In this document: positions 1-64,000 of the stretch, in pieces | How positions within the stretch are numbered: position 1 is the first letter of the stretch | Layout of the letters: each line of letters begins with the position of its first letter | NCBI RefSeq assembly: GCF_004342485.1 | Contig: NZ_SMBU01000005.1 | Coordinates: 1-64,000 of the forward strand | Source of the DNA: Roseateles saccharophilus | GTDB lineage: Bacteria; Pseudomonadota; Gammaproteobacteria; Burkholderiales; Burkholderiaceae_C | DNA length: 64,000 nucleotides | Reading direction: 5' to 3' | Notes under the pieces: model-generated | Seen by the model: only the letters and a program-made list of their open reading frames with translations | What the model was told of the DNA's origin: nothing | Database searches by the model: none | Translations under genes and position numbers: made by a program

Positions 1-88
1 CCTCAAGCGCCGTGCCGCTGCCCTGGGCTACCAGATCAATCCGATGGAGGCAGTCGCATGAACGACCGTCCTCAGTTCTGTTTCTTGT
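1..88 (+). mobile_element. Probable 3' end of an insertion sequence with transposase C-terminus
   Basis: An open frame entering from the left edge (frame of base 2) encodes LKRRAAALGYQINPMEAVA and stops with TGA at 59-61. About 27 bases later the sequence joins the middle of livH, whose protein similarity stops abruptly at this point. A basic, alanine-rich tail followed by a short non-coding stub and a break in a host gene is what the end of an insertion sequence looks like. The family cannot be named from 19 residues and the other end lies outside the window. A contig-joining artefact is the main alternative. Confidence 0.45.
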
Positions 89-688
89 GAGCGGGATGCC
101 GATGCTCTGCGCGGCCTGGTGGTCGTCGGCCACGGCGCGCAGCGCGCGGCCGGTGGCGGTCTTCTGGAAGAACAGGCTCAACCCGGCCACCAGGGCCGCC
201 GCAATCAACGCCGCGTAGAGATCTTCCTTGCTGACGAGGATGCCGCCCTCGAAGGTCTGTTCGAACAGGAACATCGGGTCCTTGGGCAGGCCGATGTCGA
301 TCTTGTAGATGTCGTTGCCGAACAGCATCTGGCCCGCACCTTCGAGCAGATAGGCGATGCCGAGCGTCGCCATCAGCAGCGTGATGCCTTCCTGGTTGAC
401 GAGCTTGGATAGCGCCAGCCGCTCGACCAGCCAGGCGACAACGACCATCACGGCCAGCGCGCCGGCGAAGGCCAGCAGGTTGACGATCAGCCTGCCGTCC
501 AGACCCGTGGTCTTCGGGATCCATTCGGCCAGGCGCGCCATCGCCAGCGCCGCGAACAGCACCATGGCACCCTGCGCGAAGTTGAAGACGCCGCTGGCCT
601 TGAAGATCAGCACGAAGCCGAGAGCGATCAGCGAATACAGCATGCCCGACATCAGGCCGCCAATGAGGGTTTCGAGAAACGGTCCCAT
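89..688 (-). pseudogene. livH: Branched-chain amino acid ABC transporter permease LivH, 3' part cut off
   Basis: The ATG at 688 opens a frame beginning MGPFLETLIGGLMSGMLYSL with the hydrophobic, glycine-rich segments and the FNFAQGAMV motif typical of LivH, the inner-membrane permease of HAAT-family ABC importers (branched-chain amino acids, amides or aromatic acids). About 200 residues match the family; usual length is about 290-310. After SIGIPL, where family members continue with the next membrane helix, the reading frame changes to unrelated sequence that runs off the left edge. The gene lies 133 bp downstream of livG in the same direction, with a dispersed repeat between them. The break coincides with a putative insertion-sequence end, so the transporter is probably inactive unless a second copy exists. 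Confidence 0.7.
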
Positions 689-721
689 CACAGCGCCCCC
701 CCGAAGCGCCTGCGGCGCCTC

Positions 722-778
722 CCCCCAGGGGGCGCAACCAGCGGCCCGGCAAAGCCGGTTCCGCGGCTGCCACTGGGT
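722..778. repeat. Dispersed intergenic hairpin repeat, copy A
   Basis: This sits between livG and livH. It contains GGCCCGGCAAAGCCGGTTCC at 743-762, identical over 20 bases to 41226-41245, with a CCGGC-AAA-GCCGG hairpin flanked by outer arms CCAGCG (738-743) and CACTGG (771-776). It resembles the REP-like GC-rich repeats scattered between genes in Burkholderiales. It may form an RNA structure within the liv operon message. Confidence 0.7.
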
Positions 779-821
779 CCAGGCACTATGCGGTTCGAGA
801 TTCGGTCAGTAGCCATGCTGT

Positions 822-1607
822 TCAGTGCCCCGCGCCCAGATAGGCCTTGATGACGTCTTCGTTGCTGCGGACTTCCTCCGGCGCGCCATCGCCGATCTTC
901 TTGCCGTAGTCCAGCACGACGACGCGGTCCGAGATGTCCATGACGACGCCCATGTCGTGCTCGATCAGCACGATGGTCGTGCCGAACTCGTCGTTCACGT
1001 CGAGGATGAAGCGGCACATGTCCTGCTTCTCCTCGACGTTCATGCCGGCCATGGGCTCGTCCAGCAGCAGCAGGCTGGGCTCCATTGCCAGCGCGCGGCC
1101 GAGGTCGACGCGCTTTTGCAGGCCGTAGGGCAGGCGGCCGACCGGCGTCTTGCGGTGCGCCTGGATCTCGAGGAAGTCGATGATGCGCTCCACCACCTCG
1201 CGCTGTTCGGTCTCCTCGCGCCGCGCCGGGCCGAGGTGCAGGGCCTGCCAGAACAGGCCGCGCCGCATGCGCAGATTGCGGCCGGTCATGATGTTGTCCA
1301 GCACGCTCATGCCCTTGAACAGGGCCAGGTTCTGGAAGGTGCGCGCCACGCCCATCTCGGCGACCTGGCGCGGCTTCATGTGGTGGTAGTGGCGGCCGCG
1401 CAGCGTGATCTCGCCCTGCTGCGGCTGGTAGACGCCGTTGATGCAGTTCAGCATCGAACTCTTGCCCGCGCCATTGGGGCCGATGATGGCGCGGATCTCG
1501 TGCTCGCGGACGTTGAAGCTGATGTCGGTCAGCGCCTTCACGCCGCCGAAGGCCAGCGAGATGTTCTTCACGTCGAGGATGACGTCGCCGATCTTCTTGC
1601 TGCTCAT
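822..1607 (-). CDS. livG: Branched-chain amino acid type ABC transporter ATP-binding protein LivG
   Basis: This 261-residue cytoplasmic ATPase energises a HAAT-family importer. Visible motifs are Walker A GPNGAGKS (about residues 43-50), the family-typical ARTFQNLALF segment after the Q-loop region, a signature region LPYGLQKR, Walker B LLLLDEPMAGM and the switch histidine in LIEHDMGVVM. Length and motif order match LivG (type BCA_ABC_TP C-terminal tail). The start codon at 1607 overlaps the stop of the upstream acyl-CoA ligase gene (stop ends at 1604), so the two are translationally coupled. LivM, LivF and the binding protein are not in view. Confidence 0.95.
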   Translation of the reverse strand: MSSKKIGDVILDVKNISLAFGGVKALTDISFNVREHEIRAIIGPNGAGKSSMLNCINGVYQPQQGEITLRGRHYHHMKPRQVAEMGVARTFQNLALFKGMSVLDNIMTGRNLRMRRGLFWQALHLGPARREETEQREVVERIIDFLEIQAHRKTPVGRLPYGLQKRVDLGRALAMEPSLLLLDEPMAGMNVEEKQDMCRFILDVNDEFGTTIVLIEHDMGVVMDISDRVVVLDYGKKIGDGAPEEVRSNEDVIKAYLGAGH

Positions 1608-3562
1608 GCTGCCGCACCCTTCACGGCCGGGAAGGTACGGGCTTCCATGATGCGCAGGTCTGCCGCGACCATGGACGTGCGGCCGTCCTCGAACTTCACC
1701 TGGGTCTCGATGTGCTGCACCACGCGGCCGTCATAGAGCGCGTCGATCAGCACGCCGTACTTCTCGGCGATGGCGCCGCGGCGCACCTTGCGCGTGCGGG
1801 TCAGCTCGCCGTCGTCCGCGTCCAGCTCCTTGTGCAGCACGAGGAAGCGGCTGATCTGGCTGCCGGCCAGCAACTCGTCCTGGGCGAGGTCGGCGTTGAC
1901 CTTCTCGACGCAGTCGAGGATGAGCTCGTAGACCTCGGCACGGCCGGCCAGGTCGGTGTAGCCGGCATAGGGCAGGTTGCGGCGCTCGGCCCAGTTGCCG
2001 ACAGCCTCGAAATCGATGTTGATGAAGGCGCAGACCTTCTCGCGCCGGTCGCCGAAGCAGACCGCCTCCTTGATGTGCGGGAAGAACTTCAGCTTGTTCT
2101 CGACGTATTTGGGCGCAAACATCGCGCCGTCGAAGGCACCGCCCGCAAGCCGCCCCACGTCCTTGGCGCGGTCGATGATCTTCAGATGGCCGCCGGGCGT
2201 CAGGAAGCCGGCGTCGCCGGTGTGGAACCAGCCGTCCGCCGTCAGCGCCTCGGCCGTCGCGGCGTCGTTCTTGTAATAGCCCTTGAGCAGGCCCGGCGAG
2301 CGCACCAGCAGCTCGCCGCTGTCGGCCAATCTGATCTCCACGCCCTCGATGGGCACGCCTACCGTGTCCGCACGGGCCTCGTGGTCGGGCTGCAGGCAGA
2401 CGAAGACGGCGGTCTCGGTCGAGCCGTAGAGCTGCTTCAGGTTGATGCCGATGGCGCGGTAGAAGCTGAACAGGTCGGGCCCGATCGCCTCGCCGGCCGT
2501 GTAGGCGACGCGCACACACGAGAAGCCCAGCGTGTTGCGCAGCGGGCCGTAGATCAGCACGTCGCCCACGGCATAAGCCAGACGGTCCAGCAGGCTCACG
2601 GGCTGGCCGTCCATCAGCTTCGTGCCGACGCGCCGCGCCAGCCTCATGCAACGCTCGAACAGCCAGCGCTTGGGCGCGGCGGCATCCTCCATGCGGATCA
2701 TCACCGTCGTCAGCAGGCCCTCGAAGACGCGCGGCGGCGCGAAGTAATAGGTCGGGCCGATCTCCTTCAGGTCGATGCTGACCGTGGAGGCCGACTCCGG
2801 GCAGTTGACGACATAGCCCACGGCCAGCCACTGCGCGAAGCTGAAGATGTTCTGGCCGATCCAGGCCGGCGGCAGATAGGCCAGCACCTCCTCGTCGGGC
2901 GTCAGCTTGTCGAAGCGCTGGCCCGCGCGGGCGCGGTCGATCAGCGTCGCATGGGTGTGGATGACCCCCTTGGGGTTGCCCGTCGTGCCGGACGTGAAGA
3001 ACAGCGCCGCGACATCGCCCGCCTGGCCGGCGGCCACCTCGGCGGCGAAGAAGTCCGGCCGCTCGGCCTGCGCGGCGCGGCCCTGGGCGGCCAGTTCGTC
3101 CAGCGAGGCCAGACCGGCCTCGTCGTAGTTGCGCAGGCCGCGCGGGTCGTCGTACCAGATGCGCTTGAGCTGCGGGCACTGCTCGCGCAGCTCCAGTAGC
3201 TTGTCGACCTGCTCCTGGTCCTCGACGACGGCGAGCGCGATCTCGGCGTTGTTCAGCGGGAAGACGAACTCGGCCGCGACGGCGTCCTGGTAGAGCGGCA
3301 CGGGCACGGCGCCGAGGGACTGGGCGGCCAGCATCGTCGCGTAAAGCCGCGGCCGGTTCTCGCCGACGACGACGAGGTGCTCGCCGCGGCGCAGGCCGGC
3401 CGCCGCCAGGCCCAGGGCCAGCTCCTGCGCCAGGGTCGCAAGCTGCGCCCAGGTCAGCGTCTGCCAGACGCCGAACGCCTTCTCGCGCAGCGCGGGTGCC
3501 TGGGGCCGCCGCGCAGCGTGGTCGAGCAAGAGCTGAGGGAAGGTGGTCAAGCCTGTCTCCAA
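1604..3562 (-). CDS. AMP-dependent synthetase/ligase, long-chain acyl-CoA synthetase type
   Basis: This 652-residue cytoplasmic enzyme of the ANL superfamily activates a carboxylic acid to its acyl-CoA through an acyl-AMP. The AMP-binding motif TSGTTGNPKG lies at residues 190-199, YGSTET near residue 375 and the GWFHTGDAG motif follows. The long form with a C-terminal extension resembles FadD15-type enzymes. Its start codon is TTG (3560-3562), which fits the family N-terminus. It is the first gene of a unit with livG and livH, an arrangement often seen where the transporter imports the acid that the ligase activates (aromatic or fatty acids). The substrate cannot be told from sequence. A divergent Crp/Fnr-type gene lies 112 bp upstream. 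Confidence 0.9.
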   Translation of the reverse strand: METGLTTFPQLLLDHAARRPQAPALREKAFGVWQTLTWAQLATLAQELALGLAAAGLRRGEHLVVVGENRPRLYATMLAAQSLGAVPVPLYQDAVAAEFVFPLNNAEIALAVVEDQEQVDKLLELREQCPQLKRIWYDDPRGLRNYDEAGLASLDELAAQGRAAQAERPDFFAAEVAAGQAGDVAALFFTSGTTGNPKGVIHTHATLIDRARAGQRFDKLTPDEEVLAYLPPAWIGQNIFSFAQWLAVGYVVNCPESASTVSIDLKEIGPTYYFAPPRVFEGLLTTVMIRMEDAAAPKRWLFERCMRLARRVGTKLMDGQPVSLLDRLAYAVGDVLIYGPLRNTLGFSCVRVAYTAGEAIGPDLFSFYRAIGINLKQLYGSTETAVFVCLQPDHEARADTVGVPIEGVEIRLADSGELLVRSPGLLKGYYKNDAATAEALTADGWFHTGDAGFLTPGGHLKIIDRAKDVGRLAGGAFDGAMFAPKYVENKLKFFPHIKEAVCFGDRREKVCAFINIDFEAVGNWAERRNLPYAGYTDLAGRAEVYELILDCVEKVNADLAQDELLAGSQISRFLVLHKELDADDGELTRTRKVRRGAIAEKYGVLIDALYDGRVVQHIETQVKFEDGRTSMVAADLRIMEARTFPAVKGAAA

Positions 3563-3608
3563 CGCGAGGGCTCAGGCCCCCGTCTGTGCAGGCATTCTGG
3601 ACAGGACT

Positions 3609-3638
3609 TTGACGCCCATCTGTCGGTGCGACGACAAT
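3609..3638 (+). promoter_or_regulatory. Candidate sigma-70 promoter for the Crp/Fnr-type gene
   Basis: TTGACG at 3609-3614 and GACAAT at 3633-3638 are separated by 18 bases, 37 bases before the proposed start codon at 3675. The match is good for this GC-rich genome but rests on inspection only. Confidence 0.4.
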
Positions 3639-3674
3639 TTACGGGCTTTCACGGCCCAGACTTTCCCGCATGCC

Positions 3675-4385
3675 ATGGCCGATCTGCCCCTGACCCTGCG
3701 CCAGCGCGCGCGCAAGCCCACTGCCGCCGAACTGGACGCCATCCCCTGGCTGAAGCTGCTGGACGGCAGCCAGCGCGCCCGCGCCATCGTCACGCTGGAG
3801 GTGGCCGATGCCGAGCCCGGCGAGAGGATGTGCCGCATCGGCCGGCCGGCCAATTTCTGGTTCGGCGTGGTGGACGGCCTCTTGAAAATGAACAACGACG
3901 ACTCGCTCGGCCAGGCCGTCACCTTCACCGGCATCCCGCCCGGCGGCTGGTTCGGCGAGGGCACGCTGATCAAGCGCGAGGTCTACCGCTACAACGTGCA
4001 GGCGCTGCGGCCCAGCGTCGTGGCCGGCCTGCCCATCGACAGCTTCCATGCCCTGCTGGACGGCAGCATCGCCTTCAACCGCTTCGTCCTGAACCAGCTC
4101 AACGAGAGGCTGGGCCAGTTCATCGCCGCGCGCGAGACCGATCGCATCCACGACCCCGACGTGCGCGTCGCGCGCAATCTCGCCGCCCTCTTCCACCCGC
4201 AGCTCTACCCTGGCGTGGGCAACTGGCTGCGCATCACGCAGCAGGAACTCGGCTATCTGGTGGGGCTGTCGCGCCAGCGGGTGAACCAGGCGCTGCACCG
4301 GCTGGGCGGCGCCGGACTGATCCGCATCGAATACGGCGGCCTGAGGGTGCTGGACCTTGCCGGCCTGAAGGGCTTTGCGGCCTGA
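3675..4385 (+). CDS. Crp/Fnr family transcriptional regulator
   Basis: This 236-residue protein has an N-terminal cyclic-nucleotide-binding-like beta barrel (PGGWFGEGTLI, about residues 95-105) and a C-terminal winged helix with ITQQELGYLVGLSRQRVNQAL (about 185-205). No cysteine cluster for an iron-sulfur centre is visible, so it is not an oxygen-sensing FNR. The recognition helix reads SRQRVN where CRP has SRETVG and FNR has VETISR, so its operator is probably not the classical one. The ATG at 3675 was chosen over an upstream in-frame start at 3543 because family homology begins there and a promoter lies between. It is divergent from the acyl-CoA ligase/liv unit and may regulate it. Confidence 0.85.
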   Translation: MADLPLTLRQRARKPTAAELDAIPWLKLLDGSQRARAIVTLEVADAEPGERMCRIGRPANFWFGVVDGLLKMNNDDSLGQAVTFTGIPPGGWFGEGTLIKREVYRYNVQALRPSVVAGLPIDSFHALLDGSIAFNRFVLNQLNERLGQFIAARETDRIHDPDVRVARNLAALFHPQLYPGVGNWLRITQQELGYLVGLSRQRVNQALHRLGGAGLIRIEYGGLRVLDLAGLKGFAA

Positions 4386-4994
4386 TCAGGCCGCGAAGGC
4401 GACGGCCTCGGGCTCGCTGCGCGGCAGCGTGGCCCAACGGTCGGCACCCAGTTCGTAGAGCAGGGCCGTCGAGATGCCCGGGCCATCGGACAACGAACCC
4501 TTCAGGCGCAGGCCCAGGCTCTCCAGCGTCTTTCGGGTGGGTGCGTTGTTGGGCAGCACGGCGGCCACGACACTGGCCTCCTGGCGCTGCTCGAAGGCCT
4601 GCCCGAACGCGTACTGCGCCATCTCGGACGCCAGGCCGCGGCCCCAGGCCTGGGGCGTGATGCGGTAGTAGAGGAAGAGCCCGGCATGGCCGGCGACGCT
4701 GCGGTGCATCAGGCCGCCGAAACCGATCAGCTCGTCGGGTTGCTCGCGTTCGGCGATGGCCCAGTGGCCGAAGCCGCGGACCTGCCAATGATCCATCCAG
4801 GTCCGGAGCTGGTTGCGCGTCGCATCGCGGCCATGTGGCGTCGCGGCGGCGCAGAAGCGCGTGACGGCCGGGTCGGCATAGAGGGTCACCAGCGTGTCCA
4901 GATCGGCGTCGCGGGGCGGGCGCAGCTTCAGGCGGCGAGTGACCATGGCTGCCGGCACAGCGGCGAGGGACTCGCGGGACTCACTCAAGGCCAT
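4386..4994 (-). CDS. GNAT family N-acetyltransferase (RimJ/RimL-like)
   Basis: This 202-residue protein begins MALSESRESLAAVP at 4994. It shows the acetyltransferase_3 pattern: TRRLKLRPPRDADLDTL at the N-terminus, a central IGFGGL strand and an acetyl-CoA-binding region YRITPQAWGRGLASEM followed by NAPTRKTLESLGL. These proteins transfer acetyl groups to protein N-termini or small amines; the substrate is unknown here. An upstream in-frame start at 5096 would add 34 residues without family similarity. The stop codon abuts that of the Crp/Fnr gene, so the two are convergent with no spacer. Confidence 0.8.
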   Translation of the reverse strand: MALSESRESLAAVPAAMVTRRLKLRPPRDADLDTLVTLYADPAVTRFCAAATPHGRDATRNQLRTWMDHWQVRGFGHWAIAEREQPDELIGFGGLMHRSVAGHAGLFLYYRITPQAWGRGLASEMAQYAFGQAFEQRQEASVVAAVLPNNAPTRKTLESLGLRLKGSLSDGPGISTALLYELGADRWATLPRSEPEAVAFAA

Positions 4995-5058
4995 GGAACG
5001 ACGCAAACTCGGTAAAAACCCTAGGTTAACGACGAGATGAGCCCAAGGGAAGCCCGCG

Positions 5059-5086
5059 GTGACGGGGATTGTCGCATTCCCGTCAC
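5059..5086. other. Intergenic hairpin
   Basis: GTGACGGG (5059-5066) and CCCGTCAC (5079-5086) form a perfect 8-bp stem downstream of the DUF167 gene. There is no T-tract on either strand, so it is not a standard intrinsic terminator. Confidence 0.45.
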
Positions 5087-5108
5087 AAATGCACACAATC
5101 GGCGCCGA

Positions 5109-5345
5109 TCAGTCGCGCATTTCCACCCGCACCCGCTTGAACCGCGAGCCGCCGCCGCTGTGGATGCTGACCGAGGACTTGGCGCAGCCGAAGTGCTTGG
5201 CCACCAGCGCGATCAGCTCGGCATTGGCCTTGCCATCCACCGGAGGCGACTTCAGCCAGGCGGTCCAGGTGCCGTCGGCCTCCTGGACCAGCTCGGACCG
5301 CGACGATCCGGGCTTGGCCTTGAGCTGCAGCGTGGTGGTGCTCAT
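5109..5345 (-). CDS. DUF167 (YggU) family protein
   Basis: This 78-residue protein starts MSTTTLQLKAKPGSS and contains the family core PPVDGKANAELIALVAKHFG followed by a GGGSRFKRVRV strand. Members are small alpha/beta proteins of unknown role, widely conserved and often beside yggS or yggT. The ATG at 5345 is preferred because upstream in-frame sequence to 5390 does not resemble the family. It is downstream of htpG on the same strand, 73 bases away. Confidence 0.85.
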   Translation of the reverse strand: MSTTTLQLKAKPGSSRSELVQEADGTWTAWLKSPPVDGKANAELIALVAKHFGCAKSSVSIHSGGGSRFKRVRVEMRD

Positions 5346-5418
5346 TGCTACCCCCTTCGCGCTGCGCGCTGCCGCCCACAGCGGGAGCACGCTTGCTTGG
5401 GGCGGCCCGGCGCGGCGC

Positions 5419-7299
5419 TCAACCGATCAGCAGCGCGTTGACGCGCTTCACATAGGCGGCCGGGTCTTCCAGGTGACCGCCCTCGGCCAGCACGGCCTGG
5501 TCGAACAGCACCTGGGCCAGGTCGTCGAAATGCGCACTGCCGTCCAGCTTCTTGACCAGCGCGTGTTCGGCATTGATCTCCAGCGTCGGCTTGCTCTCGG
5601 GCGCGCTCTGGCCGGCCTGCTTCAGCAGGCGCGCCAGATGGCCGCTGACATCGCCTTCCTCGACGACGATGCAGGCCGGCGAGTCGACCAGGCGGGTCGT
5701 CACACGCACATCCCTGGCGCGGTCCTTGAGCGACTCCTTCAGCTTGTCCAGCAGGGGCTTCATGGCCTCGGACGTTGCCTCGGCCTTCTTCTTCTCGGCC
5801 TCGTCCTGCAGCTTGCCCAGATCGACGGAGCCCTTGGCGACGGACTGCAGCGGCTTGCCCTCGAACTCGTAGAGGTGGCTGAGCATCCACTCGTCGACGC
5901 GGTCCACCAGCAGCAGCACCTCGATGCCCTTCTTGCGGAAGATCTCCAGCTGCGGGCTGTGCTTGGCGGCGGCGAGGCTGTCGGCGGTGATGTAGTAGAC
6001 GGCCTCCTGGCCTTCCTTCATGCGGGCCACATAGTCCGCCAGGCTGACGTTGGCGTCGGCCTGCGTGGACGCGAAGCGGAACAGCTTGGCCAGGCGCTCC
6101 TGGTTGGCATGGTCCTCGCCGATGCCTTCCTTCAGCACCTGGCCAAAGTCCTTCCAGAAGTCGGCGTACTTCTGCTTCTCGGCGGCGTCCTCGCTGTTGG
6201 CCAGCGACTCCAGCATGCCCAGCACGCGCTTGGTCGAGCCCTCGCGGATGGCCTTCACGTCGCGGCTTTCCTGCAGCAGCTCGCGGCTCACGTTCAGCGG
6301 CAGGTCGGCCGAGTCGATGACGCCCTTGACGAAGCGCAGGTAGACCGGCATCAGCGCCTCGGCGTCGTCCATGATGAAGACGCGCTTCACGTACAGCTTC
6401 ACGCCGCCGCGCTTGTCGCGGTTCCACAGGTCGAAGGGCGCCTTGGCCGGGATATAGAGCAGCTGCGTGTACTCGCTGCGGCCCTCGACGCGGTTGTGCG
6501 TGTAGGCCAGCGGCGCCTCGCTGTCGTGGCTGATCTGCTTGTAGAACTCCTGGTACTGCTCGGGCGTGATCTCGCTCTTGCTGCGGCTCCACAGTGCCGA
6601 GGCCTTGTTGACCGGCTCCCACTCGTCGGTGACGACCTGCTTGGCCGCTTCGGCGTCCCAGGTCTCCTTCTTCATCAGGATGGGCAGGGAGATGTGGTCG
6701 CTGTACTTGGCGACCGTGGACTTGACGCGCCAGGTCTTCAGGAACTCATCCTCGCCCTCGCGCAGATGCAGGATGACGTCGGTGCCGCGGCCGGGCTTGT
6801 TGATGTTCTCGATCTCGTACTCGCCCGTGCCCTCGCTGCTCCAGCGCACGCCCTGGTCCGCGGCCAGGCCGGCGCGGCGGGTTTCGACGGTGATGCGGTC
6901 GGCGACGATGAAGCCGGAATAGAAGCCCACGCCGAACTGGCCGATCAGCTGGGCGTCCTTCTTCTGGTCGCCCTCCAGCCTGGCCATGAACTCGCGCGTG
7001 CCGCTCTTGGCAATAGTGCCCAGGTGGGCCGCCGCTTCCTCGGCGCTCATGCCGATGCCGTTGTCGCTGATGGTCAGCGTCCTGGCGGCCTCGTCGAAGC
7101 TGATGCGCACTTCCAGGTTGGGTGCGTCCTCGAACAGCGCCGCGTTGTCCAGCGCCTCGAAGCGCAGCTTGTCGCAGGCATCGCTGGCGTTGCTCACCAG
7201 CTCGCGCAGGAAGATCTCCTTGTTGGAGTACAGCGAGTGGGTGACGAGGTGCAGGATCTGCTTGACTTCGGCCTGGAAGGCGTGGGTTTGCTTGGTCAT
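5419..7299 (-). CDS. htpG: Molecular chaperone HtpG (Hsp90)
   Basis: This 626-residue cytoplasmic ATP-dependent chaperone begins [19 protein letters not shown]. The GHKL ATPase motifs are visible: [16 protein letters not shown] and GQFGVGFYS. The middle domain carries [18 protein letters not shown] and NVSRELLQ. The length matches HtpG (about 620-640). The ATG at 7299 is set by homology and by the sigma-32 promoter just upstream, which excludes the longer frame to 7392. Expression is expected to rise on heat shock. Confidence 0.97.
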
Positions 7300-7331
7300 G
7301 GCGAATGGGTCTGGAAAGCGAAACGCGGCCC

Positions 7332-7360
7332 AGATGGGGCCGCGCGGGAGGGGTTTCAAG
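7332..7360 (-). promoter_or_regulatory. Sigma-32 (RpoH) heat-shock promoter of htpG
   Basis: On the minus strand CTTGAAA (7360-7354), 14 bases, then CCCCATCT (7339-7332) match the RpoH consensus CTTGAAA-N13-16-CCCCATnT at every defined base. The inferred start of transcription is about 25 bases before the htpG ATG. The -10 element overlaps a perfect 8-bp hairpin, CGCGGCCC (7324-7331) with GGGCCGCG (7337-7344). That hairpin is followed on the minus strand by TTTCGCTTT and may also end transcripts of the upstream gene. Confidence 0.85.
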
Positions 7361-7363
7361 AGG

Positions 7364-7675
7364 TCAGTAGGACACGGCCTGGCGCGCCACATCGACCTTG
7401 ATGAGCGCCTTGGACAGCGCCCCGGCCGCGGCGCGGGCGTAGTCCAGCGCCCAGGCCGCGTCGGCGAAGCCCGCGAGGCCGGCGCCGGCCGCCACCTGGA
7501 CGAGCTTGTCGGCCAGCAGCACCTTGCCGGAACCGCGCAGCGGCTCGCACTCCAGCCGCACGTACTGCTCGTCCAGCCAGCGCCGGGCGGCCTCGAAGCT
7601 CAACACTTCGGCGCTGTCGAGGCTGAGCTCGACCGGTGCGCCGGTCTCGAAGATGACGGTGATGCGGGCGTCCAT
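7364..7675 (-). CDS. Conserved hypothetical protein
   Basis: This 103-residue soluble protein starts [21 protein letters not shown] at 7675. It has no signal peptide or membrane segment and no motif I recognise. It follows aroG by 13 bases on the same strand, so it is probably co-transcribed with it; its stop codon lies only 4 bases from the -35 element of the htpG promoter. An upstream in-frame extension to 7801 overlaps aroG and is unlikely. Function unknown. Confidence 0.7.
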
Positions 7676-7688
7676 GCGTCGGATTGTG

Positions 7689-8819
7689 TCAGCCCCGGCG
7701 CGCCTTGACAGCCCCGGCGAGCACGTCCAGAACGGCCAGCGAGTCGTCCCAGCCCAGGCAGGCATCGGTGATGCTCTTGCCGTATTCCAGCTTGGAGGCA
7801 TCGTCCTTGCCGGGCGTGAACTTTTGGGCGCCGTCGTGCAGATGGCTCTCGACCATCACGCCGAAGATGCTCTTGCTGCCTTCGCGCATCTGCCCGGAGA
7901 TGTCCCGGGCCACGTCGAGCTGGCGCTGGTGCTGCTTGCTGGAGTTGGCGTGCGAGCAGTCCACCATCAGGCGCTGCGGCAGCTTGGCCTTCTCCAGGTC
8001 GGCACAGGCCGCGGCCACGCTTGCCGAATCGTAGTTGGGCGCCTTGCCGCCGCGCAGGATGACGTGGCAGTCCTCGTTGCCGCGCGTCTCGACGATGGCG
8101 ACCTGGCCGTTCTTGTGCACCGACAGGAAATGGTGGCCGCGCGCCGCGGCCTGGATGGCGTCGGTGGCGATCTTGATGTTGCCGTCGGTGCCGTTCTTGA
8201 AGCCGATGGGCGCCGACAGGCCCGAGGCGAGTTCGCGGTGCACCTGGCTCTCGGTCGTGCGCGCGCCGATGGCGCCCCAGGCGATCAGGTCGCCGATGTA
8301 CTGCGGCGAGATCACGTCCAGGAACTCGGAGCCGGCCGGCACGCCCAGGCGGTTGATCTCCAGCAGCAGCTGGCGCGCGATGCGCAGGCCCTCGTCGATG
8401 CGGTAGCTCTCGTCGAGGTAGGGGTCGTTGATCAGGCCCTTCCAGCCGACGGTGGTGCGCGGCTTCTCGAAGTAGACGCGCATGACGATCTCCAGCGTGT
8501 CGGCGTACTTCTCGCGCTGCTGCTTCAGCTTGCGGGCGTACTCGATGGCGGCCGTCGGGTCGTGGATGGAGCAGGGGCCGATGACGACGAGCAGGCGGTC
8601 GTCCTTGCCATTCATGATGCGGCGGATGCGCTGGCGGGTCTGGCTGATGAGGCCTTCCATCGCCGTGCCGCGGATCGGAAAGAAGCGGATCAGGTGCTCC
8701 GGCGGCGGCAGCGGCGTGATGTCGAGGATGCGCTCGTCATCGGTGGCGCTGGTCTTGTCGTCCTGGGAGTACCAGCGCTGGGCTTCGGGTTCGACGGACT
8801 GGAGCTTGGTCGCATTCAT
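7689..8819 (-). CDS. aroG: 3-deoxy-7-phosphoheptulonate synthase, class I (AroG type)
   Basis: This 376-residue enzyme condenses phosphoenolpyruvate and erythrose 4-phosphate to DAHP, the first step of the shikimate pathway. It is collinear with E. coli AroG: DDRLLVVIGPCSIHDP, MRVYFEKPRTTVGWKGLIND, WGAIGARTTESQVHRELASG, FKNGTDG, ILRGG, DCSHANSSK, GVMVESHL, YGKSITDACLGW and a VKARRG end. The N-terminal extension is of the feedback-regulated type, but the inhibitor cannot be assigned. It is preceded by a leader peptide rich in Phe, Trp and Tyr and a terminator, so transcription is probably attenuated by aromatic amino acids. Confidence 0.97.
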   Translation of the reverse strand: MNATKLQSVEPEAQRWYSQDDKTSATDDERILDITPLPPPEHLIRFFPIRGTAMEGLISQTRQRIRRIMNGKDDRLLVVIGPCSIHDPTAAIEYARKLKQQREKYADTLEIVMRVYFEKPRTTVGWKGLINDPYLDESYRIDEGLRIARQLLLEINRLGVPAGSEFLDVISPQYIGDLIAWGAIGARTTESQVHRELASGLSAPIGFKNGTDGNIKIATDAIQAAARGHHFLSVHKNGQVAIVETRGNEDCHVILRGGKAPNYDSASVAAACADLEKAKLPQRLMVDCSHANSSKQHQRQLDVARDISGQMREGSKSIFGVMVESHLHDGAQKFTPGKDDASKLEYGKSITDACLGWDDSLAVLDVLAGAVKARRG

Positions 8820-8833
8820 CTTTCGGGCACCTC

Positions 8834-8870
8834 AAAAACAAAAAACCGCCGGGCTTTGCGGGCCCGGCGG
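8834..8870 (-). terminator. Attenuator (intrinsic terminator) in the aroG leader
   Basis: On the minus strand CCGCCGGGC (8870-8862) pairs with GCCCGGCGG (8854-8846) around a 7-base loop, extended by AA/TT, and is followed by TTTTTTGTTTTTG up to about 15 bases before the aroG ATG. This is a strong rho-independent terminator placed inside the leader and ahead of the gene, which is how an attenuator is arranged. Confidence 0.85.
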
Positions 8871-8902
8871 TTCGTAGGGAGTTCTCTGTTCAGCGCGCGC
8901 GC

Positions 8903-8965
8903 TCAGGACTCTCCACCGCCGGGGCGGGGATAGAACCAAAAGCTAAAAAACACAGCGCGGGACAT
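8903..8965 (-). CDS. Leader peptide of aroG, rich in aromatic residues
   Basis: The ATG at 8965 opens a 20-codon frame, MSRAVFFSFWFYPRPGGGES, ending in TGA at 8903. It has four Phe, one Trp and one Tyr within seven codons (6-12), as expected for a ribosome-stalling leader that senses charged tRNAs for aromatic amino acids. Codons 15-17 carry CCCGGCGG (minus strand of 8916-8923), exactly complementary to the 5' arm of the downstream terminator, and could form the antiterminator when the ribosome stalls upstream. No Shine-Dalgarno is visible. The gene is too short for normal gene calling; the assignment rests on composition, position and pairing. Confidence 0.8.
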   Translation of the reverse strand: MSRAVFFSFWFYPRPGGGES

Positions 8966-8971
8966 GGGCGA

Positions 8972-8980
8972 AATCTAGCA
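8972..8980 (-). promoter_or_regulatory. Candidate extended -10 promoter of the aroG leader
   Basis: On the minus strand TGCTAGATT (8980-8972) matches an extended -10 element. Transcription would start about 7 bases on, at the A of the leader ATG (8965), which would explain the missing ribosome-binding site (leaderless start). No good -35 element is present. Confidence 0.4.
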
Positions 8981-9049
8981 TGCCGGCCCGCGGGCCGCTT
9001 CGGCGGCTTGCAAATGAGCCGTCGCGCGGCGCGATGGCAATGCCGCGTT

Positions 9050-10243
9050 TCATGACAGCAGCTGCAGGGCCTGGCGCGCGGCGACCCATTCCTCGTTGGT
9101 CGGCTCCACCGCCACCCGCACCGCGCTGGCCGGCGCCGAGATGACGGCCTCGTTGCGCGCGTTCGCGCCCTCGTCCAGCGCCAGGCCAAGAAAGCCCAGG
9201 CCGGCGACGATGCGGCTGCGCACCTCGGCCTGGTGCTCGCCGATGCCGGCCGTGAAGACCAGCAGGTCAAGCCCGCCGAGCACGGCCACCAGCGCGCCGA
9301 TCTCACGCACGATGCGCCGCACGAACAGGGCCAGCGCCGCCGCGCAGCGCGGGTCCTCGGCCTCGATGGCCAGCAGTTCGCGCGGCTCGGCCGAGCGGCC
9401 CGACACGCCGAGCAGGCCGCTCTGGTGGTAGAGCATCTGGCCGACCTCGTGCACGTCCAGGCCCTCGATCTCCATCAGGTAGAGCAGCGCGCCAGGGTCC
9501 AGCGCGCCGCAGCGCGTGCCCATCATCAGCCCGTCCAGCGCCGAGAAGCCCATCGTCGTCGCGACGCTGCGCCCGCCCTGCATGGCGCACAGGCTGGCAC
9601 CGCTGCCCAGGTGGGCGACGAGGCAGCGGCCCCGCGCCAGCTCGCCATGCCGCTCCGGCAGCACGATGGACTGGTACTCGTAGGACAGGCCATGGAAGCC
9701 ATAGCGGCGCAGGCCGCGCTCCCAGGCCGACCAGGGCAGCGGCAGCATTTGCTCGACCTGCGGCAGCGTGTGATGGAAGGCGGTGTCGAAGCAGGCCACC
9801 TGGGGCAGGTCGGGCCGCTGCTGCAGCAGCACTTCCATGGCTTCCAGCGCGAAGGGCTGGTGCAGCGGCGCGAGCGGGATGAAGCCGCGCAGCTCGGCCA
9901 GCGCCGCGGCGTCCACGCGCAGCGGCGCCGCGTGATGGGCGCCGCCGTGCACGACGCGGTGGGCCACAGCACGCACCGGCACCGCGCCGAGGCGGGCGGC
10001 TATGGCCTCGCGGATGACGGCGAGCGCGTCGTGATAGGGCTGGGCCTCGCCCAGCGTCAGCACGCGGTCCAGGCCGTCGGCGGTCTGCAGGCGCGGCCGG
10101 GCGCTGCCTATGCCCTCCACCTTGCCGCCCCACCAGGGCTGGCGCGGCAGCTCCGCGGCAGCGGCGTCGAAGAGGGCGAACTTGATGCTGGACGAGCCGC
10201 AGTTCAGCACGGCGATGACGGCTTGCGGTGCGGCGAGGCTCAC
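9050..10243 (-). CDS. ackA: Acetate kinase
   Basis: This 397-residue cytoplasmic enzyme interconverts acetyl phosphate plus ADP with acetate plus ATP. Motifs are AVLNCGSSSIKF near the N-terminus, RVVHGG, FDTAFHHTLP with YGFHGLSYEY, HLGSGASLCA, TMGFSALDGLMMGTRCGALDPG and FTAGIGEH. The start is GTG at 10243, which overlaps the TGA of the fused pta gene (GTGA), giving translational coupling. A longer open frame to 11272 runs through pta in another phase and is not real. With the upstream enzyme it links acetyl-CoA to ATP formation. Confidence 0.95.
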   Translation of the reverse strand: MSLAAPQAVIAVLNCGSSSIKFALFDAAAAELPRQPWWGGKVEGIGSARPRLQTADGLDRVLTLGEAQPYHDALAVIREAIAARLGAVPVRAVAHRVVHGGAHHAAPLRVDAAALAELRGFIPLAPLHQPFALEAMEVLLQQRPDLPQVACFDTAFHHTLPQVEQMLPLPWSAWERGLRRYGFHGLSYEYQSIVLPERHGELARGRCLVAHLGSGASLCAMQGGRSVATTMGFSALDGLMMGTRCGALDPGALLYLMEIEGLDVHEVGQMLYHQSGLLGVSGRSAEPRELLAIEAEDPRCAAALALFVRRIVREIGALVAVLGGLDLLVFTAGIGEHQAEVRSRIVAGLGFLGLALDEGANARNEAVISAPASAVRVAVEPTNEEWVAARQALQLLS

Positions 10244-11649
10244 GGCGGCGTGCTCCGGTAGTGGTGGGCCAGCAGCACGGCCAGCGCGCAGGAGGCGATG
10301 CGCGACTCGGCACCGTCGGCCCGGCTGGTCAGCACGATGGGCACGCGGGCGCCGAGCACGATGCCGGCACTGGCCGCGCCGCCGAGGTATTCGAGCTGCT
10401 TGGCCAGCATGTTGCCGCTCTCCAGGTCCGGCACGACCAGCACGTCGGCCTGGCCGGCCACGCCGGACTGGATGCCCTTGATGCGCGCGGCGGCGATGGA
10501 GACGGCGTTGTCGAAGGCCAGCGGTCCGTCCAACTCGGCGCCGGCGATCTGGCCGCGGTCGGCCATCTTGCACAGCGCGGCGGCGTCCAGCGTGGCGGGC
10601 ATCTGCGCATTGACCGTCTCGACGGCGGCCAGGATGGCCACCTTGGGCCGCTCGACGCCGATGGCCTGGGCCAGCTCGATGGCATTGCGCACGATGTCGG
10701 CCTTCTGTTCGAGCGTGGGCGCGATGTTGAGGGCCGCGTCCGTGATGATGAAGGGCCGCGGGTAGGCCGGCGTCTGCATCAAAAAGCAGTGGCTGGCGCG
10801 GCGCTTGGTGCGCAGGCCGGCGCCGGCGTCCAGCACCGCGGCCATCAGCTCGTCGGTGTGCAGGCTGCCCTTCATCAGCGCCTGCACCTCGCCCTGGCCG
10901 GCCAGGGCCGCGGCGCGCGCGGCAGCGGCGTGGCTGTGCGGCACGTCGTCGATGGCGATGCCGGCGAGGTCCCAGCCCTGCTCGGCGGCGACGGCCAGCA
11001 GCCTGGCGCGCGGCGCGACCAGCACCGGCTCGATGAGGCCGGCGGCGCGAGCCTCCAGCGCGGCGCCCAGGCTGACCGCGTCGCAGGGGTGGGCGACGGC
11101 CACCTTGATCGCGCCCAGCGGCCGCACCGCCGCCAGCAGCCGCGCCAGCCCGGCGCCGCCCTCGCTCAGTCTCACCTCGGGCAGCTGGCCGGCCTGCCAC
11201 TCGATGCGCTCCAGCGGCGCGATGACCTCGGCTTCGCCCTCGATGACGCGCTCGCCACGCTGGTTCAGGCACTGGCAGTCCAGCGTCAGCCGGCGGCTTT
11301 CGGCCTCCCTGGCCTTGACGCTCACACGCACCTGCAGCACGTCGCCGATGCGCACGGGGGCCAGGAACTTCAGCGTCTGGCCGAGGTAGATGGTGCCGGG
11401 GCCGGGCAGGCGGGTGCCGAGCACGGCCGAGATCAGCGCGCCGCCGAACATGCCGTGGGCGATGACGCCGTGAAAGCGCGTGGCCTCGGCGAAGCCGGCG
11501 TCCAGGTGCTGGGGGTTGATGTCGCCCGACAGCACGGCGAAGAGCTGCAGGTCGGCCGCCGTGACGGTGCGCTCCAGCGCAGCGCTGTCGCCGATGGCGA
11601 TCTCGTCGAAGCTGCGGTTGTGCAGCTTGTGCAGGACGGGGGGATTCAT
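10240..11649 (-). CDS. Fused MaoC-like enoyl-CoA hydratase / phosphate acetyltransferase
   Basis: This 469-residue protein has an N-terminal MaoC hot-dog domain (about 12-140) with FAVLSGDINPQHLD and HGMFGGALISAVLG, and a C-terminal PTA_PTB domain (about 170-469) with AVAHPCDAVSLGAA, HTDELMAAVLDAG, FLMQTPAYPRPFIITDAALNI and ESGNMLAKQLEYLGGAASAGIVLGARVPIVL. Such fusions are annotated as bifunctional enoyl-CoA hydratase/phosphate acetyltransferase in Burkholderiales. The MaoC part may supply or use (R)-3-hydroxyacyl-CoA, the monomer of PhaC, while the Pta part makes acetyl phosphate for AckA. It lies 19 bases downstream of the ABC permease and overlaps ackA. Confidence 0.93.
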   Translation of the reverse strand: MNPPVLHKLHNRSFDEIAIGDSAALERTVTAADLQLFAVLSGDINPQHLDAGFAEATRFHGVIAHGMFGGALISAVLGTRLPGPGTIYLGQTLKFLAPVRIGDVLQVRVSVKAREAESRRLTLDCQCLNQRGERVIEGEAEVIAPLERIEWQAGQLPEVRLSEGGAGLARLLAAVRPLGAIKVAVAHPCDAVSLGAALEARAAGLIEPVLVAPRARLLAVAAEQGWDLAGIAIDDVPHSHAAAARAAALAGQGEVQALMKGSLHTDELMAAVLDAGAGLRTKRRASHCFLMQTPAYPRPFIITDAALNIAPTLEQKADIVRNAIELAQAIGVERPKVAILAAVETVNAQMPATLDAAALCKMADRGQIAGAELDGPLAFDNAVSIAAARIKGIQSGVAGQADVLVVPDLESGNMLAKQLEYLGGAASAGIVLGARVPIVLTSRADGAESRIASCALAVLLAHHYRSTPP

Positions 11650-11668
11650 GAAGCTCCTTGGACTGGGT

Positions 11669-12799
11669 TCAAGTCATCAAAGCGATGGTCTTGCGAAAGC
11701 GTGACAGGGCCGCGGCGAACAGCGCGCTACCGATGGCGGCCACCGTGAGCAGCTGGGGCCAGACGACGTCCAGGCCCGCGCCACGGTAGAGGATGGCCTG
11801 GCCGGCAGCCACGAAGTGTGTGGTCGGCGCGGCCGTCATGATCCAGCGCACGGCCTCGGGCAGGCTCTCGCGCGGCGTGACGCCGCCGGACAGCATCTGC
11901 AGCGGCAGCAGCACGAGGACGAGCAGCATGCCGAACTGCGGCATGGAGCGCGCCAGCGTCGCGAGGAAGATGCCCATGGATGTCGTCGCGAACAGGTGCA
12001 GGGCCGCGGCCAAGCCGAACAGGGCCACCGAACCCTGCACCGGCACATGCAGCGCGCCCTGCACGACCAAGGCCAGTGAGGCCATGGCCGCGACGAGCAC
12101 CACGAGGCCCATGGACCAGACCTTGGCCAGCATGATCTCAGCCGGCGTGACCGGCATGACGAGCAGGTGCTCGACGGTGCCATGCTCGCGCTCGCGGATC
12201 AGCGCCGCGCCGGTGAGGATGATGGACAGCATGGTCACGTTGTTGATGATCTCCATCAGCGAGCCGAACCAGGCATGCTCGAGGTTGGGATTGAAGCGCA
12301 TGCGCAGCGCCAGCTCCACCGGCATAGCCGCGCCACCGGCCTGGCGCTGCACGAAGGCATTGACCTCGCCGGCGACGATCTGCTGGATATAGCCGCCGCC
12401 GGTGAAGGCCTGGCTCATGCGCGTGGCGTCGATATTGAGCTGCAGGGCCGGCTGGCGGCCGGCCAGCACGTCGCGCTGGAAGCCGGGCGGGATGACGAGC
12501 ACGAAGGTGTAGTCGCCGCGGTCCATGCCGGGGTCGATGTCGCGGGCCGGGATCAGGTCGGGGCTGCGGAACTGTGGCGGGTAGAAGCTCGCCGCCAGCC
12601 GCGCGGACAGCGGCGAGGCGTCCTCGTCGACGATGGCGATGGCCGCGTGGCGCAGGCTCTCGGGCATGGCGGTGGCGGCGACGTAGATGGAGATGCTGAA
12701 GGTGTAGACGATCAGCACCAGCATCATGGGGTCGCGCCACAGGCTCCAGAGTTCCTTGATGCCGAGGCGGTAGACATGGGCGAGGTTGAGGCGGTGCAT
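11669..12799 (-). CDS. ABC-2 type transporter permease (YhhJ-like)
   Basis: This 376-residue inner-membrane protein has one N-terminal helix after LWSLWRDPMMLVLIVYTF, a large periplasmic segment (about 50-180) and five C-terminal helices, with IREREHGTVEHLLVMPVTPAEIMLAKVW as the conserved ABC-2 loop. It resembles YhhJ, partner of the fused ATPase RbbA/YhiH and of a HlyD protein. A clear GAGGAG ribosome-binding site precedes the ATG at 12799. In related clusters it directly follows the ATPase gene; here a 397-bp repeat-containing gap separates them. Confidence 0.92.
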   Translation of the reverse strand: MHRLNLAHVYRLGIKELWSLWRDPMMLVLIVYTFSISIYVAATAMPESLRHAAIAIVDEDASPLSARLAASFYPPQFRSPDLIPARDIDPGMDRGDYTFVLVIPPGFQRDVLAGRQPALQLNIDATRMSQAFTGGGYIQQIVAGEVNAFVQRQAGGAAMPVELALRMRFNPNLEHAWFGSLMEIINNVTMLSIILTGAALIREREHGTVEHLLVMPVTPAEIMLAKVWSMGLVVLVAAMASLALVVQGALHVPVQGSVALFGLAAALHLFATTSMGIFLATLARSMPQFGMLLVLVLLPLQMLSGGVTPRESLPEAVRWIMTAAPTTHFVAAGQAILYRGAGLDVVWPQLLTVAAIGSALFAAALSRFRKTIALMT

Positions 12800-12865
12800 C
12801 AGCGGGCTCCTCCTCTTGCTTGTTCGAAGGGTTGGTCAGTGGCCGGTGTGGTGCGGGGATTTCGC

Positions 12866-13196
12866 CCCCGCGGGCGACTCACTTTCTTGTGCGCACAAGA
12901 AAGTAAGCAAAGAAAGCGCCCCCGAACCGCCCGGCCCTTAGCTGCGCAGTGGGCTGCCCTGCGCTGCTCAGAGGGGGGAAGACAAATACCTCGTGCCAAA
13001 CGGTTTTCGGGTTTGGCTGTTGGCTGTTTCCACCGACCCCTTCGGCCAGAACGTAGATCGCCCGCAGGGACTGAGCCCGGACACAGGGCAGCCCACTGCG
13101 GGCTGGCCTGTGCCTGGCGAAGGGCTTGGCGAATGCAAGCGCCAAGCCAGAACTCCCGGCTGGGCCTGGCCGGAAAACCGAAGCAGCGAACAAGCA
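12866..13196. repeat. Non-coding structured intergenic repeat element
   Basis: This gene-free stretch lies between the two ABC genes. It holds a perfect palindrome at 12881-12904 (arms ACTTTCTTGTGC and its complement), then AAGCAAAGAAAG. It also holds a 17-bp perfect inverted repeat, 12945-12961 (CGCAGTGGGCTGCCCTG) with 13084-13100, able to close a stem of about 156 bases. Palindromes of this AAGAAAGTAAGCAAAGAAAG type recur between genes of Comamonadaceae and relatives. A 104-codon frame on the minus strand here looks spurious. It probably inserted into the operon. Confidence 0.65.
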
Positions 13197-15905
13197 TCAC
13201 CGCTCCTGCTTCCTCAACAACACCATCGCCGTGCCAAGGATCACCGGCACCGCAATGGCCAACGGCCACAAGCTGCTCCACAGATCCGGCAACGCCAGCG
13301 CCTTGCTGAACGCCCCCCGGCTGATGGTCAGGAAATGCGCCGCCGGATAGACCCGACCAACAACGGCCCCCACGCCCTCCAGCGACGACACCGGATCGAT
13401 CAACCCAGCAAATTGCACGCAGGGAATCAGCGTGCCGATCATCGTGACGAACAGCGCCGCGATCTGGCTGCGCGTGAAGGTGGAGGCCAGCAGCCCCAGG
13501 CCCGTCGCGGCCACGACGTAGAGCAGCGCCGCCAACGACAGCGCCGCGAGGCTGCCCTTCAGCGGCACGCCGAACACCGTCACCGCCAGCGCCACCAGCA
13601 GGAAGAAATTCAGCATCGCCAGCAGCACATAGGGCAGCTGCTTGCCGAGCAGGAACTCGCTGCGCCGCACCGGCGTCACATAGAGGTTGAGGATGGAACC
13701 CAGCTCCTTCTCGCGCACCACGGACAGCGCCGTCAGCATCGCCGGGATCATCATCAGCAGCATCGGGATGACGGCCGGCACCATGGCCGGCAGGCTTTTC
13801 ACGTCGGGGTTGTAGCGATAGCGCAGCTCGACATGGCTGGGCGCGGCCAGCGCCACGCCGAGGCGCTCGCGCGCCATCTCCACGAGCCAGAGCTGGTGCA
13901 TGGCCTGCACATAGCCGCGCGAGGTTTCGCCGCGCGTCGGCATCGCGCCGTCCACCCAGACGCCGATCTGCGCAGCGTGGCCGCGCGCCACGTCGCGCGC
14001 GAAGCCGTGCGGAATCTCGATGGCCATGGCCAGCTCGCCGGCGCGCATGCGGCGGTCCAGGTCGGCGTGGTCGCGCAGCGGCGCCTGCTCCAGGAAATAG
14101 CGCGAACCGGCCAGGCGCTGGGCGTAGTTCTGGCTCAGGCCGGTCTGGTCCTGGTCCAGCACGGCGAAGCGCAGGTTCTCGACGTCCAGGCTGATGCCGT
14201 AGCCGATGATGAACATCAGGATGGCCGTGCCCAGCAGCGCCAGCGTCGCGCGCACCGGGTCGCGCCGCAGTTCCAGCGCCTCGCGCAGGCTGTAGCTCCA
14301 GGCCCGTGTGAGGCTGAAGCGCCGGCTCGGCGGCGGCGGCGTCGAGGCCGCGGGCGCCGCTTCGACGGCATCGGCCACCGCCGCTTCGCCGGTGGCCTCC
14401 TGCAGATAGGCGATGAAGGCCTGCTCCAGGCTGGCCGCACCGCGCGCGGCCTGGATGGCGGCCGGCGTGTCGCTGACCAGCACCTTGCCCGCATGCATCA
14501 GCGAGATGCGGTCGCAGCGCAGGGCCTCGTTCATGAAATGGGTGGAGATGAAGATGGTCACGCCGTCGCGCCGGGCCAGCTCCACCATCAGCTGCCAGAA
14601 CATGTCGCGCGCAACCGGGTCCACGCCCGAGGTCGGCTCGTCGAGGATGAGCAGCTCGGGGCGGTGCACCATGGCCACGGCCAGCGACAGGCGCTGGCGC
14701 ATGCCCAGCGGCAGGGCCTCGGGCAGGCTGTGCTGCACGGCCTCCAGCCCGAAGCGCTGCAGCATCTCGTCGACGCGCACCTCCAGCCCCGCCGCGGGCA
14801 CGGCGAACAGGCGCGCATGCAGCACCAGGTTCTGGCGCACGCTGAGCTCGCCGTAGAGCGAGAAGGCCTGGGTCATGTAGCCGACGCGCTGGCGGGTCTG
14901 CAGGTCGCGCGGGTCCACCTCGCGGCCGAACAGCCAGGCCCGGCCCTCGCTGGCGCTGAGCAGGCCGGTCAGCATCTTCATCGTCGTCGACTTGCCGCAG
15001 CCGTTGGAGCCGAGGAAGCCGAAGATCTCGCCGCGGCGGATGCGGAAGTCGACATGGTCCACCGCCGTGAAATCGCCGAAGCGCATCGTCAGGCCCTGCG
15101 CCTCGATGGCGGGCGCCTCGTCCGCGCCCGCGGCCAGCAGCGGCACGATGACCTCGCGGTGGCCGCGCCGCTTCTCCTCGGGCAGCAGCGCGATGAAGGC
15201 CTGCTCCAGCGAGGCGTGGGCGCCGCGCAGCTCGGCCGGCGTGCCGGTGGCCAGCACGCGGCCGGCGTCCATCGCGACCAGCCAATCGAAAGCCTCGGCC
15301 TCCTCCATGTAGGCCGTCGCGACGATAACGCTCATGCCGGACCGCTGCGCGCGGATGCGGCCGATCAGCTGCCAGAACTGCGCGCGCGACAGCGGGTCCA
15401 CGCCGGTGGTGGGTTCGTCGAGGATGAGGAGGTCGGGGTCGTGGATCAGCGCGCAGCACAGGCCGAGCTTCTGCTTCATGCCGCCCGACAGCTTGCCCGC
15501 CGGCCGCGCCAGGAAGGGCAGCAGGCCTGTGCTGCCGCAGAGCTCGTCGATGCGGCGCCGCCGCTCGGCCGCGCCATGGCCGAACAGGCGGCCGAAGAAC
15601 TGGAGGTTCTCCTCCACCGACAGCGTCGGGTAGAGGTTGCGGCCCAGGCCCTGCGGCATGTAGGCGATGCGCGGGCAGACCCGCTCGCGGTGGGCGCGCG
15701 CGGCCATGTCGCCGCCCAGCACCTCCAGCCGCCCGTGCTGCAGCGCACGCGCGCCGGCGATCAGCGACAGCAGGCTGGACTTGCCCACGCCGTCCGGCCC
15801 GATCAGGCCCAGCATGCGGCCGGCCGGCAGCTCCAGCGTGACGTCGGCCAGCGCCTGCGTCGCGCCGTAGCGCAGGCTCAAGCCCTGCAGGCGTGCCAGC
15901 GTCAT
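13197..15905 (-). CDS. rbbA: RbbA-like fused ABC transporter: two ATPase domains plus permease
   Basis: This 902-residue protein carries two ATPase domains and a C-terminal ABC-2 permease (from about residue 540). First ATPase: Walker A GPDGVGKS at 36-43, signature LSGGMKQK at 139-146, Walker [14 protein letters not shown]. Second: Walker A GSNGCGKS at 299-306, degenerate signature LPLGMRQR, Walker [14 protein letters not shown]. Domain order equals RbbA/YhiH, described both as a ribosome-associated ATPase and as part of an efflux complex with a HlyD protein and YhhJ. It overlaps hlyD by one base and is flanked by its expected partners, so export is the simpler reading. The substrate is unknown. 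Confidence 0.92.
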
Positions 15906-16978
15906 CAGTCGACCACCTTGGCCAGCGTGGCGGGCCAGGGCTGCTGAGCGTCCAGCCGCACCCAGGCCACGCCAGGCAGGCCGGTCTTGACCTGCTCGGC
16001 ATGCTTGCGCAGCAGCTCGGGCGCGATCTGGGCGCGCACGCGGAACATCAGCTTCTGGCGCTCGCTGGCCGTCTCCACCGTCTTGGGCGTGAACTGGGCC
16101 GTGCTGGCGACGAAGGACACCTTGGCCGGGATGACCAGGCCGGGCGCAGCGTCCAGCACCAGACGCACCTCGCTGCCCAGGGCCAGCCGGCCGGCCACGG
16201 CCTCGGGCAGGAAGAAGCTCATGTAGACGTCGCTGAGGTCGACGAGGTTGAGCACCTTGCCGCCGGCGCCCAGCACCTCGCCGGCCTCGGCGATGCGGTA
16301 TTGCACGCGGCCGGCGCGCGGCGCCGTCAGCACCGCGTCGTCGAGGTCGGCCTTGACGCGGTCCACCGTCGCGCTGCCGGCCTTGACCGTGGCCTGCATG
16401 CCGGTGGCCTGGGTGCGCGCAGCCTCCACCGCCGCCGTGGCTGCTGCCACCTGGGCCTTGGCCGCCGCCAGCGCGGCCTCCACGCTGCGCACGCGGGCGC
16501 GGTCGTCGTCCAGCTCCTGCTCGGACGACGCGCCCTCCTGGGCCAGCGCCTGCGAGCGCGCCAGGCGCCGGCTCGCCGCGTCCAGCTCGGCCTCGCGCTG
16601 GGCCACGACGGCCTGGGCGGCGCGGCGGTCGCTCTCGCGCACGGCGATCTGGGCCTGGGCGCTGTCGACGCCGGACTCGGCCTGCTTGAGCCGCGCCTGG
16701 GCCTCAGCGTACTGGGCCTCCAGGCTCTGCACCTGCAGGCGTGCCAACGGCTGGCCGGCGGCGACGAAGTCGCCCTCCCCCGCCATCACGGCCTGCAGGC
16801 GGCCGGGCAGCTTGGTGGCGATGTCGATCTCGGTGGCCTCGATGCGGCCATTGCCCTGCACGAAGGCCTCGCCCGGGCCCTGCGGGCGCAGCCGGGTCCA
16901 GCCCCAGCCGGCCAGGGCCAGCACGACCAGGCCGACCGCGGCAGGCAGCAGGAGCTTCTTCACGGAGGGGGCGGTCAT
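15905..16978 (-). CDS. HlyD family periplasmic adaptor (membrane fusion) protein
   Basis: This 357-residue protein has an N-terminal membrane anchor (about residues 8-26), a lipoyl-like half [30 protein letters not shown] region, a long alpha-helical hairpin rich in Ala/Gln/Glu (about 75-210) and a beta-barrel with [37 protein letters not shown]-type sequence. It would bridge the inner-membrane ABC complex to the outer-membrane factor encoded just upstream. The start codon overlaps the stop of that gene (ATGA). Confidence 0.93.
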
Positions 16979-18375
16979 GGCAGGTTTCCCTTGGGTTCTT
17001 CGTTGGCCGGGTTGACGAGATCGCCGCCGCCGAGGGCGGCATAGAGGCTGGCCTGGCTGGCCAGCAGTGCGCGCCTGGCCTGCACCTGCTGCTGCTCGGC
17101 GGCAAGCAGGTCGCGCTGCGCGTCCAGCACCTCGAGGAAGGCAGCGGCGCCGGTGTCATAGCGGCGCAGCGCCAGGCGGGCGCGCTCGGCCTGGGCGGCC
17201 AGGGTCTGGCCGGCGATGGCCAGTTGCTCGGCGTAGCGCTGGCGGGCCGACAGCGCATCGTTGACGTCGCGCAGTGCCTGCTGGGCTGTGCGTTCATAGG
17301 CCAGCAGGGCCTGGCGGCGGCGTGCCTGCTGCACGGCCAGGGCCTGCTCGCGGCGGCCGCCGTCGAGCAGCGGCAGGGCCACGTCGGGCGTCACGGTCCA
17401 GGCGCTGCTGCCGGCCTTGAGCAGGCCCGACAGCTCGGCGCTGGCGCTGCCGAAGGCGGCTGTCAGGCTGATGCGCGGCAGATAGGCGGCGCGGGCTGCT
17501 TCCACATTGGCGTCGGCCGCGCGCAGCTGGTGCTCGGCGGTGATCAGGTCGGGGCGCTGGCGCAGCAGCCCGGCCGGCAGGCCGGCACGCAGCGGCGGCA
17601 ATTCGGCGAGGCGCGGCTCGCCCGGTGCGGGCGCGCCGCCGATCAGCAGGGTCAGGGCCTGCCACTGCGCCTCGCGCTGCTGCTGCAGCTGCGACACGAG
17701 GGCCGCCGCCTGGGTCTGCAACAGCTGCACTTGCGTGAGGGCCAGGCGCGAGGTGGCGCCGAGCTCGACGCGGCGCGTGAAGATGCGCAGGCTCTCCTCG
17801 CGGCTGTCCAGCGCGCGGCGGGCCAGGCGCAGGCGTTCGTCCAGCTCGGCCAGCTGCAGCCAGGTCTGCGCGACCTGGTGGATCAGCGACAGCGTGACGG
17901 CTTGCGCCGCCGCGTCGCTGGCCAGCCAGGCCTGGCGGGCGGCTGTGTCGAGGCTGGCCAAGCGGCCCCACAGGTCCAGCTCCCAGCTGGCCAGGCCAAG
18001 ACCGAACTGGAACTGGTCGCCCAGCAGCGGCCGGCGCGTCAGATTGAGGTCGGCCGGCACACGGGCGCGCTGGCCCTGCAGGTCGAGGGCGATCTGCGGC
18101 GCGCGCTGGCTGGCCTGCAGGCCGGCGAGGGCACGGGCCTCATCCAGCCGCGCCAGCGCCAGCGCGCGGTCGCGGTTGTGGGCCAGGGCCTGCTCGATCT
18201 GGGCCTGCAGGGCCGGGTCGGCGAAGTAGTCGCGCCAGGCCGGCGGCGCGACGGCGGCGTCGCCCGCGTCGCTCGCGTAGCGCGCCGGCAGGCCGGGGTC
18301 CGCAGCGGGCTGCGGCGTCAGCGGCGCGCAGCCAGCAAGGAGCGCGGCCAGGGCGGCCGGAAGGATCAGTCGCAT
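16975..18375 (-). CDS. Outer-membrane efflux lipoprotein, NodT family
   Basis: This 466-residue protein begins [21 protein letters not shown], a lipoprotein signal with the lipobox LAGC (Cys15). Two OEP repeats follow, with long helices such as [20 protein letters not shown] and [24 protein letters not shown], the hallmark of TolC/NodT channels. It completes a tripartite exporter with the HlyD and ABC proteins. The ATG at 18375 is preferred to 18402 because it gives the lipoprotein signal. It lies 4 bases downstream of fabI. Confidence 0.93.
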
Positions 18376-18379
18376 GGCT

Positions 18380-19147
18380 TCATCCAAGAATGTGCAGGCC
18401 ACCGTCGACGTAGAGCACGTTGCCGGTCAGCGCCCGGCCCGGCGGGCTGACGAGGAAGCGGCACAGCGCGCCGACCTCGGCGGCATCGACCAGGCGGCGC
18501 AGCGGCGCGCGCTCGCGCGCGCTTTCCAGCAGCTCGTCGAAGCGCGGCAGGCCCGAGGCCGCGCGCGTGGCGATGGGGCCCGGCGACACCGCATTGACGC
18601 TGATGCCGCGCGGGCCCAGCTCGGCGGCCAGATAGCGCACGCTGGACTCCAGCGCGGCCTTGACCGGCCCCATCAGCCCGTAGTTGGCGACGACCTCCTC
18701 GGCGCCGAGGTAGCTCATCGTGACGATGCTGCCGCCACCCGCCATCAGCGGCTCGGCCAGCCGGGCCATGCGCAGCAGCGAGTGGCAGGACACATCCATC
18801 GCGCGTGCGAAGCCGGCGGCGCTGCTGTCGACGACGCGGCCTTGCAGATCGTCACGCGGCGCGAAGGCGATGGAATGGACGAGAAAGTCCAGCCCGCCCC
18901 AGTGCTGGGCGATGGCCTCGAAGACGGCCTCCAGCTGGCCGGGCTGCTCGACATCCAGCGGCAGGCGCAGCGGCGCGGCGATCCTTTCGGCCAGCGGCTC
19001 GACGAAGGGCCGGGCCTTGTCGTTCAGCCAGGTCAGGGCCAGCTCGGCGCCGGCCTCGTGGCAGGCCTGGGCGCAACCCCAGGCGATGCTGTGCTCGTTG
19101 GCCACGCCGACGACGAGGCCGCGCAGGCCCCTCAGCTCATCGGTCAT
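18380..19147 (-). CDS. fabI: Enoyl-[acyl-carrier-protein] reductase (NADH), FabI family
   Basis: This 255-residue short-chain dehydrogenase-like enzyme reduces trans-2-enoyl-ACP in fatty acid elongation. It has the FabI nucleotide-binding variant GLVVGVANEHSIAWG, the region FLVHSIAFAPRDDLQGR, the active site YLGAEEVVANYGLMGPVKAALE with the Tyr-x6-Lys pair, and SVNAVSPGPIATRAASGL. Its position between phaC and an efflux system suggests a second, dedicated FabI rather than the housekeeping enzyme. It may shift acyl chains or serve redox balance under low oxygen, which is inference. Gaps to both neighbours are 1-5 bases. Confidence 0.92.
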   Translation of the reverse strand: MTDELRGLRGLVVGVANEHSIAWGCAQACHEAGAELALTWLNDKARPFVEPLAERIAAPLRLPLDVEQPGQLEAVFEAIAQHWGGLDFLVHSIAFAPRDDLQGRVVDSSAAGFARAMDVSCHSLLRMARLAEPLMAGGGSIVTMSYLGAEEVVANYGLMGPVKAALESSVRYLAAELGPRGISVNAVSPGPIATRAASGLPRFDELLESARERAPLRRLVDAAEVGALCRFLVSPPGRALTGNVLYVDGGLHILG

Positions 19148-19148
19148 G

Positions 19149-20891
19149 TCAGCGCTCCAGCACGTACTGACCGGGCGCGTCGCCGAGCACCGGCGCGGCC
19201 TTGGCGCCCATGCGCGGCGGCTTCACACGCGGCCCGCCGCGTTCGTCGGCCAGCCATTGGCCCCAGGCCGGCCACCAGGAGCCCTCGGTGACGGGCGTGC
19301 CGTCAAACCAGTCCTGCGGCGCGACATAGGGCTGGCCCGGCGCGGCCGTCGCGGCGCGGAAGTGGCGATGGCCCTGGCCCGGCGGGCTGACGATGCCGGC
19401 GTTGTGGCCGCCGCTGGTCAGCACGAAGCGGATCTCGGCCGGGCAGAGGTGGTGCAGCTTGTAGACCGAGCGCCAGGGCGCGACATGGTCGGTCTCGGTG
19501 CCGACGACGAACATCGGCAGCTGCAGGTCGCTCAATGCCACGGCACGGCCGCCGGCGAGGTAGCGGCCCTCGGCCAAGTCGTTGCGCAGGAAGAGCTGGC
19601 GCAGGTAGTCGCCGTGCATGCGCGCCGGCATGCGCGTGGCGTCGGCGTTCCAGGCCATCAGCGCGTTCAGCGCCGGGCGCTCGCCGAGCAGGTATTCCTG
19701 CACCATGCGCGACCACAGCAGGTCGTAGGAGCGCAGCATCTGGAAGGCGCCGGCCATCTGGTCGGCGCGCAGATAGCCGCGCTGCTGCATCTGCGCCTCC
19801 AGCAGGCTGAGCTGGCTCTCGTCGATGAAAAGGCCGAGCTCGCCGGGCTCGCTGAAGTCGGTCTGGGCCGCGAACAGGGTCAGCGAGGCCAGGCGCTCGT
19901 CGCCGTCGCGCGCCATCGCGGCAGCGGCGATGGAGAGCAGCGTGCCGCCCAGGCAATAGCCCACGCCATGCACCTTGCGGCCCGGCAGGATGGCGTTGAC
20001 GGCGCGCAGCGCATCGGCGATGCCCAGGCGCAGATAGTCGTCCATGCCCAGCTCGCGCTGCTCGGCGCCGGGGTTCTTCCAGGAGATGGCGAACACCGTG
20101 TGGCCCTGCTGCACAAGGTATTCGATCAGCGAGCTGCCGGGCGCCAGGTCGAGGATGTAGTACTTCATGATCCAGGCCGGCACGATGAGCAGGGGTTCGG
20201 CCTGCACGCTGGCGGTCTGCGGTGCGTACTGGATCAGCTCCATCAGCTCGTTGCGCCAGACCACCTTGCCCGGCGTCAGGGCCAGGTTGCGGCCGACGGC
20301 GAAGTCCTCGCTGCCGGCCGGCGGCGCGCCTGTCAGCAGGCGCTGCACGTCGTCCACCCAGTCCTGGGCGCCGCGCAGGAAGTTCATGCCGCCCTCGGCC
20401 AGCGTGCGGCGCAACACCTCGGGGTTGCTCCAAGGCAGGTTGGCCGGCGAGCCCATGTCCAGCAGCTGGCGGGCCCAGAAGGCAACCAACTCGCCATGGT
20501 GCTTGTCGACGCCCCAGACATCGCGCGTGGCCTCGGCCCACCAGGCCTCCTGCAGCACGAAGGCCTGCTGCATCACGCTGAAGGGCCATTGCTGCCAGCC
20601 GGGCGCGGCGAAGCGGCGGTCGGGCAGCGGCGGCTGCGGCGTGCCGGCCAGGGCCAAGCCGCTGGCCTGCAGCCAGCCGTCGCGGGCATAGGCGGCCAGC
20701 TCCGCCGCCTGCTGCTGGGCCAGCGCGGCCAGCTCCTGGCGCCGGCCCGGCGACAGGCCCAGGTGCGCGGCCCAGTCCACCAGGGCCAGGGCCGGCGACA
20801 CGACGGACAGCGAGCGCGTCCAGCGCGCCAGCGCGGCATGGAATTGCTCGTCCAGCCGCTGGCTCGGGCTGTCTGTTTCGGGGCTGCGCAT
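19149..20891 (-). CDS. phaC: Class I polyhydroxyalkanoate synthase
   Basis: This 580-residue enzyme polymerises 3-hydroxyacyl-CoA into polyester granules. It shows IMKYYILDLAPGSSLIEYLVQQGHTVF-type core sequence, the lipase-like box GYCLGG with Cys313, catalytic Asp in VGTETDHVAPW (near 468) and His in TSGGHNAGIVSPPG (near 497); the spacing matches Cupriavidus PhaC (Cys319, Asp480, His508). The ATG at 20891 has an AGGGAGG ribosome-binding site. It is the first gene of the cluster down to ackA, behind an FNR-type box. phaA and phaB are not nearby, so it may be a secondary synthase. Confidence 0.95.
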   Translation of the reverse strand: MRSPETDSPSQRLDEQFHAALARWTRSLSVVSPALALVDWAAHLGLSPGRRQELAALAQQQAAELAAYARDGWLQASGLALAGTPQPPLPDRRFAAPGWQQWPFSVMQQAFVLQEAWWAEATRDVWGVDKHHGELVAFWARQLLDMGSPANLPWSNPEVLRRTLAEGGMNFLRGAQDWVDDVQRLLTGAPPAGSEDFAVGRNLALTPGKVVWRNELMELIQYAPQTASVQAEPLLIVPAWIMKYYILDLAPGSSLIEYLVQQGHTVFAISWKNPGAEQRELGMDDYLRLGIADALRAVNAILPGRKVHGVGYCLGGTLLSIAAAAMARDGDERLASLTLFAAQTDFSEPGELGLFIDESQLSLLEAQMQQRGYLRADQMAGAFQMLRSYDLLWSRMVQEYLLGERPALNALMAWNADATRMPARMHGDYLRQLFLRNDLAEGRYLAGGRAVALSDLQLPMFVVGTETDHVAPWRSVYKLHHLCPAEIRFVLTSGGHNAGIVSPPGQGHRHFRAATAAPGQPYVAPQDWFDGTPVTEGSWWPAWGQWLADERGGPRVKPPRMGAKAAPVLGDAPGQYVLER

Positions 20892-20941
20892 CGGTCCTCC
20901 CTGGGTTCATCGGCCGGGTCGAAGCAACCCGCTCGACGGCC

Positions 20942-20983
20942 AATGTAGGCAGATGCGCACGACTCAAGCTTGACCCAGGTCAA
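20942..20983 (-). promoter_or_regulatory. FNR/ANR-type activated promoter of the phaC cluster
   Basis: TTGAC-CCAG-GTCAA at 20970-20983 (within a 20-bp palindrome, 20967-20986) matches the FNR/ANR half-site pattern TTGAY-N4-RTCAA. On the minus strand TACATT (20947-20942) is a plausible -10. With transcription starting near 20935 the box centre falls at -41.5, the spacing of class II FNR and CRP activation. This points to activation in low oxygen; the regulator gene is not identified. Confidence 0.65.
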
Positions 20984-20988
20984 GCTAA

Positions 20989-21002
20989 CGACCGGCCAGT
21001 CG
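20989..21002. promoter_or_regulatory. Candidate TetR operator
   Basis: CGACCGGCCAGTCG is a 14-bp palindrome with two mismatched positions, between phaC and the divergent tetR gene and 33 bases before the tetR start codon. Its position and its likeness to ACCGACCGGTCGGT-type sites of AcrR/TetR regulators suggest autoregulation and control of the divergent cluster. Confidence 0.45.
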
Positions 21003-21035
21003 GTATCTACTGATCGTCATCAAGGAGACATCGAC

Positions 21036-21677
21036 ATGGACGCACAGATTGCCGCGCCGGCACGGCGCGAAGGCACGCGTCTGCGCCTGCCGCCGGCCGT
21101 GCGCAGCCAGCAGATCCTGGACGCGGCGCTGGCCGTGTTCGCCGAGCGCGGCTATGCGGCCGCGCGCATGGACGACATCGCGTTGCGCGCCGGCCTGTCC
21201 AAGGGCGGGCTGTACGCGCATTTCGCGAGCAAGGACGAGGTCTTCGAGGCGTTGCTGTCACGCGTGCTGGTGGCGCCCGAACTGGGCGAGCCGCCGGCCG
21301 CGGCCCTGGGCAGCGAGGCGCTGGTCGACTGGCTGCTCGACGAGCTCGACGCCAGCCTGGGCCGCCCCGAGCTGCGCGCCGTGCTGCGCCTGCTGGTGTC
21401 CGAGGCCGAGCGCGTGCCGGCCATGGTGGCGCGCTGGCGCAGCACCGTCATCGAGCCCTTTCTCAGCGCCGTGGGCGAGCTGCTGGCCCGGCATCTGGGC
21501 GGCCAGCGGCCGGGCGCAGCGCCGCCGCTGCTGGCGCGCGAGCCCTGGCTGGCACTGTCACCGGCCGTGCATGCGCTGCTGATGCAGCTGGTGCTGCCCC
21601 AGGACCTGCTCTACCCGCCGCAGCGCGTCCGGCAGGCGCACCGCGAGCTGTTGCTGCTCATGCTGGCGCAGGGTTGA
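21036..21677 (+). CDS. TetR family transcriptional regulator
   Basis: This 213-residue DNA-binding protein has the N-terminal TetR helix-turn-helix: RSQQILDAALAVFAERGYAAARMDDIALRAGLSKGGLYAHFASKDEVFEALL-type sequence (about 24-75). The C-terminal ligand domain ends in LLLLMLAQG. The ATG at 21036 follows an AAGGAG ribosome-binding site; an upstream in-frame start at 20970 would run through the operators and is rejected. It is divergent from phaC and the efflux genes, and probably represses the exporter until a ligand binds. The ligand is unknown. Confidence 0.92.
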   Translation: MDAQIAAPARREGTRLRLPPAVRSQQILDAALAVFAERGYAAARMDDIALRAGLSKGGLYAHFASKDEVFEALLSRVLVAPELGEPPAAALGSEALVDWLLDELDASLGRPELRAVLRLLVSEAERVPAMVARWRSTVIEPFLSAVGELLARHLGGQRPGAAPPLLAREPWLALSPAVHALLMQLVLPQDLLYPPQRVRQAHRELLLLMLAQG

Positions 21678-21686
21678 GGATGTTTC

Positions 21687-21778
21687 CGGGCCGAGCGCCG
21701 GGCCGCCCCAAGCCGGCCCGCGTCGGCGATGTGCCTGGCGGTCGAACCGCCTGGCATCGCCGCCCCCTCATGGGGCGG
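21687..21778. repeat. Intergenic hairpin cluster between convergent genes
   Basis: This stretch has an 18-mer, CGGGCCGAGCGCCGGGCC (21687-21704), shared with 53196-53213. It also has a composite stem-loop GGCGATG (21725-21731)/CATCGCC (21755-21761) enclosing GGCGGT-CGA-ACCGCC, and a CCGCCCC/GGGGCGG hairpin (21760-21778). It separates the 3' ends of tetR and tldD and may act as a structured bidirectional end without T-tracts. Confidence 0.6.
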
Positions 21779-21810
21779 ACCAGCGTACCCGCTGGGCCGG
21801 GGGCTTCAGT

Positions 21811-23274
21811 TCAAGCCGTACCGCCGACGGTCAGGCCGTCGATGCGCAGCGTCGGCTGGCCGACGCCGACCGGCACGCTCTGGCCTTCCTTGCCGCAGAC
21901 GCCGACGCCGGTGTCCAACTGCATGTCGTTGCCGATCATGCTGACGCGGGTCAGCGCGTCCGGGCCGTTGCCGATGATGGTGGCACCCTTGACGGGGTAC
22001 TGGATCCTGCCGTTCTCGACCCAGTAGGCCTCGCTGGCAGAGAACACGAACTTGCCGCTCGTGATGTCGACCTGGCCGCCGCCGAAATTGGTCGCGTACA
22101 GGCCCTTCTTGATCGACGCGACGATTTCCTTGGGGTCGTCCTTGCCGCCGAGCATGTAGGTGTTGGTCATGCGTGGCATCGGCACATGGGCATAGCTCTC
22201 GCGGCGGCCGTTGCCGGTGGGGGCGACCTTCATCAGCCGCGCGTTCATCGCGTCCTGGATATAGCCCTTCAGGATGCCGTCCTCGATCAGCACATTGCGC
22301 TGGCTGGCACAGCCCTCGTCGTCGACGTTCAGCGAGCCGCGGCGGTCGGGGAGGGTGCCGTCGTCCAGCACCGTGACGCCCCTGGCGGCCACGCGCTGGC
22401 CGATGCGGCCGGCGAAGGCACTGGAGCCCTTGCGGTTGAAATCACCTTCCAGGCCGTGGCCGACGGCCTCGTGCAGCAGCACGCCGGGCCAGCCGGGACC
22501 GACGACGACGGTCATCTCGCCGGCCGGCGCGGGGCGGCTGTCGAGGTTGGTCAGCGCGGCATGCACGGCATGCTCGACATAGCTGGCGATCATCTCGTCG
22601 GTGAAATAGGCCAGGCCGAAGCGGCCGCCCCCGCCGCCCGAGCCGATCTCGCGGCGGCCGTTGCTCTCGGCGATGACGGTGATGGACAGGCGCACCAGCG
22701 GGCGCACGTCGGCGGCCAGTGTGCCGTCGGCGCGCGCGATCAGCACCACCTCGTGCTCGGCGGCCAGGCCGGCCATGACCTGCGCGACGCGCGGGTCCTT
22801 GGCACGGGCCATCTTCTCGGCGCGCTCCAGCAGGGCCACCTTGGCGGCGCTGTCCAGGCTGGCGATGGGGTCGGCCACGCCATACAGCTCGCGGCTGCCG
22901 GCCACGCGGCCCTGCGACGGCACCTTGACCTTGCGGCTCTGGCCGGCCGCGGCGATGGTGCGCACGGTGCGGGCAGCATCCAGCAGGGAGTCCAGCGAGA
23001 TGTCGTCGGAGTAGGCGAAGGCGGTCTTTTCGCCGGCCACGGCGCGCACGCCCACGCCCTGGTCGATGCTGAAGCTGCCGCTCTTGACGATGCCCTCCTC
23101 CAGGCTCCAGCCCTCGGCGCGGGTGGTCTGGAAATAGAGGTCGGCGTCGTCGACCCGATGCTCGGTGATGAGGCGCAGCGCCTGCGCGAGCGAGGCCTCG
23201 GTCAGGCCGGAGGGCTCCAGCAGCGCGGTGCGGGCAGTGGCAAGACGGGCAAGGGTGGGTTCGACGGCGATCAT
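21811..23274 (-). CDS. tldD: Metalloprotease TldD
   Basis: This 487-residue cytoplasmic protein of the TldD/PmbA family forms a zinc protease with TldE that processes microcin-like and other peptides. The zinc motif HEAVGH lies in PGVLLHEAVGHGLEGDF (about 275), and the family blocks IDQGVGVRAVAGEKTAFAYSDD, GRRESYAHVPMPRMTNTYM and GVGVCGKEGQSVPVGVGQP are present. The start at 23274 fits homology; a longer frame upstream overlaps the LysR gene. It is 14 bases downstream of the lysR gene on the same strand. The usual partner pmbA/tldE is not in this window. Confidence 0.95.
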   Translation of the reverse strand: MIAVEPTLARLATARTALLEPSGLTEASLAQALRLITEHRVDDADLYFQTTRAEGWSLEEGIVKSGSFSIDQGVGVRAVAGEKTAFAYSDDISLDSLLDAARTVRTIAAAGQSRKVKVPSQGRVAGSRELYGVADPIASLDSAAKVALLERAEKMARAKDPRVAQVMAGLAAEHEVVLIARADGTLAADVRPLVRLSITVIAESNGRREIGSGGGGGRFGLAYFTDEMIASYVEHAVHAALTNLDSRPAPAGEMTVVVGPGWPGVLLHEAVGHGLEGDFNRKGSSAFAGRIGQRVAARGVTVLDDGTLPDRRGSLNVDDEGCASQRNVLIEDGILKGYIQDAMNARLMKVAPTGNGRRESYAHVPMPRMTNTYMLGGKDDPKEIVASIKKGLYATNFGGGQVDITSGKFVFSASEAYWVENGRIQYPVKGATIIGNGPDALTRVSMIGNDMQLDTGVGVCGKEGQSVPVGVGQPTLRIDGLTVGGTA

Positions 23275-23288
23275 GGGCGAATTCTGCG

Positions 23289-24161
23289 TCAAGGCGGGGC
23301 GAAGGCCGCCGCCAGGGCATCGAAGACCCGGCGCAGCCGCTGGGTGTCGCGCAGTTCGCGGTGCGCGGTCAGCCACATCGGCAGCGGCGGGATAGCCACC
23401 TCGGCGAGCACGCGCTCCAGGCCCGGGTCGCGCGCCGCCAGCGCCTCCATGCCGACGCAGATGCCGGCCCCGGCGCGGCAGGCCTCCCAGTTGACGAGGG
23501 GCTGGTCGCAGCGCCAGGCGAAGAAGCCCGCATCGACGGCGAAGCCCGCGGCCCGAAAGCCGTCCATCAGCTGGGTGCCGCGGTCCTGCCCGAGCCAGAC
23601 ATGCCCGGCCATCGTCTCGCGCGTGGGCCGCCCGCGGCGGGCCAGGTAGTCGCGGTGGGCGAACAGGCCGAGCGGCCAGTCGCGCAGGCGGCGCGCGATC
23701 AGCGTCCCACCCTCGGGGCGGGCCATGCGCAGCGCGATGTCGGCATTGCGGGCCACCAGGTCCTGCACGGAATCGGTCGCGACAAGCTCGATCTGCACCT
23801 CGGGATGCCGGGCCTGGAAGGCCGCCAGCACCGGTGGCAGGAAATGGGCGCTGATGACCTCGCTGGCCGTCAGGCGCACGGTGCCGGCGAGGGCCTCGTC
23901 CTGCGCGGCCAGCACGAGGCTCAACCCCTGGGCCGCATCGCGCATCTGGCGCGCCGCTGGCAGCAGGACCTCGCCGCGGGCGGTCAGGCGCAGGCCACGC
24001 GCATGACGTTCGAACAACGCCACGCCAACTGCGGCTTCCAGCGCCGCCAGCTGGCGCGAGAGCGTCGGCTGGGTCTGGCCCAGGCGGCGCGCGGCGGCCG
24101 CAGTCGAGCCGCCCTCGGCCAGCGCAAGAAACAGCTGCCATTGATCCCAGCTCGGCTCCAT
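23289..24161 (-). CDS. LysR family transcriptional regulator
   Basis: This 290-residue protein starts MEPSWDQWQLFLALAEGGST and has the LysR helix-turn-helix AAARRLGQTQPTLSRQLAALEAAVGVALFERHARGL (about 20-60) and a periplasmic-binding-like effector domain. The ATG at 24161 is favoured over 24182 because the family N-terminus begins there and a palindrome occupies the interval. It is divergent from a dehydrogenase-like gene at 24253 that it probably controls. The effector is unknown. Confidence 0.88.
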   Translation of the reverse strand: MEPSWDQWQLFLALAEGGSTAAAARRLGQTQPTLSRQLAALEAAVGVALFERHARGLRLTARGEVLLPAARQMRDAAQGLSLVLAAQDEALAGTVRLTASEVISAHFLPPVLAAFQARHPEVQIELVATDSVQDLVARNADIALRMARPEGGTLIARRLRDWPLGLFAHRDYLARRGRPTRETMAGHVWLGQDRGTQLMDGFRAAGFAVDAGFFAWRCDQPLVNWEACRAGAGICVGMEALAARDPGLERVLAEVAIPPLPMWLTAHRELRDTQRLRRVFDALAAAFAPP

Positions 24162-24163
24162 CG

Positions 24164-24177
24164 ATGCAATTTTGCAT
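24164..24177. promoter_or_regulatory. Palindrome at the LysR start, candidate operator
   Basis: ATGCAA-TT-TTGCAT is a 6+2+6 inverted repeat directly upstream of the proposed LysR start codon and 76 bases before the divergent gene. LysR regulators commonly bind AT-rich dyads in such divergent spacers. Confidence 0.4.
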
Positions 24178-24252
24178 TGCAACTATTCACGATAAAACAT
24201 TTTCGAATTCGTTGCCGCTGGGCACAGTGAGCCCACACGACAGGAGAACCTC

Positions 24253-25224
24253 ATGCCTACCGTCCTCATCCTCGGCGCCGCCGGCCGCATCGGGCGCAGC
24301 CTCGCTCTCGCCTTCGCCCGCGCCGGCTGGCGCACCCTCGCAGTGGCGCGCCGGCCGCTGCCGCAGGAGCTCGCAGGCGTCGAAGCGCTGCGGCTGGACG
24401 CCTTGCAGGTCGACGAACTGGTGGCCGCCGCAGCGGGGGCGAGCGTGGTCGTCAACGCGCTGAACGCGCCCTACCACCGCTGGGACGAGCTGGCCCTGCC
24501 CCTGGCCCGCGCGGCCCAGGCCGTGGCGCTGCGCCTGGGCGCGCTGCTGATGCTGCCGGGCAATGTCTACAGCTTCGGCCGCGAGCTGCCGGCCGTGCTG
24601 AAGCCCGACACGCCCGAAGCCGGTAACACGCCCAAGGCCCGGCTGCGCATCGAGATGGAGGCCGGGATGGCGGCCACGCCTGGGCTGGACTCGGTGGTGA
24701 TCCGGGCCGGCGACTTCTTCGGCGGCAGCGGCACCGGGTCCTGGTTCGACCTTGCCGTCACCAGCCGCCTGCACCGTGGCCGCGTCGTCTACCCCGGCCG
24801 CACGGATGTGGCCCACGCCTGGGCCTATCTGCCCGACCTGGCCCAGGCCTTCGTCGCCGTCGCCGGGCGGCGCGCGCAGCTGAAAGGACACCGCCGCCTG
24901 CACTTCGAAGGCCACACGCTGACCGGCGCCCAGCTCACCGAAGCGCTCGCCACGGCCTGCCGGCGTCCGCTGCGTACGGCCGGCCTGCCCTGGGGTCTGA
25001 TCCGCCTGGCCTCACCCCTGGTGCCCAGCTGGCGCGCCATCCTCGAGATGCGCTATCTGTGGGAGCGCCCGCACCGGCTCGACGGCCTGGCGCTCCAAGC
25101 CCTCGCCGGCCCCTTGCCCGCGACACCGCTGCACGAGGCGCTGGCCGCGGCTCTCGCCCCGGCGGGGCAGCCGCCCGGCGCCAAGGCTCAGCCTTCGCGC
25201 TTCAGCAGCAGGCCGGCGTCGTAA
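24253..25224 (+). CDS. NAD(P)-dependent epimerase/reductase-like protein
   Basis: This 323-residue protein starts MPTVLILGAAGRIGRSLALAFARAGW, a Rossmann fold with GxxGxxG (residues 8-14). It continues with VVNALNAPYHRW and LGALLMLPGNVYSFGRELP, the pattern of atypical extended short-chain dehydrogenases. The catalytic Tyr-x3-Lys is not evident at the usual place. An AGGAGA ribosome-binding site precedes the ATG. The last 37 bases overlap the 3' end of the convergent rsmI. Substrate unknown; regulation by the divergent LysR protein is likely. Confidence 0.85.
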   Translation: MPTVLILGAAGRIGRSLALAFARAGWRTLAVARRPLPQELAGVEALRLDALQVDELVAAAAGASVVVNALNAPYHRWDELALPLARAAQAVALRLGALLMLPGNVYSFGRELPAVLKPDTPEAGNTPKARLRIEMEAGMAATPGLDSVVIRAGDFFGGSGTGSWFDLAVTSRLHRGRVVYPGRTDVAHAWAYLPDLAQAFVAVAGRRAQLKGHRRLHFEGHTLTGAQLTEALATACRRPLRTAGLPWGLIRLASPLVPSWRAILEMRYLWERPHRLDGLALQALAGPLPATPLHEALAAALAPAGQPPGAKAQPSRFSSRPAS

Positions 25225-26130
25225 AGCGCATTGCGCGGTGCGCCGCTGATCTGCGCGGCCAGGGCCACGGCCTGCTTCAGCGGCAGCTCGGCCACCAGCA
25301 GGCCCAGCACGCGCAGCGCCTCGGCGGGCAGCCCGCCCTCGGCCGCGGCGGCCGGCGCGCGGGCATGCAGCACAAGGACGAACTCGCCGCGCTGGCGCTG
25401 AGCGTCCGCCGCCAGCCAGGCCGGCAGCGTGGCGGCCTCGGCCGTGTGGATGCTCTCGAACTGCTTAGTCAGCTCGCGGCAGACGCTGACGCGGCGCTCG
25501 GGCGCCAGCTCGGCCAGCAGCGCGATCAGGTCCAGGATGCGATGCGGCGCCTCGAAGACGACCTGGCTCTGGCCCTCGACGGCCAGCAGCGCCTGCAACG
25601 CCGTGCGGCGCTCGCCGGCCTTGGTCGGCAAAAAGCCCGCGAACGCTCAGCGTGGCCGCCGTGTCGCCCGCCACGCTGAGCGCCGTGACGGCGCTGCTCG
25701 GCCCCGGCAGCGGCAGCACGCGGTAGCCGGCCGCCACGGCCTGCTGGACCAGTACGGCGCCGGGGTCTGAGATGGCCGGTGTGCCGGCGTCCGACGCATA
25801 GGCCACGCGCTCGCCGGCGGCCAACCGCGCGAGCACCGCGGCGCTGGCCTCGCGCTCGTTGTGCTGGTGCAGCGCGATCAGCGGCTTGTGCAGGCCGAGG
25901 TGGCGCAGCAGCGCGCCACCCTGGCGGGTGTCCTCGCAGGCCAGCGCGTCGGCCAACCCGAGCAGGTGGATGGCGCGCAGGCTCAGGTCGGCCAGGTTGC
26001 CGATGGGCGTCGCGACGAGATAGAGGGTGGCGGCCGGATACTGCTGGCCGCCGGCCGCGGCCGCGGCGGCCTGGCGGATCAGGGAGGCGTCAATGTTCAA
26101 CTGGGGCTCTCGTTCAAAACCGGCGACCAA
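25188..26130 (-). pseudogene. rsmI: 16S rRNA (cytidine-1402-2'-O)-methyltransferase RsmI, frameshifted
   Basis: RsmI methylates the ribose of C1402 in 16S rRNA. The N-terminal part runs from 26130 with [30 protein letters not shown] and YASDAGTPAISDPG up to LSVRGLFADQ. The rest, GFLPTKAGERRTALQALL to KREG, continues in another frame and ends at 25188. Removing one base near 25639-25643 joins them as LSVAGFLPTK. All family blocks are otherwise intact, so this is a recent +1 frameshift or a sequencing error. The start is uncertain; a TTG inside the frame is possible. Confidence 0.85.
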
Positions 26131-26492
26131 GGTGTCAGGCGATGCGGCCGAGGACGCCGCGCTGGCCCATCTGCAGCGCGCGGGGCTGCGCCTGCTGGAG
26201 AGGAATTATCGAGTCGCCGCCGGCCCCAGCCGCCGCGCCGGCGAGGTGGACCTGATCCTGCGGGACCGCGACGGCACCCTGGTCTTCGTCGAGGTGCGCG
26301 CGCGGGGCCGATGCCACGCACGGCGGCGCCGCGGCCAGCGTGACGCCCGCCAAGCAGCAGCGCCTGATCTACGCGGCCCGGCACCATCTGCAGCGCCATG
26401 CCAGCCCGCCGCCCTGCCGCTTCGACGTGGTGGCCATAGACGGGGCCGAACTCACCTGGTTGCAAGCTGCCTTCGATGCGCCTACGGGCTGA
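26093..26492 (+). pseudogene. yraN: YraN (UPF0102) family endonuclease-like protein, frameshifted
   Basis: The frame from ATG 26093 reads [20 protein letters not shown] and then the family core [39 protein letters not shown] run of four G at 26304-26307 then shifts the frame; with three G it would continue [20 protein letters not shown] to [21 protein letters not shown] and stop at 26492. YraN proteins are restriction-endonuclease-like nucleases of unclear role that sit between rsmI and a SIS gene in many proteobacteria, as here. A GTG near 26130 is an alternative start. Its 5' end overlaps that of divergent rsmI. Confidence 0.82.
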
Positions 26493-26510
26493 CCCTATGA
26501 TTCCGCTCCA

Positions 26511-27089
26511 ATGATCGAGCAACGCATCCAGCAACAGTTCTTCGAAAGCGCCGACCTGCTCTACCAGGCCGCCGAACAACTGGCCCGCCCCCTGGCAATG
26601 GCCGCGCAGATGGTGGTGGACGCCATCACCGGCGGCAACCGCATCCTCTGCGCCGCACATGGCCTCGCGGCGCTGGACGCCGACTACCTCGCCGCCCGCC
26701 TGGCCGGCCGCTTCGAGCAGGAGCGCCCCGGCCTGGCCGCCTGGAGTCTGGCCGCCCAGGCGCGCGAGGCTGCCGGCCTGGACATCGCCCGGCTGCTGCA
26801 GGCCCACGGCCACCCGGGCGACGTGCTCGTGATGATCGAGCCGCTGCGCGAGCAGCGCGACGCCTGGCAGCCGGCCCTGGCCGTGGCCCATGCGCAGGAG
26901 ATGAGCATCATCGCCCTCACCGCCCAGCCGCCCGGGGCCGCCGACGAGTGGCGCGGCCTGCTGCAGGACACCGACATCCAGATCCGTGTCAGCCACGGCC
27001 GCGAGCCGCGCGTTGTAGAGGCCCAGCGCGTGCTGCTGCATGCATTGGCCGACGCCGTCGACCTGCAACTGCTCGGCAGCGACGAATAA
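26511..27089 (+). CDS. SIS-domain protein, DiaA/GmhA-like, with degenerate sugar-phosphate motif
   Basis: This 192-residue protein starts MIEQRIQQQFFESADLLYQAAE as in DiaA (DnaA initiator-associating protein) and phosphoheptose isomerases. The sugar-phosphate loop that reads GNGxSAADAQH in relatives is CAAHGLAALDADY here, so isomerase activity is unlikely while the fold (LAGRFEQERPGL onward) is kept. The gene is in the usual place after yraN and before a BON lipoprotein, as in many Burkholderiales. A DiaA-like scaffold role in replication initiation is possible but not shown. Confidence 0.85.
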   Translation: MIEQRIQQQFFESADLLYQAAEQLARPLAMAAQMVVDAITGGNRILCAAHGLAALDADYLAARLAGRFEQERPGLAAWSLAAQAREAAGLDIARLLQAHGHPGDVLVMIEPLREQRDAWQPALAVAHAQEMSIIALTAQPPGAADEWRGLLQDTDIQIRVSHGREPRVVEAQRVLLHALADAVDLQLLGSDE

Positions 27090-27108
27090 CCCCTTGCATG
27101 GAATCCAG

Positions 27109-27726
27109 ATGAAGAAGCTCTCCCTGACCCTGACCGCCGCCGTCCTCGCCAGCACCCTGGCCACCGGCTGCGCCCCGCTGATCATCGGCGGCGCCATGGT
27201 GGGCGGCGTCTCCGTCGCCACTGACCGCCGCACCTCGGGTACCCAACTCGAGGACGAGACCATCGAGGTCAAGGCCGGGGCCCGCATCCGCGAGCGGCTG
27301 GGCGAGAAGGTCCACGCCACGGTCAACAGCTACAACCGCGTCGCCCTGGTCACCGGCGAGGCCACCACCGAGGAAGCCCGCGCCGCGCTGGACGGCATCG
27401 TCGGCGGCGTCGAGAACGTCAGCAAGGTGCTGAACGAGGTGGCCATCGGCCCGGCCAGCTCGCTGAGCAGCCGTTCCAACGATGTCGTCATCCAGGGCAA
27501 GGTCAAGGCCAAGCTGATCGATGCGCGCGACCTGCTGAGCAATGCCTTCTACATCGTCGTCGAGCGCGGCAATGTCTATCTGATGGGCCGCGTGACCGAA
27601 CGCGAGGCCGACCGCGCCACCGAGATCGCGCGCCAGATCAGCGGCGTGAACAAGGTCGTGAAGGCGTTCGAGATCATCAGCGAGGACGAGCTCGCGCGAT
27701 ATAGCAAGCCCCCCGTCCAGCGCTGA
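27109..27726 (+). CDS. BON-domain lipoprotein, DolP/YraP-like
   Basis: This 205-residue protein begins MKKLSLTLTAAVLASTLATGCAPL, a lipoprotein signal with Cys at about residue 22. Two BON domains follow (about 50-115 and 125-195), including VALVTGEATTEEARAALDGIVGGVENV and VYLMGRVTEREADRATEIARQISGVNKVVKAFE-type sequence. DolP proteins are outer-membrane lipoproteins that support envelope integrity at the division site. The ATG at 27109 is set by the signal peptide. It follows the SIS gene by 19 bases. Confidence 0.92.
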   Translation: MKKLSLTLTAAVLASTLATGCAPLIIGGAMVGGVSVATDRRTSGTQLEDETIEVKAGARIRERLGEKVHATVNSYNRVALVTGEATTEEARAALDGIVGGVENVSKVLNEVAIGPASSLSSRSNDVVIQGKVKAKLIDARDLLSNAFYIVVERGNVYLMGRVTEREADRATEIARQISGVNKVVKAFEIISEDELARYSKPPVQR

Positions 27727-27752
27727 AGCGCTGACCGGCCCCCCGAAGGGGC

Positions 27753-27827
27753 GCGGATGCTCGCGGGCGTGGCCCGCTCGCACATCCGCTCAAACCGACC
27801 TTGGGGCGGCCCGGCGGCCGGTTTGAG
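27753..27827. repeat. Two adjacent intergenic stem-loops between convergent genes
   Basis: Stem-loop 1 pairs GCGGATG (27753-27759) with CATCCGC (27783-27789) and encloses GCGGGC/GCCCGC. Stem-loop 2 pairs CTCAAACCG (27789-27797) with CGGTTTGAG (27819-27827). They fill the spacer between the BON lipoprotein and the 3-hydroxyisobutyrate dehydrogenase family gene and may end transcription from both sides, though no T-tract is present. Confidence 0.6.
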
Positions 27828-27833
27828 TTCGGG

Positions 27834-28724
27834 TCAGAGTCGCTTGATCAGCGAAGAGGTGTCCCAGCGGTTGCCGCCCAGCGCCTGCACGTCGGCATAG
27901 AACTGGTCCACCAGCGCCGTCAGCGGCAGGCGCGAGCCGTTGCGGCGCGCCTCGTCGAGCACGAGGCCCAGGTCCTTGCGCATCCAGTCCACGGCGAAGC
28001 CGAAGTCGAACTGGTCGGCCACCATGGTCTTGCCACGGTTGTCCATCTGCCAGCTCTGGGCCGCACCCTTGCCGATGACGTCCAGCACCTGGACCATGTC
28101 CAGGCCGGCGTTCTGCCCGAAGCGCACGGCCTCGGCCAGGCCCTGCACGACGCCGGCGATGCAGATCTGGTTGACCATCTTGGCCAGCTGGCCCGAACCC
28201 GGGCCACCGAGCAAGGTCACGGCCTTCGCGAAGCACATCGCCAGGGGCTTCATCGCCTCGAAGGCCGCCGCGTCGCCGCCGCACATCACCGTCAGCGCGC
28301 CATTGACCGCGCCAGCCTGGCCACCGGAGACCGGCGCATCGACGAAGGCCACGCCACGCCGGGCCGCCTCGGCATGCAACTCGCGCGCCACGGCCGCCGA
28401 CGCGGTGGTGTGATCCACGAACACGGCGCCCGAGGCCATGCCGGCCAGCGCGCCGGCGTCGCCCAGCACCACCGAGCGCAAGTCGTCGTCATTGCCGACG
28501 CAGCAGAACACGAACTCCGCGCCCTGTGCCGCCTCGGCCGGCGTGGCAGCGAAGCCGCCACCGTATTCGTCCACCCAGGCCCGCGCCTTGGCGGCCGTGC
28601 GGTTGTAGACGGTGACCTGGTGGCCGGCGCGCGCCAGATGGCCGGCCATCGGATGGCCCATGACGCCGAGGCCGAGGAAGGCGACGCGGCGGGCGGAAGC
28701 GGGTTCGTAGGTGCGGGTGCTCAT
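27834..28724 (-). CDS. NAD(P)-dependent 3-hydroxyisobutyrate dehydrogenase family oxidoreductase
   Basis: This 296-residue beta-hydroxyacid dehydrogenase has the nucleotide-binding start VAFLGLGVMGHPMAGHLARAGH (about 14-34), substrate-binding DAPVSGGQAGA (about 130) and the catalytic lysine in GSGQLAKMVNQI (about 178). Members include 3-hydroxyisobutyrate dehydrogenase, tartronate semialdehyde reductase and glyoxylate reductase; the specificity is not resolved. The ATG is 5 bases downstream of the pilU stop, so it is probably co-transcribed with the pilus motors, an odd pairing seen in other Burkholderiales. Confidence 0.9.
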   Translation of the reverse strand: MSTRTYEPASARRVAFLGLGVMGHPMAGHLARAGHQVTVYNRTAAKARAWVDEYGGGFAATPAEAAQGAEFVFCCVGNDDDLRSVVLGDAGALAGMASGAVFVDHTTASAAVARELHAEAARRGVAFVDAPVSGGQAGAVNGALTVMCGGDAAAFEAMKPLAMCFAKAVTLLGGPGSGQLAKMVNQICIAGVVQGLAEAVRFGQNAGLDMVQVLDVIGKGAAQSWQMDNRGKTMVADQFDFGFAVDWMRKDLGLVLDEARRNGSRLPLTALVDQFYADVQALGGNRWDTSSLIKRL

Positions 28725-28729
28725 GGGGT

Positions 28730-29866
28730 TCAGACAATCGTCAAGTGCTCGGTGCCGGAGGACAGGTCGCCGCTACGGGCACGCTCGCTGTTGAGCTTGA
28801 TCTGCAGGCGCAGGTCGTTGACCGAGTCGGCGTTGCGCAGCGCGTCTTCGTAGGTGACCTTGCCGGCCTCGTAGAGGTCGAACAGGGCCTGGTCGAAGGT
28901 CTGCATGCCCTGCTCGCGCGAGCGCTTCATCAGCTCCTTGATCTCGCTGATCTCGCCCTTGAAGATCAGGTCGGAGATCAGCGGCGTGTTCAGCATGATC
29001 TCGACGGCCGCGACGCGGCCCTTGCCCTCGCGGCGCGGCAGCAGGCGCTGGCTGATGAGGGCGCGCATGTTCAGCGACAGGTCCATCAGCAGCTGCTGGC
29101 GGCGGTCTTCCGGGAAGAAGTTGATGATGCGGTCCAGCGCCTGGTTGGCGCTGTTGGCATGCAGCGTGGCCATGCACAGATGGCCGGTCTCGGCGAAGGC
29201 GATGGCGTGGTCCATGGTCTCGCGGTCGCGCAGTTCGCCCATCAGGATGACGTCGGGCGCTTGGCGCAGCGAGTTCTTCAGCGCGGCCTCCCAGCTGTCG
29301 GTGTCCAGGCCCAGCTCGCGCTGGGTGACGATGCAGTTCTTGTGCGGGTGCACGAACTCGATCGGGTCCTCGATGGTCACAATGTGGCCATAGGTCGTCT
29401 CGTTGCGTTCGTCGATCATCGCGGCCAGCGAGGTGCTCTTGCCCGAGCCGGTGGCGCCGACGACGATGACCAGGCCGCGCTTGTTCTGCACGATCTCGCG
29501 CAGCACCGGTGGCAGGTCCAGCGACTGGATGGTGGGCAGCGTGGACGGGATGGTCCGCAGCACCAGGCCGACCTGGCCCTGCTGCAGGAAGGCGTTCACG
29601 CGAAAGCGTCCGACGCCATGCGGCGAGATCGCGAAGTTGCACTCCTTGCTGCGCTCGAAGTCGGCCGCCTGTTTGTCGTTCATGATGGCCCGCGCGAGTT
29701 GCAGCGTGTGCTGGCCCGACAGCGGCTGGGGCGAGACCTTGGTCACCTTGCCGTCCACCTTGATGGCGGGCGGGAACTCGGCCGTCAGGAAGAGGTCCGA
29801 ACCCTTGCGCGACAGCATCAGCCGCAGCAGGTCGTTGATGAATTTCGAGGCCTGGTCGCGTTCCAT
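28730..29866 (-). CDS. pilU: Type IV pilus retraction ATPase PilU
   Basis: This 378-residue cytoplasmic hexameric ATPase assists PilT in pilus retraction. It starts MERDQASKFINDLLRLMLSRKGSDLFLTAE. Motifs are Walker A GATGSGKST, Asp box TIEDPIEFVH, Walker B VILMGELRDRE and His box GHLCMATLHANSANQAL. The C-terminal extension beyond residue 350 and the KGSDLF start distinguish it from PilT. It lies 75 bases downstream of pilT. Confidence 0.95.
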   Translation of the reverse strand: MERDQASKFINDLLRLMLSRKGSDLFLTAEFPPAIKVDGKVTKVSPQPLSGQHTLQLARAIMNDKQAADFERSKECNFAISPHGVGRFRVNAFLQQGQVGLVLRTIPSTLPTIQSLDLPPVLREIVQNKRGLVIVVGATGSGKSTSLAAMIDERNETTYGHIVTIEDPIEFVHPHKNCIVTQRELGLDTDSWEAALKNSLRQAPDVILMGELRDRETMDHAIAFAETGHLCMATLHANSANQALDRIINFFPEDRRQQLLMDLSLNMRALISQRLLPRREGKGRVAAVEIMLNTPLISDLIFKGEISEIKELMKRSREQGMQTFDQALFDLYEAGKVTYEDALRNADSVNDLRLQIKLNSERARSGDLSSGTEHLTIV

Positions 29867-29928
29867 GAGCGGTCTTTCAATACGAGGGTTTTGCCGTCAC
29901 TGACGTGGCAAGCCACATGAGTGCCGTC

Positions 29929-29957
29929 AAACCTTCCTGGCTTAGCCAGGAAAGTTT
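29929..29957 (-). other. Hairpin with the pilT stop codon in its loop
   Basis: On the minus strand AAACTTTCCTGGC-TAA-GCCAGGAAGGTTT folds into a stem of about 13 pairs with one G-U, and the loop is exactly the pilT TAA codon (29942-29944). It lies in the short pilT-pilU spacer and could stabilise or attenuate the shared transcript. Confidence 0.65.
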
Positions 29958-30985
29958 TCAGGGAACTTGGCTTTGGATCGAGCCTCGGCCGGCGAAATGA
30001 TGTTGCGGCGGACGAGATCGGTCAGGTTCTGGTCCAGCGTCTGCATGCCCTGCGAGTTGCCGGTCTGGATGGACGAGTACATCTGCGCCACCTTGTTCTC
30101 GCGGATCAGGTTGCGGATGGCCGAGGTGCCCAGCATGATCTCGTGGGCCGCGACGCGGCCCGTGCCGTCCTTCAACTTGCACAGGCTCTGCGAGATGACG
30201 GCCTGCAACGACTCGGACACCATCGCCCGCACCATTTCCTTCTCGGCGGCGGGGAAGACGTCGACGATGCGGTCCACCGTCTTGGCGGCCGACGAGGTGT
30301 GCAGCGTGCCGAACACCAGGTGGCCCGTCTCGGCCGCGGTCAGCGCGAGGCGGATGGTTTCCAGGTCGCGCATTTCACCGACCAGCACGCAGTCCGGGTC
30401 CTCGCGCAGCGCCGAACGCAGCGCGTTGGCGAACGAGTGCGTGTGCGGACCGACCTCGCGCTGGTTGATCAGGCTCTTCTTGGACTCGTGCACGAACTCG
30501 ATCGGGTCCTCGATGGTCAGGATGTGGCCGTACTCGTTCTCGTTGAGGTGATTGACCATGGCCGCCAGCGTTGTGCTCTTGCCCGAGCCGGTCGGGCCGG
30601 TCACCAGCACCAGGCCTCGGGGCTTGAGCGCCAGGTCGGCGAAGACCTTGGGCGCGGCCAGCTGCTCCAGGCTCAGGATCTTGCTCGGAATGGTCCGGAA
30701 CACGGCGCCGGCGCCGCGGTTCTGGTTGAAGGCGTTGACGCGGAAGCGCGCCAGGCCCTGGATCTCGAAGGAGAAGTCGACCTCCAGCGTCTCCTCGTAC
30801 ACCTTGCGCTGGGAGTCGTTCATGATGTCGTAGACCATGTCGTGGACCGCACGGTGGTCCAGGGCCTCGACATTGATGCGGCGCACATCGCCATGGACGC
30901 GGATCATCGGCGGCAGGCCGGCAGAAAGGTGCAGGTCCGATGCCTTGTTCTTGACCGAAAATGCCAGCAGCTGAGTGATGTCCAT
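29942..30985 (-). CDS. pilT: Type IV pilus twitching motility ATPase PilT
   Basis: This 347-residue retraction motor starts MDITQLLAFSVKNKASDLHLSAG. It has Walker A GPTGSGKST (about 130), TIEDPIEFVHESKKSLINQREVG, Walker B CVLVGEMRDLETI, GHLVFGTLHTSSAAKTVDRI and the PilT-specific AIRNLIRENK motif near residue 290. The longer open frame through 32431 is a coincidence of GC-rich DNA; homology fixes ATG 30985. It is divergent from yggS with a 27-base spacer. Confidence 0.97.
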   Translation of the reverse strand: MDITQLLAFSVKNKASDLHLSAGLPPMIRVHGDVRRINVEALDHRAVHDMVYDIMNDSQRKVYEETLEVDFSFEIQGLARFRVNAFNQNRGAGAVFRTIPSKILSLEQLAAPKVFADLALKPRGLVLVTGPTGSGKSTTLAAMVNHLNENEYGHILTIEDPIEFVHESKKSLINQREVGPHTHSFANALRSALREDPDCVLVGEMRDLETIRLALTAAETGHLVFGTLHTSSAAKTVDRIVDVFPAAEKEMVRAMVSESLQAVISQSLCKLKDGTGRVAAHEIMLGTSAIRNLIRENKVAQMYSSIQTGNSQGMQTLDQNLTDLVRRNIISPAEARSKAKFPENFPG

Positions 30986-31012
30986 GATGTCCCGTGGAGT
31001 GCTCGGATCATT

Positions 31013-31687
31013 ATGGCGATCTCCGACTCCCTGAAATCCGTCAAAAGCCGCATCGCTGCGGCATGTGTCGCAGCCGGCCGTCCCCCCGACGCGGTACAGC
31101 TGCTCGTCGTCAGCAAGACCTTCCCCGGTTCGGCCGTGCGCGAGGCCTTCGCCGCGGGCGCCCGCGCCTTCGGCGAGAACTATGTGCAGGAGGGCCTGGC
31201 CAAGGTGGGCGAGCTGATCGACCTGCGCGGCCAGCTCGAATGGCATCTGATCGGCCCGCTGCAGTCCAACAAGACGCGGCCGGTGGCCGAACAGTTCGAC
31301 TGGGTGCATTCGGTGGACCGGCTCAAGATCGCCGAGCGCCTGTCCGAGCAGCGGCCGCCCGAGCTGCCGCCGCTCAATATCTGCCTGCAAGTCAATATCA
31401 GTGCCGAGGCGAGCAAGAGCGGCCTGCTGCCGGGCGAGGTCGCGCCGCTGGCCGCCCAAGTCGCCACCCTGCCCCGGCTGAGGCTGCGCGGCCTGATGGC
31501 CATCCCCGAGCCCGGCCCCGGCGCGCTGGCCCAGCACCGGGCCATGGCCGCGCTGTTCGAGGCGCTGAAGGCCGAGGGCCTGGCGCTGGACACGCTGTCC
31601 CTGGGCATGAGCGCCGACCTGGAGGACGCCGTCGCCGCGGGCTCGACGCTGGTGCGCGTCGGCACCGCCATCTTCGGCGCCCGCTGA
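31013..31687 (+). CDS. yggS: YggS family pyridoxal phosphate homeostasis protein
   Basis: This 224-residue single-domain PLP-binding TIM-barrel protein has the PLP lysine in LLVVSKTFP (about Lys36), FGENYVQEGLAKV, EWHLIGPLQSNKTRPV, NISAEASKSGL, LRGLMAIP and LSMGMSADLEDAV-like LSLGMSADLEDAV. It buffers PLP and affects amino-acid pools. The ATG at 31013 is fixed by homology. The yggS-pilT neighbourhood is common in proteobacteria. Confidence 0.95.
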   Translation: MAISDSLKSVKSRIAAACVAAGRPPDAVQLLVVSKTFPGSAVREAFAAGARAFGENYVQEGLAKVGELIDLRGQLEWHLIGPLQSNKTRPVAEQFDWVHSVDRLKIAERLSEQRPPELPPLNICLQVNISAEASKSGLLPGEVAPLAAQVATLPRLRLRGLMAIPEPGPGALAQHRAMAALFEALKAEGLALDTLSLGMSADLEDAVAAGSTLVRVGTAIFGAR

Positions 31688-31771
31688 ACCCGGCCCGGCG
31701 AACTGATACGGTCCCGGATGGCCGGATCTGAGCCTTACCCGCGCCCGGCCGCCCGGGCAAGATGAGGGGCC

Positions 31772-32488
31772 ATGCCCTCGCTCCTCGCCCGCCTGCTGAT
31801 CGCCCTGTGCTGGGCGCCCGCCGCCCTGGCCCAGCCCGCTCCCGACGCGCTCGCGCAGCGCACGGTCGCTGACACGCTCGCGCAGCGGGCTTTGGCCTGC
31901 ACCGGCTGCCACGGCAAGCAGGGCCGCGCCACGCCGGACGGCTACTACCCGCGGCTGGCCGGCAAGCCGGCCGGCTATCTCTACAACCAGCTGCTGAACT
32001 TCCGCGACGGCCGGCGCGACTACGGCCTGATGAGCGAGCTGATCACGCCGCTGTCCGACGCCTATCTGAAGGAGCTGGCCGGCCATTTCGCGTCGCTGGA
32101 CCTGCCCTATCCGCCGCCGCAGCGGCCCACGCTGGCGGCGCCCGAGCTGGCGCGCGCCGAAGCACTGATCCGCCACGGCGACGCCGGCCGCCGGCTGCCC
32201 GCCTGCGTCGCCTGCCACGGTGAGCGCCTGACCGGCACCCAGCCCGGTGTGCCGGGGCTGCTGGGCCTGTCGCGCGACTACCTGAACGGCCAGCTCGGCG
32301 CCTGGCGCAGCGGCCAGCGCCGCGCACTGGCGCCCGACTGCATGGCCCGCATCGCCAAGGCCCTGACCGATGCCGACATCAACGCGCTGACGCAGTTCCT
32401 GGCCGGCCAGCCGATGCCGGCCGACCCGCATCCGGCGCCCGCGCTGACCGCGCCGGCACCGCTGCGCTGCGGGGGGCTGCAGCCATGA
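31772..32488 (+). CDS. Di-haem c-type cytochrome (c4-like)
   Basis: This 238-residue periplasmic protein has a signal peptide, MPSLLARLLIALCWAPAALAQ, and two haem-binding CxxCH motifs, CTGCH (about residue 43) and CVACH (about 148), each in a class I cytochrome c domain. The GYYPRLAGKPAGYLYNQLLNF segment after the first haem is typical of c4/c553 relatives. It overlaps the next cytochrome gene by 4 bases (ATGA). The two probably pass electrons to a terminal oxidase; the donor dehydrogenase is not in view. Confidence 0.92.
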   Translation: MPSLLARLLIALCWAPAALAQPAPDALAQRTVADTLAQRALACTGCHGKQGRATPDGYYPRLAGKPAGYLYNQLLNFRDGRRDYGLMSELITPLSDAYLKELAGHFASLDLPYPPPQRPTLAAPELARAEALIRHGDAGRRLPACVACHGERLTGTQPGVPGLLGLSRDYLNGQLGAWRSGQRRALAPDCMARIAKALTDADINALTQFLAGQPMPADPHPAPALTAPAPLRCGGLQP

Positions 32489-33765
32489 GGCGGCTGTCCA
32501 TCGCCCTGGCCCTGCTGGCCGCCCTGGGCTCGGCAGCCGGCCTTGCGTTGCTGGCCTGGCAGCGCGGCCTGAACGACGCGACGCCGCAGTCCAGCGCGCC
32601 CGCCAGCCTGGCGCGCGGCGCCTATCTCGCCGCGGTGGGCAACTGCGCCGGCTGCCACACGGCCCGCGGCGGCGCTCGCCTGGCCGGCGGGCGGCCCATC
32701 CCGACGCCCTTCGGCACCGTCTTCTCGACCAATCTGACGCCCGACCCGACCGGCCTGGCCGGCTGGAGCGCCAACGAGTTCTGGCGCGCTCTGCATCTGG
32801 GCATCAGCCGCGACGGCCGGCTGCTGGTGCCGGCCCATCCCATCGTCAACACGACCCTGGTCAGCCGCGAGGACGCCGACGCGCTGCATGCCTGGCTGCA
32901 GGCGCAGGGCCCGGTCGTTGCACCGCGCCGCGCCCACCAGCTGCGCTGGCCCTATGGGAGCCAGCTGGCCATCGCCGCCTGGCGGGCGCTGTACTTCAGG
33001 CCCGGCGTCTACCAGCCCAACCCGGCCCGCGATGCCGCCTGGAACCGCGGCGCCTATCTGAGCCAGGGCCTGGCCCATTGCAGCGCCTGCCATGCCGGGC
33101 GCGGCGTGCTGGGCGGCGACCAGGGCGCGGCCGATTTCCGCGGCGGCCTGCTCGCCGGCCTGGGCTGGGTGGCGCCCTCCCTGCACGACCCCGCCGAGGC
33201 CGGCGTGCAGCGCTGGACGGCCGAGGCCCTGCAGCGCTGGCTGCGCGACGGCCACGCCGACGGCCATGCGGCGCTCGGGCCGATGGCCGAGGTCGTGCTC
33301 GGCAGCACCGCGGCGCTGGACGAAGCCGACCTCGCCGCCATGAGCGCCTATCTGCGCGCGCTGCCCGAACGAGCGGTGCCGCGGCCCGGGCCCGCCGAGC
33401 CCGACCGGCGCCGCCGCGAGCGCGGCGCCGGCCTCTACCGCGAGCATTGCGCCGCCTGCCATGGCGGCCAGGGCGAGGGCCGCCGCGACACTGGCGGCGC
33501 CCCGGCCTACCCGGCCCTGGCCGGCAGCCGCGTCGTCACCCAGGCCAGCGCGGCCAACCTGCTGCGCGTCATCGAGCGCGGCGGCTTCGCGCCGGCCACG
33601 CCTGGCCACCCGCGCCCCTATGGCATGCCGCCGTTCGCCGGTGTGCTCGGCGCCGAGGACCTGGCCGCGCTGGCCAGCCATCTGCGCCAGTCCTTCGGCC
33701 ATCAGGCCGGCGAGATCGACGCGGTCGAAGTGCTGCGTTTGCGGGCAGCGGCTGCTGCGCATTGA
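32485..33765 (+). CDS. Tri-haem c-type cytochrome, alcohol dehydrogenase subunit II-like
   Basis: This 426-residue protein has an N-terminal membrane segment or signal (about 5-25) and three haem motifs: CAGCH (about 55), CSACH (about 195) and CAACH (about 325). The features GRPIPTPFGTVFSTNLTPD, DGRLLVPAHPI and GQGLAHCSACH-type spacing match the membrane-anchored cytochrome subunits of alcohol, sorbitol and gluconate dehydrogenases. Lacking a dehydrogenase neighbour, it may work with the preceding di-haem cytochrome. Confidence 0.92.
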   Translation: MRRLSIALALLAALGSAAGLALLAWQRGLNDATPQSSAPASLARGAYLAAVGNCAGCHTARGGARLAGGRPIPTPFGTVFSTNLTPDPTGLAGWSANEFWRALHLGISRDGRLLVPAHPIVNTTLVSREDADALHAWLQAQGPVVAPRRAHQLRWPYGSQLAIAAWRALYFRPGVYQPNPARDAAWNRGAYLSQGLAHCSACHAGRGVLGGDQGAADFRGGLLAGLGWVAPSLHDPAEAGVQRWTAEALQRWLRDGHADGHAALGPMAEVVLGSTAALDEADLAAMSAYLRALPERAVPRPGPAEPDRRRRERGAGLYREHCAACHGGQGEGRRDTGGAPAYPALAGSRVVTQASAANLLRVIERGGFAPATPGHPRPYGMPPFAGVLGAEDLAALASHLRQSFGHQAGEIDAVEVLRLRAAAAAH

Positions 33766-33901
33766 CACAGCAAGCTCCCGGGCGGGGGAGCGACGTGAAC
33801 GACTTCACGCGAGGACCACGGACCCTTGAAGCAAATCGTCACAGGTCGCGACACACTGCGCGGCGGCCTCCGGGTATGGCCGCAAAAGAAGGGCCGAGGG
33901 C

Positions 33902-33927
33902 CCTAAAGTCAGTCATCGTTGGAATCA
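33902..33927 (+). promoter_or_regulatory. Weak candidate FliA-type promoter before the chemoreceptor
   Basis: CTAAAGTC at 33902-33909 resembles the sigma-28 -35 element found before chemotaxis genes; the expected GCCGATAA-like -10 is poorly matched (around 33920-33927). The rest of the 217-base spacer (33766-33982) shows nothing else clear. Confidence 0.2.
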
Positions 33928-33982
33928 AGATCGGCCGGCTGGCGCCGATACCCGTGGATCACCGGACAAGGACCTGAACCGC

Positions 33983-35530
33983 ATGAACTTCCTGACCCAA
34001 TTGCGCATCGGCCAGCGGCTGGCCGTGAGCTTCGGCCTCCTGATCCTGCTGCTGGTGGCCATCGGCATCTACGGCGCATCGAACGCCAACAGCCTGGCCA
34101 AGGACCTGGACCGCACCGCGAACTCCAGCCTCGTGAAGATCGCTGCGGCCAATGGCCTGGACGGCCAGGTCAACATCATCTCGCGCGCCGTGCGCGACCT
34201 GCTGCTGCTGGATACCGCCGGTGCGATCAAGAAGCAGAAGAAGGCCATCGCCGATGCGCTGGAAGAGGGCGAGAAGCAGCTCGCCAGCCTCGATGCAGCC
34301 GTCTCCGACGATGCCGAGAAGGCCGCCGTCTCCGAGGTGCGCGAACGCAAGACCAAATTCCTCGGCGCGCTGGAGAAGTTCCAGAAGGTGCAGACGGACG
34401 GCAGCCCCGACGAAGCCCGCGAGAGCCTGATCACCGACCTGCGCCCCGCCCAGGCGGCGCTGCAGGAAGGCTTGAAGAAGCTGGTCGACATGCAGTTCGA
34501 CAGCGGCAAGACGCTGGCCAATGCCGGCAACGAGCGCGCGCGCTCCTCGGTCGTGCTGACCTTCGTGCTGGTTGCCGTGGCCGTGGCCCTGGGCGTCGGT
34601 GGCTTCCTGGTGATCTCGCGCTCCATCGTCGGCCCGGCCCGCAAGGCCCAGGCCGCCGCTGAAGCCATCCGCGCCGGTGACCTGACCCAGGACATCCAGG
34701 TCGAAGGCCGCGACGAGCTGAGCCAGATGCTGCAGGCCATGAAGGACATGCAGACGGCGCTGTCCGGCGTCGTGCGCGACGTGTCCACCGCCGCCAGCGA
34801 GGTGGCCTCGAACTCCGGCTCCATCGCCGACAGCAATTCCAACCTGGCCGAGCGCACGACGCGCTCCGCCGCCAGCCTGCAGAACACCGCCGCCTCGGTG
34901 GAGCAGATCGCCTCGACGCTCAAGGGCGCCAGCGACCTGACCCGCCGCGCCGCCGGCATCGCCGTGACGGCCCGCCAGGCGGCCAGCAACGGCGGCGCCG
35001 TCGTCTCCAAGGTCGTCGAGACCATGGAAGAGATCAGCGCCAGCTCCAAGAAGATCGGCGACATCATCGGTGTCATCGACGGCATCGCCTTCCAGACCAA
35101 CATCCTGGCCCTGAACGCCGCGGTGGAAGCCGCGCGTGCCGGCGAGCATGGCCGCGGCTTCGCCGTCGTGGCCGCCGAGGTGCGCGCCCTGGCCCAGCGC
35201 TCGGCCGGCGCCGCCAAGGAGATCAAGGTGCTGATCCAGGAATCGACCGTCAAGGTCGAGAACGGCACCACGCTGGTCAACAACGCCGGCGTCACCATCC
35301 GCAGCGTCGTGGACGAAGTGAACAACATGGGTCAGCTGATCGAGGAGATCTCGCACTCGGCGCAGGAGCAGGCCACCGGCGTCGGCGTCGTCAACGGCGC
35401 GATGAACGAACTCGACAAGGCCACGCAGCAGAACACCAGCCTGGTGGGCGAGCTCAGCCGTTCGGCCGACGCGCTGCGCGACAGCTCCACCCGCCTGATC
35501 GAGGCGGTCGGCTTCTTCCGCGCGGCCTGA
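33983..35530 (+). CDS. Methyl-accepting chemotaxis protein
   Basis: This 515-residue receptor has a membrane helix at about 10-32, a periplasmic four-helix-bundle domain (about 35-190), a second helix ([21 protein letters not shown], about 190), a HAMP domain and a signalling domain. The hairpin tip [36 protein letters not shown]-type sequence (about 370) contacts CheA and CheW. There is no NWxxF tethering pentapeptide at the C-terminus (it ends FFRAA). The ligand is unknown. The signalling proteins it needs are elsewhere, except cheZ at 47.7 kb. Confidence 0.95.
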
Positions 35531-35559
35531 ACCCCAACAACCACTCGTCAAGGCCTGCC

Positions 35560-35877
35560 ATGTCCATCCTGCGCTCCGCCACCGTGCTCGCCGCCAGCCT
35601 GATGCTGGCCCTGGCCGCCCACGCCACGCCCAAGGTCATCAAGAAGGTGCCGCCCGACTTCCCGCGCGAGGCCGTGCAGAAGGGCATCTCCACCGGCGTC
35701 GTCAAGGCCAAGCTGACCATCGAGGCCGATGGCAAGGTCAGCGACGTCGAGATCGTCGAGGCCGAACCCAAGCGCGTCTTCGACCGCGCCGTGAAGCAGG
35801 CCCTGATGGACTGGAAGTTCGAGCCGGGCGAGAAGGCGACGCACGAGGTCAAACTCGTCTTCAAGAACGAGGACTGA
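35560..35877 (+). CDS. Exported TonB C-terminal-domain protein
   Basis: This 105-residue protein has a signal peptide (MSILRSATVLAASLMLALAAHA) and then only a TonB C-terminal fold: PKVIKKVPPDFPREAVQKGISTGVVKAKLTI through VKQALMDWKFEPGEKATHEVKLVF. It lacks the membrane anchor and proline-rich linker of true TonB, so it cannot transmit energy itself; it may compete for or cap TonB-box partners, which is inference. It follows the chemoreceptor by 29 bases and may be co-transcribed. Confidence 0.85.
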   Translation: MSILRSATVLAASLMLALAAHATPKVIKKVPPDFPREAVQKGISTGVVKAKLTIEADGKVSDVEIVEAEPKRVFDRAVKQALMDWKFEPGEKATHEVKLVFKNED

Positions 35878-36031
35878 GTGAGCGCCGAGGACAGGCCCTG
35901 CGGCCTGTCCGACGGCTCACGAAGGCCATGCGCCATGCTGGGCGCATGGCATGAGTAGAGACCGAGAACAGCGCCTGCGCGCTGTTCGACGCGTTACGAA
36001 GGACAGACGGCATGCAGGCCGTCTGGCATGA
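35878..36031. repeat. Tandem pair of 77-base double-hairpin units with covarying stems
   Basis: Unit 1 (35878-35954) and unit 2 (35955-36031) align without gaps. Each has two 9-base stems: GGACAGGCC/GGCCTGTCC and CCATGCGCC/GGCGCATGG in unit 1, GAACAGCGC/GCGCTGTTC and ACAGACGGC/GCCGTCTGG in unit 2. Loop CTGC, linker GACG..TYACGAAGG-like, second loop ATGCnG and tail CATGA are conserved while stem bases change in compensating pairs. The pair fills the spacer between convergent genes. Confidence 0.85.
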
Positions 36032-36061
36032 CACCGGACAGCGATTGCTGCGCCTCCAGCT

Positions 36062-36457
36062 TCAACGACCTGCGCGGACCGGGTTGTCCGACGCGGCATG
36101 GGGCCACCAATGCGCCCCGCCCACCGCCACCAGCAGCACCGCGACGACGGCGCCGGCCGCAAGACTCAGGCGCCGTTTTCTTCTGGCCTGGCGCACGCGC
36201 AGGCTGCCGACCCCGGCGGCCTCGCGCATCGCGGAGTGCTGCTGGAGCCGGGGCAGGCGCTTGAGGCTCACGGCCTGCTTGCGGCCGTCACGGCCGGTCA
36301 CAATTTCGAAGCTGAGCGGCTCGTCCAGCCGCGGGCCCTCGCCATCGGTGGGAAAGGCCGCCAGTGCCACGAACACCTCTTCGCCCCCACCCAGCGGGCG
36401 GATCGTGCCGTAGCCGGCATCGTGGTTCCACGCGCTCAATACACCTTCGAATCTCAT
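36062..36457 (-). CDS. Cold-shock-domain protein with C-terminal membrane anchor
   Basis: This 131-residue protein starts MRFEGVLSAWNHDAGYGTIRP, a cold-shock (CspA-like) OB fold to about residue 68, although the RNP1 GYGFI is GYGTI here. A basic linker (RVRQARRKRRLS) and one membrane helix (about 96-116, AAGAVVAVLLVAVGGAHWW) follow. Relatives usually carry a two-helix DUF1294 domain after the cold-shock domain; this one is shorter. It may tether RNA or DNA to the membrane, which is inference. Confidence 0.85.
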   Translation of the reverse strand: MRFEGVLSAWNHDAGYGTIRPLGGGEEVFVALAAFPTDGEGPRLDEPLSFEIVTGRDGRKQAVSLKRLPRLQQHSAMREAAGVGSLRVRQARRKRRLSLAAGAVVAVLLVAVGGAHWWPHAASDNPVRAGR

Positions 36458-36565
36458 ACTTCCCTCAGACGCTAGGCTGGAATGCTGCGGGCTGTCGGAG
36501 CAGCGCCGGCAACCGGATGTAAGCCCGACAATCCGCCCTCCGCAAGCCCCCAATCTCGTCAGCGC

Positions 36566-37519
36566 ATGCCCATCAACTGGTTCCCCGGCCACATGAACTC
36601 CACCCGTCAGGCGATCAAGGATCGCGTGAAGGCGGGGCTGGACGTGGTCATCGAGCTGCTCGACGCGCGCCTGCCCGGCTCCAGCAGCAATCCGCTGCTG
36701 GCTGCGCTCACCACCGGCCGGCCGTCGCTGAAGGTGCTGAACAAGCAGGATCTGGCCGACCCGGCCGTGACGGCCGACTGGCTGGCCTTCTACAACGCCC
36801 AGCCGCACACGCGCGCCATCCCGCTGGACGCCGGCGACAAATCCCCCGCCCGCGCCCTGGTCAAGGCCTGCCGCGAACTGGCGCCGTTGCGCGGCGACAT
36901 GCACAAGCCGCTGCGCGTGCTGATCTGCGGCATCCCCAACGTCGGCAAGAGCACGCTGATCAACACGCTGGTCGGCCGCAAGGCCACCAAAACGGGCGAC
37001 GAGCCGGGCATCACCAAGATCGAGCAGAAGATCGTGCTGGAGAAAGGCTTCTACCTGTTCGACACGCCGGGCATGTTGTGGCCGCGCATCGCCATCGAGC
37101 AGAGCGGCTACCACCTGGCCGCCAGCGGCGCCATCGGCCGCAATGCCTTCGACGAGGCCGAGGTGGCGCTGGAGCTGATCGCCGTGCTCAAGCGCCGCTA
37201 CCCCGAGCGTCTGCAGGAGCGCTACGGTCTGGCCGAGCTGGGCGCCGACGATGCCGTGCTGGAGGCCATCGGCACCAAGCGCGGCGCCAAGATCCGTGGC
37301 GGCGCGGTGCAGATGCACAAGGCCGCCGAGGCGCTGCTGGTGGACTACCGCCAGGGGTTGCTGGGCCGCATCACGCTGGAGACGCCCGAGGAGATGGCCG
37401 CCTGGCGCCGCGCCGCGGCCGACGAGGAGGCCCGCCAGGCCGCTGCGCGCGAGGCCGAGAAGGCCGCCGACAAGGCACGCCGCAGCGGGCGCCGCGCCGC
37501 AGCCAGCGGCGACGCGTGA
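36566..37519 (+). CDS. ylqF: Ribosome biogenesis GTPase YlqF/RbgA
   Basis: This 317-residue circularly permuted GTPase starts INWFPGHMNSTRQAIKDRV after Met-Pro. The G4 motif LNKQDL precedes G1 GIPNVGKST (about 122-130), then G3 DTPGMLWP, the order typical of the YlqF/YawG group that assists large-subunit assembly. The C-terminal 50 residues are Ala/Glu/Arg-rich. The ATG at 36566 is set by homology; the frame from 36482 overlaps the divergent cold-shock gene promoter. Confidence 0.93.
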   Translation: MPINWFPGHMNSTRQAIKDRVKAGLDVVIELLDARLPGSSSNPLLAALTTGRPSLKVLNKQDLADPAVTADWLAFYNAQPHTRAIPLDAGDKSPARALVKACRELAPLRGDMHKPLRVLICGIPNVGKSTLINTLVGRKATKTGDEPGITKIEQKIVLEKGFYLFDTPGMLWPRIAIEQSGYHLAASGAIGRNAFDEAEVALELIAVLKRRYPERLQERYGLAELGADDAVLEAIGTKRGAKIRGGAVQMHKAAEALLVDYRQGLLGRITLETPEEMAAWRRAAADEEARQAAAREAEKAADKARRSGRRAAASGDA

Positions 37520-37585
37520 TTCCCCGGCCTTGACCACACTCCTGCGGCACCTATGCTGGGCCGCACCGGAACGACAAGAGACACC

Positions 37586-38974
37586 ATGAGCCGCCTGTCC
37601 CTGCTCGACCTCGCCTTCTTCATCGCCGAGAGCGAGGCCAGCCCCAAGCATGTCGCCGGCCTGCACATCCACCAGATCCCCAAGGGCGCCAAGGCCAGCT
37701 TCGCGAAGCAGCTCTACGAGGAATTCCTCGAGCACACCGACGTCCAGCCGCCCTTCGACCAGGTCATCAACTTCCTATCGCCGACGCTGATGCCGAGTTG
37801 GGGCACGGCCGAGGCTGTGGACCTGTCTGAGCACGTCTTCTTCCACCGGCTCAAGGCCGGCGCCAACGACCGCGCGGCACTCTACGCGCTGACCGCCCGG
37901 CTGCACGAGCCGGTGCTGGACCGCAGCCGCCCGCTGTGGGAGGTGCATGTCATCGCCGGGCTGTGGGACCGCCAGTTCGCCGTCTACTACAAGATGCACC
38001 ACGCGATGGCCGACGGCATCACGATGACGCGCTGGGGCGTGGACTCGCTGCGCACGACGCCCGAGGACCTGACGGTCACGCCGGTCTGGACCTTCGACCA
38101 CACTCGCCGCGGCGGCCTCGGGCGCAAGAAGCGGCTGGACCAGGCCGTGGCCGGCACCGTGTGGAAGCAACTCACGGCCAACAGCAAGCGCGCCGTCGGC
38201 ATCGGGCGGCTGACGGCCATGCTGGCGCTGGAGGCCGTGAAGCTGACGAAGAACGCCATCGCCCTGCCCTTCATGGCCAGCGGCGGCACGCCCTTCACGG
38301 GCAACGCGACGCCGGGCCGCCAGTTCGCGACCGCCGCCGTGCCCATGGCCCGCATCGACGCCATCCGCAAGCTGGCGCGCGCCACGCTGAACCATGTCGC
38401 GCTGACCTGCCTGGACGGGGCCATGCACCGCTACCTCGCCGACGAAGGCATCGCACTGGACCGGCCGATCACGATCCAGATGCCGGTGAACCTGCGCCGC
38501 GATGGTGAAAAGGGGGCGGGCAACAAGATCGGCATCATCCTCGTCGACCTGTCGGCGCCCACCGACGACGCCTATGTGCGCCTGCGCAACATCGGCTACT
38601 CGCTGCGCAATGTGCGGGCCATGATCGACTCGGTCGCGCCCGAGGCCGTCGAGACCTACACCCTCCTGACCGGGCTGCTCGGCCAGATCGCCGGCATGCT
38701 CAAGCTGGCCGACGTCATCACGCCGATGGGCAACACGCTGGTGTCCAACGTGCCCGGCCCGGCGGAGCGCCTCTACCTGAAGGGCGCGCCGCTGCTGGAG
38801 ATGCACCCGGTCTCGACGCTGCCGGCCACCCATCTGCTCAACATCACGCTGTTCAGCTACGCCGGCACGCTCTACTTCGGCCTCATCGCGACCGACGCTC
38901 TGCCCAACCTCGGCCGGCTGTCGGCCTACATCGAGGAAGAGATCGCGACGCTGGAGAAGGCAGTCGGGATCTGA
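37586..38974 (+). CDS. Wax ester synthase/acyl-CoA:diacylglycerol acyltransferase (WS/DGAT)
   Basis: This 462-residue enzyme makes wax esters or triacylglycerol from acyl-CoA. The catalytic HHxxxDG motif is seen in MHHAMADGI (about 142-148), preceded by LDRSRPLWEVHVI; the second motif PGP occurs in LVSNVPGPAERLY. The start MSRLSLLDLAFFIAESEASPKHVAGL fits the family. It suggests neutral-lipid storage besides polyhydroxyalkanoate. It is followed by a HutD gene 4 bases on. Confidence 0.92.
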   Translation: MSRLSLLDLAFFIAESEASPKHVAGLHIHQIPKGAKASFAKQLYEEFLEHTDVQPPFDQVINFLSPTLMPSWGTAEAVDLSEHVFFHRLKAGANDRAALYALTARLHEPVLDRSRPLWEVHVIAGLWDRQFAVYYKMHHAMADGITMTRWGVDSLRTTPEDLTVTPVWTFDHTRRGGLGRKKRLDQAVAGTVWKQLTANSKRAVGIGRLTAMLALEAVKLTKNAIALPFMASGGTPFTGNATPGRQFATAAVPMARIDAIRKLARATLNHVALTCLDGAMHRYLADEGIALDRPITIQMPVNLRRDGEKGAGNKIGIILVDLSAPTDDAYVRLRNIGYSLRNVRAMIDSVAPEAVETYTLLTGLLGQIAGMLKLADVITPMGNTLVSNVPGPAERLYLKGAPLLEMHPVSTLPATHLLNITLFSYAGTLYFGLIATDALPNLGRLSAYIEEEIATLEKAVGI

Positions 38975-38978
38975 ACCG

Positions 38979-39530
38979 GTGGAGATCATCCACGCCCCTC
39001 AGGTCGCGTCGACACCCTGGAAGAACGGCGGCGGCCGCACGCGGACCCTGCTGGTGCTGCCGCGCGCGGACGACTGGCAGCTGCGCATCTCCATGGCCGA
39101 CGTCGATCAGGACGGCCCCTTCTCGCCCTACCCCGGCGTCGAGCGCTGGCTCGCCCTCGTCGAGGGCCAGGGGATGCGGCTCGAGTTCGAAGACCGGCGA
39201 GCGACACTGACGACCCTCGACCCGCCGCTGCGCTTCGACGGCGCCAGCGCGCCCTTTGGCCGCCTGCTGAAGGGCCCCGTGCGCGACCTGAACCTGATGA
39301 ACAAGGGCGGGCAGGCGGCGATGCACCCGGCGCTGCCGGGCGTTCCCTGGCGTGCCCGGCAACGCTCCTGCGGCCTGTTCGCGTCGCAGCCAGGCAATTG
39401 GTCCTGCGGGGATGGCCGCCGGGCCGCGCTGCCCGCGCACACGCTGCTCTGGCTCGACCTGGCACCCCAGAAGGAGATGGTTTTCGACCAGCCCGGGCTG
39501 TGGCTGGAGTTCAGCGCTACAGATCCTTGA
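38979..39530 (+). CDS. HutD/Ves family cupin protein
   Basis: This 183-residue protein starts with GTG at 38979. It has the HutD signature TPWKNGGGRTRTLLV, then LRISMADVDQDGPFSPYPGVERWLALVEG and FGRLLKGPVRDLNLM. HutD proteins are small bicupins linked with histidine degradation, where they may limit the pathway, but no hut genes are nearby. It is 4 bases after the WS/DGAT gene and overlaps the convergent DUF3592 gene by 14 bases. Confidence 0.88.
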   Translation: MEIIHAPQVASTPWKNGGGRTRTLLVLPRADDWQLRISMADVDQDGPFSPYPGVERWLALVEGQGMRLEFEDRRATLTTLDPPLRFDGASAPFGRLLKGPVRDLNLMNKGGQAAMHPALPGVPWRARQRSCGLFASQPGNWSCGDGRRAALPAHTLLWLDLAPQKEMVFDQPGLWLEFSATDP

Positions 39531-39936
39531 ACAGGCCGATGGCCACCAGCGCCACGCCCATCAGCACCGCGGCGATCCAGGCCCGCGACGGCGAGCGCTC
39601 CAGCACCGCGCGGCCGGGGTCGGCCGGGTCGTAATAGACCCTGACCTCGAGGCCGACCGGGTAGCGGGCCACCAGGGCCGCCTTGTCGGCGGACTGCGAC
39701 GGCCCGCCGGCATAGCCGACCTTGGAGCCGCGGCGGGCCTGGCCGGCCACCTGGTAGTCGTACTCGATGCGCACGCTGTCGTTGTCGCCGTCGGGGGCCT
39801 GACGGTGTTCCGAGTGCACGATGACGCCGCGCGTGTCAGGCCAATCGGCGGCCCTGGCGTTCATCGTGGCCGACCACCAGGCCGCGCCGACAAGCAGCAG
39901 CCCGCACACGATGAAGGCCAGCTTGATCAGGGTCAT
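39517..39936 (-). CDS. DUF3592 membrane protein
   Basis: This 139-residue protein starts MTLIKLAFIVCGLLLVGAAWW (first membrane helix), has a central beta-rich DUF3592 domain with DTRGVIVHSEHR, VRIEYDYQVAGQ and VRVYYDPADPGRAVLE, and ends in a second helix, AAVLMGVALVAIGLF. The function is unknown. The ATG at 39936 is preferred over upstream in-frame starts, which lack similarity. Confidence 0.85.
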   Translation of the reverse strand: MTLIKLAFIVCGLLLVGAAWWSATMNARAADWPDTRGVIVHSEHRQAPDGDNDSVRIEYDYQVAGQARRGSKVGYAGGPSQSADKAALVARYPVGLEVRVYYDPADPGRAVLERSPSRAWIAAVLMGVALVAIGLFKDL

Positions 39937-40010
39937 CCATGCATCTCCGGGTCGCCCCGAGGGGCGGGTTGCGCCATCATGCCGTCTCCCCAACCGTTCC
40001 CCGCCCGGCC

Positions 40011-41177
40011 ATGCCTCTGCCCCTGTTTCCCTCGCCGTGGATGCGCGAGGAACACCACCTGCTGCAGCAGGGCTGTGCACGCTTCTTCGCCGAACGCTGG
40101 CTGCCGCGCGCAGCCGGCTGGCGCGAGCGCGGCCAGATGGAGCGCGACACCTGGCGCGAGGCCGGTGCGCAGGGCCTGCTTTGCGCGGCCATGCCCGAGG
40201 AGTTCGGCGGCAGCAGCGGGGACTTCGGCCATGAGGCCGTCATCGTCATGGAGGCCGCGCGGGCCAACCTCGGCGGCTTCGGCGGCAGCGTGCACTCGGC
40301 CATCGTCGCGCCCTATTTGCTGCACCATGGCAGTGACGAGCAGCGCCGGCGCTGGCTGCCCGCGCTGGCCAGCGGCGAGCGCGTGGGCGCCATCGCGATG
40401 ACCGAGCCGGGCACGGGCTCGGACCTGCAGGCCATCCGCACGCGCGCCCGGCATGTCACCGACGAACACGGCGACCACTACGTCATCAGCGGCCAGAAGA
40501 CCTTCATCACCAACGGCCAGAACGCCGACCTCATCGTCATCGTCTGCCGCACCGGCGACGCACCGGGCGCCAGGGGCCTGTCGCTGATCGTGGCCGAGGT
40601 CGATGCCGGCACGCCCGGCCTGTCGCGCCGGCGCCTGGACAAGATCGGCATGAAGGCCCAGGACACCAGCGAGCTGTTCTTCGACGAGCTGCGCGTACCG
40701 GCCGCGAACCTGCTGGGCGCGAGCGAAGGCCTGGCCTTCGGCCAGCTGATGCAGGAGCTGCCGCAGGAGCGTCTCGTCATCGCGGCCCAGGCCGTTGCGA
40801 TGATGGAGCGCGCGCTGGACGACACCATCGCCTACGCGAAGCAGCGCGAGGCCTTCGGCCAGCCGATCTGGAATTTCCAGAACACCCGCTTCGTGCTGGC
40901 CCAGGCGCAGAGCGACGTGCTGGCCGCGCGTGCGCTGCTGGACGCTGCCATCTCCGCCCACCTGAGGCAGGAGCTCGACGCCGCCCGCGCCGCCCTCGTG
41001 AAGGCCTGGTGCAGCGACCTCGCATCGCGGCTGACCGACGCCTGCCTGCAGCTCTTCGGTGGCTATGGCTACATGCTGGAGACTCCCATCGCCGAGCTGT
41101 GGGCCGACGCGCGCGTGACGCGCATCTACGGCGGCACCAACGAGATCATGAAAGAGCTGGCTTCGCGCCAGATGTGA
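40011..41177 (+). CDS. Acyl-CoA dehydrogenase
   Basis: This 388-residue FAD enzyme introduces the 2,3-double bond in acyl-CoA. It has [27 protein letters not shown], the active-site region [27 protein letters not shown] and the C-terminal [26 protein letters not shown]. The start [16 protein letters not shown] at 40011 fits homology. It is followed on the same strand by a thiolase, so both probably act in beta-oxidation of fatty or dicarboxylic acids. Confidence 0.95.
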
Positions 41178-41202
41178 AGCACCCCCTACCGGCTTGGCCG
41201 GC

Positions 41203-41262
41203 CCCCTCGAGGGGGCACTGCCAGTGGCCCGGCAAAGCCGGTTCCACGGCAGTCGCTGGGTA
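41203..41262. repeat. Dispersed intergenic hairpin repeat, copy B
   Basis: This stretch shares 20 identical bases with copy A at 743-762 (here 41226-41245), inside outer arms CCAGTG (41221-41226) and CGCTGG (41254-41259). The same two arm variants occur in swapped order in copy A. It lies between the acyl-CoA dehydrogenase and thiolase genes, preceded by a CCCCCTCGAGGGGG palindrome. Confidence 0.7.
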
Positions 41263-41280
41263 AAACCAACTGGAGATCCC

Positions 41281-42486
41281 ATGAGTTTTGACGCCTACCT
41301 GTACGAGCACTGCCGCACGCCACGCGGCAAGGGCAAGCCCGAGGGTTCGCTGCACGCGGCGACGCCGATCTGGCTCGTTCGCACGCTGCTGCAGTCTCTA
41401 CAACGGCGCACGCAACTGGACACGGCCCTGGTTGACGACGTCGTGCTGGGCTGCGTGACGCCGATCGGCGAACAGGGCGGCGACATCGCCCGCACCGCGG
41501 TGCTGGACGCCGGCTGGGCCGAGACCGTGGGTGGCATCACGCAGTCGCGCTTCTGCGCGTCGGGGCTGGAGAGCGTCAACCTGGCCGCGGCCAAGGTCGC
41601 CAGCGGCTTCGAGCAATTGGTGGTGGCCGGCGGCGTGGAGAGCATGAGCCGCGTGCCCATGGGCAGCGATGGCGGCGCCTGGCTGCAGGACCCGCGCGTC
41701 ATCGAGGCCGTCGGCTTCGTGCCCCAGGGCATCAGCGCCGACCTGATCGCGACGCTGGAGGGCTTCTCACGCGCCGAGCTGGACGCCTGGGCTGCGCGCT
41801 CCCACCAGCGCGCCGCCGCGGCACGCGCCGAAGGGCGCTTCGCGCGCGCCCTGGTGCCCGTGCACGACGAGGCCGGCACGCTGCTGCTGGCCGAGGACGA
41901 GACCATCCGCCCGCAGACGACGGCCGAGACCCTGGCCGCGCTGACCCCCTCGTTCGCCAAGCTCGGTGCGAAGTTCGACCCGCTCGCGCTGCGCAAATAC
42001 CCGCAGGCCGCCGCCATCGAGCACCGCCACCACGCCGGCAACTCCTCGGGCATCGTCGACGGCGCGGCCCTGGTGCTGGTCGGCTCCCGTGCCGGCGGCG
42101 CGGCGGCCGGGCTCAGGCCCCGCGCCCGCATCCGCGCCGCGGCGGTGACGGGCAGCGAGCCCACCATCATGCTGACCGGCACGACGCCGGCCTGCCTGAA
42201 GGCGCTGAAGCAGGCCGGCATGCAGGCCAAGGACGTCGACCTGTGGGAGATCAACGAGGCCTTCGCCGCCGTGCCGATGAAGACGGCGCGCGACCTCGGC
42301 CTGGACCTGGCGCGCGTCAATGTCAACGGCGGCGGCATCGCGCTGGGCCACCCGTTGGGCGCGACGGGCGCGATGCTGCTGGGCACGCTGCTCGATGAGC
42401 TCGAGCGGCGCGATCTTCAGACGGGATGCGTGACGCTGTGCGTCGGCGGCGGCATGGGCATCGCCACCGTCATCGAGCGCGTTTGA
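41281..42486 (+). CDS. Thiolase (acetyl-CoA C-acyltransferase)
   Basis: This 401-residue enzyme cleaves 3-oxoacyl-CoA or condenses acetyl-CoA. The nucleophilic cysteine is in [14 protein letters not shown] (about residue 90), followed by [40 protein letters not shown] and the second cysteine in [10 protein letters not shown]. The start [18 protein letters not shown] follows a TGGAGA ribosome-binding site. It pairs with the acyl-CoA dehydrogenase upstream in beta-oxidation. Confidence 0.95.
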
Positions 42487-42497
42487 CTGGCGGCGAA

Positions 42498-42839
42498 TCA
42501 GAGGCGCATCCAGCCGCCCACGCGCAGATGCCAGCGCCCGCCGCTGCTCTCCCAGCGATGCGGCTCGTAGCGGTAGCCGGGGCGCGGCCGGTCGTAGTAG
42601 CCGGGCACCCACTGGTGGCGGCCGCCGCTCCAACCCCAGTAGCCATTGATCCAGACGGCCCCCGGGTAGGGCATCACGGGCACCACCTCAGCATAGGGCG
42701 CCGGCGGCGGCACGTCGACGACGACGGCCGGCGCTGCGGCGTAGCCGCCGTCGTAATAGCCGCGATGCGCGGGCACCACCACGCAGGCCGACAGCAGCGC
42801 GGATGAGGCCAGCGCGAGGGCCAGGGTCGTTTTTTGCAT
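42498..42839 (-). CDS. YXWGXW-repeat lipoprotein
   Basis: This 113-residue protein has a lipoprotein signal, MQKTTLALALASSALLSACVV (Cys at about 19). Two aromatic repeats follow, INGYWGWSGGRHQWVPGYYDRP and the related HRWESSGGRWHLRVGGW. Such proteins are small outer-membrane-associated lipoproteins of unknown function in proteobacteria. The 3' end is 11 bases from the convergent thiolase stop. A second tiny lipoprotein gene lies just upstream. Confidence 0.82.
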   Translation of the reverse strand: MQKTTLALALASSALLSACVVVPAHRGYYDGGYAAAPAVVVDVPPPAPYAEVVPVMPYPGAVWINGYWGWSGGRHQWVPGYYDRPRPGYRYEPHRWESSGGRWHLRVGGWMRL

Positions 42840-42919
42840 GTTCGGTCTCCAGGCCGCGGGCTGCGGCCACCCCCCTCTAACTGCCGCCCTGCCCGGGCGG
42901 ATGACGGCTTCACACAGAA

Positions 42920-43069
42920 TTACCGGGGGCCGCGGCCATAGCCGTAGTCACGGCCGTAATAGCCATCATGGTCATGGTAGTAACCGTCGTGCCGGTGCAC
43001 CGGCACGATGATGCAGCCGGACAGCAGCGCGGCGGAAATCAGTGCAAGGGCCAGGGCCAGTCGTTTCAT
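42920..43069 (-). CDS. Small Tyr/His/Gly-rich lipoprotein
   Basis: An ATG at 43069 opens a 49-residue frame, MKRLALALALISAALLSGCI then IVPVHRHDGYYHDHDGYYGRDYGYGRGPR, ending in TAA at 42920. The lipoprotein signal with Cys19 is clear and the mature part is a tyrosine, histidine and glycine repeat. It resembles the neighbouring YXWGXW lipoprotein in its signal and CVVVP/CIIVP start, so it may be a shortened paralogue. Histidines could bind metal, which is inference. A GAGACCC spacer precedes the start codon. Confidence 0.6.
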   Translation of the reverse strand: MKRLALALALISAALLSGCIIVPVHRHDGYYHDHDGYYGRDYGYGRGPR

Positions 43070-43151
43070 GAGGGTCTCCGGGGCCGCCGGGAGGGCGGCC
43101 CTGACCCACTAACAGCCGGGCGGCCCCGGCGGATGACGGCGTCACCAGGTG

Positions 43152-45188
43152 TTACTTCGTGGCGGAAGATTGCTGGGGCTTCAGGTAGCGGTCCATCCAG
43201 GCGACGAAGCGCGTCTCCCAGTCGCGCTGGTAGCTGGGCAGGGACAGGCCGTGGAACTGGCCGGGGTAGATGACCAGCTGCGTCGGCACGCCCAGGATCC
43301 TGAGCGCCTGGTACATCTGTTCGCCGCCGGCGATGGGCACGTTGAAGTCCTTCTCGCCACCGAGGAAGAGGGTCGGCGTCTTGATGCGGTCGGCCTTGAA
43401 GAAGGGGTAGGACGCCTTGAGCCAACGCTCGCGCTGCGCCCAGGGCGGGCCCATCTCGCGCTCGTACTGCACGGCGTACTGGTCCACGCCGAACATGCTG
43501 AGCTGGTTGCCGCTGCCGGCGCCGCTGACCGCGGCCTTGAAGCGCGTGTCGCTGGCGATCAGGTAGTCAGTCAGCAGGCCGCCATAGCTCCAGCCGCCCA
43601 CACCCAGCCGCGCCGGGTCGACGATGCCCTGCTTGACGGCCCAGTCGACCGCCGCATGCAGGTCCTGCACCTCCAGATGGCCCCAGTCGGCGAAGATCGC
43701 ACGCTGGAAGGCTTGGCCGCGGCCGCTGCTGCCGCGGTAGTTGACGAGCAGCACCGCATAGCCGGCGGCCGCCAGCCGCTCGCGCAGCGCGGTGCGCATC
43801 GACAGCTCCTGGGCGTCCTGCCCGTTGGGGCCGCCGTGGATCAGCAGCACGGTCGGCAAAGGCAGCCGGGCCTCGCGCGGCAGGGCCAGCAGGCCATGGA
43901 CCTCGGTGCCGTCGGCACTGCTCGCGCTGAACTCGCGCAGCATGGACAGCGCGACGCCGCGGCGCCAGTCCTCGTGATGCGCCGTCAAGGTACGCGCCGA
44001 CGCGGCGCCGGGCTCGAGCAACTGCAGCTCGGCCGGACTGGCCCAGTCGCCGGCCAGGAAGGCGATGCGCCCGTCGCCCGCAACGCTGGCCTGGCCCGCC
44101 ACGCCGGCCCCACTCAGGCGCTGGACCGCACCGTCGGCCAGTGCGATGCGGGCGAGCTGGCTGTGGCCGTCGTCATCGACGGTGCCGACCAGGGCCGCAC
44201 CGTCCGGCGTCCATGCGATCTGCGGCTGCCAGCCGCGATCCAGGCCCGCGCCGAGCAGTCGCGCCGCACCGCCGGCAGCGTCGTAGAGGCCGACCCGCCA
44301 CTGCTGGTAGGCGCTCCACTTCGCGTCGTCACCGGTCGGCAGCGCGATCAGGCGGCCATCGGGGCTCCAGGCCGGACGCGCTTCGTCGTCGGTCGTCAAG
44401 GTGGCCAGCGCACGCGCCGCCGCGCCGGGTTCGGCGGGCATCACGAACAGGCCGGTCGCCTCGGTGCGGTCGCGCTCGGGCGCGCGGTTGCCGAGGAAGG
44501 CCAGTTGCCGGCCGTCGGGGCTCCAGGCCGGTGCCGCCTCGCTGAACTCGCCGCTCGTCAGCGCGGTGATCTTGCGGCTGGCCAGGTCCAGCAGCTGCAG
44601 ATGCTTGCGGCGGCCGTCGAGATAACCTTCGCGGTCCTGCTTGAAATGGAAGCGCTCGATGACGATGGGCAGGGGCGTCTTGCGCTTCCAGCCCGCAGCC
44701 TGCTCGGGGTCGGGCTCCTCGTCCATGACGACCAGCGCGGCGCGGCGGCCATCGGGCGACAGCGCATAGTCCTCGACGCCGCCCTTGATGTCGGTCAGCT
44801 TCTCGGCCTCGCCGCCGGCCAGAGGCAGGCGCCACAGCTGCGCCCCCTTCTTTTGCTCCTCGTCGCCGCCGCGCGCGGCTAGGAAGAAAACGGCCTCCGA
44901 GCCCTGCCAGCGCGGCTTGCCGGCGATGTCGCCGGTGAAGCTCAGCCGCCGCGGCCCGGCAGCACCGATGCTCGGAGCCAGCCAGAGATCGGTCAGATAT
45001 TTGTCCTTGCCCGTATCGGCCACCCGCAGGCCGTAGACCACCCAGCGGCCGTCGGGCGAGATCTCAGGCTCGACGAGGCGTTGCAGACCGTTGGCGGCGT
45101 CCGCGTCGAAGGCCTTCGGCGCGGGCTGGGCCAACGCGGGCAGCCGCATCATCCAGATGAGGAATAGGGTTGTCAGCAGGTGTCTCAT
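43152..45188 (-). CDS. S9 family (prolyl oligopeptidase-like) serine peptidase
   Basis: This 678-residue exported protein has a signal peptide (MRHLLTTLFLIWMMRLPALA), a WD40-like beta-propeller with repeated SPDGRR/SPDGRW motifs (about 40-420) and a C-terminal alpha/beta-hydrolase. The nucleophile is in GVGGWSYGG (about 555), the acid in GGEKDFNVPI and the histidine in YPGQFHGL. It resembles dipeptidyl and acylaminoacyl peptidases that trim short peptides in the periplasm. The ATG at 45188 is chosen for the signal peptide. Confidence 0.93.
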   Translation of the reverse strand: MRHLLTTLFLIWMMRLPALAQPAPKAFDADAANGLQRLVEPEISPDGRWVVYGLRVADTGKDKYLTDLWLAPSIGAAGPRRLSFTGDIAGKPRWQGSEAVFFLAARGGDEEQKKGAQLWRLPLAGGEAEKLTDIKGGVEDYALSPDGRRAALVVMDEEPDPEQAAGWKRKTPLPIVIERFHFKQDREGYLDGRRKHLQLLDLASRKITALTSGEFSEAAPAWSPDGRQLAFLGNRAPERDRTEATGLFVMPAEPGAAARALATLTTDDEARPAWSPDGRLIALPTGDDAKWSAYQQWRVGLYDAAGGAARLLGAGLDRGWQPQIAWTPDGAALVGTVDDDGHSQLARIALADGAVQRLSGAGVAGQASVAGDGRIAFLAGDWASPAELQLLEPGAASARTLTAHHEDWRRGVALSMLREFSASSADGTEVHGLLALPREARLPLPTVLLIHGGPNGQDAQELSMRTALRERLAAAGYAVLLVNYRGSSGRGQAFQRAIFADWGHLEVQDLHAAVDWAVKQGIVDPARLGVGGWSYGGLLTDYLIASDTRFKAAVSGAGSGNQLSMFGVDQYAVQYEREMGPPWAQRERWLKASYPFFKADRIKTPTLFLGGEKDFNVPIAGGEQMYQALRILGVPTQLVIYPGQFHGLSLPSYQRDWETRFVAWMDRYLKPQQSSATK

Positions 45189-45252
45189 GTCATGTGGTTG
45201 AGGCGTCAGGCAGGCGGTATTCTGCGGCGCTTCCAACCTGATCACTGCTGCC

Positions 45253-45516
45253 ATGAAACGACCTCTGCTGCTGTTTCTACCCCTGCTGCTCGCCGCCTGT
45301 GCGTCCGCACCGAGCGAGCCCAAGCAGGCGGCCGCCGTGGTGTCCAACGACAAGGACACCATCTGCGAACGTGAGACCCGCACGGGCACGATGTTGCCGA
45401 CCGTGCGCTGCCGAACCGCCGCCCAGCGCGAGGCGGAAAAGCGTGAGGTGGAAGCCGTCAGCGATGGCATGCGCCACAGCAACCCGATCAACACTTCGCA
45501 GAAGGCTGGGCCCTGA
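45253..45516 (+). CDS. Small lipoprotein, conserved hypothetical
   Basis: This 87-residue protein begins MKRPLLLFLPLLLAACASAPSE with lipobox LAAC (Cys16). The mature part has CERETRTGTMLPTVRCRT, where two cysteines may form a disulfide, then a charged helix AAQREAEKREVEAV. The segment RETRTGTMLPTVRC recurs in small secreted proteins of Gammaproteobacteria and Betaproteobacteria; the function is unknown. It is divergent from the S9 peptidase gene. Confidence 0.78.
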   Translation: MKRPLLLFLPLLLAACASAPSEPKQAAAVVSNDKDTICERETRTGTMLPTVRCRTAAQREAEKREVEAVSDGMRHSNPINTSQKAGP

Positions 45517-46692
45517 TCAGCCCACCTCGCGCCGCACGGCCAGCAGCACCAGCATGCCCGCGGCCAGCACGGCCGCCGTCAGCCACAGCGCCGCGTCGAA
45601 GCTGCCGCTGGCCTCGACCATGCGCCCCGTCAGCGCCGGCGCGCTGACCTGGGCCACGCCATAGCTCAGCGTCAGCCGGGCCATCGCCTTGCCCGGGTTG
45701 GCGGGCGAGCGCCGTCCCACCAGGGCCAGCGTCAGGCTGACGATGCCGATGAAAGTCGCGCCATACAGCAGCGCGCCCAGCAGGGCCGCCGCGAGGCCGT
45801 CGGCCAGCGCCGGCAGCAGCACGCCGACGATCTGCAGGCCGAAGGCGATCAGCAGCGCACCGACGTCGCCAGTGCGACGCGCGACCCGGTCCCAGACGAA
45901 GACGGCCGGCGTCGCCGCCAGGCCGACGAGCAGCCAGGCCCAGGGGCCCTGGCCGGCCAGCAACGGCTGCTTCTCGACGATGGCGACGGTGAAGGTCGCA
46001 TTGATGACGAAGCCCCAGCCAGCGCAGAAATAGGCCGCCACCATCAGCGCCATCCAGCGCCGGTTCGGCGCCGCGCCGGCGGCCGGCTTCAGGGCCATGG
46101 GTGGCGCCGGTGGGCGCCACAACCAGGCCGGCAGCAGGAAGGCAAGCCCGATCAGCGCGAAGCCCTGCCACTGGCCGGCCCAGCCGAGGCCGGCGTGCGT
46201 CATGCCCATTGCACCCAGGGCCGACACGACGATGCCCAGGCCCAGGCCGATGAAATACAGGCCCAGCTCCGGTCGGTGCCCCGAGCGCATCAGCCAGCCC
46301 TGCACCAGGCCCGAGCCGAGCAGCATGCCGGCCGCGCCGCACAGGCCGCCGACATAGCGCGACAGCGCCCAGGCAGCAAAGCTCGTGCTCCAGCCCATCA
46401 GCGCCGTGATGAGCAGGGCCAGCGGCAGGCCCCAGCTGTACAGGCGCTGGCGCCAAGTCGGGCTTTCGATCCAGGCGGCAAGCAACGCGCCGCTCATATA
46501 GCCGGCGTAGTTGATGGCCGCCAGCAGGCCACCGTCGGCGACGCCCAGGCCGGCCTGGGCATGCATCTGCGGCAGCAGCGGCGTGTAGGCGAAGCGCGCC
46601 AGGCCGATGGTCAGCACCAGGGCGCAGATGCCGCCCAGCAACACCTGCCAGGCCTGGAGAGGGGTCGATGGCGGCGCGTCGGGTTCGGGCAT
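45517..46692 (-). CDS. YbfB/YjiJ family MFS transporter
   Basis: This 391-residue inner-membrane protein has 12 predicted helices. It starts MPEPDAPPSTPLQAWQVLLGGICALVLTIGLARFAYTPLLPQM, with the family motif GLARFAYTPLLP and then AAINYAGYMSGALLAAW. The substrate is unknown. The ATG at 46692 is preferred to 46770 because the conserved region follows it. Its stop meets that of the small lipoprotein gene without a spacer. Confidence 0.9.
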   Translation of the reverse strand: MPEPDAPPSTPLQAWQVLLGGICALVLTIGLARFAYTPLLPQMHAQAGLGVADGGLLAAINYAGYMSGALLAAWIESPTWRQRLYSWGLPLALLITALMGWSTSFAAWALSRYVGGLCGAAGMLLGSGLVQGWLMRSGHRPELGLYFIGLGLGIVVSALGAMGMTHAGLGWAGQWQGFALIGLAFLLPAWLWRPPAPPMALKPAAGAAPNRRWMALMVAAYFCAGWGFVINATFTVAIVEKQPLLAGQGPWAWLLVGLAATPAVFVWDRVARRTGDVGALLIAFGLQIVGVLLPALADGLAAALLGALLYGATFIGIVSLTLALVGRRSPANPGKAMARLTLSYGVAQVSAPALTGRMVEASGSFDAALWLTAAVLAAGMLVLLAVRREVG

Positions 46693-46789
46693 GGGCGCAG
46701 AGGTTACGCGAGCCGCGCCGGTCCGGCGGGCCGCGGGGCTTGCAAGCCGGCCCGCCAGCCCCAGTTGCAAGGGCTACCCAAGGTCGCCA

Positions 46790-47611
46790 ATGCCGCTGCT
46801 GATCTGCTTCTGCCTCGCCCTGCTCGCCGCCGCCGCCATCGCGCTATGGCCGCTGTGGGTGCGCCGGCGCCGCACGCGCATTGCCGGCCGCCCCTTCCCG
46901 CAGGCCTGGCGGCGACTGCTGCGCCGCCATGTGCCGCTGGTGGCGCGGCTGCCGGCGCGCCAGCAACTGCGACTCAAGGGCCTGATGCAGGTCTTCCTGG
47001 CCGAGAAGCCCATCATCGGCTGCCGCGGCCTGCGCGTGACCGACGAGATGCGCGTGACCATCGCGGCGCTGGCCTGCCTGCCGCTGCTTGGCGCGGCACG
47101 CGGCGTCTACCCCGAACTGCGCCAGGTGCTGCTCTACCCCGGCGCCTTCGTCGTCGAGCGGCCGGTGGCCGAGCCTGGCGGCCTGCAGTCGGAGCAACGC
47201 CGCGTGCTGGCCGGCGAGAGCTGGAGCCAGGGCCAGGTGCTGCTGGCCTGGGACGAGGTGCGGCACGGCGCAGCCACGCCGGGCGATGGCCACAACGTCG
47301 TCATCCACGAGTTCGCCCACCAGCTCGACCAGGCCGGCGGCCCGGCCAACGGCGCGCCCGCGCTGCCGACGGCCGAGGCCTACCGGCGCTGGTCCACCGT
47401 GATGCAGAACGAGTTCGACGCGCTGCGCTGGCGCTTGGCGCAGGGTGAATCGGGCCTGATCGACGCCTATGCGGCGACCGAACCGGCGGAGTTCTTCGCG
47501 GTGGTCAGCGAGCTGTTCTTCGAGCGGCCCGGCGAGCTGGCGGCCGGCCACCCGGCGCTGTATGCCGAGCTGAGCGGCTACTACCGGCTCGACCCGGCCG
47601 GCTGGATCTGA
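46790..47611 (+). CDS. mtfA: M90 family zinc peptidase, MtfA-like
   Basis: This 273-residue protein has an N-terminal hydrophobic segment (LLICFCLALLAAAAIALWPLWV) and the zinc motif HEFAHQLD in VVIHEFAHQLDQAGG (about residue 170), with a downstream Glu in TEPAEFFAVVSELFFERP. In E. coli MtfA binds the repressor Mlc and so affects glucose uptake; here it may be membrane-anchored. The start at 46790 lies in the divergent spacer with the MFS gene. Confidence 0.9.
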   Translation: MPLLICFCLALLAAAAIALWPLWVRRRRTRIAGRPFPQAWRRLLRRHVPLVARLPARQQLRLKGLMQVFLAEKPIIGCRGLRVTDEMRVTIAALACLPLLGAARGVYPELRQVLLYPGAFVVERPVAEPGGLQSEQRRVLAGESWSQGQVLLAWDEVRHGAATPGDGHNVVIHEFAHQLDQAGGPANGAPALPTAEAYRRWSTVMQNEFDALRWRLAQGESGLIDAYAATEPAEFFAVVSELFFERPGELAAGHPALYAELSGYYRLDPAGWI

Positions 47612-47665
47612 TGGGCTTACGGGACAGCCCGATCAAGCGCAGCGAGTAGCCCTGCCCTCAACTGA

Positions 47666-48220
47666 CTAGAAACCGAGGCTGGCCAGCAGGTCGTCCACGT
47701 CGTCCTGCTTGAGCGCCTTGTCGGGCGTCTGCACGCCACCGAGTTCCTCGGGCTCGACGGTCCCGGCCGGCTCGGGCAGGGACTGGAGCAGGTCCTTGAG
47801 CGGCGGCTCGACGCGCTCCAGCATCCTGCTGACCTTGTTGATGACCTGGCCGGAGAGATCCTGGAAGTCCTGCGACATCATGATCTCGGTGTGCAGCGAC
47901 TTCTCGCGCGCGGCGAAGCTGGCCGCATCGGCGGCATAGGCGGCGCAGAGCTTCATCAGCGCGCGGGCGCGCTCCTGGCTGATGTTGGTCGACAGGGCCA
48001 GGCGGTTCAGCGCATCGGATAGCTCGCGGCCCTTCTTGCGCACGGCCTCGGCATCCTCCTGCGCCGCCTCGACGAGATTGAGCACCTTGGTAGCCGCCTG
48101 CTCCGTCATGCTGCGCACATAGGCCAGGCGCTCGCGTGCGTCAGGCAGTTCGTCGACGACGTTGTGCAGGATCTGGGCCGCATCGGCCCTGATCAGGGTC
48201 TGGATGGACGCGTCGGACAT
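47666..48220 (-). CDS. cheZ: Protein phosphatase CheZ
   Basis: This 184-residue protein dephosphorylates CheY-P. The active-site helix reads MMSQDFQDLSGQVINKVSRML (about 115-135), with the Asp and Gln of the QDFQDLxGQVI motif, and the C-terminal peptide QDDVDDLLASLGF is the CheY-binding tail. It is shorter than E. coli CheZ (214). The upstream in-frame extension to 48580 is not homologous. It is alone here, without cheY or flagellar genes, but has a candidate FliA promoter. Confidence 0.93.
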   Translation of the reverse strand: MSDASIQTLIRADAAQILHNVVDELPDARERLAYVRSMTEQAATKVLNLVEAAQEDAEAVRKKGRELSDALNRLALSTNISQERARALMKLCAAYAADAASFAAREKSLHTEIMMSQDFQDLSGQVINKVSRMLERVEPPLKDLLQSLPEPAGTVEPEELGGVQTPDKALKQDDVDDLLASLGF

Positions 48221-48248
48221 GAGTAACCCCCAGGGCTGCCCCCCGGCA

Positions 48249-48275
48249 ACATCGTCGGGAGCTCTGGGCAGTTTA
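48249..48275 (-). promoter_or_regulatory. Candidate FliA (sigma-28) promoter of cheZ
   Basis: On the minus strand TAAACTGC (48275-48268), 11 bases, then GACGATGT (48256-48249) approximates TAAAGTTT-N11-GCCGATAA with correct spacing, about 28 bases before the cheZ ATG. It would tie the isolated cheZ to the flagellar regulon. Confidence 0.45.
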
Positions 48276-48347
48276 GGACCCGCACCCCGCGCCGTACACA
48301 GCCCGGAGGGCCCGAGCGCGGCCTTTGTCACGCAGTTGCAAACGTGC

Positions 48348-49160
48348 TCAGGCGGATGCCGCCAGCAGCGCGCGCAGCGCCGTGACCTGCGCCAGGTCCA
48401 GCCGCCCCGCCGCCTGCGCCAGGGCCAGTTGGCGCAGGCCCAGCGCCCGCAGCAGATCGCCGTCCAGCCCGGCGCCGGCCAGCGCCTCCAGATGGCGGGC
48501 CAGCACGCCGGCGTCGCCACGGGCGATGGGGCCGGAGACGGCGCCGGCCAGGCCACGCGCTGCGGCCGTGTCCAGCGCACCGCGGGCCAGGGGCAGCAGG
48601 GCCGCCAGGGACTGCCCGCCGTCCAGGCCGGCGGCCGACCACAGCGCCCCGGCCTCGGCCAGCACCGCCAGCACGCCGCTGGCGGCCAGATTGGCTGCGG
48701 CGTGATAGGCCGCCCGGGCCTGGGCCGACATCGGCGACGGCAGGCTCAGCGGCACCAGGCCCAGCGCGTGAGCCAGCGCTTCCAGCGCCGGCCGGTGCGC
48801 CGCGTCGGCCTCGATGCCGACATGGGCTCCGGCCAGCCCGGCGTCGCCGGCCAGCAGCTTCAGCGGGTGAAAGCCGGCCACGGCCGGCGCGGGCGCCAGC
48901 GCGGCGAGCGGCGTCGCGCCGCTGCAGTGCAGCGCGAGCTGGCCGGCCCGCCACGGCAGGGCCGCTGCCGTCGCGGCGATGTGGTCGTCGGGCACCGTCA
49001 GCCAGGCCCAGTCGGCGGCCTGCGTCGCGGCCTCGGGACTGAACTCTCCCGGTCCTGGCCCGCGCCGGCCGATGACCACCGTGTCGCCCGTCGCCTGCAA
49101 CGCCGGCACCAGCGCCCGCGCAAGCCGGCCGTAGCCGATGACGGCGTGCCGGCGGCCCAT
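48348..49160 (-). CDS. Rossmann-fold DUF2520 oxidoreductase-like protein
   Basis: This 270-residue protein starts MGRRHAVIGYGRLARALVPAL, a GxGxxA nucleotide-binding loop, followed by WAWLTVPDDHIAATAAALPW and HCSGATPLAAL, then a helical DUF2520 domain with YHAAANLAASGVLAVLAEA. The family resembles pyrroline-5-carboxylate and ketopantoate reductases, but the activity is not established. The start codon overlaps the stop of the exported methyltransferase gene (ATGA). Confidence 0.85.
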   Translation of the reverse strand: MGRRHAVIGYGRLARALVPALQATGDTVVIGRRGPGPGEFSPEAATQAADWAWLTVPDDHIAATAAALPWRAGQLALHCSGATPLAALAPAPAVAGFHPLKLLAGDAGLAGAHVGIEADAAHRPALEALAHALGLVPLSLPSPMSAQARAAYHAAANLAASGVLAVLAEAGALWSAAGLDGGQSLAALLPLARGALDTAAARGLAGAVSGPIARGDAGVLARHLEALAGAGLDGDLLRALGLRQLALAQAAGRLDLAQVTALRALLAASA

Positions 49161-49927
49161 CAGGGCTTGACGAACTTCAAGGTCATGCGGTCGCTCTCGC
49201 CGATGGCCTGGTATTTGGCGCGGTCCTTGTCCTTCAGCGCATAGGTGGGCGGCAGCGTCCAGACGCCGTCCGGGTGGTCGGCCGTGTCCCTGGGGTTGGC
49301 ATTGACCTCGCTGCGGCCCGCCAGCCTGAAGCCGGCCGCCTCGGCGAAGCCGATGACGGTGGCCTCGTGCACATAGCCTGTTGGCGCCTTGGCGTCCTGC
49401 TCGCGCGAGGCCGGCAGGCGATGCTCCTCCACACCCAGCGTGCCGCCGGATTTGAGCGCCTTGAAGGCGGCGTTGAAGACATCCTGCGCCTTGCCGGCGG
49501 CCATCCAGTTGTGCACGTTGCGGAAGGTCAGCACCGCGTCGGCGCTGCCGGGCGGGGCGATGTCCAGCAGGCCCTTGGCCGGGTCGAAGCTGGTGATCCT
49601 GACCTTGCCGAAGACCGCCATCGAATCCATCTTGGCCTTGAAGCGCAAACTGCCGCCATCGGCGGCATAGAGCTGCCCTTGCTCGCGCAGATAGGGCGCG
49701 AGGATCTCGGTGTACCAGCCCCCACCCGGCGCGAGCTCGACGACGGTGTCCGTGGGCTTGATGCCGAAGAAGCCCAGCGTCTCGTAGGGATGGCGCCAGG
49801 CGTCGCGCGCGACGTTGCCGACGCTGCGGTGCTCGGCCGCGACGGCGGTCTTCAGCGGGTCGGTGCCTTGTGCTTGGGCCAGGGCGGCGGTGGCGGTCAG
49901 CACGGCGGCGGTGAGCCAGGTCTTCAT
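49160..49927 (-). CDS. Exported class I SAM-dependent methyltransferase-like protein
   Basis: This 255-residue protein has a clear signal peptide, MKTWLTAAVLTATAALAQAQG. A methyltransferase fold follows: WRHPYETLGFFGIKPTDTVVELAPGGGWYTEILAPYL carries motif I (VELAPGGGWYTE, about 63-74) and DAVLTFRNVHNWM carries motif IV. A methyltransferase with a secretion signal is unusual because S-adenosylmethionine is cytoplasmic; the family recurs in proteobacteria, but its cofactor supply and role are unclear. It is 69 bases downstream of the TVP38 gene. Confidence 0.85.
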   Translation of the reverse strand: MKTWLTAAVLTATAALAQAQGTDPLKTAVAAEHRSVGNVARDAWRHPYETLGFFGIKPTDTVVELAPGGGWYTEILAPYLREQGQLYAADGGSLRFKAKMDSMAVFGKVRITSFDPAKGLLDIAPPGSADAVLTFRNVHNWMAAGKAQDVFNAAFKALKSGGTLGVEEHRLPASREQDAKAPTGYVHEATVIGFAEAAGFRLAGRSEVNANPRDTADHPDGVWTLPPTYALKDKDRAKYQAIGESDRMTLKFVKP

Positions 49928-49996
49928 GCGGGGTCTCCTTGGGTTCTGCCGGGGCGGCGCAGTATGAGCGGCGCCTCGCCCCCTGCCGAAGGTCAG

Positions 49997-50602
49997 TCAA
50001 TGCAGCTGCCAGCCCATCAGGCCGGCCAACGTGTCGAAGAAGGCGGCGTACACGACCAGCGGCAGCGGCAGGCCGATCAGCGTGCCCAGCATGTAGTCGC
50101 GAAAACGCAGGCCCGACAGCGCCAGCGCGTAGTTCAGCGCCGGCACGGTCTGGAAGAACAGGCGCAACAGGGCCACGCTGCGGACGGGGTGGGCGTCCAG
50201 GCGCGAGAACAGGCGCCGCGCCAGCGGCCCCGGCAGCTCGCGCAGCGCATTGGCCCCGAAGGCCCGCACGATGACAAAGGTGACGGCGCAGGAAACCAGC
50301 GCGGCACTGAAGGTGGCGCCCGCGCCCCAGGCAGGCCCCAGGGCAAGCACCGCGGAAGCCAGGAAGATCCAGCCGGGCAGCTGGATCAGGTTACCCAGCG
50401 CGAACAGCGCGGTGAACGCGACGAAGCCCCAGACGCTGTGCGCCGCGAAGCCGTCGCGCAGGGCCTGCGGGTTGATGCGGGCGCGCAGGCCGGTGAACTG
50501 GAACACCGCCCACAACGCCCCCAGCAGCAGCAACACTGCCACGAGCCGGCGCCACGGCCTGGCCGTGGGCGCGGGGGATGGCGAGTTGTCGGCAGGGTTC
50601 AA
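49997..50602 (-). CDS. TVP38/TMEM64 (DedA-like, SNARE-associated) membrane protein
   Basis: This 201-residue protein has about five membrane helices and the conserved core LGNLIQLPGWIFLASAVLALGPAWGAGATFSAALVSCAVTFV-type region with GxxxGxxxS packing, then LPGPLARRLFSRLDAHPVRSVALLRL. Relatives are lipid scramblase- or flippase-like. The start is a TTG at 50602 overlapping the TGA of the alkaline phosphatase gene (TTGA), so translation is coupled. Longer in-frame starts lie inside that gene. Confidence 0.85.
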   Translation of the reverse strand: MNPADNSPSPAPTARPWRRLVAVLLLLGALWAVFQFTGLRARINPQALRDGFAAHSVWGFVAFTALFALGNLIQLPGWIFLASAVLALGPAWGAGATFSAALVSCAVTFVIVRAFGANALRELPGPLARRLFSRLDAHPVRSVALLRLFFQTVPALNYALALSGLRFRDYMLGTLIGLPLPLVVYAAFFDTLAGLMGWQLH

Positions 50603-52626
50603 CGCTTGGGCTTGGGCGGCTTCTTCGAGCCCGAAGTATCGGCCGGCGCGACGACGCCCTTCACGGCCGCCTGGGCCAGCTTGAAGAACACGTCGGTGTT
50701 GTCGATGACGCCGGTGAAGGCCAGCGCGCCGGGGCCGTAGGCCGACAGCGGCACGTCGGTGGCCGTGTGCACGGCCGATTCGCCCGGCACCTGGCCGGTG
50801 ACGAGGTAGTCGCCCACGGCATCGTCGCGCTCCTGGGCATTGGCCGGGTACCACTTCAGCGGCGCCTCGCTGGCGAAGGGCTGCTGGCCGTCGCGCTGCG
50901 GCGTCTTCTTCGTGCGCCAGTCCTCGTAGCGGTCGGCATTGGCGCCGTAGCCCACCAGCAGGCGGAAGTCGATGTCCGTCGTCTCAGGGTAGCCGTCGGC
51001 GGCAATCTTGTAGTGCGGGAAGCCGGCCTTCTCGTAGACACCGACGACGCTGTTGCGCAGGTTGGCCACGCCCTTCTTGGCGGCCAGCTCGGCGAGCCTG
51101 GCGTCCGTCACGACGGAGCCGCCGATCAGTGCGGCGCCCGAGCACTCGTGGTCGGCCGTCACGATGACCAGGGTGTCGCCCTGCTCGGCCGCGAAGTCCT
51201 GGGCCACGCGCACGGCGCGGTCGAACTCCAGCGTGTCCAGCATCCAGCGCTCGGTGTCCATGTTGTGGGCCTGCTTGTCGATGGACGCGCCCTCGATCAT
51301 CAGCACGAAGCCCTTGGGCGAATGCTTGAGCACGCCGATGGCCTTGGCGGCCATCTCGTCGAGCATGGGCTGGTCGGGCAGGCCGAAGTCGTCGACGACG
51401 CTGCCCCCCTGCAGGCCGTTCTTGTCGGTGCCGCGGCGGCCGTTGATCTTGTCCAGCGCCACGTTCATGTTGGAGAACGCGAACAGGCCCAGCAGCGGCC
51501 TGGCGGCGTCGACCTTGTCGAGGTCGGTCTTGGTCGCCGCATAGCTGTAGCCGGCGGACTGGAATTCCCTGATGAGGTCGCGGCCCTTGTCCATCGCACC
51601 GGCGGACACGCCCCAGCGCCTGACGATCTCGGCCGTGTGCGGGTCGGTCGCGGAGAAGGCGTAGTCGCTCGTGTCGGTGCGGCCCGAGCCCGGCGTGCCG
51701 GCCGGCAGGAACCACTTGCGACCTCCGCCCATCAGCACGGTCAGGCCGGTGTGGGCACGGTCGTCGAAGAACTGGTCGACGATGCCGGTGCCGGCGCCGC
51801 GGTTGCTGGTGTGCACGGCATTGCCGGCGGGCGTCGCGTCGAACACGTCAGCCGTCGTCACGATGCCGAGCTGCTTGCCCTGGGTGCGGTGCAGGTATTC
51901 GCTGAGGTATTCGATGCGCGGGTTGTCGAAGGCGTCGACGGTGTCGTCGGGGAAGACGCCCTCCTCGTTGTTGTTGTTCTTGTTGCCGCTCACATAGCTC
52001 GTCATGCCGGGCGACGAGTCCGTCACGATGGAGTTCAGCGACGAGGTCTTGACCATGGCCGTTGCCGTGAAGCTGTCCATCGCCAGCGGCTGCAGCGCCT
52101 TGCCCTGGGCATAGCCGTGCACGATGCGCGCGGCCGTGCGCTGCGAGGCGCCCATACCGTCGCCGAGCAGGATGATGATGTTCTTCACCTTCGGGCCCAA
52201 CGCGGCCGTGAAGGGCAAAACCTCGAAATTGCCGGTGGCCACGACCCTCTGGCCGTCGGCCTGCGTGGCCTCGACGCTGAACTCGTGCACGCCGGCCTTG
52301 TCGCTGCTGACGGCGCGCACGGTGGCGATGGCCGTCTCGGCGGCCAGGCCCTTCACGCAGCCGACGGCGCAGTCGCGCAGCGCGACGTTGGCGTTGACCG
52401 GCTTGCCATCGACGAGGAAACGCGCGGCAGTGATCTTCTGGCCCGCATCGGGCCGGATCGTCGCCTGCAGGTCGAAGCGCTGGCCGGGCAGGAAGCGCGC
52501 GATGACAGGGGCGGCTCGGTGACTGGAGAAGAGTTCGCTGGGCGGCGTGAGCCGGGTCACGGTCGGCGCGGCCAGGGCGGAGCCAGCCGCCAGTGCAATC
52601 AGGAGCAGGGCGTGGTGTTTTTTCAT
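50599..52626 (-). CDS. Alkaline phosphatase family protein
   Basis: This 675-residue periplasmic metalloenzyme has a signal peptide (MKKHHALLLIALAAGSALAA) and an N-terminal domain of about 110 residues absent from E. coli PhoA. The catalytic core has NIIILLGDGMGASQR (metal-binding Asp, about 148), the nucleophile region TDSSPGMTSYVSGNKNNNNEE, MIEGASIDKQAHNMD and VTADHECSG. An unusual Asn tract follows the active-site region. It would release phosphate from organic esters. No Pho box was found upstream. It overlaps the TVP38 gene. Confidence 0.92.
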   Translation of the reverse strand: MKKHHALLLIALAAGSALAAPTVTRLTPPSELFSSHRAAPVIARFLPGQRFDLQATIRPDAGQKITAARFLVDGKPVNANVALRDCAVGCVKGLAAETAIATVRAVSSDKAGVHEFSVEATQADGQRVVATGNFEVLPFTAALGPKVKNIIILLGDGMGASQRTAARIVHGYAQGKALQPLAMDSFTATAMVKTSSLNSIVTDSSPGMTSYVSGNKNNNNEEGVFPDDTVDAFDNPRIEYLSEYLHRTQGKQLGIVTTADVFDATPAGNAVHTSNRGAGTGIVDQFFDDRAHTGLTVLMGGGRKWFLPAGTPGSGRTDTSDYAFSATDPHTAEIVRRWGVSAGAMDKGRDLIREFQSAGYSYAATKTDLDKVDAARPLLGLFAFSNMNVALDKINGRRGTDKNGLQGGSVVDDFGLPDQPMLDEMAAKAIGVLKHSPKGFVLMIEGASIDKQAHNMDTERWMLDTLEFDRAVRVAQDFAAEQGDTLVIVTADHECSGAALIGGSVVTDARLAELAAKKGVANLRNSVVGVYEKAGFPHYKIAADGYPETTDIDFRLLVGYGANADRYEDWRTKKTPQRDGQQPFASEAPLKWYPANAQERDDAVGDYLVTGQVPGESAVHTATDVPLSAYGPGALAFTGVIDNTDVFFKLAQAAVKGVVAPADTSGSKKPPKPKR

Positions 52627-52636
52627 CGGAGAACGC

Positions 52637-53104
52637 TCAGTGCGATTGAGGGGTGGCAGCCAGCGCGTCGGGCGCGAGATGCAGACGGACCCAGCTGACG
52701 CGGCCACTGGCGTCCTCGGCCGGGCCGTACTCGAGACGGCCGGTCAGGGCCAGCGGCCCCGGCCGGTGGGCCACGAGGCGCTCGCGCTGCGCGTCGGGCA
52801 GCAGCACGGTGACGGTGGATGCCGGCAGGTCGTCGGCCTCGCCATCGGCGTCCTCGGCCATCGACACGGGCCGCGGCGTCAGCAGGAACTGACCGGCCTG
52901 CGGCTGTTCTCGCTGCACCATGAAGCCGACCAGGCGCACCTCATGGCCGCTGGCGCTCTTCAGCCGGGCCGTGGGCTCAAGGCCGCGCGGGCCGATGGGC
53001 TGGGCGAAGAAGTCGGAGAAGCTCAGCGCCAGCGGCGCTTCGGCCCGCGCCGCGGCGGGCAGCGCGACCAGCCCGGCCAGCGCCAACAGGGAAAAGAATC
53101 TCAT
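52637..53104 (-). CDS. Secreted hypothetical protein
   Basis: This 155-residue protein starts MRFFSLLALAGLVALPAAARAEAP, a signal peptide. The mature part has GHEVRLVGFMVQREQPQAG and a PDAQRERLVAHRPGPLALTGRLEYG stretch that looks like an OB-like beta barrel (similar to exported DUF3299 proteins, low certainty). It precedes the alkaline phosphatase gene by 10 bases and is probably co-transcribed. Function unknown. Confidence 0.75.
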   Translation of the reverse strand: MRFFSLLALAGLVALPAAARAEAPLALSFSDFFAQPIGPRGLEPTARLKSASGHEVRLVGFMVQREQPQAGQFLLTPRPVSMAEDADGEADDLPASTVTVLLPDAQRERLVAHRPGPLALTGRLEYGPAEDASGRVSWVRLHLAPDALAATPQSH

Positions 53105-53176
53105 GCGGTCCACCGCCAGGAAAACCGGCGATGGTGGCGCGCGCCTGTGTCAGGGCCGTGACGACCGTGGCCCGAT

Positions 53177-53213
53177 GCCCGGCTCGGCTTGCATTCGGGC
53201 CGAGCGCCGGGCC
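53177..53213. repeat. Hairpin 3' of tyrS sharing an 18-mer with 21.7 kb
   Basis: GCCCGG (53177-53182) and CTCGGC (53183-53188) pair with GCCGAG (53199-53204) and CCGGGC (53207-53212), giving a 12-bp stem with a two-base bulge. CGGGCCGAGCGCCGGGCC (53196-53213) is identical to 21687-21704. No T-tract follows. Confidence 0.6.
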
Positions 53214-53221
53214 CGGGGGGC

Positions 53222-54448
53222 TCAGCTCAGCACAACGCGCGCGAACTTGCGCTTGCCCACCTGCAGCACATGCTCGCCGGCATCGAGCTTCAGGCCCTTG
53301 TCCGACAGCACCTCGCCCGAGCGGCGCACGCCGCCCTGCTCGATCATGCGCAGGCCTTCGCTGGTGGAAGCCACCAGGCTGGCCGCCTTCAGCACCTGAG
53401 CCAGGCCCAGAGGCGCGCCGCTCAGCTGCACCTCGGGGATGTCGTCCGGGATGCCGCCCTTGGCGCGGTTGTTGAAATCGGCCTCGGCCGCATCCGCCGC
53501 CGCGGCACTGTGGAAGCGCGCGGTGATCTCCTTGGCCAGCGCGACCTTGGCGTCCTTGGGATTGCGGCCGGCCTCGATCTCGGCCTTCAGCGCGGCGATC
53601 TCGGCCATGGACCTGAAGGACAGCAGCTCGTACCACTTCCACATCTGCAGGTCGCTGATCGACAGGATCTTGGCGAACATGGTGTTGGCCGGCTCAGTGA
53701 TGCCGATGTAGTTGTTCTTGGACTTGGACATCTTCTCGATGCCGTCCAGGCCCTCCAGCAGCGGCATGGTCAGGATGCACTGCGGCTCCTGGCCGTATTC
53801 CTGCTGCAGGTGGCGGCCCATCAGCAGGTTGAACTTCTGGTCGGTGCCGCCCAGCTCCAGGTCGCTCTTCAGCGCCACCGAGTCGTAGCCCTGCATCAGC
53901 GGGTAGAGGAACTCGTGCACCGAGATCGGCGTCTGGCTCTGGAAGCGCTTCGTGAAGTCGTCGCGCTCCAGCATGCGGGCCACGGTGTACTTGCTGGCCA
54001 GCTGGATCATGCCGGCCGCGCCCAGCGGGTCGCTCCACTCGGAGTTGTAGCGGATCTCGGTACGCGCCGGGTCCAGCACCAGCTTGGCCTGGGCGTAATA
54101 GGTCTCGGCGTTGGCCTGGATCTGCTCCTTGGTCAGCGGCGGGCGGGTGGCGTTGCGGCCCGAGGGGTCGCCGATCATGGAGGTGAAGTCGCCGATCAGG
54201 AAGATGACCTGATGGCCCAGGTCCTGGAGCTGGCGCATCTTGTTCAGCACCACGGTGTGGCCGACGTGGATGTCGGGCGCCGTCGGGTCCAGGCCCAGCT
54301 TGATGCGCAGCGGCACGCCCGTTGCGGCCGAGCGCGCCAGCTTCTTCGTCCACTCGGCCTCGGGCAGCAGCTCATGGACGCCGCGGCGGGTGACGGCGAG
54401 GGCCTCCAGCACGGCATCGGTGATCGGGAATTGGGCGGCGTCGGACAT
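53222..54448 (-). CDS. tyrS: Tyrosyl-tRNA synthetase
   Basis: This 408-residue class I aminoacyl-tRNA synthetase (TyrRS type 2, TyrZ-like) has [22 protein letters not shown] carrying the HIGH-like HVGH, the substrate region [13 protein letters not shown], the KMSKS loop in [13 protein letters not shown] and a C-terminal S4 domain ([17 protein letters not shown] to [15 protein letters not shown]). Length and order match the family. It is divergent from the M23 peptidase gene, an order common in Burkholderiales. Confidence 0.97.
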
Positions 54449-54457
54449 GGCGGGTCA

Positions 54458-54480
54458 GCGCCCGGCGGTGGGCCGGGCGC
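54458..54480. other. Hairpin in the tyrS 5' leader
   Basis: GCGCCCGGC (54458-54466) pairs perfectly with GCCGGGCGC (54472-54480) around GGTGG, ending 9 bases before the tyrS start codon on the minus strand. It could limit ribosome access. No T-box elements are seen. The remaining divergent spacer to 54663 shows no clear promoter. Confidence 0.5.
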
Positions 54481-54663
54481 AATTGTTAAGTTGTTGATCC
54501 ATCGGGGTAAACCGGCATGCCGGCCGTCACACAGACGTTAGAATTCACCCTTCGAACCGGGGGTGTTGCTTCAACACAACCGACATGGATTTTAGGGCCG
54601 TCGCCGTACGGCCCCTTCGCGTGGAACCGGCCCGGCCGGGATTGCCCCAGCGACAACCCCGGG

Positions 54664-56061
54664 ATGCCGAGCGTGAGCGCAGTTCAGAAACGTCTCCATC
54701 AGCTTCAAACAGCGTTGAAAAGCGCTGAAAGCTTTGCCGCCAGGCATCCGCGCGCGCTGACCGCCTCTGTCGTCGGCATCCTGAGCGGCTTCGCCGTGAC
54801 GGCCTTCGGCATCGCCCCGCTGGCGCCCGACGCCGCCGAACTGCCCCGCCGCACGCTGGTCGAGGCCGTGCCGACGCCCGATATCTCGGCCCAGCTCGAC
54901 GAACTCTCCGCCCACGCCATCGGCCTGACCCGCGCCGAGGCCACCCGCTCCAGCGACACGCCCGACAGCCTGCTCAAGCGCGCCGGCGCCTTCGACCCGG
55001 CCGCCGCCGCCTTCCTGCGCAACGACCCGCTGGGCCGCCGCGTGCTGCAGGGCCGCGCCGGCAAGATGGTCCACCTGACGGCCGATGCCTCGGGCCAGGT
55101 ACAGAAGATCGTCGTGCGCTCGCCCGCAGAGAAGGTCGAGCAGCAGGGCACGCACTTCACCCGCCTGACCATCGAGCGCAGCGGCGCCGCGTTCAGCGCC
55201 CGCACCGAGACCGCAGCGCTGCAGACCCAGGTGGCCCTGGGCAGCGGCACGATCCGCACCTCGCTGTTCGCCGCGACGGACGACGCCAACATCCCCGACG
55301 CCATCGCCTCGCAGATGGCCGACATGTTCTCCGGCGACATCGACTTCCATCGCGAACTGCGCAAGGGCGACCGCTTCAGCATCGTCTACGAGACGCTGAC
55401 GGCCGACGGCGAACCGGTGAGCTGGGACGGCGGCGTCGGCCGCCTGGTGGCCGGCGAGTTCACGAACAACGGCCGCACCTACAGCGCCGTCTGGTTCAAG
55501 GACAGCGCCACCGGCAAGGGCAGCTTCTACGGCTTCGACGGCCAGAGCAAGCGCCGCGCCTTCCTGGCCAGCCCGATGGAGTTTTCGCGCATCACCAGCG
55601 GCTTCGCGATGCGCTTCCACCCCATCCTGCAGACCTGGCGCCAGCACAACGGCGTGGACTATGGCGCGCCCACGGGCACGGCCGTGCGCTCGGTGGGCGA
55701 CGGTACGGTCGAGATGGCCGGCTGGCAGAACGGCTTCGGCAACGTCGTCAAGGTCCGACATGGCGGTGACCGCGAAACCGTCTACGCCCACCTCAGCAAG
55801 ATCGACGTGAAGAAGGGCCAGCGCATCGAGCAGGGCCAGCGCGTCGGTGCCGTCGGCATGACGGGCTGGGCCACCGGCCCGCACCTGCACTTCGAGTTCC
55901 ACGCCGGCGGCCGGCTGATGGACCCGCGCACCATCGCGCGCGCCTCCGAGGCGGTGACGCTGCCCAACTACGCCAAGGCCCAGTTCCAGGCCACCGTCGC
56001 CAGCGTGAAGACCCAACTGTCCGTCGCCGAAACCATGGACGGCGTCTCGGCCGCCGAATAA
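54664..56061 (+). CDS. M23 family zinc endopeptidase (peptidoglycan hydrolase)
   Basis: This 465-residue protein has a membrane anchor (about 40-58, ALTASVVGILSGFAVTAFGIAP), an OapA/LysM-like middle region and a C-terminal peptidase_M23 domain with MRFHPILQTWRQHNGVDYGAPTGT (zinc His and Asp, about 320-335) and GPHLHFEF. It cleaves peptidoglycan crosslinks in the periplasm. The ATG at 54664 is preferred to 54517 because the region before it is not conserved. It is followed by anmK 4 bases on, linking wall cleavage and recycling. Confidence 0.93.
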   Translation: MPSVSAVQKRLHQLQTALKSAESFAARHPRALTASVVGILSGFAVTAFGIAPLAPDAAELPRRTLVEAVPTPDISAQLDELSAHAIGLTRAEATRSSDTPDSLLKRAGAFDPAAAAFLRNDPLGRRVLQGRAGKMVHLTADASGQVQKIVVRSPAEKVEQQGTHFTRLTIERSGAAFSARTETAALQTQVALGSGTIRTSLFAATDDANIPDAIASQMADMFSGDIDFHRELRKGDRFSIVYETLTADGEPVSWDGGVGRLVAGEFTNNGRTYSAVWFKDSATGKGSFYGFDGQSKRRAFLASPMEFSRITSGFAMRFHPILQTWRQHNGVDYGAPTGTAVRSVGDGTVEMAGWQNGFGNVVKVRHGGDRETVYAHLSKIDVKKGQRIEQGQRVGAVGMTGWATGPHLHFEFHAGGRLMDPRTIARASEAVTLPNYAKAQFQATVASVKTQLSVAETMDGVSAAE

Positions 56062-56065
56062 GGCC

Positions 56066-57160
56066 TTGGCCGCCGGCCTCTACATCGGGCTGATGTCGGG
56101 CACCTCGCTCGACGGCATCGATGGCGTGCTCTTCGATGCGGAGGCCATGGCCGTCATCGGCCATGTGCATGCCCCCTTCGCCCCGGCCCTGCGGGACGAA
56201 CTGCTGGCGCTGAACACCCCCGGTGACAACGAACTGCACCGCGCCGCGCTGGCGGCCAATGCCGTCGCCCGCGGCTATGCAGACGTCGTCTCCCAACTGC
56301 TGGAAGCGACCGGCACGCCGCGCGCGCAGGTCCGCGCCCTCGGCGCCCACGGGCAGACGGTGCGCCACCAGCCGGGCGGCCCGGAGGCCTACACGACGCA
56401 GTTGCTAAATGGCGCCCTGCTGGCCGAGCAGGCCGGCATCGCCGTGATCTGCGACCTGCGCAGCCGCGACGTCGCCGCCGGCGGCCAGGGTGCGCCGCTG
56501 GTGCCGGCCTTCCACCGTGCGGTGTTCAGTGCCGCGGGCGAGGACGTGGCCGTGCTGAACCTCGGCGGCATCGCCAACCTCAGCCTGCTGTTCGCCGACG
56601 GCCACACCGGTGGCTTCGACTGCGGGCCGGCCAACTGCCTGATGGACGGCTGGATCGCCCGCCACCGCGGCCTGGCCTACGACGCCGATGGCGCTTGGGC
56701 CGCGAGCGGCCGGGTGCAGCCCGCGCTGCTGGCGGCGCTGCTCGCCGAGCCCTGGTTCGCGCTGCCGCCGCCCAAGAGCACCGGTCGCGACCTCTTCCAT
56801 CTGCGCTGGCTGGATTCACGGCTCGCGCCCGGTCTCGCGGCCGAGGATGTGCAGGCGACGCTGCTGGAGCTCAGCGCCCGCTGCGTCGCCGATGCGTTGC
56901 GGGCGCAGATGCCCGGCGCGGCGACGCTGATCGCCTGCGGCGGCGGCGCCCTCAACGGCACGCTGATGCGCCGCCTGGCCGCCCTGCTGCCTGGCGTGGC
57001 CACACAGACCAGCGCCGAACACGGCCTGCCGGTGGACCAGGTCGAGGCCGCTGCCTTCGCCTGGCTGGCCCATCGCTTCGTCGAAGGGCTGCAGGGCAAT
57101 CTGCCCGCCGTCACCGGCGCGGCCGGCCCGCGGCTGCTGGGCGCGCTCTACCCGGCCTAG
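56066..57160 (+). CDS. anmK: Anhydro-N-acetylmuramic acid kinase
   Basis: This 364-residue cytoplasmic enzyme phosphorylates and opens 1,6-anhydroMurNAc in peptidoglycan recycling. It has GLYIGLMSGTSLDGIDGVL at the N-terminus, HGQTVRH, DLRSRDVAAGGQGAPLVPAFH, LNLGGIANLSLL, DCGPANCLMDGW and CGGGALNGTLMRRL. The start is TTG at 56066, the only start consistent with the family N-terminus, 4 bases after the M23 gene. Its stop overlaps that of the convergent MFS gene (CTAG). Confidence 0.96.
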   Translation: MAAGLYIGLMSGTSLDGIDGVLFDAEAMAVIGHVHAPFAPALRDELLALNTPGDNELHRAALAANAVARGYADVVSQLLEATGTPRAQVRALGAHGQTVRHQPGGPEAYTTQLLNGALLAEQAGIAVICDLRSRDVAAGGQGAPLVPAFHRAVFSAAGEDVAVLNLGGIANLSLLFADGHTGGFDCGPANCLMDGWIARHRGLAYDADGAWAASGRVQPALLAALLAEPWFALPPPKSTGRDLFHLRWLDSRLAPGLAAEDVQATLLELSARCVADALRAQMPGAATLIACGGGALNGTLMRRLAALLPGVATQTSAEHGLPVDQVEAAAFAWLAHRFVEGLQGNLPAVTGAAGPRLLGALYPA

Positions 57161-58590
57161 GCTTGCGCCTCCGGCTCGCGGCGCGCGACCCCGGCGCGGC
57201 TGTCCTGCGGCGCCAGCTGCCAGAAGATCCCCGCCGAGGCGATGGTGATCAAGGCCATGCAGCCGAAGGTGGCGCGAAACGCGTCCAGCGTCTGCGCGCC
57301 ACCACCGCCGAAGAAGTCCGTGAACGCCGCCAGCACCGCGCCGGCCGCGGCCACGCCCATGCCCATGGCCAGCATCTGCACCATGGACAGCAGGCTGTTG
57401 CCGCTGCTGGCCGTCTCGGGCCCGAGATCCTTCAGCGTCAGCGTGTTCATCGCCGTGAACTGCATCGAGTTGACGGCACCGAACAGGGCCAGTTGCAGGA
57501 TGCGCAGCAACAGCGGCTGACCCGGTGATGCGAACACGAAGCTCGCCATCATCAGGCCGACGAGACCCGTGTTGACGACCAGCACACGGCGGTAGCCGTG
57601 GCGGGTGATCAGGGGCGTCGTCATGCGCTTCATGGACATGCTGGCGATGGCGACGGGCAGCATCATCATGCCGGCCTGGGCGGGCGAGTAACCCATCGCC
57701 ACCTGCAGCAGCAGCGGGATCAGGAAGGGCATGCAGGAACTGCCCAGGCGTGAGAACAGATTGCCCAGCAGGCCGATGCGCAGCGAGCCGACGCGGAACA
57801 GCTGCGGCGAGAACAGCGGGTCGGGCCGGCGCAGCGCATGCAGCCAGTAGGCCGTCAGGCTGGACAGGCCGAAGATCATCAGCACCAGGACCGAGGCCTG
57901 GTGCAGGCCCAGGCCCGACAGGCCGTCCAGGGCCAGCGAGATCGCGACCATGCCGAAAGCCAGCAGCAGATAGCCCGCAGCGTCGAAGCGCGCGACGGCG
58001 GCCGAAGGCGGCGTGGGCATGTAGCGCAGCGTGGCCAGCGCGCCGACGATGCCGACCGGCAGGTTGATCAGGAAGATCCAGTGCCAGGACATCACTTCGA
58101 CGAGCCAGCCGCCCAGCGTCGGGCCGATCAGCGGGCCGATCAGGCCCGGAATGGCGACGAAGCTCATCGCATGCAGGAAGCGCTCGCGCGGGAAGGTCTT
58201 CAGCACGACGAGGCGGCCGACCGGCAGCAGCAGCGCGCCGCCCGCGCCCTGCACGACGCGCGCGGCCACCAGCATGCTCAGACTGGGCGACAGCGCGCAC
58301 AGCAGCGAGCCGATGACGAAGAGCACGATGGCGCCGACATAGACCCGCCGCGTGCCGAAGCGGTCGGCCATCCAGCCCGAGGCCGGGATCAGCATGGCCA
58401 TCGTCAGCGAGTAGGCGACGATGACCGACTGCATGCGCAGCGGGCTCTCGCCCAGGCTGCGCGCCATCGCCGGCAGTGCCGTGTTGACGATGGTGGCATC
58501 CAGCGTCTGCATGAAGAAGCCGACGGCCACCAGCCACAGCAGCACGCGCAGCGACTGCTCCTGCCGGGGATCGGTCACGGTCGCCGTCAT
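57157..58590 (-). CDS. DHA2 (EmrB/QacA) family MFS multidrug transporter
   Basis: This 477-residue protein has 14 predicted membrane helices. It has the family start LLWLVAVGFFMQTLDATIVNTALPAMA, motif A WMADRFGTRRVY and motif C-like IPGLIGPLIGPTLGGWLVE. It would export drugs by proton antiport, and no adaptor protein gene is adjacent. It is downstream of erpA on the same strand but separated from it by a terminator hairpin. Confidence 0.93.
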   Translation of the reverse strand: MTATVTDPRQEQSLRVLLWLVAVGFFMQTLDATIVNTALPAMARSLGESPLRMQSVIVAYSLTMAMLIPASGWMADRFGTRRVYVGAIVLFVIGSLLCALSPSLSMLVAARVVQGAGGALLLPVGRLVVLKTFPRERFLHAMSFVAIPGLIGPLIGPTLGGWLVEVMSWHWIFLINLPVGIVGALATLRYMPTPPSAAVARFDAAGYLLLAFGMVAISLALDGLSGLGLHQASVLVLMIFGLSSLTAYWLHALRRPDPLFSPQLFRVGSLRIGLLGNLFSRLGSSCMPFLIPLLLQVAMGYSPAQAGMMMLPVAIASMSMKRMTTPLITRHGYRRVLVVNTGLVGLMMASFVFASPGQPLLLRILQLALFGAVNSMQFTAMNTLTLKDLGPETASSGNSLLSMVQMLAMGMGVAAAGAVLAAFTDFFGGGGAQTLDAFRATFGCMALITIASAGIFWQLAPQDSRAGVARREPEAQA

Positions 58591-58597
58591 GGCTCAG

Positions 58598-58630
58598 AAA
58601 GCAGAAAACCGCCCGGAGGCGGCTTTCTGC
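58598..58630 (-). terminator. Probable intrinsic terminator after erpA
   Basis: On the minus strand GCCGCC-TCCG-GGCGGT with flanking GCAGAAA/TTTCTGC arms forms a 12-bp imperfect stem (58630-58601), followed by TTTCTGC-type T-rich sequence. It lies between erpA and the MFS gene. Confidence 0.6.
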
Positions 58631-58648
58631 GCGGATGCCAACACCCGC

Positions 58649-59014
58649 TCAGGCCGAGAAGCTCGAGCCGCAGCCACAGGTGGTCGTCGCATTGGGGTTC
58701 TTGATGACGAACTGGGCGCCCTGCAGGTCTTCCTTGTAGTCGATCTCGGCGCCCATCAGGTACTGCAGGCTCATCGAGTCGATCAGCAGCGTGACGCCGT
58801 TCTTGACCATCTGCGTGTCGTCGTCGTTGACGGCCTCGTCGAAGGTGAAGCCGTACTGGAAGCCGGAGCAGCCGCCGCCCTGCACGAAGACGCGCAGCTT
58901 CAGCTCGGGGTTGCCCTCCTCGGCGACGAGGTCGCGCACCTTGTCGGCGGCGCTGTCGGTGAACACCAGCGGGGCGGGGATGTCGGTCACGGGGGTTTCG
59001 AGAACGGCGCTCAT
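58649..59014 (-). CDS. erpA: Iron-sulfur cluster insertion protein ErpA
   Basis: This 121-residue A-type carrier delivers Fe-S clusters to apoproteins. The three cluster cysteines are in [11 protein letters not shown] and [10 protein letters not shown]. It begins [26 protein letters not shown]; the ATG at 59014 is set by homology, while the frame to 59182 runs into the terminator and rpsI. The gene follows rpsI on the same strand after a strong terminator, a standard betaproteobacterial order. Confidence 0.96.
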
Positions 59015-59059
59015 CGAAGTTCCTGGAATCTGGGAGATGCCTGATTGTCGGCGGAAATG

Positions 59060-59084
59060 AAAAAGGCCGCACGATCGTGCGGCC
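59060..59084 (-). terminator. Intrinsic terminator of the rplM-rpsI operon
   Basis: GGCCGCACGATCGTGCGGCC (59065-59084) is a perfect 20-bp palindrome, followed on the minus strand by TTTTT (59064-59060). It is 22 bases after the rpsI stop codon. Confidence 0.9.
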
Positions 59085-59105
59085 TCTTCGAACGCGAAGC
59101 GTCGA

Positions 59106-59498
59106 TCAGCGCTTGCTGAACTGCTTGCGACGACGGGCGCCGTGCAGACCGACCTTCTTACGCTCGACTTCACGCGCGTCACGCGTGACGAAGCCGGCGC
59201 GGCTCAGTTCGGGCTTCAGGGTCGCGTCGTAGTCGATCAGCGCGCGGGTGATGCCCAGGCGCAGCGCGCCGGCCTGGCCGGACTCGCCGCCACCGTGCAC
59301 GTTCACCTTGATGTCGAAGGCCTCGCCGTTGTTCGTCAGCAGCAGGGGCTGCTTGGCGATCATGATCGAGGTCTGGCGACCGAAGTAGCTGTCGATGGAC
59401 TTGCCGTTGACGACGATCTGGCCCGTGCCCTTCTTGATGAAGACGCGAGCAACCGACGACTTGCGGCGACCAGTACCGTAATTCCAATTTCCGATCAT
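59106..59498 (-). CDS. rpsI: 30S ribosomal protein S9
   Basis: This 130-residue protein starts [26 protein letters not shown] and ends [19 protein letters not shown], the conserved basic C-terminal tail that reaches the P-site tRNA. Length and sequence match S9. It follows rplM by 9 bases in the usual L13-S9 operon. Confidence 0.98.
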
Positions 59499-59507
59499 GG
59501 CCGTTCC

Positions 59508-59936
59508 TTAAATCTCGAGAGCCTTGGGCTGCTGAGCGGTGTGCGGGTGCGTGGGACCTGCGTAGACCTTCAGCTTCTTGACCATGGCATAACCCAGCGG
59601 GCCCTTGGGCAGCATGCCCTTGACGGCCTTTTCCAGCGCGCGGCCGGGGTGCTTGGCTTGCATGTCCTTGAACTTCGTGGCGTAGATGCCGCCGGGGAAG
59701 CCGCTGTGACGGTAGTACACCTTGTCGGTGGCCTTGTTGCCGGTCACACGGAGCTTGTCGGCATTGACGATGACGATGAAATCACCGGTGTCGACGTGAG
59801 GCGTGTAGATGGCCTTGTGCTTGCCGCGCAAACGGAGTGCCACTTCGCTGGCAACACGTCCGAGCACCTTGTCGGTGGCGTCAATCACAAACCACTCGTG
59901 CGTCACCTCGGCCGGCTTGGCGCTGAAGGTCTTCAT
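59508..59936 (-). CDS. rplM: 50S ribosomal protein L13
   Basis: This 142-residue protein starts [33 protein letters not shown] and contains the L13 signature region [31 protein letters not shown]. It binds 23S rRNA early in large-subunit assembly and is the first gene of the operon. Confidence 0.98.
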
Positions 59937-60142
59937 GAGTTACTTTCGATTGGCCGGCTCTTGAGGGAACCGGCAATGGATGGCTGAACTTCGACCGGCC
60001 TCGGTGCTGTGTCTGTTGCACAGCCTCTCGGCACAGTCTCTTTCCCGCAGCCTTTTGACGGAAAAGCCCACGAGTGTACCAGCGCATCCGATGGATTGGA
60101 AATACCCGACGCGGTAATCTCACCGTATCCGCAGGCCCGGCC
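59937..60142 (-). other. rplM leader and divergent spacer with hairpins
   Basis: This 206-base spacer holds two small stem-loops on the rplM message: GCTGTG (60006-60011)/CACAGC (60019-60024) and a GCCGG/CCGGC pair near 59953-59975. L13 autoregulates its operon through leader structures in E. coli, so these may matter. No promoter could be assigned with confidence. Confidence 0.35.
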
Positions 60143-60937
60143 ATGCCCAGAACCCCTCCCGCCGCCCCAGCCCCCCCGTCCGAAGCCCCGGCGGACTGGG
60201 ACCATGAGCTGGCGGCCTTCGGCCCCGACCCCAAGGCTGCGGCGCCGGCGGAGCCGGGTGCCGGCCCGCTGTCCAGCGCCCGCGCGGCCCTGGAGCGGCT
60301 GTCGACCTGGGTGCCCATCCGGGCGCTGGCCCGGCGCCACCGCCATCGCATCGTCGAGCACCTGCTGGCCCTGGACCCTCAGGACCGCTATCTGCGCTTC
60401 GGCTATCCGGCCTCGGACGATCAGATCCGCAAATACGCCCTCGGCATCGACTTCGGCCGCGACGAGGTGTTGGGCATCTTCAACCGCCGCCTGCAGCTGG
60501 TCGCGCTGGCCCACCTCGCCTACGAGCCGCCGCCGCTGAGCCCGTCGCAGCGCTCGATGGCCGAGTTCGGCGTGTCGGTGCTGCGCCAGTCGCGAGGCCG
60601 CGGCCTGGGCCGGCGGCTTTTCGACGCCGCCGCCCTGCACGCCCGCAACCGCGGCATCGACACCCTCTTCATCCACGCCCTCAGCGAAAACCGCCCCATG
60701 CTGCGCATCGCCGCCGCGGCGGGCGCCGTCGTCGAGCGCGATGGCGGCGAGTCCGCCGCCTGGCTGCGCCTGCCGCCGGACACCGTGGGCTCGCAGGTCG
60801 AGCAGGCGCTGGACCGCCATCTCGGCGAACTGGACTTCCAGTTCAAGCGCCAGGCCCATGTGCTGAGCGGCTTCGTCGACAGCGTGGCCGAGGTCAAGGC
60901 CCATTTCGACGCATCGGGCCGTGCCGACAAGGAATAA
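60143..60937 (+). CDS. GNAT family N-acetyltransferase
   Basis: This 264-residue protein has an Ala/Pro-rich N-terminal extension (about 1-55) and then a GNAT domain with LALDPQDRYLRFGYPASDDQI, VALAHLAYEP, the acetyl-CoA loop RQSRGRGLGRRLFDAAALHARNRGID (about 150) and ENRPMLRIAAAAGAVVERDGGE. The C-terminal 60 residues form a further helix region. Substrate unknown. The ATG at 60143 is preferred over 60074, which lies in the rplM leader. Confidence 0.85.
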   Translation: MPRTPPAAPAPPSEAPADWDHELAAFGPDPKAAAPAEPGAGPLSSARAALERLSTWVPIRALARRHRHRIVEHLLALDPQDRYLRFGYPASDDQIRKYALGIDFGRDEVLGIFNRRLQLVALAHLAYEPPPLSPSQRSMAEFGVSVLRQSRGRGLGRRLFDAAALHARNRGIDTLFIHALSENRPMLRIAAAAGAVVERDGGESAAWLRLPPDTVGSQVEQALDRHLGELDFQFKRQAHVLSGFVDSVAEVKAHFDASGRADKE

Positions 60938-61101
60938 ATGACGGCGAATGGTGGCGCTAACGGCACCGTCAAGACCACCTACCCCCTCAGCCCGGGGGAA
61001 TACGGACTAGCGAGTAATGTGTTTTAGGGACATTGAGCTACATTGCCCGACCATTGCGCCGCAGGAACAGTCGGCGTTGTCGCCGAACTCCCCCAAGGGA
61101 C

Positions 61102-61968
61102 ATGCCGTACGCCATCTATTGGATCGCCGCACTGGCTGTTTGCGTGCTGGGCCTGGCCATCGGCCTGGTCTGGGCACTGCGGCGCCCTGCCTATGCCAAT
61201 AGGGGCCTGCCGGCGGAGTGGTCGCTCACCGCACGACCCGTGTTCACGACCGACGAGCGACGTGTCTTCCGCCTGCTGCGCGAGGCACTGCCCCACCACG
61301 TCGTGCTGTCCAAGCTGCCGCTGGTGCGCTTCTGCCAACCGACCGAGGCCAAGGAAGTGCGCTACTGGTTCGACCTGCTCGGCGCCTCGCATGTGACCTT
61401 CGCCGTCTGCAGCCCCAACGGCCGGGTACTGGCCGCCATCGACCTCGAGGGCGAGCGGGGCGTCACGCCGCGCAGCCTGCAGATCAAGCATGCCGTGCTG
61501 TCGGCCTGCCGCGTGCGCTACCTGCGCTGCACGGTGGACCATCTGCCCAGCGTCGCCGAACTGCAGCTCCTCGTGCCCCAGGGCAGCAACCCGCGCGGGC
61601 CGCTGCCGGCACCCGGCGCAAGCGCCACCCCCAGCCTTCCGCGCCGCCGCACCGGCGGCATGGGCGAGGACGAATTCGGCAGCGATTGGGGCCAGTTCTC
61701 CCAACCCCTGCCGCTGTGGCAGGACGCCAACGTCTTCAACAGCAACGACATCTTCGGCGAACCCCGCCCGCGCATGCCGGCCCAGACCCTGCAGCAGCCG
61801 ATGCCGCAACGCCGCAGCATGCAGCAGCGCAGCCTCGACACCACGCGCTACAACCCGCGCACCCTGCCCGTGCTGGACGATGCAGATGAGGAGGCCATGA
61901 TGGACGACATCGTCGGCGTCGTCGTCGATGCGCCGCGCTACGCGACCCAGAGGCCCCGCCGGGGTTGA
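61102..61968 (+). CDS. DUF2726 membrane-anchored protein
   Basis: This 288-residue protein has one N-terminal membrane helix (about 5-25, IYWIAALAVCVLGLAIGLVWAL), then a DUF2726 domain (about 50-165, LLREALPHHVVLSKLPLVRFCQPTEAKEVRYWFDLLGASHVTFAVC) that resembles restriction-endonuclease folds. A low-complexity Pro/Gln/Arg-rich tail follows (about 175-288). Function unknown. The spacer 60938-61101 shows a CCCC/GGGG hairpin but no clear promoter. Its stop nearly touches the next gene. Confidence 0.82.
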   Translation: MPYAIYWIAALAVCVLGLAIGLVWALRRPAYANRGLPAEWSLTARPVFTTDERRVFRLLREALPHHVVLSKLPLVRFCQPTEAKEVRYWFDLLGASHVTFAVCSPNGRVLAAIDLEGERGVTPRSLQIKHAVLSACRVRYLRCTVDHLPSVAELQLLVPQGSNPRGPLPAPGASATPSLPRRRTGGMGEDEFGSDWGQFSQPLPLWQDANVFNSNDIFGEPRPRMPAQTLQQPMPQRRSMQQRSLDTTRYNPRTLPVLDDADEEAMMDDIVGVVVDAPRYATQRPRRG

Positions 61969-61991
61969 AGCACACCGGCGACACTCGCCGG

Positions 61992-63050
61992 ATGCACCAC
62001 GCGATCCCTGACCTCAGCTTCGGCGACCTGACGCCGGAGTTCATGCTCGATGCGCTCGACGCCGCCGGCCTGCGCGCCGACGGCCGCATGCTGCAGCTCA
62101 ACTCCTTCGAGAACCGCGTGCTGATGGTGCACCTGGAGGACGCTCAATTCGGCAGCTCGGCGGCCGTGGCCAAGTTCTACCGCCCGGGGCGCTGGAGCGA
62201 CGCGCAGATCCTGGAGGAGCACGGCTTTGCCGCCGAACTGGCCGCCGCCGAGGTGCCGGTGGCCGCGCCGTGGACGCTGGCGGGCGGCTGCACCCTCTTC
62301 CACTACCAGGGCCAGCGTCTGGCCGTCACGCCGCGCCAGGGCGGGCGCGGACCGGAGCTGGAAGACCCCGAGGTGCTGCGCTGGATAGGCCGGCTGCTGG
62401 CCCGGCTGCACGGCGTCGGGCGGCAGAAGCCCTTCGCCGAACGCCTCGCCTGGGCCAGCGCCGCGCCGGCCCGGACGGCGCGCGACTGGCTGATCGGGCA
62501 CGAGGCCATCCCGCCCGAGATCGCTCCCGCCTGGGACGACGCCGCCCAGCGCTGCATCGACGCCATCCAGGCCGCCTTCGGCAGCCTGCCCGGCCTGCAG
62601 CTCACGCGCCTGCACGGCGACTGCCATCCCGGCAACATCCTGTGGACGCCCGATCGCGGCCCGCATTTCGTCGACCTCGACGACGCCGTCACCGGCCCTA
62701 CGGTGCAGGACCTGTGGATGCTGCTGCCCGGCGATCCGGACGCTGCGCGCCTGCAGCTCAATGCCGTCCTCGACGGCTACGAGCAGATCGCCGAGTTCGA
62801 CGACCGCGAGCTGCGACTCATCGAGCCGCTGCGCACGATGCGCATGATCCACCACAGCGCCTGGCTGGCGCGCCGCTGGGGCGACCCGGCCTTCCCCATC
62901 GCCTTCCCCTGGTTCGGCACGCCCAGCTACTGGCTGGACCAGGTGGCCAAGCTCAGGGAGCAGCTGGAAGCGATGAAACCCAGGGAAGCACCGCCGCTTC
63001 TGGCGCGGGACGAGGACGCCGTGGACTTCGACGGCGACGGGTTTGCCTGA
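61992..63050 (+). CDS. srkA: Stress response kinase A-like protein kinase (SrkA/YihE)
   Basis: This 352-residue aminoglycoside-phosphotransferase-fold kinase has NSFENRVLMVHLEDAQFGSSAAVAKFYRPGRWSDAQILEEH, the catalytic loop LTRLHGDCHPGNILWT (about 213-225) and the metal-binding VDLDDAVTGP. SrkA counters MazF-mediated death and stress through the Cpx response in E. coli. The ATG at 61992 is chosen; a TTG at 61965 overlapping the previous stop is an alternative. Confidence 0.9.
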   Translation: MHHAIPDLSFGDLTPEFMLDALDAAGLRADGRMLQLNSFENRVLMVHLEDAQFGSSAAVAKFYRPGRWSDAQILEEHGFAAELAAAEVPVAAPWTLAGGCTLFHYQGQRLAVTPRQGGRGPELEDPEVLRWIGRLLARLHGVGRQKPFAERLAWASAAPARTARDWLIGHEAIPPEIAPAWDDAAQRCIDAIQAAFGSLPGLQLTRLHGDCHPGNILWTPDRGPHFVDLDDAVTGPTVQDLWMLLPGDPDAARLQLNAVLDGYEQIAEFDDRELRLIEPLRTMRMIHHSAWLARRWGDPAFPIAFPWFGTPSYWLDQVAKLREQLEAMKPREAPPLLARDEDAVDFDGDGFA

Positions 63051-63074
63051 ACTCGGCTGACCGGCTCGGGGCCT

Positions 63075-63365
63075 TCAGAGGTCCAGCACGTAGACGACGG
63101 CGCTCGCGCGCTCGTCGGCGCTGTGCCCCACCAGCCCACGATCCCACTCCGGCCCCATGGCGCCCGTCGTGGCCGCCGCGCCCGCGGTCATCACCGCAAC
63201 CTCTTCGGTACCGGCATCGATCTCGGCCACCGGCTCACGGCTGTGCGTGAAGAGGCGGGCGACGGGAACGGCTCCCGCCGAGATGACGATCAGATACCGC
63301 GTGACCTGCCGGAGTTCCCGAGGCGCATGCCGCGCCGGCACCTCATGACCGAAACCGTGGTTCAT
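63075..63365 (-). CDS. Small conserved hypothetical protein
   Basis: This 96-residue soluble protein contains RYLIVISAGAVPVARLFTHSREPVAEIDAGTEEVAVMT and ends GPEWDRGLVGHSADERASAVVYVLDL. I recall similar short proteins with a GHSAxERAxA-VYxLDV ending in Burkholderiales, without a known role. No signal peptide or membrane helix. It is convergent with srkA and divergent from imuA. Confidence 0.7.
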   Translation of the reverse strand: MNHGFGHEVPARHAPRELRQVTRYLIVISAGAVPVARLFTHSREPVAEIDAGTEEVAVMTAGAAATTGAMGPEWDRGLVGHSADERASAVVYVLDL

Positions 63366-63513
63366 CTCGCCTCCTCGCCTTCCTCAGGCCGCAGGCTGCG
63401 CTAACGGTAGCCTGCGCAAGCCAAGCCATTGTGCGCCTGCGCGGGCGGGCAAAACCGGGGCTGGCCACGCCCCTGAGGCCCGGCGCGGCCAGCCGCGAAA
63501 CATTTGCAAAATA

Positions 63514-63529
63514 CTGGATATAACAACAG
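63514..63529. promoter_or_regulatory. LexA-binding SOS box before imuA
   Basis: CTG-GATATAACAA-CAG (CTG-N10-CAG) sits within TACTG...CAGTA, a 20-bp match to the proteobacterial LexA consensus TACTGTATATATAAACAGTA, 59 bases before the imuA start codon. It predicts repression by LexA and induction on DNA damage. Confidence 0.88.
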
Positions 63530-63588
63530 TATTGTGGTCTCATCCAAGCTCCCGCCACTTCCTCTGCCGCCACCTGCGTTGACCGGCC

Positions 63589-64000
63589 ATGTTGCCCGCC
63601 CCCGTCGCCCCACCCGCAACCGCCCTGCCTCCTGCCAACCCCGTGCCGCCAGCCCGGCACGGGCGACTGATGCTGGAGGACGCCGCTGGCCTGCAAGGCC
63701 GGCTGTGGCGCGGCAGCAGCCTGGGCCAGACGGCAGACCCGACGCTGCCCAGCGGCTTTGCCGCGCTGGATGCCCAGCTGCCGGGCGGCGGCTGGCCGCT
63801 GCGCGCCGTCACCGAGCTGCTGACGCCCCAGCCCGGCGTGCTGGAGTGGCGGCTGCTCGCGCCGGCCCTGGGCGGCGGGTGGGCCGGCCACCGCCAGCGG
63901 ATCGCCGCGCCGGCCGCCCGCACGCTGCTGCTTATCAACCCGCCCCACACCCCCCATCTGCCCGGCCTCCAGGCCCTGGGCCTGCCGCCGTCGGCACTGG
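63589..64000 (+). CDS. imuA: Translesion synthesis accessory protein ImuA, 5' part
   Basis: The ATG at 63589 opens a frame that runs off the right edge (137 codons seen). After a proline-rich start it has LWRGSSLGQTADPTLPSGFAALDAQLPGGGWPLRAVTELLTPQPGVLEWRLLAPAL, matching the RecA/SulA-like ImuA (translesion operon imuA-imuB-dnaE2). ImuA works with ImuB and DnaE2 in damage-induced mutagenesis. The SOS box just upstream supports the call. The imuB and dnaE2 genes would lie beyond the window. Confidence 0.88.
   Translation, partial: MLPAPVAPPATALPPANPVPPARHGRLMLEDAAGLQGRLWRGSSLGQTADPTLPSGFAALDAQLPGGGWPLRAVTELLTPQPGVLEWRLLAPALGGGWAGHRQRIAAPAARTLLLINPPHTPHLPGLQALGLPPSAL

What the first reader, a model, noticed from the sequence alone, without database searches (positions are those of the whole stretch)
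35878..36031. Tandem 77-base units with two hairpins each, stems covarying while loops stay fixed
The two units align gaplessly. Nearly all differences lie inside stems and are compensated on the other arm (for example GGACAGGCC/GGCCTGTCC versus GAACAGCGC/GCGCTGTTC), while loop CTGC, linker ending ACGAAGG and tail GCATGA are kept. Covariation within one locus implies selection on folding rather than on sequence. I do not recognise it as a known family. It could be a bidirectional transcription end for the convergent genes, an RNA, or a DNA hairpin recognised by a transposase-like enzyme.
Basis: seen in the sequence. Interest (0 to 1): 0.8.

Follow-up and report, generated by a model that had tools for sequence, protein, structure and literature searches.

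The report
Stop-codon-tagged two-hairpin repeat family
A 77-base, two-hairpin DNA repeat has spread through this bacterium and its relatives by settling directly behind the stop codons of unrelated genes; it is a new variant of the known bacterial palindromic repeats, and what copies it is unknown.

Summary
Window 35878-36031 holds two exact 77-base units of a dispersed repeat family. Each unit has an outer 6-bp stem around a 9-bp hairpin (loop CTGC), a GAAG linker, a second hairpin (loop NTGCAR) and a GCATGA tail. Infernal finds 30 matches at E<=0.001 in the window's own genome and matches in 20 of 20 genus genomes (1-39 each). It also occurs in 43 of 200 family genomes. Rfam gave no match. 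On 55 aligned copies, 54 of them not used for the model, all 23 predicted pairs covary.

(1) The unit begins at the TGA stop codon of the upstream gene: 119 of 139 copies have at least 100 open codons in frame, against 23 of 80 CTGAG sites in the window. (2) Orthologous sites are mostly empty: 0 of 19, 1 of 19 and 0 of 14 relatives are filled at three loci. (3) Terminator-like hairpins remain downstream, so the unit is not the terminator.

Best reading: a non-autonomous REP-like mobile repeat lying in 3'UTRs, mobiliser unknown. The genome's only PF01797 match is a TIR-flanked RAYT with no unit nearby.

The parts
35875..35877 (+). TGA stop codon of the TonB_C gene, which is also the TGA that precedes unit 1
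   Evidence: 119 of 139 TGA-starting copies have >=100 open in-frame codons upstream
35878..35954 (+). Unit 1 of the repeat (77 bp: GTGAGC ... GCATGA), CM score 103.3 bits
35955..36031 (+). Unit 2 of the repeat (77 bp), CM score 97.7 bits; outer stem partly unpaired
35878..35883 (+). Unit 1 P1 5' arm GTGAGC, pairs with GCTCAC 35915-35920
   Evidence: 6 of 6 P1 pairs have a two-sided change in A5
35889..35910 (+). Unit 1 hairpin 1 (P2, 9 bp), loop CTGC 35898-35901; flanked by the conserved internal loop sides (ACCGA consensus, here GCCGA, 35884-35888; GACG 35911-35914)
35921..35924 (+). Conserved GAAG linker
   Evidence: column frequencies
35925..35950 (+). Unit 1 hairpin 2 (P3, 10 bp), loop ATGCTG 35935-35940
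35951..35954 (+). Unit 1 tail ATGA, whose TGA precedes unit 2
35560..35877 (+). Upstream gene, 105-aa TonB_C-domain protein; its orthologues carry or lack the unit
   Evidence: PF03544 51.8 bits
13072..13153 (+). Diverged copy of the same three-helix module (51.7 bits) inside a larger composite palindromic repeat, not at a long ORF's stop (5 open codons)

Best explanation
The two units are copies of a dispersed, non-coding, REP-like repeat of 77 bp. SHOWN by comparison of filled and empty orthologous sites (gain by parsimony at sites A, D and E): a copy stands directly after a TGA, usually the stop codon of a gene and usually followed by G, in one fixed orientation, without loss of host bases as far as the diverged spacers align. 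It ends in its own TGA, and copies stack head to tail at exactly 77 bp. The host gene stays intact and the unit becomes part of its 3'UTR. INFERRED: the fixed loops and linkers (ACCGA/GACG, CTGC, GAAG, NTGCAR, CATGA) and the foldedness of the sense strand are what the copying machinery recognises, while stem letters are free as long as they pair; after insertion the copy largely decays. The mobiliser I think most likely (about 0.4) is an HUH/Y1-type single-strand nuclease acting in trans on the folded strand, cutting after TGA at both ends, by analogy with IS200/IS605 and REP/RAYT. It is not identified. Any benefit to the host, such as mRNA 3'-end protection, would be secondary.
For: Dispersed: 30 matches at E<=0.001 in the own genome, 1-39 per genome in 20 of 20 genus genomes, 133 upstream proteins falling into 86 clusters. 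Empty sites: site A filled in 0 of 19 relatives although the gene end is 97% identical in G005; site D in 1 of 19; site E in 0 of 14; TonB in 7 of 18; MFS in 6 of 18. Target: 119 of 139 copies at stop codons (118 of 138 distinct units) against 23 of 80 CTGAG sites in the window (Fisher p 2e-17); C before TGA in 124 of 139 and G after it in 127 of 139, against 45 and 30 of 114 for TGAs behind >=200 open codons in the window. Tandem arrays at exactly 77 bp (four units at G017:C23:143182-143493). Structure: 93.2% of cells paired and covariation score 0.622, against at most 0.082 for slid partners; all 23 predicted pairs covary. Sense strand: GT 70 against AC 27, p 1.5e-5, while in loops G-to-A changes exceed C-to-T. 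Loops, about 9-16% different among copies (stems 39-41%), change as fast as stems at fixed orthologous sites: 8.7% against 6.1%; core loop columns 5.0% against 6.0% (Fisher p 0.004 against the ratio among copies).
Against: No mobiliser found. The genome's single PF01797 match, a RAYT, is flanked by GGGGTCGGAGTC inverted repeats and not by units. Among 200 family genomes, 28 of 43 with units have a PF01797 match against 119 of 157 without units, and G140 and G240 with 20 and 18 matches have none. No transposition was observed. Some sites are shared by several species, and 13 of 24 changed pairs at orthologous sites keep pairing, so some local constraint is possible. The loop-against-stem result is weak if one decayed pair is removed (5 of 180 against 27 of 432). 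TGA on both sides of the unit means target duplication cannot be told from an element-borne TGA. In other genera only 16 of 32 TGA-starting matches follow a long open frame.
Confidence: 0.72

Rival explanations
1. A cis-acting 3'UTR RNA (mRNA 3'-end protection, RNase or protein binding site), kept by selection at each gene and only secondarily dispersed.
For: Units follow stop codons in sense orientation and lie before a terminator-like hairpin at the MFS site and site A. Sense-strand wobbles are favoured. Some sites are shared: TonB in 7 and MFS in 6 of 18 relatives. One ortholog pair, G000/G005 at site D, shows G4-C46 changed to A4-T46.
Against: Presence varies among close species, and I saw no functional theme among 86 upstream clusters. 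Copies at fixed sites lose pairs (9 of 24 changed pairs broken on one side, 2 other) and loop letters.
Confidence: 0.2
2. Intrinsic or bidirectional transcription terminator for convergent genes.
For: Strong GC hairpins between the TonB_C gene and an ORF on the minus strand that ends at 36062.
Against: No T-run after the window's units. A separate hairpin plus T-rich run lies downstream at the MFS site in filled and empty species, and after the unit at site A.
Confidence: 0.04
3. RAYT-mobilised REP of the GTAG or CGTC super-families.
For: An NF047646 REP-associated tyrosine transposase is present. GTAG REPs can supply a stop codon and show complementary stem variation and GT pairs (PMC3733652). 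GACG next to hairpin 1 reads CGTC on the other strand.
Against: No GTAG tag; the GACG lies in an internal loop. The RAYT has a TIR motif beside it in 7 of 7 same-genus loci examined and no unit nearby. 15 of 43 unit-bearing family genomes lack a PF01797 match at E<=0.001.
Confidence: 0.15
4. Stem covariation is produced mainly by replication template switching inside palindromes, with little selection on folding.
For: A published mechanism makes multibase compensatory changes in one event (PMC8794818, abstract and opening).
Against: It does not explain the GT-over-AC strand asymmetry, the fixed loops, or insertion at TGA.
Confidence: 0.1

Closest known systems
GTAG- and CGTC-tagged REPs (repetitive extragenic palindromes), PMC3733652
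   Same: Dispersed palindromes 3' of genes, complementary stem variants, GT pairs, copy-number differences between relatives; GTAG REPs can provide a TAG stop codon to flanking ORFs
   Different: 77 bp with three helices; CTGAG/TGA at both ends in place of a GTAG tag; tandem head-to-tail stacking with shared TGA; no unit next to the transposase gene
IS200/IS605-derived non-autonomous elements (recalled family logic)
   Same: Orientation-specific insertion 3' of a short target, hairpins near both ends
   Different: No relative of an IS end was identified and no Y1 gene is linked; TGA at both ends leaves target duplication undecided
BIME-type composite palindromic repeats
   Same: Diverged modules occur inside larger mosaic repeats
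   Different: The stop-codon copies are free 77-bp units

Membership tests
REP (Di Nocera et al. definition) | Single 20-40 bp palindrome | tested here: not met
   77-bp unit with two hairpins and an outer stem
REP (Di Nocera et al. definition) | Unpaired GTAG tag at one end | tested here: not met
   Left end is C-TGA-G, C in 124 and G in 127 of 139; no GTAG in the column consensus
REP, CGTC super-family | CGTC tag beside an 8-9 bp stem whose first two pairs are almost invariably AT | tested here: inconclusive
   GACG (CGTC on the other strand) abuts the 9-bp P2, but lies in an internal loop, and the first P2 pair is mostly G-C (column 15 G 96%, column 36 C 93%)
REP | Dispersed, mostly 3' of genes, complementary stem variation with GT pairs | tested here: met
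REPtron / RAYT-linked REP | RAYT gene flanked by the repeat | tested here: not met
   Own RAYT with about 3.5 kb on each side and six same-genus RAYT loci with about 1.5 kb: no unit; TIR motif instead
IS200/IS605-type non-autonomous element | Site-specific insertion 3' of a short target, fixed orientation | tested here: met
   Filled/empty site comparison
IS200/IS605-type non-autonomous element | No target-site duplication | tested here: inconclusive
   TGA lies on both sides; element-borne or duplicated cannot be told
IS200/IS605-type non-autonomous element | Cleavage by a Y1 transposase of the folded strand | not testable with these tools
   Needs purified enzyme
Intrinsic terminator | GC hairpin followed by a T-run | tested here: not met
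   Sequence after the window's units and after the units of site A and the MFS site
Rfam RNA families | Match to a curated covariance model | tested here: not met
   No match at gathering score in the window, nor at E<=0.5 in 14 loci
Bacterial SECIS (considered) | UGA read as selenocysteine with the ORF continuing | tested here: not met
   At the five loci compared, orthologous genes without the unit end at the same codon, some with TAA or TAG

The most novel reading that the evidence does not exclude
A class of miniature mobile element specialised for stop codons: it recognises C-TGA-G on the coding strand, inserts exactly behind the stop, brings its own TGA so that further copies can stack, and is moved by machinery that is neither RAYT nor any Y1 transposase, possibly through its transcribed RNA.
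Probability: 0.2. Interest if true: 0.78.

Novelty: new variant of a known kind. Interest (0 to 1): 0.55.

Why it matters
It adds another tag type (TGA/CTGAG) and a three-helix layout to bacterial palindromic repeats, with filled and empty sites that make target choice directly testable. It offers a natural experiment on how an element avoids harming its host by settling behind stop codons. It also gives a worked case in which textbook covariation may reflect copying requirements of a mobile element and not a per-site RNA function, which is a caution for covariation-based RNA discovery.

Tried and rejected
Tried without result: the first pattern for the own genome was mis-spaced (0 hits) and so was the first window pattern (0 hits); both were corrected. 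Of the 112 stretches hit by the half-unit pattern in genome contigs (one search listed 80 of them; all 112 are loci, and were printed) I judged only L055, L064, L074 and L102 true homologues, by eye; in the 11 viral-contig hits I saw no unit. An intramolecular loop-loop pairing (CTGC with GCAG) and a loop-tail pairing (ATGC with GCAT) are possible by sequence, but the loops hardly vary, so they could not be tested. RAYT as partner: unsupported. Terminator and selenocysteine readings: rejected. One search (paper search on template switching) gave nothing of use; one search gave PMC8794818.

Limits of the counts: numbers per genome are lower bounds (searches scored at most 77, 23 and 18 candidates per genome with stricter filters; G008 has one weak match and none). 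The 37 matches at E<=0.05 include at least one antisense echo, hence I use the 30 at E<=0.001. The 160 matches contain a few seen twice in overlapping loci; cmsearch drops tandem units that overlap by 4 bases. The pair statistics use 112 (then 92 after 90% redundancy removal) ungapped units that passed a filter of at least 19 of 25 standard pairs (18 for tandem second units); GT counted as standard there, which favours GT over AC somewhat; the weakly paired pair 52-75 was left out. The 12, 11 and 10 orthologous pairs were picked by hand from the clusters for high identity and share some members. One search used 133 upstream proteins of 160 matches. In one search, 84 of 139 copies were also open for >=100 codons in the +2 frame, which is background in this GC-rich DNA. 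Filled/empty calls cover the relatives whose DNA I fetched; G010 was matched at TonB, MFS and site E but not fetched there. A possible decayed remnant (G007 at TonB, G005 at MFS) counts as empty. Comparing assumes both drew the same 200 genomes (the handles agree); genomes missing from the matched list were taken as without a match.

Full report
OBSERVATION. Window 35878-36031 consists of two gapless 77-base units. Each folds as an outer 6-bp stem (P1) around an internal loop (ACCGA on one side, GACG on the other) and a 9-bp hairpin (P2, loop CTGC), then a GAAG linker, a 10-bp hairpin (P3, loop NTGCAR) and the tail CATGA. Both units fold better than shuffles (z -5.8 and -3.3).

A FAMILY OF REPEATS. 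A pattern search in the window's own genome gave six strict copies on five contigs. A covariance model was built from 12 units found by eye. With it the own genome gives 30 matches at E<=0.001 (37 at E<=0.05, at least one of these an antisense echo). All 20 genomes of the genus have matches (1 to 39, the single one of G008 weak), as do 4 of 16 other genomes of the family and 1 of 24 of the order, the last one weak. A wider sample gives 43 of 200 in the family, 30 of 141 genera, and 9 of 250 in the order, own genome included. Tandem units are spaced by exactly 77 bases, for example four at G017:C23. Rfam has nothing, at gathering score in the window or at E<=0.5 in 14 loci.

STRUCTURE. On the 12 starting units 95.3% of cells pair and 17 of 25 pairs have two-sided changes; slid partners pair at 30-37%. 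On alignment A5 (55 rows, of which L251 repeats the training unit L064) 93.2% of cells pair, 24 of 25 pairs have two-sided changes, and the covariation score is 0.622 against at most 0.082 for slid partners. RNAalifold on its own predicts 23 pairs, all 23 with two-sided changes. That alignment was fitted to the model, so it leans towards the structure; the slide control is the fairer guide. G.T pairs outnumber A.C mismatches on the sense strand, 70 to 27 (p 1.5e-5), while in loop columns G-to-A changes (18 of 644) exceed C-to-T (8 of 552), so mutation bias does not explain it. The sense strand, as RNA or single-stranded DNA, is the one that folds.

POSITION. Of 160 matches in fetched loci, 142 begin with TGA. 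Of the 139 with enough upstream DNA, 119 have at least 100 open codons in frame with that TGA, against 23 of 80 CTGAG sites in the window (Fisher p 2e-17). C precedes TGA in 124 of 139 and G follows in 127 of 139, against 45 and 30 of 114 for window TGAs behind at least 200 open codons. The 133 upstream proteins compared fall into 86 clusters, among which I saw no common function. In other genera the link is weaker: of 37 distinct matches 32 begin with TGA, and 16 of these 32 have 100 open codons. There some copies belong to larger composite repeats.

INSERTION. For five loci of the own genome I fetched orthologous gene ends in its relatives and called units with the model. Site A (L173): 0 of 19 relatives filled, G005 among the empty with a 97% identical gene end. 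Site D (L172): 1 of 19. Site E (L175): 0 of 14. The TonB site of the window: 7 of 18. The MFS site: 6 of 18. Read by eye, the filled sequence is ...TGA-[77 bp ending in TGA, at site A in TCA]-next bases, and the bases that follow resemble those after the TGA of empty sites to within a base or so; the spacers are diverged. At the MFS site a GCCGGC-type hairpin with a T-rich run stands downstream in filled and empty species; at site A the own genome also has one behind the unit. The unit therefore lies inside the 3'UTR there and is not the terminator.

WHAT IS CONSERVED AND WHY. Between copies, loops differ by 16.4% and stems by 40.6% (92 copies), or 12.6% and 39.0% among 60 well-paired copies. 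Between orthologous copies at one site, loops differ by 8.7% and stems by 6.1% (12 pairs). With only 20 strongly conserved loop columns it is 5.0% against 6.0% (10 pairs; Fisher p 0.004 against the ratio among copies). So the loops do not look strongly protected once a copy sits at a site; their conservation across the family points to what is needed to be copied. The test is small, and it weakens if the pair L211/L248 is removed (5 of 180 against 27 of 432). At 11 orthologous pairs, 24 base pairs changed: 6 compensated, 7 kept by a one-sided change, 9 broken, 2 other. Some constraint at the site is therefore not excluded. A published mutational route to compensatory changes, template switching, exists (PMC8794818, abstract and opening read).

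MOBILISER. The own genome has one PF01797 match, a REP-associated tyrosine transposase (NF047646, 88.4 bits over a cut-off of 80). It is flanked by inverted AAAATGGGGTCGGAGTC repeats. The motif GGGGTCNGAGTC stands on one or both sides in 7 of 7 same-genus loci examined (both sides in 3), and there is no unit near them. This resembles the TIR-flanked type described in PMC3733652 (section 16). In the family, 28 of 43 unit-bearing genomes have a PF01797 match against 119 of 157 without units; G140 and G240 carry 20 and 18 matches to the unit and have none. RAYT is thus not supported as the mobiliser, and none is identified.

COMPARISON. The closest known kind is the REP (PMC3733652; abstract, sections 5-8, 15 and 16 read): 3' location, complementary stem variants, GT pairs, and termini of GTAG REPs that supply a TAG stop codon. 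The unit differs in length, architecture, tag and tandem habit, and lacks a linked transposase gene. IS200/IS605 logic (recalled; the abstract of PMC8266576 was read) fits the oriented insertion. Paper searches listed, among the titles and abstract beginnings shown, no description of this family; one search showed 8 of 72 papers and one search showed 12 of 14, and the library is the held open one only.

VERDICT. A real repeat family that I did not find described: a new variant of bacterial palindromic mobile repeats, tagged by and placed behind TGA stop codons. The dispersal and the presence/absence at TGA are shown; the copying enzyme and any host benefit are not.

Noticed in passing
window 12870-13170: Composite palindromic repeat (ACTTTCTTGTGCGCACAAGAAAGT and further inverted arms) that contains a diverged copy of the three-helix module at 13072-13153; related composites of several hundred bases were seen in loci of G017, G009, G004, G012, G013 and G016.
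   Followed up: partly
L140:3756-4612 (own genome contig C29): A RAYT gene framed by inverted AAAATGGGGTCGGAGTC repeats (a TIR-flanked tyrosine transposase); the motif recurs beside the gene in six other genus genomes.
   Followed up: partly
L396 (G221:C3, about 218.5 kb): Four near-identical tandem copies at a 91-base period that start, by eye, at a gene's stop codon: a different unit length in another genus.
   Followed up: no
L390, L391 (G140) and L392 (G064): Modules in inverted orientation about 440-460 bases apart inside mosaic palindromic repeats; genes between them were not looked for.
   Followed up: no
L393-L395 (G143): Nearly identical copies within a longer repeat, several at contig ends, which suggests recent amplification of a composite form.
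   Followed up: no
L172 downstream of the unit: A second P1-like stem with hairpin 1 missing (CAAGGACCGAGACGCCTTGCGAAGG), as if hairpin 1 had been cleanly deleted from a tandem unit.
   Followed up: no
L327 (G012) and L333 (G002), TonB site: Two species that share several other units hold units with entirely different stems at the same orthologous stop codon, and in both the outer stem could extend over the TGA (TGA..TCA): independent insertions or rapid replacement.
   Followed up: no
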